From Ischnura elegans (Eukaryota > Arthropoda > Insecta > Odonata > Coenagrionidae), in contig NC_060254.1 of NCBI RefSeq assembly GCF_921293095.1, positions 63,038,069 through 63,102,068 of the forward strand: a stretch of 64,000 nt of DNA, read 5' to 3'. Made by a program: the position numbers and the translations under genes. The notes under the pieces are model-generated. The model was given only the letters and a program-made list of their open reading frames with translations, was not told the origin of the DNA and made no database searches. Position 1 is the first letter of the stretch. Each line of letters starts with the position of its first letter. Positions 1-64,000 of this stretch are shown piece after piece.

Positions 1-61
1 TTAAAACAAATATGTATGTGTAATAATCCTGCCGCGTGAACGGCGGTGAAAAATATACAAG

Positions 62-231
62 AATTGTCATGAGAAACGAGGGCCTAACACTTAGTAGATG
101 AGCCTTGGTATAATTGCCACGAGAATGAAAGATCGTGGATAGCGTAGTGGTCTGAGTAGTGGTTCGGAAAGCTAAAGGTCCGTCGTTTGATTCCCGGTCC
201 AGGGGAATTTTTTTTCATGGCAATTCTTGCA
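62..231 (+). mobile_element. tRNA-derived SINE-like element
   Basis: A tRNA-like head is visible. An A-box-like ATAGCGTAGTGG (139-150) is followed about 35 bp later by a B-box-like GTTTGATTCCC (184-194), then a T run at about 207-215. A short motif (AATTGCCA..GA.AA) occurs before the head near 62-78 and 111-129 and in inverted form at 215-231. The spacing fits an internal RNA polymerase III promoter, but the arms do not fold as a functional tRNA cloverleaf, so a SINE is more likely than a tRNA gene. A related piece lies at about 12405-12482 on the other strand. Confidence 0.5.
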
Positions 232-526
232 TAAATATGTGTGAAAAAAATTAAACAAGAAGTTGTTGATGATTTTTCATAACAAACCGTGGACTTTAAA
301 TGAGTGTTGCTTCATTGTTTTCTTTTACAATCCTGATTCATGGGCGTAGATAGAAGCGAAAATTGCAAAAGTCTTTAAGAAAAATCAGTACTGAATTGAA
401 AAGAAAGTATTCAACAAATTTTCTTTAAACCCACGAAATATGATATGCAATAGTATAAGATATGTAACTAAAGTAAAACTATTTTTTCAAGGAAATAATC
501 TCATAAACTAATTTCACAACTTGGCT

Positions 527-624
527 TGCCCATAGACCATAGCTTCCCCATAGACCATAGCTTAGACCCCCCTAGACCATGGCTTGCCCCCCTAGTTATG
601 ATCCTGGGTACGCCCTTGTCTATC
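527..624. repeat. short tandem repeat plus MITE-like end
   Basis: About four degenerate copies of a 16-18 bp unit (CCATAGACCATAGCTT-like) run from 529 to about 595. They are followed by a C-rich tract and a terminus reading GGGTACGCCCTTG. That end resembles the termini of the hAT-type MITEs elsewhere in this window (for example 50286-50545). I found no matching left end or duplication, so this is an orphan or rearranged end. Confidence 0.4.
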
Positions 625-2330
625 AATTTTAGATCAAGTTATTTTACTGACTGTGTAGCAAGTTGATAACCGACAATGGGTCGCTCTTTCTCAACTAGAG
701 TATTTAATAGAGATCGTCGCTATATGCATATCCGCTAGTATCTATGTCTATTACTGGCTAAAAGTAATTCATTATTCAACTTACATTTAGAAATAGCTGG
801 GATAGACATTGCTCGTAAACTTTTCTCATCATCTACCATTAAATTTTCAATTTATCATCTTCCCCTATAGTAAAAGCATAAATACGTCGTTGGTGCACCC
901 TATTTCAATAAGCGATGTTACGGAGTAGCACCTATGCCTGAGTGCACTTTGGCGAATAAATATAGAAATTGCCTCGACCTCTTTTCAGTTCCGTCTCCTA
1001 TTTCCTGGCGCTTGTGCGCGACAAGTGCTTTGTCATGAGTACTGAAAGGCACTTCACATGGGTGGTACCGATGTAAAATGAAGAAAAAGCGATAGCCTGC
1101 ATATTTCTTCAAAGGATACCCTGTGATATGGTTTAACGCAATGTTTTTTTTCTGAACTGAACGAATTAATTATGCTATCAGATCAATTTTATGGGAAGAA
1201 ATTATCAGTTTGATGAGGAGACCAAGAGAGAAAAATAAAGGCCTTAAAATCGAGAACTAGAACAAGTGGAAACGAGAGTAAACAGAATCCGTGGGATACT
1301 TGGTGACAGAAATAAAATAATGACAGATAAATTGTGTTTTAGGATATAAGGATATTAGTTAGAATGTCTCAAACAATTTTTTTTTCATTTGGAAGTGCTG
1401 ATACATTTTCTGGTGTAATCTGGTGTAGAAAACAAACAAAAATTCATCGTGATCACAAAATAATACCTTGCTTAATTACGTTTACGAATTTCAGAATCGG
1501 ATGAAGAAAAGTAGCCTGTCTCACCGCAACAATTTTGTTCTTTCATGAGAATATACTGCAAAAATACCATTCCTTAGTTATAAAAGGCATCATGTTCGAC
1601 AGTTGTTAATTTGATACGATTGGAAAAATTAATATAACTTTACACTTTCCTTTTCTCTAATATACTGGTACTTATCCAAATTTTGCTCACGTTAAAATCC
1701 CAAGAAAAAAGTATGTGACCCTCGTTCATACTTACATTTTTTCTGAGATAATAGCCAATGAAGTACACAGCCTTTCCAATACGCCATTGACGCCTTGATT
1801 CATTAAAACCTTTGAGGTTCGTAATTTGCACCCTATTGATTTTTTCCTGGTGCTTTGACAAAAACCTAGGTCACTGAGCGTTATGTCAAGTGAGCATGAA
1901 TATATGCCTTGTCGCTCATTTCGCAGTTCTTAATGAAAGTATGAGGGAAAAGCAGAGAATATTCGGTGGAATCTTTGCAAAATCGCTTTCCATCATACCT
2001 TTAGCAGCTCAAGGTCAAGTGACGGTCAATTTTAGTTTCTGAAATAACACTTATGAGTGCAGAATTCATGAGAAAATGGATTGTAGAGTTTATGTGCGTG
2101 GAAGACCAGGGTTTTCATCGCTCGAGATCAGCCGCTTCCCAGAGATATTCCTCTATAGCGATCATTGACAGTTATTTTTAAGTTGGAGGAGGATATCAAA
2201 AGATTAGTTTGATTTTAATTTCGATCATAAATACCTGTTCTATAAATTCCTCAATAATAGGAAATTTCGATCGAATGCACGGCGAAGGCTGTTCGGTACA
2301 AAAATATTTTTGATTAAATATCCTTACGTA
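625..2330. other. AT-rich intergenic DNA, no gene seen
   Basis: ORFs here are short, lack recognisable motifs and show no splice-compatible continuation. No repeat with clear boundaries was found. Confidence 0.5.
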
Positions 2331-2338
2331 CTATCTTT

Positions 2339-2642
2339 CAGGGGCGCAGCTAGGAATTAAGGCTGGGGGGGGGGAGGTTTAGGCACAACTAATACTGGGG
2401 TGTCTGGGGGTGTGGAATACCCGCCAGGGTAAGCGGGAGGTGCGGGGGCACTGCTTTAGAAAATTTTCAAGATAAAGGGTTCAAAATGGTGAGTTTTACG
2501 GCTTTCGGGGGATATTTTATTAATATTTACACTATTCTGTAAGTAATATTAATCCAATTAAGTAAAATGGATTTAACTTTTAAAAATTTCTGAGCTCTAG
2601 CGGGGGGGTTATCCCTCAAAACCCCCCCTCGCTGCGCCATTA
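2339..2642. mobile_element. hAT-type MITE (family 1, copy A)
   Basis: A 304-bp non-coding element with imperfect terminal inverted repeats (CAGGGGCGCAGCTAGGAATT at the left, CTCGCTGCGCC near the right end), G-rich just inside the left end and C-rich just inside the right. It is flanked by a perfect 8-bp direct repeat CTATCTTT (2331-2338 and 2643-2650), the length typical of hAT target-site duplications. It is alignable over its whole length with 6227-6498. The last four bases have diverged from the expected terminus. Confidence 0.8.
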
Positions 2643-2759
2643 CTATCTTTCATCTTAGTAACGTTAAAAATTCTCCGAGGACTCGAAGATTTGATGGTTG
2701 TAATTGTCTCTTTACCCATACTTATGTCAGAAACTTCGGTCATCTACCTCATGAGAATC

Positions 2760-3250
2760 TGTTTGAAACAGCGAAAGGGAAACGTGGTTAATGTCCCCTG
2801 TGATCCTCCGTACACCCACCGCTACCCTTGAAGAATCTTTGACCCAATTTCCTGGCACAACTTTATGTCCTCTCAACTCTACAACCCTCACTACTTCGAT
2901 TGGTTCTTTCAAAAGGTTCTCATGCCTCTCCCCCGCATTCGAAGTCGTAATTGCTTTAGAGAGGACAAGCTGGGCTCTCCCCCCACCCCAGAGACGTTTC
3001 TACCCCAACTCCTTTGCTTCTCAAGGACAACCATCCCTACCCACCGCTGTCTAACAAGTGTCGAAGCTATACCCTCCCTTCCCCATCCGCGGGGGCGGAA
3101 TAAAAAGAAGAAAATAAAATTATTTCCGGGAATCGCACGCGAGGATGTTAACTCTTGGTGTCTCACCCATTTATTTATCCCCAGAGTCTCTACCTCTCAC
3201 GCCAACTGACTATCCACGCAGTCCATCCATTTTGCATCCAAGGTGGCCCA
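2760..3250. other. C-rich low-complexity stretch
   Basis: A C/T-rich segment in which ORFs open on both strands only because stop codons are rare. No protein motif, splice pattern or repeat boundary is visible. Confidence 0.4.
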
Positions 3251-3279
3251 AAAAAGAAAAAAAAGGAAAATAGGGGGAA

Positions 3280-5480
3280 GATGACGCATTTGGAAGCCCG
3301 GTCTCAATGTCAAGTGCCCGACAATTTCACTCTTTCTTTAATCAAATTGGTACGACCGTAATTTTGAAAAACGCAACTTTATGGTAAAAAAATTCTTTTC
3401 GCGTAATTAGCTAAAAAGAGATAATGGAATTAATCAATTAATAGAGGTTGAAAGACAAAATTAGGATTAACAGAATTCGGATAGCTTAATCCTTATAATT
3501 TCAAACAAATTCCTTTTCTAGCTGTTTGAGCAATATAACGCAAATTTGCATGTAAATTTCGTGATTTTTCTCCATTCACAGCATTATTTGATGATAACTC
3601 AATAACTAGTATAATGTCCCAATCACGATGGTTTTATTTTAGCCAAAAGGACGAAAGGGAGATGATAAAAGTTCGTCGTGACGCAATTGGAAGTCCAGTC
3701 TCATTGTCAAGTGTCCAGCCATATCCCTCTTTCTTCGATTACTACGGTACGACTGCGACTTTGCGGAAAAAATACTTTTCGCGCAATTAGCTACACAAAG
3801 AGGTGCCGGAATCAATGGCATTATTAGAGGTGGAAAAAAAATAAGGAGGCACAGAATACTTTTTGGAATATTTTTAAATAAGTGGAATTCTGACCGTATA
3901 CTATTCATTATTTATCTTGACTGTCATGAAGTACAACTAGAACACACTTAACATTCTCACTAAACCCTTCATTATGCCACTTCTAATTCTCATATCACAC
4001 TCTCGGTTTGAATAATCTGAGGTTAATTTCAATTTCATCATTTATTGCCTTAAAATGTTTTCACAGTTAACAATGGAATAGAAAATTCGTATTTTTTTTT
4101 CAAATTAAATTTATTTCTTCATAGCGCAAACCTTATCATTATATTTTTAAGAAAATACCTTTTCTCGCTATTTGAGCAATACTATGCTAATTTTCATGTA
4201 AATTTCGTGATTTGACTCAATTCAGAGCATTATTAGCTAATAACTCAATGACTATCACTGTGACAACCCGTGTTTTGTTCCAATCACGATTTCTTGATTA
4301 TGGCGCACCTAATTTTAGTCGTTTTTGAAAACGGCATATGCATAGCAGTATTGATCTGATTTGGCAAGTATTGCCAGAAGAGCATGTATTAATATGTGAA
4401 TTTGCAAATGTAACTTCTCTAAAATATATCATGGAAAGCTTTTTTCCGCCGTCTATCATTCACTATTTATCTTGGCTGTCATGAAAAACAATTAGAAGTC
4501 CACATTTTGAAAACTTCATGACAGTGACATTACTTCTTTTCTGGGTAGAATCGTCTCACTTAGAATGTACTTGTGGACGACAGCGGTGATCACTAAATTC
4601 TTTCAACTTGCCTTTACCATTATTTAAAGAAGGCTGTTGAGAATTTTCCTTCCTGCTATGCGCTGATTTGGAACTGCGGAAAGCAGAGCCAAAAAAATAT
4701 ACCTGACATCCCGAATGGATTGAGAGTAAGGTATGAAAATAATGTATAATTTTATTCCCCTATTGACGTATTTACATAATGTATCATTTGCTGTTTTGAA
4801 ATGCTTCGAATGTCCCGTTTGAGATTAAATGGAGTTTAGCAATTAGATGAATGAGCATGTGTTAATATCCTTTATCGTAGGCGGTGTCTTATTAAGCTGG
4901 CTTTCAAAGGAAATTAGGTCACCAGCAAAAGTTAAGAAATTGTTGCGTAGCTGCTAGTACTTGAGCTTTTTTATTTTATTAACCACAACTTAGCTATATT
5001 TCTTTTTCATCTAATGTGTGTTATAAGTGTTATTTTTGGCAGCAAAGCGATAAAAATCAAGCAAAATGTAGCTCCTACAAAAAATCAATAAAACTTATTT
5101 ATTAAAATTAACAACAAATTGGGAACATTAAAACTTAATCTAGAGAAGATCTTCGAACGTTTTTATTTGCCTATCGTCATCATATTTATCGTCATTTGAA
5201 AATGCCTATTATGCGTGATCGCGTTGGCAGTTCTTTGCTGATAATCGCTCATATCTAGTCGTGCATGTGATCACGGACTACTCACCAAGATTCTAAGAAT
5301 GAATCGGCTCAAGGGGTCACGAATACACCTAACAACGCCCACTAAACCCTTCATTCAGTACTTCATATCGCTCTCTCGGTTGGAATTAACCTGGGGTTTA
5401 TGTCAATTCTATCATTTCTTGCCTTAAAATGTTTTAATATTTGACAATCAAATATATTATTACTATTTTTTTCAAAATCA
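3280..5480. repeat. Scrambled local duplication block
   Basis: Three unrelated sequence units recur here in the same orientation. Unit A lies at about 3283-3480 and 3659-3865. Unit B lies at about 3520-3632 and 4168-4290 (shared GTAAATTTCGTGATTT and CCAATCACGAT). Unit C lies at about 3902-4100 and 5330-5480, with its first 40 bp repeated again near 4465-4505. The order is A-B-A-C-B-(C)-C, so this is not a simple tandem array. Copies are clearly diverged. No coding potential. Confidence 0.65.
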
Positions 5481-6226
5481 TAAAATTTTTACAAATAAAC
5501 CGAAATGTATTATCTATTTTCGGACTTCGCAGTTAATTTTTCTGACATCAAAGCCTCGTGTCTGTGGTTGAACCGATAACAAAATGAGTAATAAAAGTGT
5601 TACCAATTCCATTTTGCTATTTGATTAAGGACATTTATTTTGTACTTCGTATTTCTTAGTGGTCACCTGATAGCCCACATTACACTATGCTTGGGAGTTG
5701 GCCTAAGTCGTCAAAGACGAGTCCATGTGGTTTAGCGATTCTCTTTGCGTTTATAATAAATATTATGTGAACCTACTTTAGTGAACTTATTCAAAGTTAT
5801 TAACCAATATTACGGAAGTGAAACAATATGTTTCCCATATTGCCTATATATCACACCCTTCCTGGTATCGGCATTTTTGTTGAGTAGCTCCTGTGGATTC
5901 AAGTAGTCTTAGGGAATGTAGGAAATTGGGGGAATGGGATATCTTGTCAATAAAATCACTCAAAGATCGTGTGCATAATGGGGTCCATTTTCTATTATCT
6001 ATCGAGGAACTTTATGTCTTGATCTGATGGCATATAATTTTACGAAGGCGAGCAGAAGGAACACTATTTGGTAATCGAAAATATGAATACATCTTTTCTT
6101 TTGCCTCATTTACTTCTACTATGATGATGATATATTTATTCTACCCAATAATCCGGATGAATTTCATGGCTAACCTGAAAACCGAGTGGCCTTGTGGATA
6201 AGCACTAATATGTATATAGATATAAG

Positions 6227-6498
6227 CAGGGGCGCAGCTAAGAATTAAGTCTGGGGGGGGGGGGGGTTAGGTGCGACTAATACCGGGGTGTGTGGGGTAT
6301 GGAATACCCACCACGATAAGCGGTAGGTGCGAGATAAATACATAGCGGAATTTTAAGATAAATGGTTCCAAATGGTGAGTTTTACGGCTTTATGACGGAT
6401 ATTTTATTAATCCTTACACTATTCTATTAGTAATATCAATCCAATTAAGTAAAATGGATTCAACTTAAAAATTTCTCTGAGCTCTCGCTGTGCCACTG
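6227..6498. mobile_element. hAT-type MITE (family 1, copy B)
   Basis: A 272-bp relative of the 2339-2642 element. The left terminus is CAGGGGCGCAGCTAAGAATT with a G run just inside; the right terminus is CGCTGTGCCACTG. Flanking 8-bp repeats are GATATAAG (6219-6226) and GATAGAAG (6499-6506), 7 of 8 matching. The interior is AT-rich and non-coding. Confidence 0.8.
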
Positions 6499-7217
6499 GA
6501 TAGAAGGGCTTAAGAATCCGTTTTTCATAATTACTCGTCAATACATACGGAGGGTAAGGGTAGTTCAGACTGATACGGGGAAATTCATAACTATCCGTTG
6601 GAAATTCTTTCGAAGCCTAAGCTATCCATAATTTGCGTCCAGCTTTGAAAATTTAGTAAAGGAGCGAGAAGGGACGAGGATGTCTTTGATGGAAACGTAT
6701 TGATTAGCTGAGATAACTATAAAAAGGTGAGGACGAAGGCCTCACAGAATATAAAACGTCTCGATAAAAAAAGGTTGCGATTATCGACAATCTAAGAAAA
6801 GCTGCAGAGCCCCCGGGGAAGTAATGCTGGGACGTTAAAAATCGAATTGAGGCAGAAAAGGACACACCAACGCTTCATGAACTACACTCCATGGGACAAT
6901 ATGGCTGTGGAAGCATTTGACCTGACGCTGGATTATTCACCTCATGCAAAATTCACGTTATTTAAGAGCGAAACAGTAGCGCAAATGGCAGGCACCGATG
7001 CGCAAGATTACCACGATTCTTGCGCCACAAATTCAAGAATTTTGGAGCAGAATTACATCTACTTATTACCCCGCAAGCCGCCTTAACAGACAAGAGGGGG
7101 TGTTAGGATACCAGCCGTTCACACGCAAAAACGAAATGTTCTAACGAGCTTGCACCTAGCATTTATCGTGTGAGGGAAAAACGAATTCCCATATTTATCC
7201 ATTCGACAAAATATCTC

Positions 7218-7463
7218 TTAACTTATCGTTTCTGTCGAAGCTGGAAATGAGGTGGGTTTCTCTGTGTAGCTCTTAAAGATATCCATTCTCAATTGCTCAC
7301 GCAATCTAAGCCTAGCGCGTAGGTTCCAGCGGCTCCCACCCAATTCATTTAACATCTGCGTAACGCTTTCTGTACGTCCGTCGAAGTTTTTGACGAATCG
7401 CGCAGCTTTCCTTTGTATTTCCCCCCCCCCTTTCCCCCGTGATTCCCGATGGTAATAATGAAG
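7218..7463 (-). pseudogene. LINE reverse-transcriptase C-terminal remnant
   Basis: The minus frame reads QRKAARFV..., then SVTQMLNELG and an arginine/leucine-rich stretch. This is the familiar tail beyond the catalytic domain of non-LTR reverse transcriptases (consensus style: Q-RAARFV...TSSVT-ML--LGW--L--RR--RL). The upstream side (above about 7463) ends abruptly in a G/C run, so the copy is truncated on its 5' side. After the stop at 7218 the similarity is lost. No catalytic residues remain. Confidence 0.65.
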
Positions 7464-7984
7464 GTGGTTCTGCAATTTAATAATTCACCAGCTCAGCAAA
7501 TAATTCTTACAGATAATTTGAGGATATACGAAGGGTCCAAGCTGACGCATTTACGCTGAGAGGTATTGCATACCTACAAGGCGCCGCGAAAAGTAACGAA
7601 CTTAACCTCCCAGAATAATTTCCTTAATCCGACCCGGACAAGTTTTTGTGGATCAGTATCTTGAAAAATTAATAAAATCTAGGTGTTTTCGTCTTGACCA
7701 CAATTTTTTAATGGAAACTACAAGGGTTTCATCACTCAAGTGCCCTCAGCAGGTCTGCTGGGGAGTATTCCCAGAAATATGGTGAAACATTTGCTTTTAC
7801 ATTACCAGGCATTTGAATAGTAACAACATAAAAAATGAATGTCCACTTAACCCCCTTATGGAATGCTTGCCTGTGGTAATGCAATTATGCATACGACAAA
7901 ATAATGTTACTACGAAACACTACATATTTTTATACACTACTTTGCCAGGAGTTGCTAAATAAAGGAAATAATTCATCAAAACAA

Positions 7985-9805
7985 ATAACATGTTGTAATA
8001 ATTTTATTTAATATAGTTTACAAAGTAGTTTCTTTCCATAATTGACAATTTGTGCCTTCACAGATAAAGTAATATTGTAAATGTTCCTTGTAAATGACTG
8101 TGCTTTTCTTACGAGGAATTAAGGAATTGGTGAATATGTAGTACAAGTTAATGACACATGAAAGTTGTGCTCACTTAGTAATTACAGAAAGTTAATTCCC
8201 GCAATATTAAGATTATTATTATAAGAGAATTTTTCAGCTCTCACATGGCAAAATATTTTAAAACAATTACTAAAAACAATTTACTACAGTAAAATTCAAT
8301 ATTTTTGTCACAAATCTGTGGATAAACTTTGCCAATAGGTTATTATTCAATTTTATTTATATGGTGCATTCGAAATATTATTTTTGAGATTCTATTGTGC
8401 ATACATGAAACTATTATGTCAAGACACAATGTGCCTTCATGCAATTCATGCGGTAGCAATGGTTGGGATAATAAAATTTCCTTGACATTAGCTCCACAGA
8501 AATATTAATTAAAAGGTACTTTCTCATTAAATGCAACACATTTTTAATCAAGTAACTTTACATAAATCTAGCCACAAGTCAATATTTTAAATAATTCAAG
8601 AAGAACAATCACAATTATCACTAAAATTTTATATTACAAAATAAATTTGAATCACATTATATTAATTATTCTCTTCCTCTGACAGCTAAAATTTCCAACT
8701 TGCAACGGTGGTATCAGTACAATATTAAGTTCCAATAATTCAAAATCCAAATAAATAACTATGATTTATAAAATAAAATACTGGAGATGGACTCTTTGGA
8801 TATGAATTTGGATGTATTTTTCGTAGCGATAAAAAGTGGATATTCATAATATCATTAAAAGTGGCAGTATACTGCTGCTTTTGTAATTACTTCCTCATTA
8901 CAATTGTCCCAAGATTTTGTGATTCCATTAATAATTATGTTCTTCCATATTTTCAAATGACTAGTTCAAAGAACTTATAGACAGTTGTTTAAGACTATCA
9001 TCATATTATTGCCATGTTTTCCCACGCTTGAGTAAAATAAACATTATTACATATGTATTAAAAATAGATGAGATGAAATTGAAACACACATTTCGGATAA
9101 CCCAAATATTTAAACCTGGCGACTAGAGATTAGGCTATTAAAAAAATGAAGCCTAAAGAAATAAGGCACAGTCTTTTGCATCAAAAAGGACCAGGATATT
9201 AATCCTCACCTCAAATGTACAGGTACTTATTTGGATGCCATTGGTATGTATAAAAGCATGACAAGTTCAACTCTGAGAAATGTGAGCACTTAAAAATATG
9301 ATAGTTATCACAGTCAATGAGGCCCACCTTTGGCAAATGATTTCTGCCACAATGTGTCAGGCAAATGAAGAGTCAACCTCTTTTGTGTACAATAGGCTAT
9401 TAAGTCCTGAGGAAAAGCTCAAGGAAAGACTATTTTCCACCATATAAAAGGCCTCACGTAAGTATGATATGCTTCCAATTATTCAACTTCACACTGATAA
9501 TATCAACCACTATTTATATACACATTCTCCTCTTATCAACACAAATATTAAAACTTAGAGGAATTCAAAGATCACTGAATTGATCCATTTCAACAATTTC
9601 TGTATTAAAAAATAAAACTCTTTGGTAGCTCAATTAATAAAATCAACATTATACCATCTCTATGATTTACGCTGGCATCAACCAACTTTCATCAATTTTT
9701 AACAGTGATATATGAATAAATAAATCACTATTGAGCACAAGACAGAACAAAACATGACAAGTATTAAAAAGATAAAATTTAAAGTAGCACACCTTCGGAT
9801 AGGTA
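7985..9805 (-). other. Probable 3' UTR of the MARCH-type gene
   Basis: This 1.8-kb AT-rich stretch directly follows the stop codon of the minus-strand RING-CH gene. It is free of the repeat types that fill the rest of the window. A minus-strand AATAAA lies at about 8003-8008, near an A/T-rich candidate cleavage region. The true 3' end cannot be fixed without transcripts; other AATAAA-like hexamers occur inside. Confidence 0.4.
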
Positions 9806-10052
9806 TCACATGAACACACTAACTTCATAAGTTTGCGCTTCTTGCCGAGGAGTAAACAAACGAGTAGTTTCCTGAGCTGGCGGACCATCATTATTGTTGG
9901 TATCTGCTGGATTCATAGTAATTGAAGGAGTATCTTGCAAAGTAAGAGCCACTAGGGAAACAGGAATAGGACGTGATGATGGTCTATCTTCCAAATTCAA
10001 GTGCACCACTTGATTGACCATCTTCCAACGCAGAAACATGCTCCAATGATAC
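9806..10052 (-). CDS. MARCH-type gene, coding exon 4 (C-terminal)
   Basis: Acceptor TTTTGTATTTAG/GTATC completes the arginine of FRYHW. It encodes the juxtamembrane FRYHWSMFLRWKMVNQVV segment, conserved in MARCH2/3 as FRYHC..Y.EWR.TNQ.V, then a low-complexity tail. It ends ...EVSVFM with TGA; the V-F-M end fits a class II PDZ-ligand pattern, which is inference only. Confidence 0.9.
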
Positions 10053-13000
10053 CTAAATACAAAAGATTTTTTAAGTGAATTATATAAATACCGATTATTA
10101 GAGATAGGTGAAAATCGCACTTTAATTTTTATATTATCGCACTTTCAATAACTGTTAAACGCATTTTGTAGTGTCCATTTTTTATTTTCATAATGAGGTA
10201 GATGACGATAAAATGTAGTGAAACACAGTTATAGGACAAAATACAGAATATTTCAAATAATTATGTTGTAGAACAATAATAAATTAAGGAATAAGACATA
10301 TAGTGGCGGAGGTGTAGCTTGCCCGTGCCCACTTGTAGTTTGCGGCCTCGTAGAGTCTCAGCCAACTAGCAGCTTGGCCAGTCGCTCACATGCTTTAAGC
10401 GGTGAGAATTTAAACTGAGTTCGGCGCGAAATGTACGAATTTTCCCGTTGAAAAGGCAAATTTTCATAAAAGTTCAGTCATTGCATCTCTGTCGCATTTA
10501 TTTGCGCACATTGCATGTGTATCACATTTATCGCATTTGCGATTTTCACGCATCTCTACTGATTATGCATGTGCAGTTGGATTCAAATTTAAAAACATGG
10601 GAAGATGAATGAACACAATAACTTACAAAGAAACTATTACAATATGAATTTGAAGAATGAGTACATAGGTAGCAGAAAGCTCCATGAAAAAAATTAAAAA
10701 ATTGTTACAATATTGGTATAGCTATACCATAATTGAATACATGGCATGCATTCGTGATATTAGAAAAAAACTTGATCAGAGAAACGAAGAAAATAAATAG
10801 GAATGCTTTACAAAAGAAAGAAAGCGACCACCAAAGGCAAAGTGGTACGAGAGAATTGCAAATGAGGTCCCGCACATATATACATCAAGTATGTTAATAA
10901 TAGGGAAGTGCACTAATTTTTTTTTATTGCTGAATTGGAAAGTTTAGCCTAAAAAAGAAACATTAGTATAGTCACTTTTATTTTCTGCATCTGGGGTATA
11001 CACTTTAAAACGTTTTGAAAGTCGGAAAATTTCATGTTGCGCTGAAACACAGTGCCTCCATCTTGATTGAGATGTGACGTCACAAGGCAGTAGTCACCAG
11101 TGGAGTATCGCTGTATTCCGTCGCCTTCTTTAGCGCGGCGAGAGTTTCCGGGAATCGGTGGAGTTTGCTTCCTAAAAATGTCGTCTAGTACCGAAAACAT
11201 GAATTCAAAATAGAATTATAAATGATTTTTTGTTCCAAATTTCATCTCGACGTCGAAACAAAAGCCTGGAGAAGATATTCATTCCCGTGGCTTAAGCACA
11301 AGCTATACGGAATAAATGGTTCAAGGCTGCTCCTGACTCTTACCTATCGATGATATTCTATTTTGAAGATCATTTGAAGGTATTGTAAGATCAAATTGAT
11401 AATTATATTATAATAATTTACTTATTGGGTACCTCAGTCATATCAGAAAGTGTGTTGAGTCAAAATATAGCATCTTCCGCGTAGACCTACGTAATTTATA
11501 AACTGAAAGTAGTTTGGTTAAAGAATTATGGCGCGACTGTTTTTTTACACGACCGGGCAAAATGCGTACTTTGCCCATGATATGTGCATATATGATAACA
11601 AACGATTTTTGTTAAAGTCAATCTTTATTTGTTGAAATTAGTACATTTATAGGTGATACAGATATAAAGGTACACGGCAGGTCGCGCGGCGTAATTTGTA
11701 TTCCACTGGTGACGGGTTCATCTTGCTGATCTAAAAAATTAGCTACAATACCTCGGACTTTGAAAACTCGCAATATAGGCAGTCAAAGTACATTGTAAGA
11801 ATACACGAGACCATTATAGCCCAGAATGTACGTACAATGTCGAAATCCTTGGTTTTCAAAGATTGACGTATTTTATACGCCAGCGCGCCCGGTCCAGGGT
11901 TATCAACTTTTATTTCATCCTATTTGTTAGTTGAAATTATATTTCAGAATGGTTATTTTAGCACAGCTACTGAGGTAAACTGGTAGGTACTGAGTACAAG
12001 GTACTGAGGTATGTACTGAGTAAGTAAACTCCCTTTGGAGTAATGTGAATTACACGTGTTCGAGATATATGGCATTTTATATTCGCTTTGTGTTCTTATT
12101 AATTATGCCTGTACGCATATTGTTGCTTGCCGCGAGCCTTTAATGGTATGTGCTCTTGCAAGAGTGGTTTTCATTTTTAATGTGGAAGTTGGTCAGTATA
12201 AGCAAAGAAAAAATTAACATTTTAGCGCACACCAACCCTTGTAGTCATCGTATCTCGGCGTTTGTAATGACACTGCTAAAATACCTAAACGCCATAATGA
12301 CGATAAAAAAATTGTCTCATGTCAATGATTGCTGCAATTATAATTAATGATAAACTAGACGCCGTATGATCACAATGAAGGCAACAAAAAATAATGCCAT
12401 GAAGTAGGCTTAAACCGCTGTCCTTTGGGTTACATCTTTCCGTTGACTCGTGCACTCTACCGCTACCCCAACCGACCCATTGAAGATAAGCGGATATTTT
12501 GGATCTATATATATAACTTGTAAAAAGTAACGCGTGAAAATTAATTAATTACAGCCTAACTAACGCCCTAATTGAAAAAGATGCAGCAAGGTACGCGGTC
12601 TCCCCTTGTTAGCCTTAACGTCTCGCATTTCTATGGAGCGTTGAACCTGTCCTCCTTATTCAAAAATTCAGTAACCATAAATACATCAAAGTTTGGTATA
12701 CCATTTATAAATCGTTGGAATTTTCCTTCTCCCAACCAAGATTATCTTTTCTTGAACCCATCCTGGACAGCGAACCATTGCAACAACCAGCCAGCTCGGA
12801 AATAAGGCTAACATCCCATGATTCTAGTAGTGAAGGGCGAACGTTCCGGCCGGCGTGAATACATACGCAACGAATAAGTCTTGCAGTAAACGTCTGAAAT
12901 AGGTTTATTAGTTTGACTCGGTTCTTACAAAATAGTTTTGGCATGATAAACGGCATTGTGCCAAAATATACCCAGCGAAAAATAAATGCCATCATGCATT

Positions 13001-16000
13001 TATTTAAGATTCAATGTGCTATTCGTACTACTCTTTCCAAACTTGAAGTTGACACGTAAATGAATATTAATATATTACGCAATGATGAAGTCGTTTACTC
13101 AAAAGAGAAGCAGCCACATATATAATCTGAAGATATTTTATGACAGCAAAAAACGGATACCCTCAAATTCTGTAATTTTTCTATGCAATAATAGTGGTAG
13201 AACTAAACGGTGTAGAAGCTGCCTTCTGCTACTGCCTTGTGACGTCACGGCCAATATTCAACATGGACACCCGTTTTCGCGGCCTTTGAATTTTTCCATA
13301 TTTCAGACGGTCATCTCGAATCAACTATTCACTATTAGGATTTAAACTGTGGTTTTACGACATCATGTTATTCTGAACTCTAATTTAAAAAATGTGTTTG
13401 GTGCATTTGAAACACTAGTGCACTTCCCTATTATCAATTTTATCTCGTAATTGTCGCATGTAAAATAGGGTTTTCATTAATGTTCATAATATCTCTATCT
13501 TAGTTTTTAATTTACTGTGCAATAACTATAATTAAATGGAGAAGCAAAATGGAAAACATTACTGCTAAGCTCAATCATATTATTTAAACTAAAATTGATG
13601 CCAAGAAGTCTCTTTGACTAAGAGAAATAGAAGTATAGAGAAATTTGGCCGCAGTACGTACTAGGAATATGCTTTGGGGGGGGATGAGGGGGCTGAAGGG
13701 GTGACCGCCAGGCATCTTTATGGAAAATTCTTGAAATACGACATGCCTGGAAATACATTCTTGTCTCACTGCCATGCTATTAATAAATGATCTTTAACTT
13801 TAAGCAGATGAAGTAATTAAATGACAAAACTAGACAAAAGTTTTGAATATTTCTTTTATTTCTCTGAGGCTTTGGGAGAGGATCTATCCCCCTCATCCCC
13901 ACCTGTAGTTATGCCACTGTTTGGCAGTATTCATAATACATATTTCATGTAATTGAGTCCTCATAAGCTCTCATTTTTTAACCACTTGTCCGCATTCTTA
14001 GAGAGGCAGACATGGTAAGGCAACCCTGTATTTATTATTATTATTAATTTAAGACTAACCAGGAATAGAATACTGGTTTTAGGGCTTATAAACTGATGAA
14101 AAGAGTCAAGTTTATGAATTGTCCTACTCCTAGTGACGTTCTGGAATCTTGCCTATAATTGATGTTAATGAAATTGGTCAATAGCTCCCTGGATCATGTC
14201 TGTTTCCCATTTTGAATATCGGGGTAATGTTACATAATGCCTATTAAATATAAATTTTTTATTTTAATAGGCTTAAATTTATTTAAGTAAATTTCACATA
14301 CAGCCGTAACGCCAATTTGCAGTGAAATTTTTAACAACAAAATAATTGATACCATGGTTAAAAAATTAGATCCTTGTAAGTGCGCCCAATGACTTGGCAC
14401 CTTTCCTCCCACTCCACATTCCACCTGCCGCATTCCTTGCTTGCCCATGCCGCTGTATCAGCTCTTCCCCCCACCCTTCTACCTAGCCGCCAAGGAGTTG
14501 CGAACGCATATGCAGCAGTAAAACGCAACATTGTCTCCTGGTCGCCTATGCATGAGGTGACTGGGAGGCAACGAATAGGGAATGGCCAGCGAGGAGTCAC
14601 GTGGTGACACCGAGCGGCTGTGAAGCGCAATCAGGAACGTGTGGTGGAGTCTGGTGCAGAGAATGTACTTGAATGGCCAATAAAGCGAGAGTGGTGAACC
14701 TTGTGTTGGCGTCTTAAATGGTTCCCTGGTGACCCCTCGACGGACCCTGCTGATCTAGAGACTTACATCCTTGAATATTGTACGTCATCCAGCTACGAAA
14801 TTAAATATTCTTAAGTAAGACGTTTCTACACGTAAGAGGAGTCCATATAGGGAGGTTTTGCTTCATTTCAGATCTGTATCAGAGACTTATCCTCAAACAG
14901 TAATTACCGGAATGTTATGCTGCACCATCCAACAAATCCAAGTAGAAGAAAGCAGCAAAGGACAGCCAATCCAGCTCCTTCCCAAACCCCATGACGTAGA
15001 TACACAGCAGCGGCCATTGCACATAAGTAAACTGACACCAAACACAAGGGCATCAGTAAGGTTAGGCACATCATATCGCCTAGTAGGCCACCAGATCCAG
15101 GGGCTCCATTTCCACCTCCGTTTCGGACCCACTGAAAATCAAAAATGAATTTGTCAATGTGGAATCAATTCAGTACAGTTCAATCAATCAATCAGTTTAT
15201 TTGTCAATGAATGATGTAAAATCACAATAGACATCGTCAAAAGATACATACAAACATTAGAAGACAATTAGAAACAACCTTGATACAAAAAACTATGTAC
15301 ATGTCAGGTACTACAAATACAGTGGAACTTGGTTAGTACGTTCCTCCTTAGTACGTTTTCCTCCTTAGTACGTCGATTTCTCTCGGTCCCGGTACCATCG
15401 GAACAAAATACAGGTAAAAGTATTTGGTTAGTACGTTTGAAAAAATTGCGCTTTCCTGGTTAGTACGCTCAATTGCTAGCCGTGACGCAACCCGCAATTC
15501 GTTCTCCAGTATCTTCTTAAGGGTCGTAAAGCTCCGAATTCATGATTTAATTTATTATTACTAGCCATTAAAATTCTTGCATTCATTCCACATATCTTTC
15601 TTCGACCGTAATTTATCCAAATGCATTTCTCAATTGTTATGACGCGATGAATAATAAAATATGGCCATTTATCAGGAATGTCTGACTATGCAAAACTGCA
15701 ACCAATGAGAAGCCTCAATTTTCCCCACCCCGAGCTCCTCACCTCCTATTGCCTCTGCAGTGCCCACTGCGCACAAATTTCACGAGTGGGTTGCTATTGC
15801 ACGATTTATCATGATGAAGAAATGACTTATCCAATTCCCACTTTATCTAAAGCAGTACTGCACGACGTCAATGCTACGTAGTACGTGCGTATTTGACTAC
15901 TGCTGCGGGAGCAGACGATGCTCTGGATCTCCACGCGAAGCTTAGCTTAAAAATACTCGATCTCGGCACGAAAGCAGACGACATTAAACAAATCTTAAAA

Positions 16001-19000
16001 GTGAATTTCGACTGTATAATATAAAATATTCTTGTAAATACCTCGTAATCTAAAAATCTTGCGTGTTATTATTCGATATATCGATCGCTATAACAATCGA
16101 TATGGCTTTATTCCAGAAGCGCGAATGTGTACGGCTGTTGCCGTAATTTAAGGTTAATATAATTTTGTCCAATTTTTATGATGTTTAAAAACAACCCGTT
16201 GACATACTCAGGGTTGTTTTTATATTCTCCGAGTATGCTGTGACAAAAAAGAAATGACTTAGCTATACTTGTCCTCTTTCTATAAATACATATAGGATAA
16301 ATCACGGGAGATAGACGCCGTTTTCATGTAATTGTCTTCGGGAAATCTATGAAACATTGTGATTTTTTATTCACATGGTATTGTTTTTCAATGTAGCGCC
16401 CATTTTCTTTATTTTAAAGGTGAAAAGAGTTCAGGAAGGCGATCCTACGAGATTTACCGATAGTAATTGTAATTGTGACGACTTTTCCACAGATTGCAAT
16501 TACCCCGACTGCTATTTTTTACTTTCCTCGTTAGCACGTTTTCCTGGTTAGTACGTTCATTTTTTGTGGTCCCTTCAGAAACGTACTAAACAGGTTCCAC
16601 TGAATATTGCAACAATAATAATAATTGACCCTTTAGTCCCTTTAATCCAAGACCTCTTCATCACAGAGACCTTCTAGATCCCCTGACATGTATTCATCAA
16701 TTGAGTACAGGGGATTCCTGCACAACCGTTTCTGAGCCATTTTTTTAAACTTATTTTTTTCTTTTAATTTCATTGCCATTGGCAGTACATTATATGCCCT
16801 AATAGCCATGCTTATAAAATTATTTTTTGTCTTAGTCAGTCTCTGGAATGGTATGTTCAGGTCATCTTTGTGCCTGGTGTGGTATGGCAGTTCAATAGTT
16901 AATTAAGGCAAGTTATCACCCAAGTATTAACATTAAAGTAGGGAAGCAGAAACTGGTAGAAGTGGATGAATTCTGTTATATGAGAAGCAGGATAACTATC
17001 GACAGGAGAAGCAAGAAACCAAATACCAACAGAATAGCCCCAGCAAAGACAGCATTCCACCAAAAGAGAGACCTGCTTACAGGGGAAACTTAAACATGGA
17101 AGTAAAGAAACAATTTAAAAGAACCTAGATTTGGAGTTCGCTTCTAGACAGAAGTGAGACACGGACAATGAGAGCAGCAGAGAAAGCAAGGATAGAGACC
17201 TTCAAAATGTGGTGCAACAGAAGAATGAAGAGGATCAAATCGATCGACAGTTAGTAATGAGGAAATCATGAGAAGGGGAGCCTCATGAAAACCTCAATAA
17301 GACAACAGAACAAGTTTATAGGCCACATTTTGAGAAATGATGGCCTGATGTTGACAATCCTTGAGTACTTTCCTTTTGTTACTTTCTTTATCCTTTAGTT
17401 CTCAAAACAGGGAATTACCCACAGGGAGAGGATGGCTCGGTGGAAGAGTGGATGTTTAAGAGTGGAATGATGAAGAAGATAATGCGAATATCAGCACGGA
17501 GATAAGTGAGAATAGGAGAAAGGGATAGGGAGCAATATTTGAGTAAATATGAAAAAGAAGGTATTAATAGGAAATAAAAATAACTAAACATTAGGAGTAT
17601 GCTTCTATAGGTAAGTGAGGCATGGACAGCAACAGAGGAAGCAAGGATAGAAATGTGGTCCAAAAGAAGAACGATTAGTATCTAATGGATTGATCGAGTT
17701 AGTAGCGAGGAAGTATATACTAAAAATAGAAGGAGAGAAGAGAAGCCTCATGGAAACCTTAATTTGAAGATGTAACAACCGTATAGGCCACATTTTGAGA
17801 CGTGATGGCCTGATGAAGACAAAAATTGAGGGATAAGTGGATGGCAAGAATGGAAAAGGAAGACCTCGAACAAAATACATGGAACAGGTAGAAGAATGTA
17901 AACAGGTAAAGAAGAATGTGAAAGAGAATAAATAAGTAGGTGTAAAAATATTGGCTGATAGGAGACTTGAGTAGAGAGCTGCATCTAACCACTCTTAGGA
18001 TTAGGACCAGTGATGAAGATGATTATCAATAAAGTAACAAAGTGTAAATTAAATAAAGGTACTTAAAACAAGGAATAAAACATTTACATAAAAAATCACT
18101 GCTTCAGTTTCATCCATGAAAAAGTATCAGATGTGACCGCAAAGCATCTTACATTCTGGGACCACAGACCTTGTATAAAATCCAAGCGAATGAATGGCTT
18201 ATTCATAGTACATGGGCCTCGAACATGGGGAGTACATTGGGTAGAGCATGGTGGAAGCCGTGCTGCAGGAGGGTTTCCTTCATATTTATGTGTAGATTCA
18301 CCCTCACAGACAGTCTTATGATTGCATTAGCAAAATTATGATGTGGGTGGGTCGGATTATGCTGGGGTGGGTTGGGTCGGGGCATAGTGTTCGTAATTAG
18401 AACACTAACTTGTGCTTCGAAATTTTATTAAAATCCCTGTTGGTTACCTGAATTGAATCAAAATAAACAGACAAGCCTGTAACTTTGTTCACCTAAACAA
18501 CAATTTGTTTTCATTCATCTTTTCTCCTCTGTGATGGCAGCTACAACATTAAAGTTAACCATTCGACATCAAGATAAGTATCCATCAATTTTTATTTGTA
18601 GTAGTAGAGCTTTTTCCCACCCCTAGGATTATTTAGAAAGTGAAATATGTTACACGTACAAAGTTTGGTGAAGATCCGACAAAAATTGGTGATTCTATAA
18701 AACTATACTTTCGACAAACCCGGTATTGGCATTAGCCTGCCCTTAACGAAAGAGAGCCACAGTTAAATGTCGAACATGGGGAAGTAGGCTGGGTAGAGCA
18801 TGGTGGAAGCTGTGCCACAGGAGGGTTTTGACTGAGAAAATGCTGTGCTTGAAATGCCCTCAACAAAGAACTTAAGCAGGGATCTTGTAGAAAAATCTCA
18901 GCCACCACAGGGATTTGAAAAGGGACTAATTGTAAGTGGGAGGCTAACTCTCTAGTAACCACATTGAGCTGATAGTCTAGACATCAGGATGTTAATCTCA

Positions 19001-21621
19001 AAACAAAATAATTATGTAATCTACTCACTTCACTTTTTCTCTCACTAACACATTTTTATTATCCCATTCAAGTAAGCAATGAATATTGATTGATTTACAC
19101 CATCTTTGGTAAACCCAATTATTTGTTACACGAGCCAACTGATGGGATAGCCTACTGCTAAATGATTTCTATCCTTATTCCTAAATTCCAGATCAACACT
19201 CACAGAATATGGGATGGGGATCCAAAGAAAGATCCACCAATTTATAATTCTATACCTCCATTGAAATAGGATACTAGGAGCCAGGTGAAAGATAAGGTCT
19301 CAGCTCACATGCACGAGTCTGTATTACAAAAATTGCTACCTATTTTCTTAAACAGATGTAATAGATCAAGGTGTGATTCAGAAAGGAAATTCAATTTCTA
19401 AAATCATTGGTTAACTCTAGAACATTTTTGTCAACATTAGCAAAATAAAAAAGAGGAATTTAAGGGATAATTGTACCCAGAAAAACCAATATTGATTAAC
19501 CTTCATGAGTTTTAGTAGCTCGGTCATCATACAGGAAATATTGTTTCCGTAAACTTGGTTATTACTATTCCAAAACTTAACAATGATGACAATAAAAAAA
19601 TTGAATACCTGAACAATACATTTGCATTCACTTGTGATTTCAAGACATTTATACAAGGGTAGCGGAAAAAGTTATTTCTGTCACATTGGTTGGCATTATG
19701 CTTATTACATGATAAGAACTCCAAATGGTGATTTCCACACTTTAATTAAAGATTCAATTAACGACCATGGTTTTGACATATTATGTACGTCATTTTTAAG
19801 CTGATGTTTTGTCATGCTTGGCATTTATTTGAATGATTGTAAATGTAGAAAGTAACAGAATAAGTGCAGGAAAAAGGGTAAAGTGCAGGAATTGGTATAA
19901 CCGTGTGATTTAGAAAATTATGGGTCGGACAATCACTCTTTTGGTCCCCGAAAACCTTTCATTGCAGCTATCATTCCGAGGGACGGAAAAATAATAATGT
20001 GAATCTGGGTTAATAAACCACTTTCCTGGCTCTAATTCAAAACATTATTTGTTACTGCATTAAGGGCTCTTGAGCTAATTTTAAAAGGTTGATATCAAGA
20101 AATTGATAAAAATTTTAAAAATAAGTCGCACCCTAATGTTTTACCACGTTAATGAATTCATGGGTGAAAACCAAGTTACTGCTTCATCAGTGACCTTGGC
20201 ATAACTCTGCTATTACAATAGGTCATTTGACATGTAAGTAGTTGGATCACCAATAACCCAGCATTGAGAATCTGATGTCTATATTAGGGATAAATCACTA
20301 CATGAGTAAGGACAGGTTAACAGGATGCATACACATGGTATGATGTACAACAGCTCATTAGGAAATTATACTGACCCAATTTAAAATAAAAGTAATAACT
20401 ACAATGGAGTAACTAATTGAATGGGAGCAGAAATATGATTTTGCTGACTTACCTCACAGAATGGCTTCGATTTACGTTGAGTATTAAATCTGAACTTGCA
20501 AATTTCACAATGGTCCAGGTTTGAGGCAGAGAGCCAGTGCTCAAGGCAGCTTCTATGAACCAGCCCTAGAGTACCAATGCAGTCGCATGGAGAAATCAAA
20601 GGCTCACCAGACATTCTACCAGTATTCCGATACTGACTGCTATCATTTCCTCCATTTTCACCTGAAAGACAGTTTTCATCTACTAGTTCATAGAAATCTT
20701 GAGCTTGCCTCAGATTTGATGCCCCAGAGATCATAATAGCATGAAACCTGTTAACACTGTGACAAATTTATCTACAGTTGAAAAGAATCAACGCGGATTA
20801 TTCACGGATTGCATTGAGAAAGTTTCACTGCAGCAAGATGGAAATATGTATGGACTCCATATGAAAATTCTCCTTACTCTATAGTAATCGATAGCTCCTG
20901 AGCAACAAACAGAATAATAAGCTCCAACAAGTATATTGGGCAAGGGAGAGACCATATTTCCTGTTCTGAAACTGGGAACTTGCTTATCAAGAATATCTTC
21001 AACAGAATTAGTGACCAAATAAAGATATCTCCAATGGCAGAGATATCTTATTCTGAGTATTTTCAACAAAAAAACTATAGGAAAGTGTGATGATAGTATA
21101 TGCACTTTACACTACATTTATGTTTAAGGGTTACAGTGCAAATTGGCTGTTACTCGGGATCTTAAACTACGAGAAAGCAATGCTCGAAATTATAAATTCA
21201 ATTGTATTATAAGAATGTGGTCGACAACAAAGAGGTGAACGTCATGTTATGTTTCAACCATGATATTTGCTGAAAAGAGCTACCCCAGAAGGGGAGCTAC
21301 AATAAACCGCCTAAATAACAGCTCTTTGATGATGACTGCCATTAGCATCATCAAAATGCAAACATACCATACCGTAACCTCGAATAAGATTATTTTTTTA
21401 TGAATTAAGCATGAAAATGATTAACGGTACACATGATTCTGTAGCAAAAAATGAGGATTGCGATTAGTAGTCATACCTTCATGGCATATTCGGCAAATAG
21501 AACCGCTACTTGAATGCCTGCGGTCACTTCTGTGGGATGTGGGTGATTTTGGCGACGAAACCACTTCTTTAACTGTCAACATCATTTCTTGAGACAGGTT
21601 TGATTGCACGACTTTTTCCAT
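9806..21621 (-). CDS. MARCH2/3-type RING-CH E3 ubiquitin ligase (4 coding exons)
   Basis: Joining 21621-21477, 20661-20453, 15131-14908 and 10052-9806 gives 825 nt, or 274 codons plus stop, with all three junctions in phase and GT-AG. MARCH proteins are membrane-anchored E3 ligases of the endosomal and plasma-membrane system that ubiquitinate membrane cargo. A complete C4HC3 RING-CH is present: C43, C46, C74, C76, H84, C87, C100, C103, including CRICHEG and SPCDCIGTLGLVHRSC. Two hydrophobic segments follow (about 134-163 and 171-192), then TFRYHW as in MARCH2/3, and a Ser/Pro-rich cytosolic tail ending SVFM. Length matches the 246-253 aa vertebrate relatives plus insertions. Oddities: about 20 extra residues between the second and third zinc ligands, and a glycine-rich linker (WVRNGGGNGAPGSGG) where vertebrates have a charged one. 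Assignment to MARCH2/3 rather than MARCH1/8 rests on CLEHWLS and the linker/TM order. It is head-to-head with the gene at 22401. Confidence 0.93.
10053..10902 (-). other. MARCH-type gene intron 3, repeat-poor end
   Basis: Intronic DNA between exon 4 and the transposon at 10903. A moderately GC-rich patch at about 10290-10560 has no ORF or boundary that I can interpret. Confidence 0.5.
11674..11897. repeat. Diverged foldback inside the long-TIR element
   Basis: Nested inverted matches: GGTCGCGC-GGCGTA against TACGCCAGCGCGC, CTTTGAAAAC against GTTTTCAAAG, and GTACATTGTA against TACGTACAATGT. Spacing is irregular, so this may be an old MITE or a subterminal structure of the host element. Confidence 0.4.
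12405..12482 (-). mobile_element. tRNA-derived SINE fragment
   Basis: On the minus strand an A-box-like TAGCGGTAGAGTGCA (12451-12465) is followed by a B-box-like GCGGTTTAAGCC (about 12408-12420), then CTTCATGGC. The layout is the same as the SINE-like element near position 140, but the sequence is diverged. Confidence 0.45.
13652..13919. mobile_element. hAT-type MITE (family 2)
   Basis: A 268-bp element starting CAGTACGTACTAGGAATATG with a G run just inside, and ending CCTGTAGTTATGCCACTG after a C-rich tract. Flanking 8-bp repeats are TTTGGCCG (13644-13651) and TTTGGCAG (13920-13927), 7 of 8 matching. It lies in intron 3 of the MARCH-type gene. An ORF covering the left part is incidental. 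Confidence 0.7.
13928..14907 (-). other. MARCH-type gene intron 3, remaining part
   Basis: Intronic DNA next to the exon 3 donor. It contains a short TTA/ATT microsatellite (about 14032-14047). A GC-richer patch at about 14370-14720 shows opposing spurious ORFs. Confidence 0.45.
14908..15131 (-). CDS. MARCH-type gene, coding exon 3 (membrane exon)
   Basis: Acceptor TTTTGATTTTCAG/TGG, donor ATTCCG/GTAATT. The frame starts WVRNGGG, continues LLGDMMCLTLLMPLCLVSVY as the first membrane helix, has a short loop (LRHGVWEGAG) and a second helix ending WCSITF, and leaves a split arginine codon. This matches the two-helix hairpin of MARCH2/3. No ATG-started ORF in this frame reveals it, so it is easy to miss. 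Confidence 0.9.
15160..15319 (-). mobile_element. LINE 3' UTR and tail (split copy, distal part)
   Basis: On the minus strand this reads as the end of a non-LTR element: AT-rich 3' UTR, a polyadenylation hexamer AATAAA at 15196-15201, then a TTGATTGATTGA-type tail (about 15176-15195). It continues the coding remnant at 16642-16884; the two parts are separated by the pogo-like insertion. The tail ends only about 30-45 bp before the exon 3 acceptor of the MARCH-type gene, in the same orientation as that gene. Confidence 0.7.
15320..16602. mobile_element. Pogo/Tigger-like non-autonomous DNA element
   Basis: A 1283-bp element with ends CAGTGGAACTTGGTTAGTACG (left) and, read inward from the right, CAGTGGAACCTGTTTAGTACG. 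The GGTTAGTACGTT motif repeats several times near both ends. TA precedes the left end; the right flank is AA, so one copy of a TA duplication has probably mutated. The terminal CAGT and TA context suggest the pogo group of Tc1/mariner. No transposase ORF remains. It interrupts a minus-strand LINE. Confidence 0.75.
16642..16884 (-). pseudogene. LINE reverse-transcriptase C-terminus (split copy, coding part)
   Basis: Eighty uninterrupted codons read YHTRHKDDLNIPFQRLTKTK, then NNFISMAIRAYNVLP, later KKMAQKRLCRNPLYS, ending DEEVLD and stop. This is the characteristic end of Jockey/CR1-like ORF2 proteins (Y-TR----L--P--RL-KT---F---G---YN-LP). The copy is truncated upstream near 16885-16895. No frameshift is seen in this part, so it is younger than the plus-strand LINE tails next to it. 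Confidence 0.75.
16905..17345 (+). pseudogene. Decayed LINE reverse-transcriptase C-terminus, copy 1
   Basis: Broken frames read INIKVGKQKLVEVDEFCYM, RSRITIDRRSKK, AKTAFHQKRDLLT, IETFKMWCNRRMKRIKSID, then IGHILRN-like residues and GLM. This is the order seen at the end of many insect LINE ORF2 proteins (RYLGS.IT.DG..., AK.AF..KK, W.GSETWT, MWC.RRM..I.W.D, GHILRHDGL). Several stops and frameshifts are present. Antisense to the surrounding MARCH-type gene. Confidence 0.7.
17590..18015 (+). pseudogene. Decayed LINE reverse-transcriptase C-terminus, copy 2
   Basis: A second copy of the same domain end, overlapping copy 1 in content: RIGHILRRDGLMKTKIEG, GKNGKGRPRTKYMEQV, ADRRLE.RAASNHS, with stops and frameshifts. 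Shared blocks such as ATAGGCCACATTTTGAGA occur in both copies. The two tails lie head to tail about 250 bp apart, from two insertions or a local duplication. Confidence 0.7.
18205..18275 (+). repeat. Repeat pair, copy 1 (partner 18768-18835)
   Basis: The blocks TCGAACATGGGG, GGGTAGAGCATGGTGGAAGC and CAGGAGGGTTT occur in the same order and orientation here and at 18768-18835. No coding sense in either copy; intron 2 of the MARCH-type gene. Confidence 0.55.
18768..18835 (+). repeat. Repeat pair, copy 2 (partner 18205-18275)
   Basis: Second copy of the block described at 18205; a few substitutions and a short indel separate the two. Confidence 0.55.
18836..20452 (-). other. MARCH-type gene intron 2, remainder
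   Basis: AT-rich intronic sequence. I see no further exon or bounded repeat; ORFs here have no recognisable motif. Confidence 0.5.
20453..20661 (-). CDS. MARCH-type gene, coding exon 2
   Basis: Acceptor CTGTCTTTCAG/GTGAA completes the split glycine; donor TGTGAG/GTAAGT is near consensus. It encodes the rest of the RING-CH (ligands C74 to C103) and ends in phase 0 after ...KPFCE. Reading past the donor gives VSQQ..., which is intron. Confidence 0.92.
20662..21476 (-). other. MARCH-type gene intron 1
   Basis: An 815-bp intron between the two halves of the RING-CH finger. No repeat boundary seen. Confidence 0.7.
21477..21621 (-). CDS. MARCH-type gene, coding exon 1
   Basis: Start ATG at 21621-21619. 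The exon encodes a Ser/Arg-rich N-terminus and the first two zinc ligands (SICRICHE). It ends with G of a split glycine codon at the donor GAAG/GTATGA, splitting the RING-CH finger between ligands 2 and 3. Just upstream of the ATG a pyrimidine-rich tract ending TTCATAG/CTGCA suggests a separate 5' UTR exon. A GTAAGC lies only about 45 bp further up, so an unspliced leader is also possible. Confidence 0.9.
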
Positions 21622-22400
21622 TGCAGCTATGAAGTATAAAAAATAAGAAAAAATGTAACTGAATTGCTTACATCTACGAAAACCTTATCACAGGGAAGAC
21701 ACAAACGGTAAAATCTTCTGCACAGACTAACACTAACAAAAATCAGACTGGTGCTCAACTAATACAAAAAATTCACAGCGGCGACTCGCCTATGTTTTAC
21801 TAACTTCCACAACCAGAGTGCAAATAAATTCCGACAAATAAAGGAATTATTACCGAATAATTGGCGTAAATGTCCCGCACCTTGACAGAACTGTTTTGCT
21901 TAACACTGTGTCGTCTGCATCCTCGACACACAATGCTTGAAGTGCTATTTGCATCGGCCTACTGTAGAGTGAATAATGTGAATACCATGCTTGAACTTAA
22001 AAATTGCCTTTCAAGCGTTTAATCTAATGGAACATGATATTAATTCCAAGGACTAGCTAATTAAACTACAGAGGTCGATTTCTTCTATTGAAATCGAACC
22101 GGAAAAGTGACTAATATGAGTCAAATCAATTGTAATATTAATATATTTTTCAAAATCATTGACGCTGATCGGCGTAAAGTATTAGGAAATAAATATTTTA
22201 AACATTTTAATCGCCTTAACTGCTATTTTATGTGAAATAACAATAAGAATAATATATAGATAACTTAAGTTGACGGTCCCAACCGGAAATCAAAGAGTAC
22301 ACGTCAGTTTTCGAAATGACAGTCTAGTGTTTCTAGTATGTGGTGTATTTCGCTAAAAACTTGGAAATGTTTGTTCCTCTAAGAAACTGGCATCGACAAC
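21622..22400. promoter_or_regulatory. Shared divergent promoter region
   Basis: About 780 bp separate the start codons of two divergently oriented genes. The segment contains no ORF or repeat boundary. An arthropod initiator-like TCAGTT lies at 22304-22309, about 95 bp before the plus-strand ATG. A 20-bp block (22266-22285, TAAGTTGACGGTCCCAACCG) recurs with 3 mismatches at 27306-27325. Start sites are inferred, not seen. Confidence 0.5.
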
Positions 22401-22459
22401 ATGAAAAATATTGTTTTCTGTGCTCACTGGACGTTGCTAGCTGTATCCATTGTGTCTTG
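22401..22459 (+). CDS. Plus-strand gene, coding exon 1 (signal peptide)
   Basis: ATG at 22401; donor TCTTG/GTAAGG after two bases of a cysteine codon. The first ATG downstream of the initiator-like motif at 22304 in this frame; it encodes the n- and first h-region of the signal peptide. Confidence 0.65.
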
Positions 22460-25400
22460 GTAAGGTTTTAACTCAGACGAAGTGTTTATGTTCTGCTAGA
22501 CAAGTGATTTAGCAATGGCACCATATACCAGTCTCTCGTGCTGGAATTTTATTTAAATTTCTAAATCATTGTTTAGTTCATTGATGTATCCCAAGTTCGC
22601 AAATTTTTCATCGTTGATCAGCTTGTGATTATTGCCCTTGCTCAAGTTATTATCTTGCACAGCGTTCTACTAAGTTGCATCAGTGCTATTTATCGTTATC
22701 ATTTCTTAGTATTTTCGAATATTCAATCTATTTTTCTGCGTGGTAGAGAACATGAATCCTTGCTTTGTCGCTCTGGTGTCCTAGGGAGTATTTTCTGTTA
22801 TTTCTGCTCATGAAGGACTTTTACTTCGCTGCTATCCTTACCCATTCATGTGAGGCAGTAGTTATCATTTAAGCCATCACAATTTTAAGAGTTCACTGGA
22901 AAAACTGGAGTGTTTGTTACTTCGTTTTAACCCATATTTTTGCAGGAGCACATATTTATTCTGTAAGGTTTTGGTGTAGATGCGATAATCATCCACATGA
23001 TTCTGTGATTTTTTTGTTCTTTCGTTCTGTGATAGCAGCTGCCTGCTTGCTCTGGTAGTGTCATGCGAGGGGACGAGCAAATCAATTGATGGATCCTCCC
23101 CAGGAATTGCTGCTCCTACACAGCCTCCTAGTGCTCTCCCTAAGTCCAACTATGTGGTCCCCTCCTCAAACCCCGAGAGTTTGTTGGATGCTGGATCCAC
23201 AAGTGCTAAAGAACATTTTCTGAATGGCAGTTCTGCTGAAGTGAATGCTGGTGTGGAAACCTCAAGAGCTACTGTTGACCCGGATACCAAAAGTCACTCT
23301 GTGTACAGTGATGATCTCCAGCTAAGGCAGACCAAGGTAAATGAATTTTGATCGCCATATTCCTGTTAAACTAGTTGATTACGCAGTAATATTACAAGTA
23401 GCATTGTAGCGAAGTTGAGCCATTGAGAATTTTGAAAAGAATCACCCCTTCAATGACTATTGTCGCAAAACTGCTTTCGTGCTGCCTGGAGTACTTTTGT
23501 TAGGTAAATGAAGAGTTTTTAGGGTTAGAGTGGCCGAATGTTTGTGGTTAACCACGTGTGCAGACTTCTTAAATTTGCTAATTTTTCTGCATTGAAAAGT
23601 TATACCTTTAGGGTATGATTATTTTTAGCTAGTCACAATGTATTAATCCATGTGTAGGAATGGTATATATGTCATGATTTCCCATTGTGGCTCGGTTGGC
23701 AGCATTTCCTAAAATTTTCATCATTTCAACTGATTGGAATATTACTGGTGGTGGTGGATTTTAATGTTGGAAGTGCTTGTACCACGACCTTGTAGTTTTC
23801 TTGCTATGTTTCTTTGTACAATTTTCGTCAGTGTGCTGATCATCTAATTAAGTGATTTACATCCTTGTTTCAGTATTTATCTTATCAACTAACCTAGTTG
23901 TTTTGTATATTCGAAGTTGAATTTTTTTATTTTGATTATTTTGCATCGAGGAAAACTTGCATGGATAAGGGGGAAAAAATTGACTTAAGGTTTTGTTGAA
24001 GTTTGTTTGTAACAAAAGGTAGGATATTGATGTGTCGGATTATGGTCAATTCTGAACTAGCTAGGCTTTAGCCTCTTAAGTCAATCAACTGAAGATGTTG
24101 GAAGCATTTTTTCCTGAAATAAAGTATTGTTACAATAGTTAAGTACTTAAAGCACATAAATTGCGGCAATAAATTGATGTGCTAATCACATGATTTGTGT
24201 TTGCAATGTAAAGCATCCTTGAAGTATCAAATTTATGTACAAGTATCTGCACTTCAAAATGTTTCTATATTCGGATGAAGGGATTGAATTTTATAGACAT
24301 TTTCTGGTAGATTATGCTTTCATGCATGGACTGTGATCCATTCCATTTTACGAGAAAATTTTTGATTCCTGAAGTAGGATTCTCTACAGTATGTTGAACT
24401 CCATGCAACTTGCATGAATAAAAGTGCTGCTATCTGTTGAATATTAAGGGGTTAACGTTACTGTTGGTGACTATGTCAAAACATTATCATTTCATAAATA
24501 ATATTTCAAGATATATGTAATCTAGGAATCCATCTACGTACTATAGGCTTTTAAACTTAAAAATTTCATTGCATTTAAAGGATTACCAAAAGGAAATTTA
24601 TTGCCTGACGTGTTTTTACTTTATTCAATTACCTATGTTTCATCCGAATTTTTAATATTTACTCTCACTCTGCAAAAAATGATACTTTAACATTGATTAG
24701 TTTTCCACATACTGAGCAAGATGACAAAAATCCTCATTTTACAATAATGAAACATTTTCCAAATACTATTCCCTCCCAGTAATGAATTCAGTCTGTCAAG
24801 TTCATCAAATATACATGCATCCTGCCTAATTTTGAAGTCATTATCGATCTTTAATTTTGGCTTATGTAATATATTTTTCATTGGCGCATGACTGCATTGG
24901 TAATCTACATTGTAGTTATACAAATCTTTCTACAAATTAAGTGCGTCATATTTTACAAGAAGTTTTTACCCTTGAAATTAAGTATAAAATGGTAAATTAA
25001 TGTATGATAGTCTGGATTTTTGTAAAACTACATGAGGCCATATCAAGCTTCAAAACAAGTCTTGCTAATGTGTATTTTCTCTAAAGTGTTGTTGCATCAC
25101 CCTACCTGAATCGTCCTCACCATCTGATGTAAATTGTGAGGCAACTATTGATACCAGCCTATGCTCTCATGCAAGAGTGAGCTCTACCTTCACCTATCCA
25201 AACCAACCTTGGGGTTGAATCACTGAGTGAATGAGAGTTTAAATAAATGCAGCTTTGTAAGTTAAATTTTGTGTTTGACCATGTCTTGCAACCATGATAC
25301 ATGTACGGCTGTACAAAATGTTTGCGAAGCATTTAGAAAATTTGTGAAAAAGCTGCAATGCGTGAAGCAATTTACCGTAGTCCAATCAGAAAAAAATGTT

Positions 25401-25786
25401 AATTATTTTGAAGTGTAAGTACTTGAGTCACTGTGAGTATTTTTCTTCTTTCAAATATTACTGGAAATTTATTCATACCATCCGCGTTGATGGCATGATG
25501 CGGAAAAATACTCACTTAACCAGTTTTTAAATTGGGTGCAATTGTCTACATTTAACCTAATGTAATTGTAGTTTTTTAAGATCATTGAACCTGATCATGA
25601 TGTTCACTCAATAGTGTATTTTGGTTTTTAGGGCATTGAGAGTGTTCCTGTTGCTGAGATCCATTCAAGTTTTGAAGATACTGTTGTTGAAACCAAACAA
25701 TGTATCTCATGTGCTCAAGACTCAGAGGGGAGTGCGGAGCCAATAGTTGGTCATACAGAAGGCTTTAGTAGCACCTCTGGGAATGG
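22401..25786 (+). CDS. Secreted or type I membrane protein, 5' part only
   Basis: Exons 22401-22459, 23039-23336 and 25632-25786 join in frame (phase 2, then phase 0) with GT-AG borders and leave an open phase-2 end, so the gene continues downstream. The protein starts MKNIVFCAHWTLLAVSIVSC and stays hydrophobic to VVSCEG, a good signal peptide with cleavage near residue 28-29. It then becomes Ser/Thr/Glu/Asp-rich with no fold motif. A phase-compatible extra exon lies at 25087-25176. The family is not recognised. A signal peptide followed by a long acidic, serine-rich stretch is how SUN-domain ossification factor (SUCO) proteins begin, but no SUN domain is visible here and this is a guess. It is head-to-head with the MARCH-type gene. 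Confidence 0.6.
23039..23336 (+). CDS. Plus-strand gene, coding exon 2
   Basis: Preceded by TTTTTTTGTTCTTTCGTTCTGTGATAG-type pyrimidine-rich sequence ending TAGCAG. This is a tandem NAGNAG acceptor: starting at 23036 or 23039 keeps the frame and adds or omits one serine. It encodes the rest of the signal peptide (CLLALVVSCEG) and a Pro/Ser-rich region, ending QLRQTK in phase 0 at AAG/GTAAAT. Confidence 0.65.
23337..25086 (+). other. Intron of the plus-strand gene
   Basis: AT-rich, T-rich on the plus strand. No repeat boundary or further exon-like ORF seen. Confidence 0.5.
25087..25176 (+). CDS. Possible cassette exon of the plus-strand gene
   Basis: Ninety bases bordered by a branchpoint-like GCTAATG and TATTTTCTCTAAAG acceptor on the left and AGA/GTGAGC donor on the right. 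Phase is 0 on both sides, matching the flanking exons exactly. It encodes 30 residues beginning CCCITLPESSSPSDVNCE, Ser/Cys-rich like exon 3. Including or skipping it preserves the frame. The acceptor is AAAG rather than CAG or TAG. Confidence 0.4.
25632..25786 (+). CDS. Plus-strand gene, coding exon 3
   Basis: Acceptor TTTTGGTTTTTAG/GGC, donor AATGG/GTGAGTG. Phase 0 in, phase 2 out. It encodes an acidic segment including GIESVPVAEIH, a CISC pair and EGSAEPIVGH. The next exon was not found with confidence. Confidence 0.6.
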
Positions 25787-27279
25787 GTGAGTGAAAGCTT
25801 TGGCTGTATTTAAATTAATTTTTTCCATTTAGTGCTTTCTGTGTTTTTTAGCAATTCAGCTTGAAATGCCTTCCTACACTGCCTAACAACCTTTTTCCTT
25901 CTTTTTTATGAGGGGGTAGTCATTTGAACAATAGGAGAGTGTTGGAGTGGAAAGTTATTGATTATAACTTGACTGATAAATTCATTATATTCCAGGACCT
26001 CATCTAATCTAGGTCTTATCTAGCTTTGCCCTATAATTGGCTTCCATGGTGTTCAATTCTATCCTATCAGCTACTTAACAGATTCCAGTGTGTATAAAAT
26101 AATAATATTAAGAGCAATAGTGAAGAATAGTTTCACATCCTCGACTGATTACTTCTTCTTTTGTATAGGATAGTTTACAGTAATATTTTTCTTTTTCCAG
26201 GAATAAGTTATTGGTTTCTTATGTGTTTGCTTTAAACGGATACTCATAGGAACAATTGATTGTCATTCCTGGTAATATGTTAAGAAAAATATGTTTACAG
26301 CTTTGTTATATGATAGTTTTTCAGGGTTGCTGAAATAATTTACTTGATTAACTTACTTCAATTCAATATTATTTATTTATGAAGTTTTCTATTTTCTTTA
26401 TTCGTTACTAAATTGAACTGAAAATCTTCACCGCTAATGCTGTTTCATTTTTCTGGTTATAAGTTTCAGGTTTTAGGAAGCCTTTTCATGTCAGCATCAT
26501 TACATTTCTTTCTCAATATTTATGTAGTAAAAGTTACTCTTTGTTATCTTAGTGTGTAACATTTGGGGTGAAAGGGGTGGTAAACTCAATTATATTTTAA
26601 AATTGACTGTCCATTATTGTGAACAGGAGATTTTCAGAGATGGTAGCTGTTATATTGGTGGAATATTTTCGATGATAGGTAGTGGCTTTGAAATGGTGTC
26701 ATTAAATCATTCAGCAATGTAGTTGTGCGGCAGCATGGTTGAGGGGAAAGAGAACTACTCTATAGGAAGCCTTATTTTCAGTGTGTATAAGGAGCTGTTA
26801 ACTCCCATGCAGCCTTCAAGACAATTTCATGCAGGAGGAACAGTACCAGTAAATAATTTTATTCCTCAAGAAATGGAATTACGTGTTTGGAGTATATATC
26901 ACTTAAATTAAATTATTATGATTTGATAAATTTATCATGGGAATAAACTAGTATTTGCATCCCACCCAGCCTTTGCCAATCTAAAAGTGCCTCTTGTTCA
27001 TGTCAATTTGAAAGTGCGGTTTGCAGGTGTGCAAAAGTTACCTATCCGTGATCTACGATATCCCCTACGTAACGCCAAGATATGTTCGTATTTGGGGGAG
27101 GGAGGGTTTAGTGGAAAGAAGGCACGATGTGGACGCTTTTCCCTTCCCCTATCTCAATATTATACTGAACCACAAGTATCGATTTGCTATTCGTAGGAGT
27201 GAGTTGTTTGCGTCAAGTTTCACGCACGTGAGCTTATTAAGGATTTGGGTGCAGGTGCGTCTTCCCAAATATTCCCCGA
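25787..27279 (+). other. Probable intron, no exon accepted
   Basis: AT-rich, T-rich on plus. A weak exon-like segment at 26734-26848 is phase-compatible but has a poor acceptor (see rejected list). Confidence 0.4.
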
Positions 27280-27796
27280 ATACGCGCTCACGTGTTGAGT
27301 AATGGTAAGCTGACGGCTCCAACCGTTTGTTTACAATTCAGTTTGCTCACGTAAGCGCACGATTTTCGCTGATTCGGCCGAGCAATTTACGCTGACGCAT
27401 TTTAAGAACTGTGATCGCACTCTCTCATTCGATCCTATTCTTCTCCGTGCGGTTGTGGACGCATCTGTTCACTGCAGTTGTCCCTGGGTGGTTGTGTTGA
27501 ATTCACTCGATATTATTCTCTACGAGAATAACTCGATCGCGTAGGCCTCAACGACGTCGTTTTAAGCGCTTTAAAATATCGAACTCCCCATTGTAGATCC
27601 CGTCGAACGAGTTTTTCTCACTCGGAAATATCTCGAACGATTCCAAAACTGCATTCCTTGGGAGGTTGTGTTAGAACTGATCGAGACAAAATTTCGATTG
27701 AGACAAACTTGTTCAGAAGGGTTTTTTCGAGGTCTTTAAACACGCAAAATAAGTTGAAAATGCAATGTAGTTGCCTTTTCCAAAATGATTTAAGGC

Positions 27797-27880
27797 GTAC
27801 GACGCGTTTCGGCTCACTGAGCCTCTGTACTAGACGGTACAAGTCTTGTACCAGATGATAGCCGAAACACGTCGTAGGCA
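27797..27880. repeat. Small foldback with CGAAAC hairpin ends
   Basis: The left arm reads GCGTACGACGCGTTTCGGCT; the right arm, read inverted, is GCCTACGACGTGTTTCGGCT. Inside are the inner inverted pair GGTACAAG and CTTGTACC. It is the same end type as at 47254-47325. Confidence 0.6.
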
Positions 27881-28004
27881 TTAGATTGTTGTGCAAAAGT
27901 GCAATGCCCTTTCATTTCAGTCTGTCGATCTTCCTCTAAATCACACCTGAATAGATTGAACGTAAAATAAGTTTCATTAGTCATCCTATTTCTATACTTT
28001 ATTC

Positions 28005-28372
28005 CACGAACATTACAATATAGAATCGACTCAAGTCGGCCTCGTAATGTGTTGTCACCCACCACGCATTTAAATCGGTTTACTGAAATTGCCACTCTCG
28101 TCGCTGACGGACAAATTGATCCGAGTTTCACCGGGAAATACGGTATAATTCGAGGCGTTAACACAAAAATGCATACAAATGATGTGGTGTTCTATCAAAT
28201 TTATAACTTTTCAGTGCCATTCCTCGCAATTACAAAAATTATAATGCAAAATATTGGAAACCAAAGGACCGCATTGCACTCATCACCGCGCCGCGGATCT
28301 TTTTTTGCAAACTGAACAAAATGCTACCGAAGTGGCAACAGAAATCTTCCTTCTATGGAATGGAAGTGGACT
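28005..28372 (+). repeat. Dispersed repeat family, copy A (partner 61585-61935)
   Basis: About 350 bp alignable in the same orientation with 61585-61935; shared blocks include GTTGTCACCCACC, GCATTTAAAT, GACGGACAAATTGATCCGAG and CAGAAATC. Copies are diverged and carry indels, and an ORF in copy A is broken in copy B. Type unknown; no terminal repeats found. Confidence 0.65.
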
Positions 28373-29380
28373 AATCTATTCACTCCCTTTGCTTTAGTCA
28401 TTCATACACAGCAATTTTGGGCTAAACTCGAACGCCTCTCTTCAATGGCCGGTGGCCTTTCGGATTGGCCCGCGGCGGCCCGGTCGCGATTTTTTTTCGG
28501 GGGCGTGTGGCCGAGGACATCGTAACGCCTTCTTACCTCTCGCGCCGACTTGCTTTCCCCGTTGCGAATCTATTTTTAGCCTCAACAAGCGCGCGCCGGC
28601 AAAAAAGGCAAGGCCGCCGCCGCGTGTTTGTGCTCGGGAACGAGTTTTGATGAGTGGTTTTGATAGAGACGCGAAAGAACCAAGCGGGCGGTAACTTTCA
28701 CCTCGAACCCCAAACTGATTCATTAGGGCGGAGGTATGGGAGAGATATTTTTGGAAAATCTGTTTTATACCACCAGTATCATAACACTCCATACCAGCTT
28801 CCTCCCGTATTTTTCAGTCATTGTTTAAGTCCATTTCGGCTCACGTGCTGGAAACGGGTGCACGATGAGGAATAAAGGGGAAACGCAAGCTCTGGTCAAT
28901 GGCTGTGAAGATTTCTCGGGTTTCACACCGGGTAAGGTCCGCCATATCTCCTTCAGACGTTTCGCGGTGCAACTCGCCAATCGTCCTCTGGGATTCAGGA
29001 ATCCAATGCCATCCCGTTCATGCCTCGGGGTTTATGTGCAAATTGCCGCTGCGGGTGCCCCCTCTGCGTCTCTTGATTGGCCGCCAGTGTCCTTGGATAG
29101 TCAGGAAATGGTTCCATTATAGCAGATGTTGCAGCCGCAGTCTCTGTTAATTGTACTGTCCTGCTGTCGGATCTGTATTGAATCTTTCACCACAATGGCC
29201 CCCGTATCAATGGGATCTCCACAGGAGCTTCGTTTCTTCCTAGTAAATAATATTGTTTTCATTGATGCGGTGCTCGCCCGCAGAAATATCATCATATCGT
29301 GTGGCGGCGCGCTGGTTTCCTATAAAGTTGTCTCTTCGGCGCGAACTGGTCACTGACGGCTGAAAATGAATTCCAATTGG

Positions 29381-30956
29381 CATAGAGTGCAAAATGAAGA
29401 TTAAAGAATGATTTTGATCCTTGACTGTGTAAAATTGTGGATATTCACGACGTCAATTTTAGCAGATTCGGCATCGCGGCTTTAACCTGTTGTCGGTGTT
29501 AGCGGCGTTCAGGCCTATTATCAGATGTCAGTTTGTTATGAATAGAGACTGAGGACTATGCGTGGTATCTTTATCACGCCTTGTCTCAAAGGAAGTTTTT
29601 GCCGTCAGAGGGGAGAGTTATAAATTAGTACGAAATTTGTGGTTGGCTGGAGGAATTATAGCGAGGCCGCCATGTGTCCAGCTTCCCACTCTTTCATGGG
29701 CAAAGTTTTAATGAGAGGCAATTTAAATAATAGTACATGCATAAAATCCATACGTCTGTTGTGATTAGTTTTTTGAACTTGGGTTAATGCTTATTTTGGC
29801 CACTTTTTACTATTAGTTCAAATAAAGTGAGGAAAGGTTCAAATAACAATTTTGAAGCTAGGGGTGGCAAAATATCACCTTGATGGGCAAAGTGTGTCAT
29901 AATTTACCTTAACGCAGTTTATCCATTAACTTTCGCTGTTATTTTCATGAAAAATAAACTCATTACCCGTAAGTGGTCGACGTTGCTGGGTGTATTGCTA
30001 CATAATAAGGGGCAAGTAATGGCTTCAAAATTTTCGTATTGTTTATTTCTCCGTTATTTTTTTAATTTTCATGATAAAAATAATGCTTCTCGTATTCTTC
30101 TAATTTTCCTGGAATGGCCACCCGATTATATTATTTGATATTTTTTCGGCTGGGAAAACTTAATATTTAATTTTAACTGTATTTGCATTGATTTTCAGCT
30201 ATATTGCGTATATTTTCTAGTTTTGTGGAAATAAAATCAATATTTCATGATTTCACTTAAATATTCAGTAAATATTTGGACTGTAGTTAACCCGTCCTCT
30301 GTTACGTTATTGCATGTGCGATAATCATAACCCGTCCTTATTGCAATTGGACAGCATTTAATGTTGTGTTGGTGTTCGTCATCGGTTTTTAATTCTTTAA
30401 ATGGCCACCTCCATGTGTTAGGTTAAAAGTCATGCTGTGCACGGTGTCCTCACGAACGTGACATGCCCGTCCGGTAATGCGATCACATACGTGGGAAGAA
30501 AGGAAGAGAAAAATACTGTTGTGGTTGCGAAGCCTTTCGCGGTCGCTGTTTGGAATCTACAGTGTGAGATCGTGACAGCTCTGTCACGTGACGAAGCCGT
30601 CGTCTGTTGTTGTGGCTTTTATTCACTTATGCATCAATAGTCTCGACGCAAAATGCCTGCATTTCAGTTACTCGCGAGGGTTCCATTGTACCGCCTGTTG
30701 ATCCTTTTCAACCGCTTCGTCCTAACTACTCTTATCGATCTAGGCCTCGTCGTAAAACACTTGAGAGTTGGTGGTAATGGTGGACAAAAATTGACAGTGC
30801 TATCAGGGACATCAACCGATACAATTTGTATATTAGTGTAATGATCATGGTTATAATATCATAAATAACCTCCTGCTCGACTGTATGGTGTTCATCTGTA
30901 CAATATCCTACAAGCCGCATCGATAGGGGTATGACGATGTGTTATAGAGCACCAGC
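29381..30956 (+). other. No gene recognised
   Basis: Mixed-composition sequence with a T/G-rich plus strand. A GC-richer patch at about 30430-30650 contains an incidental ORF. No repeat boundary seen before the MITE at 30965. Confidence 0.4.
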
Positions 30957-30964
30957 CTTTTTAC

Positions 30965-31625
30965 CAGGGATGGAAAGTGAAACGAAACGAAAGTCAAAAT
31001 CGGTAAAATTTCAATAGTTTCGTTCCCGGGAGCGAAATTTAGAAACGAAACGGATTTAAACCCAGGGAGCTAAATTCAGGGTTGAATCGAAATCGTAGTC
31101 TGAACTACCTATGGTCGAAACTTAACTAAAACTCTGGGACGTAACGAAACACAGATAATGTTTCGCACCGGAGGGGCCACTTGCTTCACCTTCAAACAGT
31201 TAAGTTTCTAACCACTCACCGAGTACGAAGTGTGGTTGAATTAAGTTGAGGTTCGGCTCGCCGCCATTAGATGCATGGAACACTCTTATTTTTACCAGTA
31301 ACAGGAGAACGGTTAACGCAACCAGGCCATTCGATTTTTAAGCTCTATGATAAAACCTGTCTACGCGAATGTCAAACGTAATGGGTCGAAACTATTCCCT
31401 CTTATCCCCCTCTACTCAACTTCTGGGATCGAAACTTAACTATGAGCAGCGGAGTTTCGATTAATTTAGTTTCGTTCCCGGGAGTAAAGTTTCGTCCCGG
31501 GTCGAAACTAAACTCCTTGGTGATTTTAATTTCGTACGGGAACGAAACTAAACCCAGGACTCGTATTTTCATTTCGCTCCGGGTCGATACTAAACATTTT
31601 CGTTTCGTTTCACTTGCTATCCATG
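30965..31625. mobile_element. hAT-type MITE with perfect 8-bp duplication
   Basis: A 661-bp element flanked by identical 8-bp repeats CTTTTTAC (30957-30964 and 31626-31633). Terminal inverted repeats are 28 bp with 3 mismatches, beginning CAGGGATGGAAAGTGAAACG at the left. The interior is unusual: short motifs such as CGAAACTTAACT, GTTTCGTTCCCGGGAG and GGGAACGAAACTAAA recur many times on both strands, so most of it is built from diverged repeats of one motif. Non-coding. Confidence 0.88.
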
Positions 31626-31633
31626 CTTTTTAC

Positions 31634-34168
31634 TAAAAGATAGTGCCCTTTGCGATTTGACTGCTTGAGTTCAGTCTAATAATTATTTGAGTCTTTTATT
31701 TTTCGGAAGAAAAACGAATTCCTTTCTTTTTATCATCATAATCAATAATCCTAAGATTGGTTTGACGCAGCTATCCATTCCTATCTTATTCGCTAGCCTT
31801 TTCATACAGACGTATGTCTTCTCTTTTACATCCTTCATAATTTTCGTAGTTTGTCCCGCTCAGTTTATTCTGTCAAACCTAGATCTAACATAAGGTTTAT
31901 CCTTACGTCTGAATCTTTTTTAATGGACTCGGTTATTACTAAGTAGTCCTCTCTATCATTCAGCTAATTGGAAAATCTCTGACATCCATGCTCTTGGTGG
32001 TGAAAACGCTGGTGGTTTAATTTTGTGGCCGTTTCTTTGGATTGGAGTTTCAAGTTCTCGCTTTTTAATTCTCAATTCCGGTGTTACCAAGATATTATAT
32101 GCTCTGTGATGCATCTCCGTTGTTCATTTTTTTAACCATACCACTTTTTCATGCGATGGTTTCAGCGGTAAAAGGTACTTATTTTTTTATGTTTTATGCT
32201 TTCCATTAGTGTTGCGTCATTACTCAATGTTTAATTGCTGTATCGAGTTCATTGGAAGGGGAGTTCCTTCTCTTCCTCTCAACCCGTGGCACCTGACCTT
32301 TCCCAGTGGGCCTTGAATGACGCTGGCGGTCAAGTTTCAGTTATGGTTTACGTTGTGAGAGCATCATATCATTGAAATTATACGATTTATCCTTGGTTAG
32401 ATTGTTTTAGAGGTGGATAAAAGTGCGTCAAGCCTGAATCGTGCGATAGTTTTTTTTTTCGTCCCTCAGAATGATAGCTCCAGCGATAAGTTTTCTAGGG
32501 CCAAAAATCATCACCATCATTTTCTGAAGCACACGGTCATTCTCGCCATCCCTTTTTCCATCGTTTATTCCGTCCTTTTCCATATTTACAAGTGTCGTTC
32601 AATTAAAAGCCAAGCGTGGCATTACAATCGCTGTTAGCGTCTGTGCGTTCTGATTGGCTGAGGGACGGTGCCAGCGACGGACTAAGGGACGTGCCGAGTA
32701 ATAGAAAAAAGGATGAGATATCCATCCCTCGAGTCATAGCGAAATATGATCGTGTGTAACGGTCATTTTTTTCTGCCATAATTGGAGCGATTGCTGGAGC
32801 TGTCCCTCGAGAGGGACGGAAAAAATAATCAAGTGATTCAGGCTTTAGTTTCGATAACGTTCCAATATCCCATGAGCGAAGATAAGGGGTTCAATTTTCT
32901 CTCGTCGGTGCATTGTGCTTCGGTAATGGATTTTGAATATTTGTTGGTCCCAAATTTTCCTGGTTTTCATCAGTAAAAATTTCTTTGTTCTTATTATATC
33001 AGTATGTTGTTAGCCTTACTAAATGAACGTCTGTCGCAAAATCAACCCTTTTGGAAATAGTCTGAAAATGTTTCCGGAGGATCCGGAAATAAACTGTGTA
33101 ATACGTAGTCATCGAATTCAATTTTGTGAAGTAGGTATTCAATAATATTCAATATAGCAAAATATGGAATACTTTATAATATTTTTGCTGCGGCATTATA
33201 TCGTAATAAGGTATGACGCGCAGGAATGTTTGTTTTTTTTTACATGCAGTTTTTCTTATGTAACACGGTCAAAAATGTCTTTTCCCTCTGTTACATGATT
33301 GCATTCGTTCTCTTTACTGAATTGCTAGGACGAAGAAAGTCGAGATTCGCTTTTAGTTGTGAAATAAGTTCTCTAGCGCGACCAGTATTGTTTCATCATT
33401 TGCTAATCATTTGAAATCGGGGATTCTTTTGTAATCCTCACCTTATCTTTCCGGTTTTCTGCGCTTCTCTCCATCATACTATTGTGCATTAGTGTACGAT
33501 TCCTGCGCTTGGAGCGCTGCTTATGCCGCCGCTTATTTCCCCCCCCTGCCAAGCACCCTAGAGGTGGCTCGCAGGGTATTACGTAGATATAGATGTATTT
33601 TGCTTCCTTACGAAGCTCCTGGAATTGAATTGTTTTCTGTGTTATCTTTAATTTTTCGTAAAAAAATTCGATTAATTTCCTTCTTTTCTTCAATCTAGTT
33701 CAATAGTTAGGAGTATGCCTTGCAAATCTGGGGCGAAAAAAATCACCAATGTTTTTTTATTTCGTATTTCATCTGCTTTTATACTTTCACCGCATGAAGC
33801 CCATTCAGCCTGCTGAGGAGCGTAAATCAATCTCCTGTCGTCGTCTATCATACCAAATTAATGCCATGTACGTGCCATTTTATTCATCCCTTCGCATGCA
33901 AAAGCTTTCTCCTTATTCGCGGGAATATTTGGGGTCGGGTTGTTCTACTCTTTAAGTCCCATCTGCTTGAGGAGCGAAAGGGCTCATGTCCTCTTCACCA
34001 TAAATCCAAGTTTTACGTGAGTAAAATATCCCTCTGCTCCTTAGCATTCTTCGCATATAAATTATCGCTGTAGTTTTTGGCCAGCAAGCGTAATTTCGTC
34101 TAATTTTTACGGAAGTTTACTATTTTCTAAATCGAGCTCGAAGTTCAAAATCACGGTCAGGGTCATCG
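31634..34168 (+). other. No gene recognised; T-rich plus strand
   Basis: Long intron-like sequence. A CCAAT-box-like CTGATTGGCTG lies near 32650 within a GC-richer patch. ORFs here show no motif or credible splice frame. Confidence 0.4.
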
Positions 34169-34419
34169 GCCCTGACAAAAGAGAGAAAAATACTAACAAA
34201 CAAAGATGAGCACGATTGAAATCAGAAATAATGCGAGGGTCGCCGAGAAAGTAATTCACCACAATTTTTTTCTCGTCCTACGAAAGTTTCAAATTCACAC
34301 CATTGTTGTAGGCCGAGAAAAAAATTATGGTGCATTACTTCTTGGCAACCCTCGTATTATTTCTTATTTAAATGGTGCCCATCTTTGTTTGTTAGTATTT
34401 TTCTCTCTTTTGTCAGGGC
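34169..34419. mobile_element. Hairpin MITE, about 110-bp arms
   Basis: The ends read GCCCTGACAAAAGAGAGAAA and its inverse. The arms stay alignable for about 110 bp with scattered mismatches and short indels, separated by about 25 bp. Almost the entire element is a single hairpin. The spanning 100-codon ORF (34206-34508) is a by-product. No clear duplication at the flanks. Confidence 0.75.
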
Positions 34420-35315
34420 TATCATTTCGCATTGTATTTGTTTTTTTCTTTTCAGAAATACCAAACTCCGTTGACATTAAATTTCATACTTGTATGAATG
34501 GTATTTAGACTCCATGTATGCACTTTATCACCCAGTATCTTGTAGTGTCTTAAGACTCGTGTGGTAAGAATCGTTTATATAAAGTGTATGTATGTTCGTT
34601 TGCTCAATTTTCTAGTAAGCCACTGCAGTATTTATCAACCATTTATTCGTGTCACATTTCGTTCCTTGTCATGGATACATTCGTGTGAAACATCTACATG
34701 GATCACCTGCTCTATTAATAAAAAATAGGCTTTCAGATGCTGTGCGTGCGGAGAAGTGGGGCTTGCAGTTCCTCCTTAATATTAAAACTGTTGGGCAAGT
34801 ATTGTATTTTACGCCCGATCGTAAAACTCGCTTTCTCCATGCTACTTCGCCGAGTTATTTCGACTCGAACCATTTTTTTAAGCTTAAGAGTGTACGATTG
34901 AGAGTTTTTTGTCATAACGTGACAGAGTAATAATATTCTCCTGTTAATTTTAATATAAGTCACTCGGACTAAGCGAATGGGCTTTTCCTGGTTTTTAAAA
35001 ATCCTGCTAATATCGACCGAACGAGTTTTGAACGCCTCATTCGGTCTTCGTAGCTTCGTTGAGGCAAGTTGATTACTTTTCAGAGCAAAGTGAACAGTTT
35101 TTGCTTGTCATAAGGACTTCGTACGCGAAATTCAAGTCTGTTGTTTTTCCTTATGACGCCGCAAGTATCATATGGTCGGAATTCCACATGAACCTATATT
35201 CATTCATACATAGTACTGCAGCCCTAACATTGATCTACTCTCGACCTCCCTTCACCAAACTACTTCCTTTAGTACCCTGACGTGCTTCTATGCGTAATTC
35301 TCTATTCGCCCCTAG

Positions 35316-35500
35316 TTAGTATCTATTTGTCTTTCTTAAGAACTTCTTCAATTTTCCGGCCATTATATTAATCAAGTAATCACTATGTTTTATGACATGG
35401 GCTATCCATCGTACCCCTTTCTTGCGAATGGCGATGAACATTTCTTTTGCTTGTATTCGAATCGGTGAACCTAAACCTGTTTTGGAACCTGTATTCAATA
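35316..35500 (-). pseudogene. LINE C-terminal remnant
   Basis: The minus frame has IAIRKKGVRWIAHVIKHSDY, then LINIMAGKLKKF. This resembles the RKRK.RWIGHVLRHD.LL..I.EGK.EGK segment at the end of insect LINE ORF2 proteins. Short and isolated, so only moderately sure. Confidence 0.5.
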
Positions 35501-37143
35501 AATACTATCCATGAAAAATATTTATCCAACAAAGCTAATCACGAGTGCTGAAAGTTGCGAACTGCAGCAGTTCTAATGGCCTTTAAAGGAGCCTGAGAAT
35601 GGAAAGAGTTTCATGGAAAATTTCCTAGCCTATTATTTATTTTTCATCAAACTTCATGCATTAGAAAATGGCTATTCGGGCTGCCAGCCTCTCTCCATTC
35701 ATGCATTAGAATTTATTCATTAACATATTTTGTCATTCAACGTAATACTCACCTCTATTATGGCTTACCCTAGGAAATAAATTATATTTATTCTTACTCT
35801 TCACTATATCCAGAATATAGCATTCGTGCGCTGAATCCGCCTTGGGTCTATTTGGTTTTTATTCTTAATGAGTTGATTTTCCTACAAGTATTAATTGTAC
35901 AACAATGAGATAATCTTTTCGTCTTAGCGGTGGATTATATTTTTTGCATAGTATTTTGGTGGCCCACTCGATCTTTACTTGGGTTCGTTTATCAAAATTA
36001 CAATCTTGGGAATGTGGTGATTTGAATGTTAAGTTCAGATGAATGACGTTTCAGGAATGTTTTATCGCTGTTTACTTAAAGAAGTGCGTTCTTCCTTAGC
36101 AAAGTTCGTAAATAAGTCCCGCGCAGGCTTGACTGCTTTATCTCATCAGACACGCTGAAAAATTCTTCGCTGCGACGAGCATGGTTTAAGCTCTTTTTTC
36201 CTTAAGGCCCATGCCTCTGTATTGGGTATGTCATGTATATATTTCTAATAATTAACAGAAATCGTCATCGTGCTGCGAGGTGATTTGTGCCATTTCCAGT
36301 AATAAAAACGTCCCCGGTTCGATCTCAGGTTTAGGTAATTTTTTCTTGCTGCAGTGAATGTGAGTATTACCCTTTAAATGATAGGGCTTCGCTGTTAATT
36401 GCTATTTTTAAAATCCAGTGCGTAGTTAGTTTGTGAGATATAATCTTGGAAAGATTTTCGTTGGCCTTTTTTACGCGAACCAATGAAGTGCAAAGGAAAC
36501 TAGCAATGAGGGCTTGATCGTGCACGGGGGAAATGAATATGTGTGGTTAACTATTCCATGGTTAAGTGTCTTTAAGTATTAGAAACCTGGAATAGCCTGA
36601 GGGTTTTTTGGTCGTCTTGGATACTGTTGTGTATAAATCAGTTTTCAACGTGATTTTATCTCTTGATTTTCTTTATTTATTGTTTTATATTGCCTAGAAT
36701 CGGGTCCTAACGATTATACGTACAGGCCTTAGGCTTCCATCGCGTTAATTGGAAGGGTGTTGCTTGGGTTGTGCGGAGAAAACTAGATAAATGTTTTAAT
36801 TTGCACGAAGCCCACTTAGCGCACGTGTGCCCGTCGTCTTTCAACTTCATACTTGGTTGAATTTTCGCCGATTTCACTTTTTTATCTTCCTCCCGGTAGA
36901 AAACCTGATTACGGGAACAGTTCTCGGTAGTTTTTGTGGACGTTTCCCCGTCTTTCCGCAGAATATTTGAGCCAGTGAACGGACATAATATCTTGTTCTA
37001 TAATTCAACCAGTTCAGCTAACTTTTGTGCGTAGAGAAACGACGAAAAAAATGGCAATAATGCGCGTGTTTTGAAATTTTGTACCCACCGTCCTAAAGAC
37101 GTGGCCAAATATTCCTGATTCCTATAGTAATTGAATACTATCT
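35501..37143 (+). other. No gene recognised
   Basis: AT-rich. A B-box-like GGTTCGATCTC at 36317-36327 lacks a matching A-box. A pyrimidine-rich TCTTTCCGCAG at about 36952-36962 could be an acceptor upstream of the ORF at 37144. Confidence 0.35.
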
Positions 37144-37416
37144 ATGAGGAATGAAGAGCCAACAAATCTTATGATGAGTGGTGGAAAAATCCAGAAAAAT
37201 AAAAAATCCTCAGGGAAACTCGGGAAATTTCTTAATGACAACTTAGTGGACAACCCGTTGTGGGTAAGCGGACTTAATGTTTACCAAACATTTGTTGTTC
37301 TATTTCCTTGGATTTATTTTACTTTATATTTTACAATTTACTTGTCGCGAATAAGGTGGAGTATCAAAAGCCAGCGCGCAAGAAGAAACAGCACCCCGTC
37401 GAGTCAAAAGTTATGA
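37144..37416 (+). CDS. Putative 90-residue single-pass membrane protein
   Basis: ATG to TGA gives 90 codons. The N-terminus is polar and basic (KIQKNKKSSGKLGKFLNDN), then comes one strongly hydrophobic aromatic stretch (VYQTFVVLFPWIYFTLYFTI, residues about 46-66), then a very basic tail (SRIRWSIKSQRARRNS). By the positive-inside rule the C-terminus would be cytosolic. The layout looks more protein-like than other ORFs of this length here. I do not recognise a family. No intron or polyadenylation signal close by decides the matter; it could be chance. Confidence 0.35.
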   Translation: MRNEEPTNLMMSGGKIQKNKKSSGKLGKFLNDNLVDNPLWVSGLNVYQTFVVLFPWIYFTLYFTIYLSRIRWSIKSQRARRNSTPSSQKL

Positions 37417-38860
37417 AGTTAAGTTATGGGGCAGGATGAAAGGAGTCTAGCGAGAGTGGGGACGTAGATAAATGACGAATAATTCGTTAGCAACTTGTGT
37501 TATTATATTGAATTTATCATAGTGTGTTGCATTACTCCTTAACAACCTTGTCATTGCCTCTCTAAAAATTCCAAATAAAAAAATATCTAGTGGTAAAGGT
37601 AAATTCTGTTTAAGTTTTAAATTTACGGACCCTCAAAATTTCAAAATGATGGCGTAAATTTTTAACACGTTATGGGCCAGGAAAAGAGACGTCGACAGGG
37701 AGTGTAGAAGTAGTTAAAAGCGTGGATGCGCAGATTCGGGTGCAGATGGGTGTTTAGCATGTCGGCGAAGGAATGACGTAGCGGCTCGGAGGGGCGGAAG
37801 GCTCAAGAAACTCTTTGGCTCTCTTATATCGCGTGTTTCGCTGCGAATGGAGAATGAAGGCCAAGGCGACCGCCTCGTAAGGCTGCCTTTATGCTCATGC
37901 CTACTACTATACACACCATCTCTTTGTTCTCTCGGGCCTCGGAGCGATGCCGCCGCGATGTTTTCGTTCGGCGTTGAGGTACGGAAATAAGAAATACGGA
38001 AATGTAGGAAATTTACAATGTTTTTCACGGTAATGAAAAGAATTTTTTTATTCAAGGCATTTGATTCACAACAAAAATATAGAGTCTAATTGGGGTCTAT
38101 ATTGACCACTTAATTCACATGCTATCGTATCAGTTGCCTAATTTGACGTAAATGTATCGTATATGTTTTCTTGGTGAAGATGAGATATTTTGCTCTTCCG
38201 GAAACCTTTTGGCATCGCCAATATTGCGAACTGCGAATCGGGTAGGTCGGCCTTATGGTAGTAGACATGTTATTTGACATGTTCACTATCAAAAGTTGCA
38301 CATTCCTGGAAATATTCTGGAGAATTTAAAATGTTTCACGAAGTAGGATATTATGCCACCGAACAAAAAATAGACCTCATATAGCATTTATTCGTAAAAA
38401 TACGCCTTCGTATCTCTTTAGATAACCTTATGGGGAGTCACATCGCTTGGGTCGTCAAGTGACGTCTCTTTCTCCCGGTTTCAGTTTCAGTTTGGATGGA
38501 ATGGAGGGGAGGGTGAATGACGCCGTTAGAAATTTGCATTCCTCCGCGTTTTCTGTCCTCGACTGATCGACTCCGTCACTCGTTCCACTAATACGTCATT
38601 TTTTCCGCTTTGGGACGAGAATGGCTTTGCTTGGGGGAAGCGGGTGAACTTGAATTAACCAACCATGATTCATTTACCTATTATGTTACTCGTCTCGGTG
38701 TTGGCGACATCTATCGGATCCCTTTCTTTCGTGACGATGCTTTCTTCTATGTTTTCGAGGAGGGTATCGTAGTAATCCATGTCGCTCTTATCGGCTTTCC
38801 TGCTAAAGTATGTTCGTAAACACTTCTGATTGCGTTTTAGGTATCCGTGAAACTATTTTT
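37417..38860 (+). other. No gene recognised; GC-richer patches
   Basis: Patches at about 37690-37960 and 38440-38820 are CpG-richer and hold incidental ORFs on both strands. TGACGTC-type sites occur at about 38460. Possible regulatory DNA; nothing firm. Confidence 0.3.
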
Positions 38861-38865
38861 ATCGT

Positions 38866-38994
38866 CTTATTTCATGAATATTAAACTTTTTCCACGTAAA
38901 ATATTTATTAGATCAAAATATTTATAGATCAGGGTAATCTAATAATTATTTTATGTGGAAAAACAGTTTAATTATCATTTAACATGAATAAATT
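38866..38994. repeat. AT-rich foldback
   Basis: The left arm contains AAACTTTTTCCACGTAAAAT and TATTAGAT; the right arm is its inverse (ATCTAATAATTATTTTATGTGGAAAAA...). Arms are about 45-50 bp with a few differences, separated by about 25 bp. Confidence 0.6.
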
Positions 38995-41900
38995 CCATAA
39001 AGTAACGCCTCCAACCATCAACGTCTTATTTCATTTATATTCTCGTAAAAAATTGAAGTCATAATCTCTAATTTTGATTCATTTCTGGTATTTTCTTTTA
39101 AATTAAATCGATTTCCTACCAGCCTAATTATCTGGTTTCGGAAAAAAATTATTTAGTGAAGGAAGATTTTGCTGTTGGCATTGTCGGACACGTATTTTAT
39201 TTTTTCAAAACTCTTTAGGATTTAATTTTCCCTTTTCAGCCGAAATATTTTTGGTGACCTGCAATAAACTGGTCTTAGGAAGGAAACTAGTTAATGGCGT
39301 TTGCTAAATGCTGTACTTGAAGTAAAGATGTACGCCGTCACATTTAGGGATTGTCAATTGCAGTGGATTTTTACGACGATAAGGTTTAATGTAAATGATT
39401 TTAATTTACGAGACATCGAATTTTGATTTTGAGTTGATCAAGGGAAAATTTTTAGGTGATCAGGGGAAGGATTGTTCGCTGATATGAATGCTTTTAGGAC
39501 GTGATAGAATGCTGTTTTGGGCGTATATCGGAGAAAACGTAATAGTAACGTTATTGTTTGAGAATAGAATACATGTGCTTTGTATGGCTAACCACGATGC
39601 AATCGATTGGAATGTTGCGGAAATTTAGATATAAATCACCTGAAGTCTCGCTAATTTCGGGTTTTCATGTGTGACGCTCAAGGAGTTAGTTACGCTTCAT
39701 TTTTCTCGCGATTAACTTTGGAAAAATGTCGGGTCGGTGTAATAGAATGAAATAAATAGCTAAAACATTTTGCTCATGTAAGTTGAGTGATTGAAGCTGG
39801 TGGCCTCTTTCAAGGCCAGATTCGAGCTGTTGACTCGAAGACCTGTTTTCTGCTATACAGTGAGACTAACTTCAAGGTCTGGGGCGTTGATGACTATTTT
39901 TGCTCGGAATTATGATTGTCTTGGGCTGTTCCGATTAGGCCGGATTTTTCATGATGCAATACGCCATAATTCTTATGGTAATCGCCTTTTAAAACATGTA
40001 ACTGGATCCGAAACTCGGGAATTTGTTGTGTTAAACTCATTAAAGAGATTAATGTCCTTATTTTAAACGGAAATTTTCAGTTTCTTTTGTGCCTGTAGTT
40101 TGTCCCAAATGCCCAACGTAAAATGTCGCTCTTTTGTTGCATGTTATGTATTGCTTCATAAGTATATTGGGCCAGTTTCTCTCCTTATCCCCGATCTTGA
40201 TCCTTCATTTTAGGTTACCAGCTAATTTAATAGAGAAGGTCGTCGATCTCCTTGATGTGTCAATTAACCTCGGTCGATGGCGTAAGAATCTAGTGGAACT
40301 GATGGGCGAATTATCACATCTCACTTAAATCGTGTGGTTTGCTGTTCAATAGCATTTCCTTCGCGCTTATTAGTATCGAAGAACGTATCTGTTTTGGGGT
40401 CAATGAGATGTCTCTCAAACCTAATATTTGTTCTTCATTATTTTTATTAAGGCCCCCATAGTTATAATAGAAAATGCAGATGAATTATTGTATTTATCAG
40501 CGATTATTGTCGTTTAATAATTGTAATAATAAAATGCCTCTATTGGGGCTAGATTGAGATTGTGAATTACGTTTTCCCACCTTACCCTTTGTCACTAGTG
40601 CTAAATCCTAATGCAATCTGAACAGTAATTTTTCTTGCAATTTTAATGATGCAGCTTGACGATTAAGGCATTATTCATTGATTGCAAATAATTTCATAGA
40701 AAAAATATTGAGGTCAAGGGTTCACTTTTTCATTAGGGCCAGGAGAAATATTACAGGAAAATATTCAGAACCGTTGGCAAGCCGTTTTCTTTAGAGTTCC
40801 TCACCTTGCTACTTTTTTCTCAGGGCTAGTTATTATTCCCGGCAAAACTTGCCAAACGTTTGCATACGTTTATTTTTTCAAATCAGTATCTTCAATGAGA
40901 AATTTGACTTCTTAATTTTTGTTAGCAAGAACAAAATTATCCTTGCTATCCTTGAGCCGCAGTGTGCGTATTTTTGGAGGAAATATTCAACATTTGGGGA
41001 GTATTTGACGAAAAAGTGGAGACTTGTTTTGGACATTATTAATCGATTGACTTATTAATACGATGTCCTACATACGCATCATGGTAAGATGTATGGAGAC
41101 CGAAAGGTATCAGCATTTTTTATTTCTGCTTCGAAAAACTCCGTTGTAACATTTTATTCTGGCATTACTATCTTTAGATACATTGTTGTTTTGGCAACAA
41201 ATTTTGTATTTAAATCCAAGAGGCGGTGTAAAAATGGCAAACACCAATTTTGGCATGCCAATTTTCTGTCCTTTTCATTTTTTGTGTCCTTTTCAGGGCC
41301 TGCTTAGGAGTACTATTGTAACTTAACTAGCTTAAGGCAAAAATTCTCTCGGGATACGAAATAGATTTGAAAAAAATCATGGTAGTATGTTATATCGATA
41401 CGGGTTGCAGCAGTATATTGAAATTCGCTTCGAGAAAACTGGGGCAAAGCGAGGCAGCTTACAGGATGCCTCCTTGTTATTCGTATCGTGGATCCAGAGC
41501 CTGGTACTTTTTACCATAATCCTCAAAACATACAAGACAGGTGTACTTAGGTTCTAGGAATGTAGTCTTGTTTATTTTTTTGCCGCAGTGTCTCATGTGT
41601 TTTGGGCGAAAAACGTGTGAACTTCTTCATGAAGTGCACTTTACTTAATCCGGTTGCTACGTGGATACAGGACGTGGCCCCTTGCTGCTATTGGATTTTC
41701 TCTGGCAGGCATCAATGTTTAATACTTTCCATTGGAAGTGATGCTCTGATATTCTCTACGTGTCTTGAAGGGGATGCCAAGCCTGCGTAGAGGTAAATAT
41801 TGATTCCTGATGGATCATTGGGGTTCCTTTGGGCTCGGCTGTAATGTTCGTGTTTGGTGGTTCGTCTTTTCCCAATGCCCTATCAGTGCAGAGATCTAGT

Positions 41901-42400
41901 GATTTACGCGATTTTATGGGAAACGAAATACGAAAATAAGTGATCGAAAAATCTTTCAGCCGTTGTTTATATCGTTAATGGATCTATTTTTTTTTCGCTG
42001 AAATGATGACGGAGATTTTTACGCTGGTGTTGTAAGGGCGTCATCAAGAATTTTAGCGGTTAATAGCTATCTTTTTATCTAACTGTAATATGTAATAATT
42101 ATTTTTAGCAAATAATTATTATTGAACTTGCCTGTTCACTATTGCAACATAATGTATGTATTACCATTTCACACTGATTAATCCTAGAGACGAAATGCTC
42201 GATTTCCTTCGAAATATGCCTCCATTTTGGTTATTGATGGATCACTAAGTCTTCTCAGTAGTATCATGAGATCTTCGTTCCAGCGTTCTGAAACGCATTA
42301 ATTAACAGTTTCTTTTCTAATGTAATTATTTTGTTGTACATGTCATTGCGCAAGGGTATCAATATCGCGTTTGATTTGATTATTCAAATTTTAAGCAACC
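38995..42400 (+). other. No gene recognised; strongly T+G-rich plus strand
   Basis: Intron-like sequence throughout. ORFs of 60-90 codons lack motifs. No bounded repeat noted. Confidence 0.4.
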
Positions 42401-42403
42401 TAT

Positions 42404-42440
42404 TCTCCTCAATCAGACTTAATGAGTCTGATTGAGGAGA
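42404..42440. repeat. Perfect short hairpin
   Basis: A 16-bp perfect stem (TCTCCTCAATCAGACT and its inverse) around a 5-base loop TAATG. A 12-bp direct repeat TAATCTTCAAAT follows at once (about 42442-42467). Confidence 0.7.
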
Positions 42441-42469
42441 GTAATCTTCAAATCTAATCTTCAAATACA

Positions 42470-43985
42470 GTATCTAATCCATTTTCAGCGCTATAATTTC
42501 CGGTAATGTGCCGTAGATGGCGGATTCTGACTTTTTTATCTGTCGTATTTCGTAATAGTGTCTGTGAATCTTCACGTCAATATATAGTTCTTTCTCCCTT
42601 TATTTAGAATAAATTGAACAATTGCCTACTTTCGATTAAAAAAAATGAATTTTACAAGCTTGCGTGATAATTTTAAAAGACCATGTTGTCAAGTCTGGAG
42701 TTACGCTCTGGAGTACGGGTCTTAGTGTAACTGTCGTAATTGTCCATTGCATATGAAGGTAGTTTCAATAAAGTTACCATTTTTAACTTTTAAGCTCTTT
42801 TAGTTTTTCGCTGCCACCATATAATAACTCAGAAGCAAAAATTTAGTCGTAGGGCTTGAGAATGAGTTCGTGGAACCATGGATACAATCGTTCGATGAAG
42901 TAGATAAACACTGCTTCGGGGTAACATTTCTTCATGTCTATCGATGCGTTTGCGCGTGTAATCTCGTGCCAATTAAATAATATGGGTCATTATTTGCTCA
43001 TTTAATTAAAAATGCTCCCATTATAATAAGAAATACCCACGTTTCCACAATCAGTTATTTGTGCGTCTTTATTGATTTTGGTTGCCCTCGATCCTGCGTT
43101 TCTGCATATCATTATTTTGACGTTATATGCATTATATCACCGATAGATGTGGCTGTGATTTTATTTCATAACTTAAAACGTTGATTTATCGTTAAGGCCA
43201 CTAAAAATTAGATACGCGTTTTTCGGCGAGCGAGGAACAACTTCGTATAGCTCGCATGGTTATGAAAATAATGCAGATTCATTTCCTATACAGTTCAGCA
43301 ACTGTATTTTAATTGTGAGAAAGATATCGCCCTGATAGTCTCTAGTAGTCTCTAAAGATAATTTAATGTTGATTGTATGTAAGCTTGGAGTGAGTTTTTT
43401 TTGCATTGTTTCATGTGTTTTATTTTCAGAAATGCTATTTATTTTAAGCGAATTGGTGAGATCTAACTAAATCGAGCACTGTGTCGGTTTTCTCCTACAA
43501 CAACGAGGACGTTTGAGGCAAGTAAATCCTCTCCATGCTGTTGAATTATCTTAAACGATGGTGGTCGGTATACGGTGTCATTGTAGGAACGGCAGCGTCT
43601 GTGCATATTAAGTCCCTTCCTGCCCCTACCTTTTCTCCTCTCCTTCTCACTGACCATTTCTGGGGCACTTGGTCATCAATTATTCATAGAGGAGAGTAGC
43701 GCTGCGGCGTGGGCCAGAGGATTGTTTTTCGTTCCCTAGCTCTGTTTTTAGCCACGTGATCATTTGGCGAAAGGCGCATAGCAGTTTAAGAGAGTAGAGT
43801 TAGTTGCATCCGCTTCCAAGTTTCAAGAGGACGCAGTTTCTTATTCGTCTGGCTCCCTGCGGACGAGACAGCTCCGTTCTCATTCACTCCATTTCCTTTT
43901 GGCAGTCTTCATGCACCGGCCAAGTATTTTTTCCTTCGTCTATGCAGACACGTACGTTCAGCGATGCGTCTCCGCATGTAGTAAT
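42470..43985 (+). other. No gene recognised
   Basis: AT-rich with a GC-richer stretch at about 43480-43980 holding incidental opposing ORFs. Confidence 0.35.
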
Positions 43986-44244
43986 GAGTGCTGAAAACTC
44001 GTTCAATTGTATTAGGATCAACTATGTGGAAGTTAATACTCGAAAATTAAAAGGAGACTTCGTTGATTTCCACTAATTTATTTTGTCCGTATGACATGTT
44101 TCGAACCGTAGAGGTCATTGTCAAATAAGATGTACTTGATAATGACCTATATGGTCGTCGTACGAGGACATGGATATGTCGTACGGACAAAATAAATTAG
44201 TGGAAATCAACGAAGTCTCCTTTTCATTTTCGAGTGCTGAAAAC
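43986..44244. mobile_element. Foldback flanked by a 13-bp direct repeat
   Basis: GAGTGCTGAAAAC occurs at 43986-43998 and again at 44232-44244, directly bordering the unit. Inside are inverted arms of about 90 bp (44039 to about 44130, and about 44142 to 44234). Their outer 60 bp are nearly identical (for example GGAGACTTCGTTGATTTCCA and its inverse) and the inner part is more diverged. The inner end carries the stem-CGAAAC motif. A 13-bp duplication is longer than the 2 or 8 bp of the cut-and-paste MITEs here. Confidence 0.7.
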
Positions 44245-45889
44245 ATTTTCAGATACCGTAAATGATGCGACGATGTTTATTTTTCGTAAATTACTATCGA
44301 TTTAAAAGAATCATTCCATCTATATCCATTTCGTTGCTTAATTACATCAACTAAAGTGCCTGAACGGGTCAAATTCGGGCTTCCTTGTACATTCCATTCA
44401 TTTATGTGTTCGTGTGAACTTTTGCGCCCGTGCTGTTTCGGGGTACCAAATATTCTGCTTTTAATGCCTTGTGCTATTACAAGTGACACCTAAACCTGGT
44501 TAGCAGTTGTTTATCTCGGACAGTGAGAATTGAGAGAAGCGCTTCGTGATATTTAACATTGTTGATCCCTATTTTTGGGCACTAATTCCGAATTATCTGT
44601 AAGTCCATCTCGGTGTATCGGCATGGTTGATCAAGCACAATAACTTAGTTTTTGCTGCTATTTGCAATTAATACATATACTTCTCTTTATCTTTAACCAC
44701 ATTAGTCGCAGTGAATCTTTATTATTTTTTGTGGTATTTACCGAAATTAATTATTTTAACGGGGGGCCAATTTTTAAAATAATTTTTTGTGCACTGGAAC
44801 TTGTAACTTGATTTGGTTTGTAGTTGTTGCAATGGTTTTTTAATATTATGTAGATAATAAATGATTCTTTTGTAATATTTAGGATTTTTTACATAAATAA
44901 TTTATTATCTATGCAGTGTAATAAAATTTTGGAGAGTGTCTGTATTCAGGAACGGAGAAATTTGAGCCCTAAGCATGGGGATACTGCACTAGAACTGCCT
45001 CACCCAATCACTTGTGCGTCGTGACGATAGAGACTCGAAAATGCCTCCTGCGTCGGCAACGATTAATCTAGCAGTGGAAGCCTTGGATTGTTTATGTAGG
45101 CATCATGTCAATGAAGTGGTCCATTTGGCAGTCCTGATTGATCCACTTCCTTTTTGGCTACGATCACGGCCACGGCTTATCTCTTTCCGTCAGCTTGATC
45201 GTCGATAGATCAGTTTACTAATACATCAAACCGCGCGCCAAGATTTGTGCCAGATCATAAACATCTCTCACTTGTTTACCCCCGCTGTTGATGACAAGAG
45301 GCGGTATGGCTACCATTTTAACCTTTTCCGCTTCAATTTACTTTCTGAATGTCGTGCTCCTATCCTCCTTCCGTTTTTTTCTGTGGTACTTTTTAAATGG
45401 GATGATAAGTAATGAAATGATATTTTGTGGTTTGTTATCAACGTATATCAGCGGAATCAGAAGTGATTATTATTTCATATTGTTCTCGAAAACCATACAA
45501 CAGTTCCGTTTTTACGTCTATCAACAACAAAACAATAAAACCGTTCTCTTCCCGTAAAAACATCGAGAACACAGCTATCGCTACTTGTATAAAATAATTT
45601 TATTCCTTTCATTGCATCACATTTCATGAAATATGAGTTCTTTATGTACATTTCGGATGTTTTTACACGTTGACCGCCATGATGTTTTTAGTAGATATGT
45701 CCTCTGACGCCATTAGTGTTTTTCTTTTCGTTAACTATTCCCGGATCATAAAACATTAAATGTGATTTTGTACTTTACTTTAAAATAAATATTTATATTC
45801 TGACGCCACAACGATCATGGCCCATACGTTAGCAAGAGATTCTGGTCACTGCGGCGTCAGAAATCCACTTTGAAACAGTCGCTCGGAGG
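44245..45889 (+). other. No gene recognised
   Basis: AT-rich, intron-like; ORFs incidental. Confidence 0.35.
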
Positions 45890-45949
45890 CCGGTCAGTAT
45901 GACCGGTGTTGCGTGACAGGAGCCACTCGACTCCGGTCATTATGACCGG
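45890..45949. promoter_or_regulatory. Two nuclear-receptor-type palindromes
   Basis: CCGGTCAGTATGACCGG (45890-45906) and CCGGTCATTATGACCGG (45933-45949) are 17-bp palindromes with the half-site GGTCA inverted at 3-bp spacing, centres 43 bp apart. GGTCA-N3-TGACC is the core of an estrogen-receptor-type IR-3 element; ecdysone receptor/USP usually prefers 1-bp spacing. They sit at the edge of the GC-richer patch 45840-46600. Confidence 0.5.
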
Positions 45950-46049
45950 CATGGCGGTCTAGGTGTTCCTTTCAAAATTGCCCTAAATAGTGCTAAAATA
46001 ATGAAGACCTGATGACGAGCTACACTCGCCATTGCACGAATTGGTATTA

Positions 46050-46585
46050 GAAGTTAATGACAAGCTAGACTCTTCATTTCATCGCATGCGGTTAAAGTCG
46101 TCATTTTCCACACTTTCCCCCTGTCCAATGTCGATTGAAGGGGGGTAGCAAGGCAAATCGGAAGAGAAGAGAGAGATTTAAGATAGAGACTTCGCGTTGG
46201 AGAAAACTGCTTCGGGACCCGTGGTAGCGAAAACGGTATCCCTACGAAGCCGGTGGGGGTGGGTGGCGGCGTGAACAATCCGCTTGATATCCCATTCAAC
46301 TTAAGGCCTGTCTTTTTTTTACCTCTCTCTCCTCCTTCCGTGAGTTTCGAGAAAAAAACTGCGCGGCCGTCGTTAATTCTGGAGGAGAAATCTTTGGCGA
46401 AAACTTGGGGAGTTAATTCAAGCGGCTTCGGGTCCATCCCCAGCCTCAAGCCACCCTCATTGCCGATAATGTTGGCGCGCTCTCTCTCTCCCTCCGTGAA
46501 AGAATTGCTCGTGCGCGTCTTTATCTCTCGATTTTCTCTCGTTTCAACCCCTTCACTCGATGGTGAATGGTCACGACGCATTGTG
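46050..46585. other. GC-richer low-stop region
   Basis: ORFs of 175 codons (minus, 46054-46581) and 146 codons (plus, 46253-46693) overlap here. Both are Ser/Pro/Arg-rich, motif-free and driven by CTCTCT- and GGGGGT-type runs. I read this as promoter-like or low-complexity DNA, not coding. Confidence 0.4.
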
Positions 46586-47045
46586 AGGGCTAACGGCCTG
46601 TTTCATGAAACCCGAAGTCCAGAGTTTCATATTTTTTTAGTGAAATCAATTTGTAAGGGGGTTTTGTGCCTCAGTAGGACCTCATCCCGATGAGTCAAAA
46701 TATTGAATGCGTTCTTTTCAACGTGTAGTATTGAGTACATTTATATCCTCTAACCCGACTCAAGTCCTGAACTACATATTTTTTGAGTGAAATCAAATTG
46801 TAAGGGGTTAGGAGCGTCTGTGGGACCCCATCAGGAAAATGAATTGACCGTGACCACGTTTTTCAATGGAAAGTTACTGTGTTGATGCATACGTACGCCT
46901 TGTGGGGCTGACGGCCTGTTTCAGTAACCCAGGCTCTTAAACCAGAACTTCATATTTTTTTAGTGAAATAAATTTGGAAGGGGTTTGGTTCTTCTGTAGG
47001 TCCACGTCCGGACGGGTCAAAATATTGAATGCGTGCTTTTGTTTT
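46586..47045 (+). repeat. Three diverged tandem units of about 150-170 bp
   Basis: Units start near 46588, 46750 and 46908. Shared blocks in order are: GGCCTGTTTCA, CATATTTTTTTAGTGAAAT, AATTTGTAAGGGG, a GTAGGACC or GTGGGACC block, and GGTCAAAATATTGAATGCGT (best preserved in units 1 and 3). Non-coding. Confidence 0.65.
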
Positions 47046-47094
47046 ACAGACGAAAGTTATCATTCTCGTGGAGCAGGCACGCACACATGCACTT

Positions 47095-47215
47095 TTTGTA
47101 GTTATACAATGCTCACCCGGTCGCACTTTGACTGGATTTCCTGACATATTACGAACGTCTATGAAAATTGAGTCGTCATCATGAAAAATTCCGGGTGAAT
47201 GTAGTAGAACTTCTT
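47095..47215 (+). repeat. Dispersed repeat, copy 1 (partner 49084-49190)
   Basis: TGCTCACCCGGTCGCA, TTTGACT, TTTCCTGAC.TATTA, ACGTCT and a CCCGGTGAATGTAG-like block occur in the same order and orientation in both copies, 2 kb apart. Copy 1 continues into the CGAAAC hairpin at 47254. Confidence 0.6.
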
Positions 47216-47253
47216 TATTTAAAGATGGCAGCACCTTTTTACAGTATTTCAAT

Positions 47254-47325
47254 GCGTACGACGCGTTTCGGCTCACAGAGCCATCATCTGGTACAATACG
47301 GTCTTATTGTGAGCTGAAACTTATT
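47254..47325. repeat. CGAAAC-type hairpin element
   Basis: Plus strand GCGTACGACGCGTTTCGGCTC; read on the minus strand it is a stem GGCTC-loop-GAGCC followed by GAAACGCGTCGTACGC. It has the same end as the foldback at 27797. A second, decayed arm (GAGCTGAAAC) follows. Confidence 0.55.
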
Positions 47326-47329
47326 CTTA

Positions 47330-48233
47330 TCTTGACCTCTTTGCCTCCCGCAACAATTTTAATAACCCATTGAAAAGACTATCTTTTTTTTACCCACCTT
47401 TTTGTATGTAATGTATATGTTGAAAATGGTTGTTATTTATGAGATTATATTTTGTCATGTTTTTATTATATTAAATAATTTATCTTGTTTATAAACCCAA
47501 GGTAAAGACCTCAGTGATGTTTCTTATAATAAAAATAAATTAATTTATTTTTCTATGAGTGAAATCCTTTGGAACATAATATGGATTTACAATGGTCTGC
47601 AAAGCAATATCATAGTAAACCATTTATACTACTAATAAGGGTAATTATCATCGTAGATAGTTAATAATAGACGTAAATGTAGCAACTTTATCATGCAAGA
47701 AATATGTAATAAGAACTGAATTGCTCCATTTAATAAAAAATGAACATTTAACGTATAAATAAACAAATCATATGGCTGTTTAATTTGAGTTGTAAAGAAA
47801 CCAGAGGCAAGTGCTAAGTAAAGAGCACATTCAAAAGGTATATGCACCGAAGAGACTGAGGAATCCGTGTACTCTATCAGTTTCGTTTGAAAAACCTGTA
47901 GTTGTTTTTTTTACCGAAACATACCATTCGCCCCGCTGTGCGACGGGCAAACGCCACTCTCTCCTCGCGGCATCCTCCGGAAGCATCGCACCCATGCTCG
48001 TGACATAGATCCATGCTCGTGTTACTTCCCTCGCGGCCGGCCCTTCCCCCAATTCTATTCGTGGACCATCACTCTTAGAGATGCACCTGGGCACGCACCC
48101 AGCATTTGTGTGGGAAGCACCTCGTTGCCGGTTCCCTTTGGAGGACACAAAATGCTACACGCTGTTTTCCATTTGTCGTGATGAATTTCGATTTTAGCAG
48201 AGTTTTATGAAATTTTACCCATATGTATGTTAC
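47330..48233. other. No gene recognised
   Basis: AT-rich to 47830, then a CpG-richer patch (about 47930-48140) with incidental ORFs on both strands. Confidence 0.35.
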
Positions 48234-48630
48234 ATAACATGGTATTTCCTGGAGTATAGGTCATTTATACAAAAGTTAGCAGCCAACGTTTCGATGTATT
48301 TTCTTAAATCATCTTCAGGGCTATGTTAGAAAAAGTGTGAAACAATATAAATTTTTTAAATATATTCCATTATATATTTGTATATTCCATTCTGTTCTTA
48401 TATATATGTTTATATATACATATTTCTTTAAATTATATTGTATTATATAAAAAAACAACCCAATTGTTCCTTCTTTATGTATAAATATTGTGTATCGTCT
48501 TATTCTCTGTATTTTATATTGTTTCACACTTTTTCTAACATAGCCCTGAAGATGATTTAAGAAAATAAATCGAAACGTTGGCTGCTAACTTTTGTATAAA
48601 TGACCTATACTCCAGGAAATACCATGTTAT
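48234..48630. mobile_element. Foldback with 118-bp arms, 117 of 118 identical
   Basis: The left arm 48234-48351 is the inverse of the right arm 48513-48630 with a single mismatch. The 161-bp spacer is AT/TATATA-rich and non-coding. Each arm contains CTGAAGA, a short A/T stem-loop and CGAAAC (right arm 48546-48552 and 48571-48576). Arms this similar indicate a recent origin or gene conversion. No clear target-site duplication at the outer ends. Confidence 0.8.
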
Positions 48631-48639
48631 ATATTTAAT

Positions 48640-49078
48640 AAGGTCAAGAAAAGGAAAAAAAAAATAATAATCACATGTAATTTTATAGAAATATTATTTT
48701 CTGAACGCTATGTCCAAAAAATCTCCACCATCGCAATTAAAGCATTCTCGCAGCATGGCCTGGAAATTTTTCCTAACCTCTCGTAGCATGATGACAGGTA
48801 TTGCCGCTATCTCGTCTGCAAGTCTTTGTTTGAGACCTTGGATGGTTCTGGGTGGACCGCTTTGAAAAAACCTCGTTTTTAGGTACCCTTCCACCGTAAT
48901 TCACCTTTTTGATAAGAGGCTTTGCACGCGAAGCCGCGCTGCTTTCCGGTCCAACGATCTCTGGCAACTGCAATGGCAGACGGTATAGTTGGTAACGCAT
49001 CACTCGCCCTCCACCTCACTACTTCGCAACTCCGTCTCAAGACCACCTATAATCATCCGGTTTAACTGGCGGACCCTG
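48640..49078 (-). pseudogene. Mariner/IS630-type transposon, internally deleted
   Basis: Reading the minus strand, a terminus TACAGGGTCCGCCAGTTAAA at 49078 leads to an N-terminal transposase piece (WTGKQRGFACKASYQKGE, about 48905-48958). This is followed almost directly, in another frame, by the C-terminal piece GYLKTRFFQS, PRTIQGLKQRLADEI and ending FLDIAFRK (48694-48894). In intact relatives these blocks are some 200 residues apart, so the whole DDE catalytic core is deleted. I see no matching terminus at the other end. Confidence 0.7.
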
Positions 49079-49083
49079 TATTA

Positions 49084-49190
49084 TGCTCACCCGGTCGCAA
49101 TTTGACTATTTCCTGACGTATTATCCACGTCTTCGAAAAGTATCTACCATCCCGAGGAATCCCGGTGAATGTAGGCGGCTACTTTTGATA
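49084..49190 (+). repeat. Dispersed repeat, copy 2 (partner 47095-47215)
   Basis: Begins immediately next to the transposon terminus at 49078, in the same orientation as copy 1. A further CGAAAC-type stem (GAGG...CTCCGAAAC) lies 150 bp on, near 49358-49374. Confidence 0.6.
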
Positions 49191-50277
49191 TTCACCTGTG
49201 TTTTAAGTACGTTTTTTATATTAATACCAGAACAGAGATACATTTTAATAATCAGAATATAGATCATTGTTTGCAAATATATCCTTAAAACTTCAAGTTG
49301 ATGTTATTGTTCTTAATGCCGCTTAGCTTAGTATTGTGATGTGATTATAGTCTCTTGAGGTAAACTCCGAAACGGCATCAGGTCACACTGTAATATGATG
49401 TGGAATTCACAGAATCCATCAGAATGTCAAGTTTTATTGCGGCGTTATCAAGTCTCTCTTGTCTAAGAAGTTATGAAGTCTTATTATGAAGTTTTTTCAA
49501 GTCGATTTTAGCGTCGTTGTTGATCTCGCATGCATTTTCTATGTAATCAATTCAATTCATCTTCAAACCTCTACATTTTTGGTTTCCCACATTAATATTA
49601 CCTTGATTCGAGAATTGCTTACCTTTAAATTTAGTCTATTTTGTGTCCCTCCACATTGTAAGTAAACAGAACGTTAAAAATAAACTTAGATTCTCTATCA
49701 CCATATTTTATTCTTCATTGCTACGTGCCCTAGGGAAAGGGCCTTTCAGAATATCTTTTGATAATGTCGCTTGATGCCGCCCGTTATTTATTGCCATGGG
49801 ATTCCGTGGTATTCCCCAACGAACGTGACAAAGCTCGTACATGGAACGTTTACGGTGTTTTCCTTCTCTTCGCCTTGGTGTTTTGTCGGCAGATTCAAAG
49901 AGCTTTTTTCCCCTCGCCGTAATGCGTGTCTTTTAAAGTCTTAACTTTTTCCCTATTCTGTATGAAATGTAGTCTCTGGGCGAGTAGAGTATGCTCACGA
50001 GAGGATAAATGTTCGTGGAAAGAACAGTTAGTTCATTATGCTCCTTTGAAAGCTTTCGTATCCCTTTAGGTTACGCATAAAAGTGAAAGGACGAAGAAAG
50101 TTTCTAGTTTATTGGCTATTGTTGATGCTCGCATGTGCTGTAAAATCTTCGCTTCTGTTTTATGACTTGAATCTCACCTGGACATCAGTTAAGTTCACGG
50201 AGTTAATTTTCTAACCGGAGATGTACGTAGTTGATCACTTTTCATAGAAAATATCACCAATCTTGCTTACGATGAAT
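49191..50277 (+). other. No gene recognised
   Basis: AT-rich; one CGAAAC-type hairpin near 49340-49380, otherwise no structure noted. Confidence 0.35.
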
Positions 50278-50285
50278 CGTAGAAG

Positions 50286-50545
50286 CAGTGGGGTAGCCAG
50301 GAATTTTGTTCGGGGGGTGGTCCAAAACCAGGGTGAAAATTTTTGAAAAACAAGGTACCAAGTAGAGGGTTTTAAACTAATTTTAACACTTTTCATAATC
50401 GAAAAAACTTCATTTGTCAAGGAAATATTTTGTAAATTCATGATTTTTCAATATTTTGCTTTCTTTTACGAAGAAAGGTAATTTGTGTTTTTATATTTCG
50501 AGGGGGGATCCGGACACCCGGGAACTCCCCCTCGCTACGCCACTG
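50286..50545. mobile_element. hAT-type MITE with perfect 8-bp duplication (family 2)
   Basis: A 260-bp element flanked by identical CGTAGAAG (50278-50285 and 50546-50553). Left end CAGTGGGGTAGCCAGGAATT with a G run inside; right end CCCCTCGCTACGCCACTG. The interior is AT-rich and non-coding. Termini are related to the elements at 2339, 6227 and 13652. Confidence 0.88.
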
Positions 50546-50553
50546 CGTAGAAG

Positions 50554-51303
50554 TTACTCCGAACGTGTTAATATATTTTTAGCGCTTACTTTGAAGTGTT
50601 TTAGTGTTCATTTTGCTGCTATTAATAGCTTTGGCTTATATTTGCTTACGCTATGCAGACTTCGCATTATCAAAAGTTCGCCCGTTTTGTTGCCCAAAAT
50701 TTGGTTCGTATTATTATTATCGTTTTCACTTCCCTCTTTATACATATTTTAAAAATTCTGTTAGATATTTTGTGTGCTTTTTCTTATATAAAATTGGCAC
50801 ACATGCTGTTGAAGCCACCTGTAAACTAATCTCCAAGCTCCATGCGTGTACGTTTCACAAATGGCATGCGATATAAACTTACGTGCTCAATCTCGTATGG
50901 AATTTTCCATAATGTCGTCAGTCATAGATTTAGTTTTTTTTTTTGAAAGAAAAGTGCTACTTAAAAATATGGTTCTCGTTTTCGCATCTCCGTATTCTTT
51001 CGAAAAGAACTCGATATGCTGCAAGGTTTTGGATGTTGTATCAGCATTGTAAAAGTATGTCTCTAATACCTCGAGTGAAGTGTCGAATTTAATTGCTGGG
51101 TGTGAGAATCATTGTTTTCTTTTGACTATTTGATATGGAACCTATTGTAAGTGCCTAAGAGGTTTTAATATCGTTCCTTTTGTGAGGTTTTTGAAGTCTT
51201 TAAAAAAGCACTGTCACCCTCCTTCTGAAAGTTGTTCCTCTCAATGTAATAATTATGTTAACCTGCTCTCACTCCTAGTCTAACCTTTCTCCTGATGATA
51301 GAT
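50554..51303 (+). other. No gene recognised
   Basis: T-rich plus strand, intron-like, ORFs incidental. Confidence 0.35.
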
Positions 51304-51428
51304 AAAGATATCGTACTGCCCATTTAATTTTATTTCTCTACTCTACTACAAATGTTTCGATTGGCTTGCAATTAGGTGATGTGTAGTAGAGTTGTGAAAG
51401 ATAATTAAGTGGGCAGTACGATGTCTTT
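51304..51428. repeat. Foldback with about 46-bp arms
   Basis: The left arm (AAAGATATCGTACTGCCCAT...CTCTACTACA, 51304-51350) is inverted at 51381-51428 with several mismatches. The central 30 bp carries ATTG-loop-CAAT followed by CGAAACAT on the minus strand, the stem-CGAAAC motif again. Confidence 0.65.
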
Positions 51429-51631
51429 GTGTATAATTAATATGCTGTTCCACGATATCTCATCGGCAAAAGTAGACTTTCTTTCTCTTGATATTGGCTG
51501 ATTTTGATGATGCAGGATAGATTTTTCAGTTACATAATTTTGGTTTGTTAAATAACTGTGAAAGTTGCATCGATTAGAATTAAGAGCAGTGTTCTTATAA
51601 CAGATAATGTGAGCTCTATGGCCTCAAAAGT

Positions 51632-51792
51632 GAAACAGTTAATGGTTTCCAATCGCCATAACATTAGGGATCACGTCGCAGGTACGAGAAAAATTCACAT
51701 AAACAAATACGAGGCAAGCCAACACAGTGATTTGGCTCGTACCTGCGATGTGATCCCTTCCGTTACGGCTATTGGAGACGATTTTCTGTTTC
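51632..51792. repeat. Foldback with about 57-bp arms
   Basis: The left arm 51632-51687 (GAAACAG...GGGATCACGTCGCAGGTACGAG) is inverted at 51736-51792, best matched near the 48-bp centre. The 115-codon ORF across it (51558-51905) is incidental. Confidence 0.65.
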
Positions 51793-54700
51793 AATTAGTA
51801 ATCTTAGTCTGTTTTTTAAATAATGGCTCGCAATTCTGTGTTGCTCACGTTTTTTTACGTCTTTGCCATGATATAATGGGTTTTAAGATGCATGTTAACT
51901 TATAGAGCGCGAGCAACGTACCGGTATTTGCATTTTCGCCTAGGTCCTAAATTGAAATTTGCACGCGTTAGTGACATAATGAGGTGTGTTCATTTCTCTC
52001 AATATTGGCAAGTAGCTCAACTTGTTATAACAGGTATTGATTCACGTCGGTCTCTATTGAATTAGCACATTTTCGTGAAGCTGTCGTAAGCATTTATGAG
52101 ATAGGAAACCGTTACAAGGTCACGTACGTGATCAAATCAATGGCTCTAATGATTTCGTGTTTGTGAAAGCGAAGTAAGCCGGCAGTAATTAATAAATAGT
52201 CAAATTTTAGAAGAATCACTCTTAGGCTGTTGATGATGCGGATGTTTTGTAACGTGAATGTTAATTATTTCTCAAAATAAATTTTGCCCCAGGAATGAAA
52301 TCCGATTTTAGAAAACCCAGGTCTTTGGTTTGAAAAATAATTTTTCGGGAAAAAGCAAGAAAAAGTCCATGTCAGGGATCTATTTGGTGTGACGCACGTG
52401 TCAATACTTCTTTCCGATTCTTTTTTCCAGCCTTGGACACTTAAGTGCCTTTGGTAATTTTTCCCTCCTCTCCAGCCTTTTCTCTTCCCGTTACAAGACC
52501 TTCTGTCTAAATCGGTCTTAATATACTGAAGGCGTAATTCTATATTTATTCTCTCCTCATTTTTTGCTTAGTGTCATTTCTCAACTAAGGTGATTTTATT
52601 TTCCGTCGCTGCTTTCTATCCCGTGTTATTTTTCCTCCTTTTCAATTTGTGCTAATTAATCTTCGCAACAGTATAAATCTGTCTGTAGTTCAAGGTATTT
52701 ACGAGGAAAATTCTAGGAATAGTGTTCCTTTGGTTTATTTTGCAATTGAGTATCTATTTTTAATCCGCTTTCTATTCCATTCCTATTTTATGCTTGTATC
52801 TGTTAATACGTTAGTGTTTTATAAAATACTCGGAACTCGAAGAGTGGTTACTTTCACCGGAGATATTCCTCTCGCAATTGCTATAAATTCTAAAATCTTT
52901 TTATTGATTTAATGGTTGTGTGACTTTGATATCAGAATTATCTCTATTAAATTCTAATCCTCTGCCTCAATGTGGTTCTAAAATTTTGTAAACTGGATGT
53001 AAAGAACTATCATCTCGTATTGTTCGTCACTGTATCCCGCCATTCATTATTTACACACTTAATATTTCATGTAATCAATCGTTGGTGTTAATTATTTTTT
53101 TAATGATTTGCTTGTATATTATTGCCCGTTTTCTATTTTTTTATTTTATATTTTTGCGTCTGTCATTAAAATGGGAGCTATTTCGAAAATACGAAGATGT
53201 TACTTTGTCATTTCGAGAAGTACGAAGTCGTATCTAAATAGGTTTTCCCTTGATTTTGGCTGAAAAAGAGGTGTAGGTTACTTAGAAATTGATAGATATA
53301 ATCAAGTAAAGCACTCTTAAATGCTTTGAGGCATGTAGTCGGGAGTTGTTTCATGCTCGGAGAAAGGAACTAATCTGCTATCAACCAATGCTTTCTCTGG
53401 ATTGATGAGCGGTGACTATGTTTTTATGCCATGGCTTTTGTTTTCGGCTGCTTTTGTGTATCAGGACTGTATTTTAAGCTGGTAATGACATAGGTGCTGA
53501 CGACCAGGGATACCGCAGTAATTTCTTCTTGAATGCTCACTCTCGCGTAGTAAAAATTTCTGTTACTGGATTATTATCATCCCGTATTAATTAGGAATGT
53601 AATTGTATGTTTATTTTGTATTATTAGTTCATCGTTTCTTAATTAATCGGAGCATACATTTATATTGAGGTTTTGTTTTGCAATAATTTGTTTTGAATTG
53701 CTACTGTTGATTTGGTGTGTGGTCTGCCATCATGAACACAAACGTTCATAACCTAATCTTAAAGAAGATTGATAACTGTTCTACGTGTGGAGCATTTCAG
53801 TCCAAATATTTAGGTATATACTTGTTGTGAAAGCTTCTAACGGGTAAGGAAGCTTTCCTCCATGCATGTGCATAATAACCATGTCATACATGTAGAGAAG
53901 TCTCTTCTTTCGACTCCGTCTGTGCCAGTACCTAAATGAAGTGAAAATTTCAGCAGCAATATTAGCGACAATGTTGATTCCGTAATAGCTTAGTTCATTG
54001 ATCAGTTTGGCAGGGGAATGTCGTTTAATTATGTATTTGTCCGTTTTCGTTCCGGATATGAACGCGAGGGAGATCTAGGTAATACAATCTCCGTCTCTAG
54101 TGTCTGAGGTACTATGCCTGGATTTAATATTTCCATGAAAATAAATCAAGGTTTCGAACGCGGCTGCATATGCGTCTGTATCGCATTTTAGTGAACGAAT
54201 TGTGAAATTGTTAAGTTCCATATTGCTTGCTTATATCCTCAGCAGGCAAATTCCCTCATATCTTCCGCATATCCACTTTCACTCCATTCATCCCGTGTCG
54301 TTAATCATATTTGGTTCCACTAATATAGAATGCTTCGTAATTTATCCCTGTGCCTTGCAATTCATTCATAGCCATTGCATAGCGCAATATCTTTTCTCTG
54401 TATCCCGTTGTTTTTCCATTAAACATTCATCTTGTAGATAGTGTTTGTTAAATGAAGTTTTTTGTTTATATTTTGTGTGAATCGCGCTTTGCTCTACGGA
54501 AATAAAGGCTTTTCCTGAAACAATAGCGGCATTTAATGCAGCTCATATTTGGGTTAGATTTAACGTTAAAGAAAATACAGTCCCCGATAGTATTTTTTGG
54601 CTGAAAAATATATGTGCACTCCATAATATTTCGGAATTAGTCAAATTCTAAACGTACTTCGTGGTGGCTGTGTGTCTTTGTTACGCAAGCGTTATGAAAA

Positions 54701-54829
54701 AATACTTAAATATAAAAACAAAATTTTGTCAGTTTGGCCATCTATGCTTTTTATCACTACCCAATTAATCAAGGCTATTGATTTCCCGCGAAAAGCATCA
54801 GAAATTTTAATGAATCTTAAAATGTCAAA
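51793..54829 (+). other. No gene recognised; T-rich plus strand
   Basis: Intron-like sequence with incidental ORFs and no bounded repeat noted. It ends where an A-run (about 54827-54837) marks the change in strand composition. Confidence 0.4.
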
Positions 54830-56403
54830 AAAAAAAGAACGGCTTTCTCTGGGGACGTGTCGATAAGATCTCTAGTAATAATTCCGCGGCAACACTGGAG
54901 ATTAAAGGACTCGAGAAAAGCGAATCGATCAGAAATAATAACTCCTCCAAATCGACGCGGCATTTATTATTTACCGTCAAGCTGAACTTAAGGCCAGACA
55001 AAATACAAAAAATATACGAAATGGACCACGCAGTTATAGATTTCAACAGAAGGACAGAAATTATCACCTCAATAATAAATGCCCATGCATTCACTTCTTT
55101 TCGATTACAATTCCTTAAATAAAACAAGTGCTTTTAAGCACAATCGCCTCAGCCCTGCCATCACCGAGGATTTTTGGAGAAGCCGATGCAATGTTTGGTT
55201 ACCCCGGTTCGAGTACCCAAATACCCGAAAACTATCTATTTTAATAAGGGGTGTATACTTAGTTACGAATCGGAATAAATACAGAACGTAAGCCTTACAC
55301 CCACCGGGTAAAAGAAAATGATTTCCCCACTGACAACTCCCAAATTTATGAGCACCTAAGGTTGGCAGCATATCTCTGGCCACTACGCAGTAGTTTCATG
55401 CATCTCCAAAAACAGCATTTTTTATCTTTCTGCGGGTTGATGATAAGACGGTAAAAACTCCCTGATGGCGTATCAATAATTTAGCACAAGATCTTCTTGC
55501 AATCGTCATTCCGTTTACGATACGATATCCAGACATCATTCTGCTAAGAGTTTCCAATTTTTTAAAATTTTTTCCAATGATATCTGTTCGCGAAATAAAT
55601 TTTACCCAATGCCACAACAGGAAAATGATAACTGAAATTTCGCAATAATATCTCTACTGGGATTACTACTAACTATAGCTCTACAACATACTGTGCAACC
55701 ACGACATAGGTTTCGCTGCTCTGCAGCATCATAATGTGACCGAATGAAAAAATAGCATAAATAGAGGTGTTGCTAATTCCCTTTCCTCAGTCCGGCGCCT
55801 CGATCCAACGTGGCACACGCAAAAAGTATCCTGGCATCCCCTGCCCTACTCCACTGCGACGACATCACGCGGTCGGATGAATGAAATCGCCGATTGGAGA
55901 GGAGTATGGGGGAGGGGGGGGGGGGGTGAGACATGCAAGCCGCGAAATATCAGAAATGATGGGCGACTGTTGGAGTAGGAAGTGGAGAGGGGAGATTTCG
56001 TGAGGGGCCTTATTGAGAAGGTAGGGAAACGAGCGGGTGCGGTAGAATGGGAGGCGGGGAGCGGTAGGGTCCGGGTGCGGCGTAAATCGATACGTGACGG
56101 CGGCGCCAACCCCTCCGGATGCGGGAGGCGCCGTCGGGGGATGCGGGAGGGAATACCTTGGTGGAGGGGGTGCGCGGGGAAAAGGTGGCATCCGTCCCCG
56201 AAGGATATCACCACCGACCCCGCACTCATCAGCAGGTCAGACTAGGTCAGGGATGTCGCTCCGCGAAGACACGGTGGCTCCGAAAGGACCCACGTATTTA
56301 TAACGGCATCCACCCGATTTACAGATCCCAGGGCTTAAACACATGTCATAATATTAAATTCTACCAAAATTCCAGTTTTTCCCACTGAAGTATTTCGACT
56401 ATA
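54830..56403. other. No gene recognised; A-richer plus strand, GC-rich patch
   Basis: Composition differs from the preceding 25 kb (plus strand richer in A). At 55850-56250 a GC-rich patch with a G run (about 55913-55926) and ATGCGGGAGG-like repeats gives overlapping ORFs on both strands; none has a motif. Confidence 0.35.
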
Positions 56404-56670
56404 CAGGGTGGAGAAAAATTGTCCTGAAAATTTAACCCTGGATAGCTGATGCCATTAGGAACCAAAATCACTAATATGTTTTGATAAAAAACGGACCATT
56501 CATAAACTATATGAACTTTGGGACAAACGCTCCGATTGGCCGCGAGTTTGTCCTGTTCCCGAATACTCTGGACATCTCATGACTTCGATAAACATCATTA
56601 GCAATTTTGAATTCTCCTGGCGTCAGCTATCCAGGGATAAAATTTCTTGAAATAATTTTACTCTATCCTG
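56404..56670. mobile_element. Mariner-type MITE with TA duplication
   Basis: A 267-bp element with ends CAGGGTGGAGAAAAATT and (inverted) CAGGATAGAGTAAAATT, bordered by TA on both sides (56402-56403, 56671-56672). The inverted match continues inward through CCCTGGATAGCTGA, giving arms of about 65 bp. CAGGGTG next to TA is typical of Tc1/mariner MITEs. Confidence 0.75.
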
Positions 56671-56672
56671 TA

Positions 56673-59389
56673 TACTACCACTCAACCAGCATCGATATGC
56701 GTGTGGCAGGAGGTGTTAGGACTTCAAACACATGTCACTCACCTCTACATTAATTACTTTTACTATTGAAGTATTCAACCGATTAAAGTTGGTTTGCATG
56801 AAGCATTTAAAAAATATTCTGGCAGTCTGTCCTCCCTGCATGGCCTTCGCTCTTCATTTCATAATAAGGCATACTCCCTTTCATTCTACCTACAAATCGT
56901 ATTCTCTTCCCTCCACTACCTTAAAATTATACCCCTTAACACCGTTTTCAACATCCCCTTCCAAAAAAATTCAATTCAATATTTGAGAGATTTAGCAGAT
57001 ACGTCATTATTTTAAGTCCTTTATTGTTCAGGGAAAAAAACGAGTTAGCTACCGTTAAAAACATAACACTCCAAAGAGCTCGTATAAAAATAAATTATAC
57101 TACAATTGCCTCTTTTGAATACTCAAAACCCTGCAGAATTAAAAACATGGTTTGTTTATTTGTTTTCAATTATTAAAACGATCGAAAATCATGTGAACTA
57201 CTAACTGCCGCTGCAGAAGTATGTGCACAACTGGTACAGTTTTTTAATATAGCGGGGAGAAAATCGATTCAACGCCAATTTTTTATTAGCGCAGTGCCAT
57301 TAATTCGCCGGCAATAATTCATGGAATGATTTTATACTTTTCTCTTCCTACGCACCCCTTGCTATCCTACGCATGGGAAAAGTTCGCACCAAAATGTATC
57401 CCCGGCCAGCTCACTTTGCATGAATCTTTGGTAATAAACCGGCGTGATGTAAACTACCATACTAGAATTGCACCTATTGTTACAGGAAGCGGATGCACTC
57501 CATATTTCTTCAGTAATAAGAGTTAAAAATGTAGGAATGGAAGAAAAATTTTAATGTTATAGTCATAGGTCACACTCGGAAGAATGAACCTTTTCTAGCG
57601 TCTCTACAATGAAAAGCTAACCTGAAAGCATACATAAAAATAAATAATTCTACATTCTGCACAAGTACTCCGCAAATCGCCTACAGTGGCTTACAAGCAA
57701 AACCACGGGTGAGTAATGAGAAAGACGATAGTAATAGAAGACCGAATGACGTTCAGTATTCTCGCTTTAACGGCCTCGTCATTTTAGACTGAGATTTTCT
57801 AGTTCTCTTCGACTGTTCAAAACCAACCGACCTTAAAGACACGAGGTGGGTGTTTTAAATCCTCGGGCGCAAATGAGGGGCAAGAGAGAATACAGGGGCG
57901 GGAGGCGGAGAAACGCTGAAAGGAGTTGGGTGAATGGCGCACACAAGGAGCCTTTCACGCACGGATGGAGATTTTGGGTGCCAAGTCGGAGAGGCATCGC
58001 CTCACTCCTTCAATTTCCATTTCATCGCGAGGGTTTCAGAAAAAAAATCAACGAGAGAAAAAGCAGGACCAAGACATCCGTGGGGCGAAAGAAAGCTGCT
58101 AAGCGTTGACGAGAGAGGGAGAGATAGAGACGTTTTCAAGAGGAATGAAAAATACACAACGACGGAATGGAAATTGCAAGGAGCCACGGGAACAGCATAC
58201 AATCGCTTGGGAACTCTCCATTATCCTAAATTATCTCCTTTAGCGGTTCCCCGTTTTTTATATACCACTTGGAGTGCGACCAAATTGTGAACTGGAAGGA
58301 GAAAAATGCGGCCGCACAAAGGAGAATATCGTGAAGCAGGTCACCGGTTTGCACAAGACGCGCGTAGGTACTCTCATTGCGAGGAAGTGGGAGGCAATAC
58401 CGTCAAGGAGGTAAATAGGAAAGTGTAAGGGACAAGAAACAATTACTCGGATCATTAACTCAGAATTTAAAGGGGAAATCGTAATTCATGCGAAGTCATG
58501 CCATTCACAAAAGTCGTGCCTTCTATCTGTGGAAGAGGTATAAACGAAACAAGGTGAAAGATATGTTGCGTGTTGCACTAAACTTCGGACTCTAGACGTG
58601 TTTGCCGTTTCATAAAGAAGAAACGCATCCCTTCACTCTAAATAGAAAGTACAGAAAAATGAAGCACCCAACGCACGGCGTTCTCTTGTTTTTATTTCCA
58701 TATCGTTCCTATCACTAATAACTTGCACTCATCGTTAAGGAGACGCTGCGGGAACTCACGCAGGATTTCGCTACAATTAATGAGCATAAATATCGATAGC
58801 CGCTATTATAAGACCATACTTAACGACATAACAACAGGATGAAAATGCTTAGCGCATCTCTTAATTTTTGAACACCGGCATTCACACCAAATAATGAAGT
58901 TTTATCCAACATTGACGTTCGATCAATATGACAATGGCCGGTCGTGTTTCACGGATAAAATCCAATGCACAGTTTTTAATTAATACGATTTTCCATTAAA
59001 AAGTAGAATTCAATAATACAGAAAGGCGTAAAAAGAGATTACTTGACTAAGTGAGATATAACCGTTCCTTCCAGTCCGTTAAGAAAAGTAGTAATGCAAT
59101 GTAAGAACAAATTGATTATCATTTTTGGAAACTAGTCCAACTACGATTGCTAATCAACTGACTACAAATAGAATCTAACATTTTGGCTTATTTTTTTCAG
59201 TAATATTAGCACTAATCTCCACAAAGCGAGTTTATAAAAACGTTATGATATAAAAAAATCACTTGTATTCCGTTTCTTCTCACTACCTCAATTTACTTAA
59301 GGTTGAGGAGGCTATTTAAACTTTTCCACTTAAAGCACACCCTAGATCATGTTTGTGTAACTTTATTCCTCGTTGCTGAGGGCGGATAA
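56673..59389. other. No gene recognised
   Basis: A-richer plus strand. A purine-rich, GC-richer patch at about 57840-58450 holds opposing incidental ORFs. No repeat boundary noted. Confidence 0.35.
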
Positions 59390-59662
59390 ATAGCTGTTAT
59401 TCCGACGCCCCCACACTCAGCACGACACCGTGGCACCTCGACGCCTTCAACCGGGATTGTTATCGCCCACGACTCTATTAATCGCTCGCCTCGTCGACTT
59501 TTTTCTTACTCCTCGGGTGTCAACCGCCCTGTCCCTTGTCCCGTTTTCGCTCCTTGCATTCATAGGCAGCGATGGCTACTTTTTTCTTGTCCTTTTCTTC
59601 TTGATCGATTTTTTTCCACTGAGCTGCTCCCTAAGAGTCAATGTGAGGTTTCCAATCCCATA

Positions 59663-60397
59663 TTGAAGGAGTTATTGGATCGTGTCAAGGTAATCCAAGA
59701 AAACCAAAGTGAGTTTGTGAATTCTATAAAAAACGACATAAGTGAACTAAAGAAAGTTATATCAACCTGGGAAAGCTTAATCAACGAACATAGCAAAACT
59801 ATTTCTCTAATTAGCGAGTCACTATCAAATATAAGTGGTAAATTCGACGGTATGGTGGCTGAAAATGAAATTTTGTTGAAGCGAGTCGCTAACCTTGAAG
59901 CTCAGTTGAACACATGGGAGCAGGACTCTCTACGGAATGTCGTAGAAATTCACGGGATCCCATTTAAGTCTGATGAGGTATTGGAGACCCTTGTCTGTCA
60001 AGTTGGGCTGGGCCTTGGGGTCAAGTTAGATGCCAGTGATGTCGATTATGCATATAGACTGAAGGCCCGTTCAAACTTACCTAACAACAGACCCCCTTCC
60101 ATCCGGGTTCGGTTCATGAGATCGAATTTAGCACGAGAAATACTGGAAGCTCGAAAAGCAAAAAGGAGTTTCTCAACAAGAGATGTTGGATTCAGTGATT
60201 CCCCTAACTACCCCATCTATGTCAATGAATCACTCAGTGCTTTGAATCGTAAAGTGTATGCTAAGGCGAGAGAGCTTAAAAAGAACGGTAAACTTAAATA
60301 CTTATGGATAAGAGGGGGGAAAATATTTGCAAGGGAATGTGATGGGAGTGAGCGAATTCTTTTACGCACCGAAGGCGATCTCCATGCCCTTCAATGA
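59663..60397 (+). CDS. LINE ORF1 protein (coiled coil plus FP-C-like domain)
   Basis: About 244 residues, still open. An N-terminal heptad-rich coiled coil (ISELKKVISTW through NEILLKRVANLEAQL, about residues 20-82) is followed by RNVVEIHGIP, ALD-type acidic residues, VDYAYRLKAR, RPPSIRVRF, IYVNESLSALNRKVYAKARE, KYLWIRGGKIFAR. These are hallmarks of the FP C-terminal-like domain common in arthropod LINE ORF1 proteins, which bind RNA and act as chaperones. No ATG exists near the start; the frame is open upstream to 59390 without a methionine, so the original start is lost or further divergence has hidden it. The stop overlaps the next ATG (60394-60397). Confidence 0.75.
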   Translation: MKELLDRVKVIQENQSEFVNSIKNDISELKKVISTWESLINEHSKTISLISESLSNISGKFDGMVAENEILLKRVANLEAQLNTWEQDSLRNVVEIHGIPFKSDEVLETLVCQVGLGLGVKLDASDVDYAYRLKARSNLPNNRPPSIRVRFMRSNLAREILEARKAKRSFSTRDVGFSDSPNYPIYVNESLSALNRKVYAKARELKKNGKLKYLWIRGGKIFARECDGSERILLRTEGDLHALQ

Positions 60398-61258
60398 CCA
60401 CTCGTAACCACTTTGTTTGTGGTGATTATCATGTGATAGCAATTTCTGAATCCTGGTTGAAACCATCTGTGCCCACTGAATATGTTAATTTGGATAATTA
60501 TATATTGTTACGAAACGACAGGTTGGAACGAAGTGGTGGAGGTGTGTGTGTATATATAAAAGAGAATCTCAATGGAAAGATACTGTCCTGTGTCAATGAA
60601 AACTTCAAGCTTGAATTTATGTTTGTTGAAATAACATGTCCTCTTGGAAAGATTTTACTCGGTGTTGTTTACAGACCTCCTAAGGTTGGTTACTTGAGTG
60701 AATGTTTTGAATGTACGCTGGCAGGCTTCCTTCCGTCATATAATAACATACTTAATTTGTGGTGACTTTAACTCGGATCTTTTAAAGATTACGCATGACA
60801 GTAACTACATAAGAGACCTATGTTTCAGGTTCAATCTGTCTTTAGTACCATCTCATCCAACTCATCATCGGCTCACATCAAGTACTCTATTAGATAAATT
60901 TATTATAGATGACCTTTCTAAAATAAAGGAACATGGCCAATATCCAGTTCCTTTCTTATCTGATCATGATTTAATATACATAAAATTTAATCTTAAGGTG
61001 CCAAAAATGAAAGAGAAGGTAATTTGCTACCGCGATTTCAGTAAATTTGTTCTCCGTAATTTTCAAGAAGAATTTGATAATATGCCATGGGCAGACTTCA
61101 TGTCCACCAATTCTGTAGATACCAAGGTATCAACCCTTATGATTAATTTAAATCAATTATTAGATATTCATGTCCCACTAAAAAGTTTTACTCCGAAACG
61201 AAACCAACTTCCATGGATAACCCCGGAAATAAAAATATTATCAATTAAAGGGACATAA
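60394..61258 (+). pseudogene. LINE ORF2 apurinic-like endonuclease, broken
   Basis: Motifs of the exonuclease-endonuclease-phosphatase fold appear in order: VIAISESWL, SGGGVCVYIKE, LGVVYRPPK, ICGDFNSD, then LDKFIIDD and LSDHDLIYIKF. The first block (the N-R-S-L region) is missing after the ATG, so about 20-30 residues are deleted. A frameshift lies between about 60735 and 60765, because the GDFN half is in another frame. A second shift near 61250 moves to RRSYTRRKSKK. After that the reverse transcriptase is gone. Non-functional. Confidence 0.75.
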
Positions 61259-61527
61259 TTCGCCGCAGTTACACAAGGAGAAAATCTAAAAAAACTTTTT
61301 CTGGAGTATAAAAAACCGAGAAATTAATTAATTAATGAATTAGTTAATCAATTCAAAATGAAAATGTTTGTTTATTTACTCGAAAAATAAGATTGTAATT
61401 AAAATACTGTAATATACTTGTCATTAATACTGTTAAATTGTATTTTCACTTTTTCTATGTTGTTCACTGCAGAGACTTAACTGTAAAATTTGATATGTTC
61501 CATAGGACAAGGTCCTAGAACAATAAA

Positions 61528-61556
61528 TTTATTATTATTATTATTATTATTATTAT
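61528..61556 (+). repeat. TTA microsatellite (LINE tail)
   Basis: About nine TTA units directly after AATAAA, the usual simple-repeat tail of this LINE group. Confidence 0.85.
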
Positions 61557-61584
61557 ATCCTCATCAGGAATCGATCATCACGCC

Positions 61585-61935
61585 CACGAATATTACAAAA
61601 GAGGATCCTCGAGTCTGCCTCTAAATGAGTTGTCACCCACCGCGCATTTAAATGGGTTTACAAAAGTCGCCACTCGTGTCGTTGACGGACAAATTGATCC
61701 GAGCTTCACGGGTAAAATGGTATGATTTGGGGTAATAACTGCAATTTATACACATGATACTGTGAACCATCAATTTCTAACTTTTCAATGCTATTCCTCG
61801 CAATAAAAAATATTTTAGTGAAAAATATTGGATCGCAAAGCACTCATCACTGCGTAGCGGACGTTTTTGAAAACCGATTAAAATGCGACCGAAGTGCCCA
61901 CAGAAATCAGCCTTCTATGGGATGGAATTGAGACT
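61585..61935 (+). repeat. Dispersed repeat family, copy B (partner 28005-28372)
   Basis: Same order of blocks as copy A, 33.6 kb away and in the same orientation; indels shift the frame relative to copy A. It begins about 30 bp after the LINE tail. Confidence 0.65.
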
Positions 61936-64000
61936 TCTCAATGCAGTCCCCTTGATCACGCCCATGCTGTTTTAACTTCATTATATCAACGCGGTTCGTA
62001 TTTTTAAATTACCGTGTGAAGTTTAATTTGAATGCCTCGTTTTATACTTATAGAGCACATTAGGATGGATAAAAAATGTGAAGCATCGTGGTGAGTTGGA
62101 GTTGATCACATCGTGAATATTATGGAATTACCTTAATACTAAGGAATTACCTATGTTCTCATTGAATTTCTAGGGATGGAAACTAGTTTTTAAACCAAAA
62201 GAATTTGGGTTGAAGTCGGCATCGCTGCAAGAGTTATCGTGGCTTGAGCGTGGAGGTTAGTCATGGCGATTTCTCTCAATCATTGCCTTATTTTTTTTAC
62301 TGAAAATTGGAGCCTCTATTCTCATTTATTTTTTAGATTTGGAGATTCCGTCAAGTCGATGGAGAAATGAAGGATAGGGTGCAGTGTTGATCAAATTTAG
62401 TACTGATGAATGTTGGTGATGATGAGGAAACTGCTTCAAAAGTTGTTCCGGTAACCAAAAGAGAAATCAATGAGAAGAAGACCAGAGGTCTGCTATGGAT
62501 GGCTTCCCGAATGAATGGCTACGAATGCTTCTGAAAGAGGAAAACGGTTTGCTATTTGAATTATTGAGCGAAAAGACTGCTCGTGTTTACTGGTATCTAT
62601 CGACGATTCGGAGCTAAAATTATTGGGTACCGTCCTAATTCATCGCGTGTTTGGTGTAACTTCCTATCCCGTGTTTGACGTATCTTTCGAATACTGACAT
62701 CAGTTCTTACACAATAATCATGTTGAATGGTAGTGAATCTATACCGTCTTTCCCCTACTATAATATAATTATTGACTTTCAGAAGTACCAAGGAGATTCG
62801 GCTGTGTTCGTGCATCTTAATATAATATTTTTTCCTGTTTGCTAATATTTTCTCTTGCAAGTATCTATTTGCTAATGAATTTTTTTGCAGAAAAAAGTTT
62901 CAAGTGTATATTTTTATTATTTTTTCCTTAGCGCTTCACTGATTAAGTTTTGCTGTCTGACATAAATATCACTTTATTCCTTACGTTTTATTCTGTCTAA
63001 TATAAGCAATTGGTCAACTTACTTATTGATCCTTCTTCAAGTTTTCATCGCCTCGCGCTTTCACTTTCCCTTTTTTCTATGGAATAGTTCATCTACGTAA
63101 GATACTGCTCTCTCCGGTATTCCTTTTATCTAGGTACCTATGAGTTGAATGGAAGGTACGGATTGATGATCAATGCTGTGAAAAACTATTAAACAAGCTT
63201 TTCTCCTGATTACATTTTGAGGTGATATTTTTCACACGAGAAAGAATATTTTTCCATGATTAATTGAACAAGAATATGTAGCTAAATGAGTCTTCTATCA
63301 AGTTCTCTTCAGCGTGGTGGAAACTATTTTTTAAGCGTCATTTTTTCACTGCATATATTTTTTAATGAAAAAAATGGCAAGCATCCAAGGTAGCCCTTCA
63401 TCCCTAATGGGATGAGTGAGATAAAAGCTAGAGAATTCCTGACTAAGCAATTTCTTGGAGAGTATGAAGTTTTTACGATTTTGTGGTTTATTGTCTGTGT
63501 CTAATTTTTTAGAAGATTTGTGATAAGTATACTTTTACTTGCAAAGTAAAATAATTAATTCTCCTTCAGCGTAAAGTCATGCGTAAATATCTTGCAATAA
63601 TTTGCTCAAATCATGCTCGTTCTTGTTTGTTAGCTTCAGTGACGTTCTATCGATGACATTCTTCGATAGAACGCCACAGATTAGCCAGACAGAACGCCAC
63701 ATCGCACAGATTTTATTCTCCTGGGTATTTAACAAAAGTTCTTCTCGACATCTCCATTTTTCAAGGCTTTTTCGAGGAACTTATTTCCTTTCTTTTATGA
63801 TAATTGTTACAATAATAGGAGTATGTTGACGTAAAAACAAAACGCGGTGTTGAGATATGTGGAGATATGTACGGGAGGGGCTGCCTTTCTACGCATCGGT
63901 TGGTGTCCTTGACAGAAAAGTTTTAAATAGCGACTTTGTCATGCTTTATCACTTGTTTATTTTGTCGAGAAATTGGTATTTTTAGCTTCTATGATTTAAA
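61936..64000 (+). other. No gene recognised; T-rich plus strand
   Basis: Intron-like. A 42-codon ORF at 62406-62534 (MNVGDDEETASKVVPVTKRE...) has coding-like composition but no supporting context. A perfect 11-bp hairpin is at 63643-63673. Confidence 0.35.
63643..63673. repeat. Perfect short hairpin with nearby direct repeat
   Basis: CGTTCTATCGA (63643-63653) and its exact inverse (63663-63673) flank a 9-base loop. AGAACGCCACA occurs at about 63669 and again at about 63691. Confidence 0.65.

Follow-up and report, generated by a model that had tools for sequence, protein, structure and literature searches.

Intron 2 of a MARCH-type ubiquitin-ligase gene of Ischnura elegans contains a sense-oriented LINE, whose AATAAA hexamer lies close to exon 3, the exon coding for the predicted membrane helices. 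The data make it very probable that this is an ordinary intronic LINE, mostly spliced out with its intron, and that its polyadenylation signal is weak or unused. The locus lies in a stretch of 64,000 nucleotides, here called the window (C9:63038069-63102068), and the source genome searched for copies of its repeats comprises 1.72 Gb in 110 contigs. In the proposed sequence of events, the LINE would have entered intron 2 by target-primed reverse transcription, in sense orientation and 5'-truncated, bringing the standard 3' end of its family, i.e., AATAAA followed by (TGAT)n. A pogo/Tc1-like DNA element later inserted into the LINE, and much later, judging by divergence. Both insertions appear to have spared the acceptor, the branchpoint region, and the pyrimidine tract of the host, and therefore exon 2 should be joined to exon 3 in most transcripts, with loss of both elements. 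As an intronic polyadenylation site the LINE signal would then be plausible, though probably weak or unused, and RING-CH-only transcripts would occur in trace amounts at most.

The MARCH-type gene

Four coding exons on the minus strand, joined in an intact frame, give a predicted protein of 274 aa:

21477..21621, minus strand: exon 1 (coding part), from ATG to donor AAG/GTATGA, read from the translation
20453..20661, minus strand: exon 2, which completes the RING-CH domain and ends at donor GAG/GTAAGT
14908..15131, minus strand: exon 3, with both predicted membrane helices (the last residues of the second hydrophobic window lie in exon 4)
9806..10052, minus strand: exon 4 (coding part to stop), read from the translation

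A domain search places RINGv at residues 43-103 (E 3.1e-14), a PDB match to 2d8s was obtained (6.7e-10), and hydrophobic 19-residue windows on the Kyte-Doolittle scale start at 132-147 and 166-176, forming two segments. By the RINGv domain and the two predicted hydrophobic segments, the gene is classified as one for a MARCH-type RING-CH ligase; its subtype we take to be MARCH2/3. The last residue of exon 2 is 118, and exon 3 stops within codon 193, which bears out the exon logic of an earlier, sequence-only reading of this DNA, namely that exons 1 and 2 encode the whole RING-CH and exon 3 the helices. If the exon 2 donor were read through, the predicted product would be a 135-aa protein composed of these 118 residues and 17 encoded by the intron. 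Downstream of the stop codon of the gene, about 1.4 kb is free of AATAAA (8357-9805); the first AATAAA is at 8357, and an ATTAAA is found at 8548.

An old LINE split by a young DNA element

The LINE lies within intron 2 on the minus strand, as does the gene, so that its sense orientation, claimed previously, is confirmed. The following features were delimited:

15185..16886, minus strand: 5'-truncated LINE, span including the nested element (at least 39 other genomic matches to its 3' end; homology with the copies starts at 16886)
15185..15195, minus strand: (TGAT)n tail of the LINE
15176..15184, no strand: target-site duplication ATTGAACTG, 3' copy (ATTG within it can also be read as tail)
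16888..16896, no strand: target-site duplication ATTGAACTG, 5' copy, separated by a single base from the LINE 5' breakpoint
16645..16886, minus strand: LINE fragment, C-terminal end of the reverse-transcriptase ORF of the family
15320..16602, no strand: pogo/Tc1-like non-autonomous DNA element, minus-strand ends CAGTGGAACC..AAGTTCCACTG (terminal inverted repeats, TA target, genomic copies)

The genome was searched with the 135-bp 3' end of the LINE; 40 of 77 candidates were scored, giving 40 matches including the window itself, and thus at least 39 others, full or partial, 20 of which were fetched for comparison. The upstream LINE piece (16606-16887) is present, whole or in part, in 14 of the fetched copies and has no match in the other six. 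Where both pieces occur they lie within 7 nt of each other (14/14 copies), whereas 1.29 kb separates them in the window. The sequence-only reading had placed a LINE 3' end at 15160-15319: the element is real, and its true extent is 15185-15319 plus 16605-16886. Nine fetched copies extend further upstream than the LINE of the window, and the breakpoint CATACC (16886) is thereby fixed independently. ATTGAACTG starts one base beyond it and recurs at the tail (15184-15176), forming a 9-bp target-site duplication; a 9-mer shared anywhere between the two 51-bp breakpoint stretches arose in 20 of 2000 shuffles.

The protein-coding capacity of the family was read from the copy L009, in which one ORF, upstream in the family, matches RVT_1 (1.4e-21), and a second, downstream ORF shows 84% identity over 38 aa to the LINE fragment of the window. 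A Pfam search with the 86-aa LINE ORF of the window gave no hit, and this ORF was identified via the genomic copies instead. Dispersed copies sharing the 3' end, a reverse transcriptase in the family, and a target-site duplication establish the insertion as a LINE, presumably of a CR1/Jockey-like clade. The copies share a similar 3' block, followed by a (TGAT)n-like tail of variable length and then by unrelated flanks; L2, like the LINE of the window, has a short-repeat tail. The best match among the scored copies is 93% identical over the whole 3' end, and among the 20 fetched copies L011 is 96% identical over most of the upstream piece; hence the insertion does not look recent, nearest-copy identity being a rough clock only. 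In collections where records near the genome of the window may be left out, the LINE peptide gave 15 pattern matches in viral_contigs, 0 of them confirmed, and the 21-mer of the LINE tail gave nothing in viral_contigs or genome_contigs.

What splits the LINE is a DNA element which the earlier reading overlooked; the label "pogo" for it is our assumption. Its terminal inverted repeats have 29-nt arms that are 86% complementary, and TA flanks were found in all seven other copies read, one flank in the window now being TT. In the genome search, 40 of 1339 first-look candidates were scored and 41 matches were listed, the window itself included: at least 39 other long matches, their identity ranging from 94 to about 100%, and one short piece on C8. 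Of these long matches, 37 run end to end (from base 1 or 4 of the query to base 1288), the other two, on C8 and C19, being partial. Among the matches listed, the nearest other copy differs by 3 mismatches and one gap in an alignment of 1290 columns (99.6% identity). None of the 14 LINE copies with both LINE pieces contains the element, and the two pieces are uninterrupted there. The LINE was thus inserted first, and the DNA element entered it recently, given the 99.6% identity of its nearest other copy; this identity, together with the 1339 first-look candidates, indicates that the family has probably been active recently. The insertion could be polymorphic. A transposon-end 22-mer found nothing in viral_contigs, a weak result since the query blended both ends and matched neither window end exactly.

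Other repeats are present in the window. On the plus strand at 16905-17830, translated frames resemble decayed element remnants, which we assume to come from the reverse-transcriptase C-terminus of another LINE, and 17129-17365 and 17590-17830 form a direct repeat, about 240 bp long and 69% identical. The same intron contains an 88% direct repeat (18219-18276 and 18770-18828), and 19810-19994 has an inverted match at 70% to 32451-32621; both pairs are taken as short interspersed repeats. The 5' half of a different LINE lies at 59390-61255 on the plus strand, with an ORF matching Baculo_FP_2nd (9e-9) and, weakly and below the cutoff, an endonuclease (0.0011).

The AATAAA hexamer and its surroundings

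Three further features bear on the processing of intron 2:

15196..15201, minus strand: AATAAA hexamer of the LINE (intact in 18 of 20 fetched genomic copies)
15132..15175, minus strand: U-rich acceptor region of exon 3, with its polypyrimidine tract and branchpoint-like motifs; a downstream polyadenylation element would lie here too
16237..16254, minus strand: best acceptor-like site of intron 2, TTTCTTTTTTGTCACAG/C, inside the nested element (score 7.85, crude matrix)

The hexamer (15201-15196) had been described as about 65 bp upstream of exon 3, and this is correct, since exon 3 starts at 15131 and 64 nt lie between. The two fetched copies in which it is altered have AATTAA and GATAAA. Its conservation in the remainder shows that the hexamer is due to descent within the family, and a chance origin is ruled out. 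Intron 2 carries nine AATAAA in sense and 11 in antisense orientation, compared with 4.6 +/- 2.2 in its dinucleotide shuffles, and the minus strand of the window carries 110, the other strand 92. When the local 201 nt are shuffled, 2% of the shuffles have an AATAAA in their last 80 nt. It has been reported that AATAAA is counter-selected in introns (PMC5499120, available part); nine sense against 11 antisense hexamers in one intron give no evidence either way. The LINE hexamer is the ninth and last in the intron, 5251 nt from the donor. The eight earlier ones, four of them inside the nested element, are found at 623 to 4896 nt. As these come before it and the donor is GAG/GTAAGT, a special likelihood that the LINE signal ends the transcript is not supported. 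For Drosophila melanogaster, the part of PMC5499120 available gives a median reach of U1 protection of about 500 nt; the LINE signal lies beyond this reach, and the distance therefore argues for its exposure.

The upstream context of the LINE hexamer is exceptional, with four UGUA in 100 nt (a count attained by no other of the 201 AATAAA in the window) and 50% T (attained by 2 of the 201, itself included), these UGUA and T features having been chosen after the sequence had been seen. As for the downstream sequence, 32 of the 201 have at least as much T and 45 at least as much G+T. About 108 nt upstream of the hexamer in the 20 copies contain one to four UGUA and 46-56% T, so that the upstream context is mostly a property of the family; one of the four UGUA in the window (in CATGTACAT) is a change absent at that place in the 20 aligned copies. 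The downstream side is host sequence. Its densest 15-nt T stretch has 11 T, reached by none of the 20 copies, whereas overall T is reached by three, G+T by five, and the longest T run (5) by four of them. This densest stretch is the pyrimidine tract of exon 3, and cleavage and splicing factors would therefore use the same RNA.

Splice signals of intron 2

The donor of exon 2, GAG/GTAAGT, is near-perfect; on the minus strand of the 64 kb, NAGGTAAGT occurs here and at one other place. At the other end of the intron, it had been proposed that the LINE tail stops 30-45 bp before the acceptor and leaves little room for the branchpoint. Neither statement survives: the tail ends at 15185, the 9-bp target duplication comes next, and 53 nt of host intron, including this one duplication copy, remain before exon 3, with branchpoint-like yTnAy motifs at -34 and -23, both in host sequence. 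The exon 3 acceptor accordingly does not look impaired. With a crude matrix of approximate frequencies, it scores 4.9 and ranks third among 256 AGs scanned, and the acceptors of exons 2 and 4 score 2.1 and 1.9.

Alternative fates of the transcript

Normal splicing of intron 2 should prevail on this sequence evidence, and the strong donor, the well-ranked acceptor, the eight prior AATAAA, and the intact frame of exons 3 and 4 suggest the same, while the exceptional upstream context, the T-dense downstream region, and the 5251 nt from the donor point the other way. One way in which the signal might be used is read-through of the exon 2 donor with cleavage just after the LINE AATAAA, which would create a composite terminal exon with an intronic part of about 5.3 kb and a soluble 135-aa RING-CH protein. 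The sense orientation, the family hexamer, and the UGUA- and U-rich upstream context are consistent with it, its coding consequence was verified (118 + 17 aa), and CD274-L2A and IL18R1-Short are precedents, as far as the available text of their sources goes. It is nevertheless highly improbable: the donor is near-perfect, eight AATAAA come earlier, beginning 623 nt into the intron, and with the exon 3 acceptor 64 nt after the hexamer, cleavage would have almost no head start over splicing. In CD274, moreover, the donor is weak and the transcript runs on past exon 4 into L2A (PMC6877088, available part). A second route to truncation, the splicing of exon 2 to a skipped terminal exon starting at 16237 and ending at the LINE signal or at an AATAAA of the DNA element (16112, 15556), is to be given just as little credence. 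The 16237 site has the best acceptor-like score of the intron (7.85 vs 4.9 for exon 3 with the crude matrix), its letters are the same in five of eight loci examined, the window included, and the frame after exon 2 would add HTRRI and then a stop; however, an equally good best site occurs in 26 of 200 shuffled introns, the matrix frequencies are approximate, the two nearer AATAAA would compete with the LINE signal, and a donor-like GAG/GTGAGG at 15745 could make an internal exon instead. A special case of this arrangement, slightly more doubtful still, is a joint terminal exon in which the young DNA element would give a strong acceptor and the old LINE a processing site with the exon 3 tract downstream, so that a single U-rich stretch would have to serve both cleavage and the splicing of exon 3, in competition. 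The chance of such a two-transposon exon is rated similar to or below the very small one of the read-through isoform as a regular product.

A different question is why the family has kept the hexamer. It may have been retained as part of a 3' end recognised by the reverse transcriptase of the LINE, with no role in the RNA processing of the host, a possibility to which we give perhaps one chance in a few. The copies end in (TGAT)n-like tails, and no A run directly follows the tail in any of the 20 3' ends compared, so that the template copied does not seem to end in poly(A); furthermore, the last 60 or so nt are conserved as a block, rather than the hexamer alone. On the other hand, the UGUA and U-rich upstream sequence resembles a true 3' processing site, and cleavage after the repeat could still take place. 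Recognition by the reverse transcriptase is compatible with the favoured explanation, an ordinary LINE mostly spliced out, and the confidences given to the various readings overlap rather than add up to one.

Comparison with known systems

The closest parallel is CD274-L2A, where, according to the available part of PMC6877088, an intronic LINE-2A yields a terminal exon and soluble PD-L1. Both RNA and removal of the LINE demonstrated the isoform. In the human gene, which is truncated, the donor is weak, GUAAUA, and the mouse gene, with a consensus-like donor and a mutated signal, is reported to have lost the isoform. As in the present case, the polyadenylation signal of an intronic LINE lies upstream of a membrane exon, and its use replaces the membrane part by a short new tail, of 18 aa in CD274 and a predicted 17 aa here. 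The cases differ in that exon 4 of CD274 continues straight into the LINE past a weak donor, whereas here the upstream donor is not weak (GAG/GTAAGT vs GUAAUA) and the signal is 5.25 kb away, and in that the CD274 isoform was seen in RNA, while the one considered here is predicted from sequence. In IL18R1-Short (PMC13232192, preprint, available part), an L2-derived intronic polyadenylation signal was followed by RNA sequencing across nine mammals, with robust expression in some species and tissues. Like the signal in the odonate gene, it belongs to an ancient LINE in an intron, and it truncates a membrane protein, although the part lost there is an intracellular signalling domain, instead of the membrane helices that would be lost here. 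In addition, the text reports that all L2 subfamilies carry the signal motif at the 3' end and that less than 1% of TE-derived signals are expressed in PolyASite data.

Among MARCH proteins, the available part of PMC4897099 describes RING-less MARCH9 and MARCH10b as natural variants. As in the proposed isoform, the RING-CH is separated from the remaining protein; however, it is the RING-CH that is lost in these variants, whereas the proposed isoform would keep it and lose the helices. A literature search by title and abstract start showed, among the 10 papers listed of 1,298, no MARCH gene truncated by intronic polyadenylation in this way, a result that concerns those fields and makes no claim of absence from print.

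Implications

The locus is an example of a sense LINE whose processing site looks good and which lies 53 nt from an acceptor while the splice signals remain undamaged, and it offers an ordered pair of insertions, an old LINE and a very young DNA element. Given its youth, the DNA insertion may be present in some individuals and absent from others, and if the two-transposon exon were real, the RING-CH-only isoform would constitute a natural presence/absence experiment. If the LINE signal is used, this would be a counterpart of CD274-L2A in which a LINE makes a soluble RING-CH fragment out of a membrane ubiquitin ligase, and such a fragment might act as a decoy.
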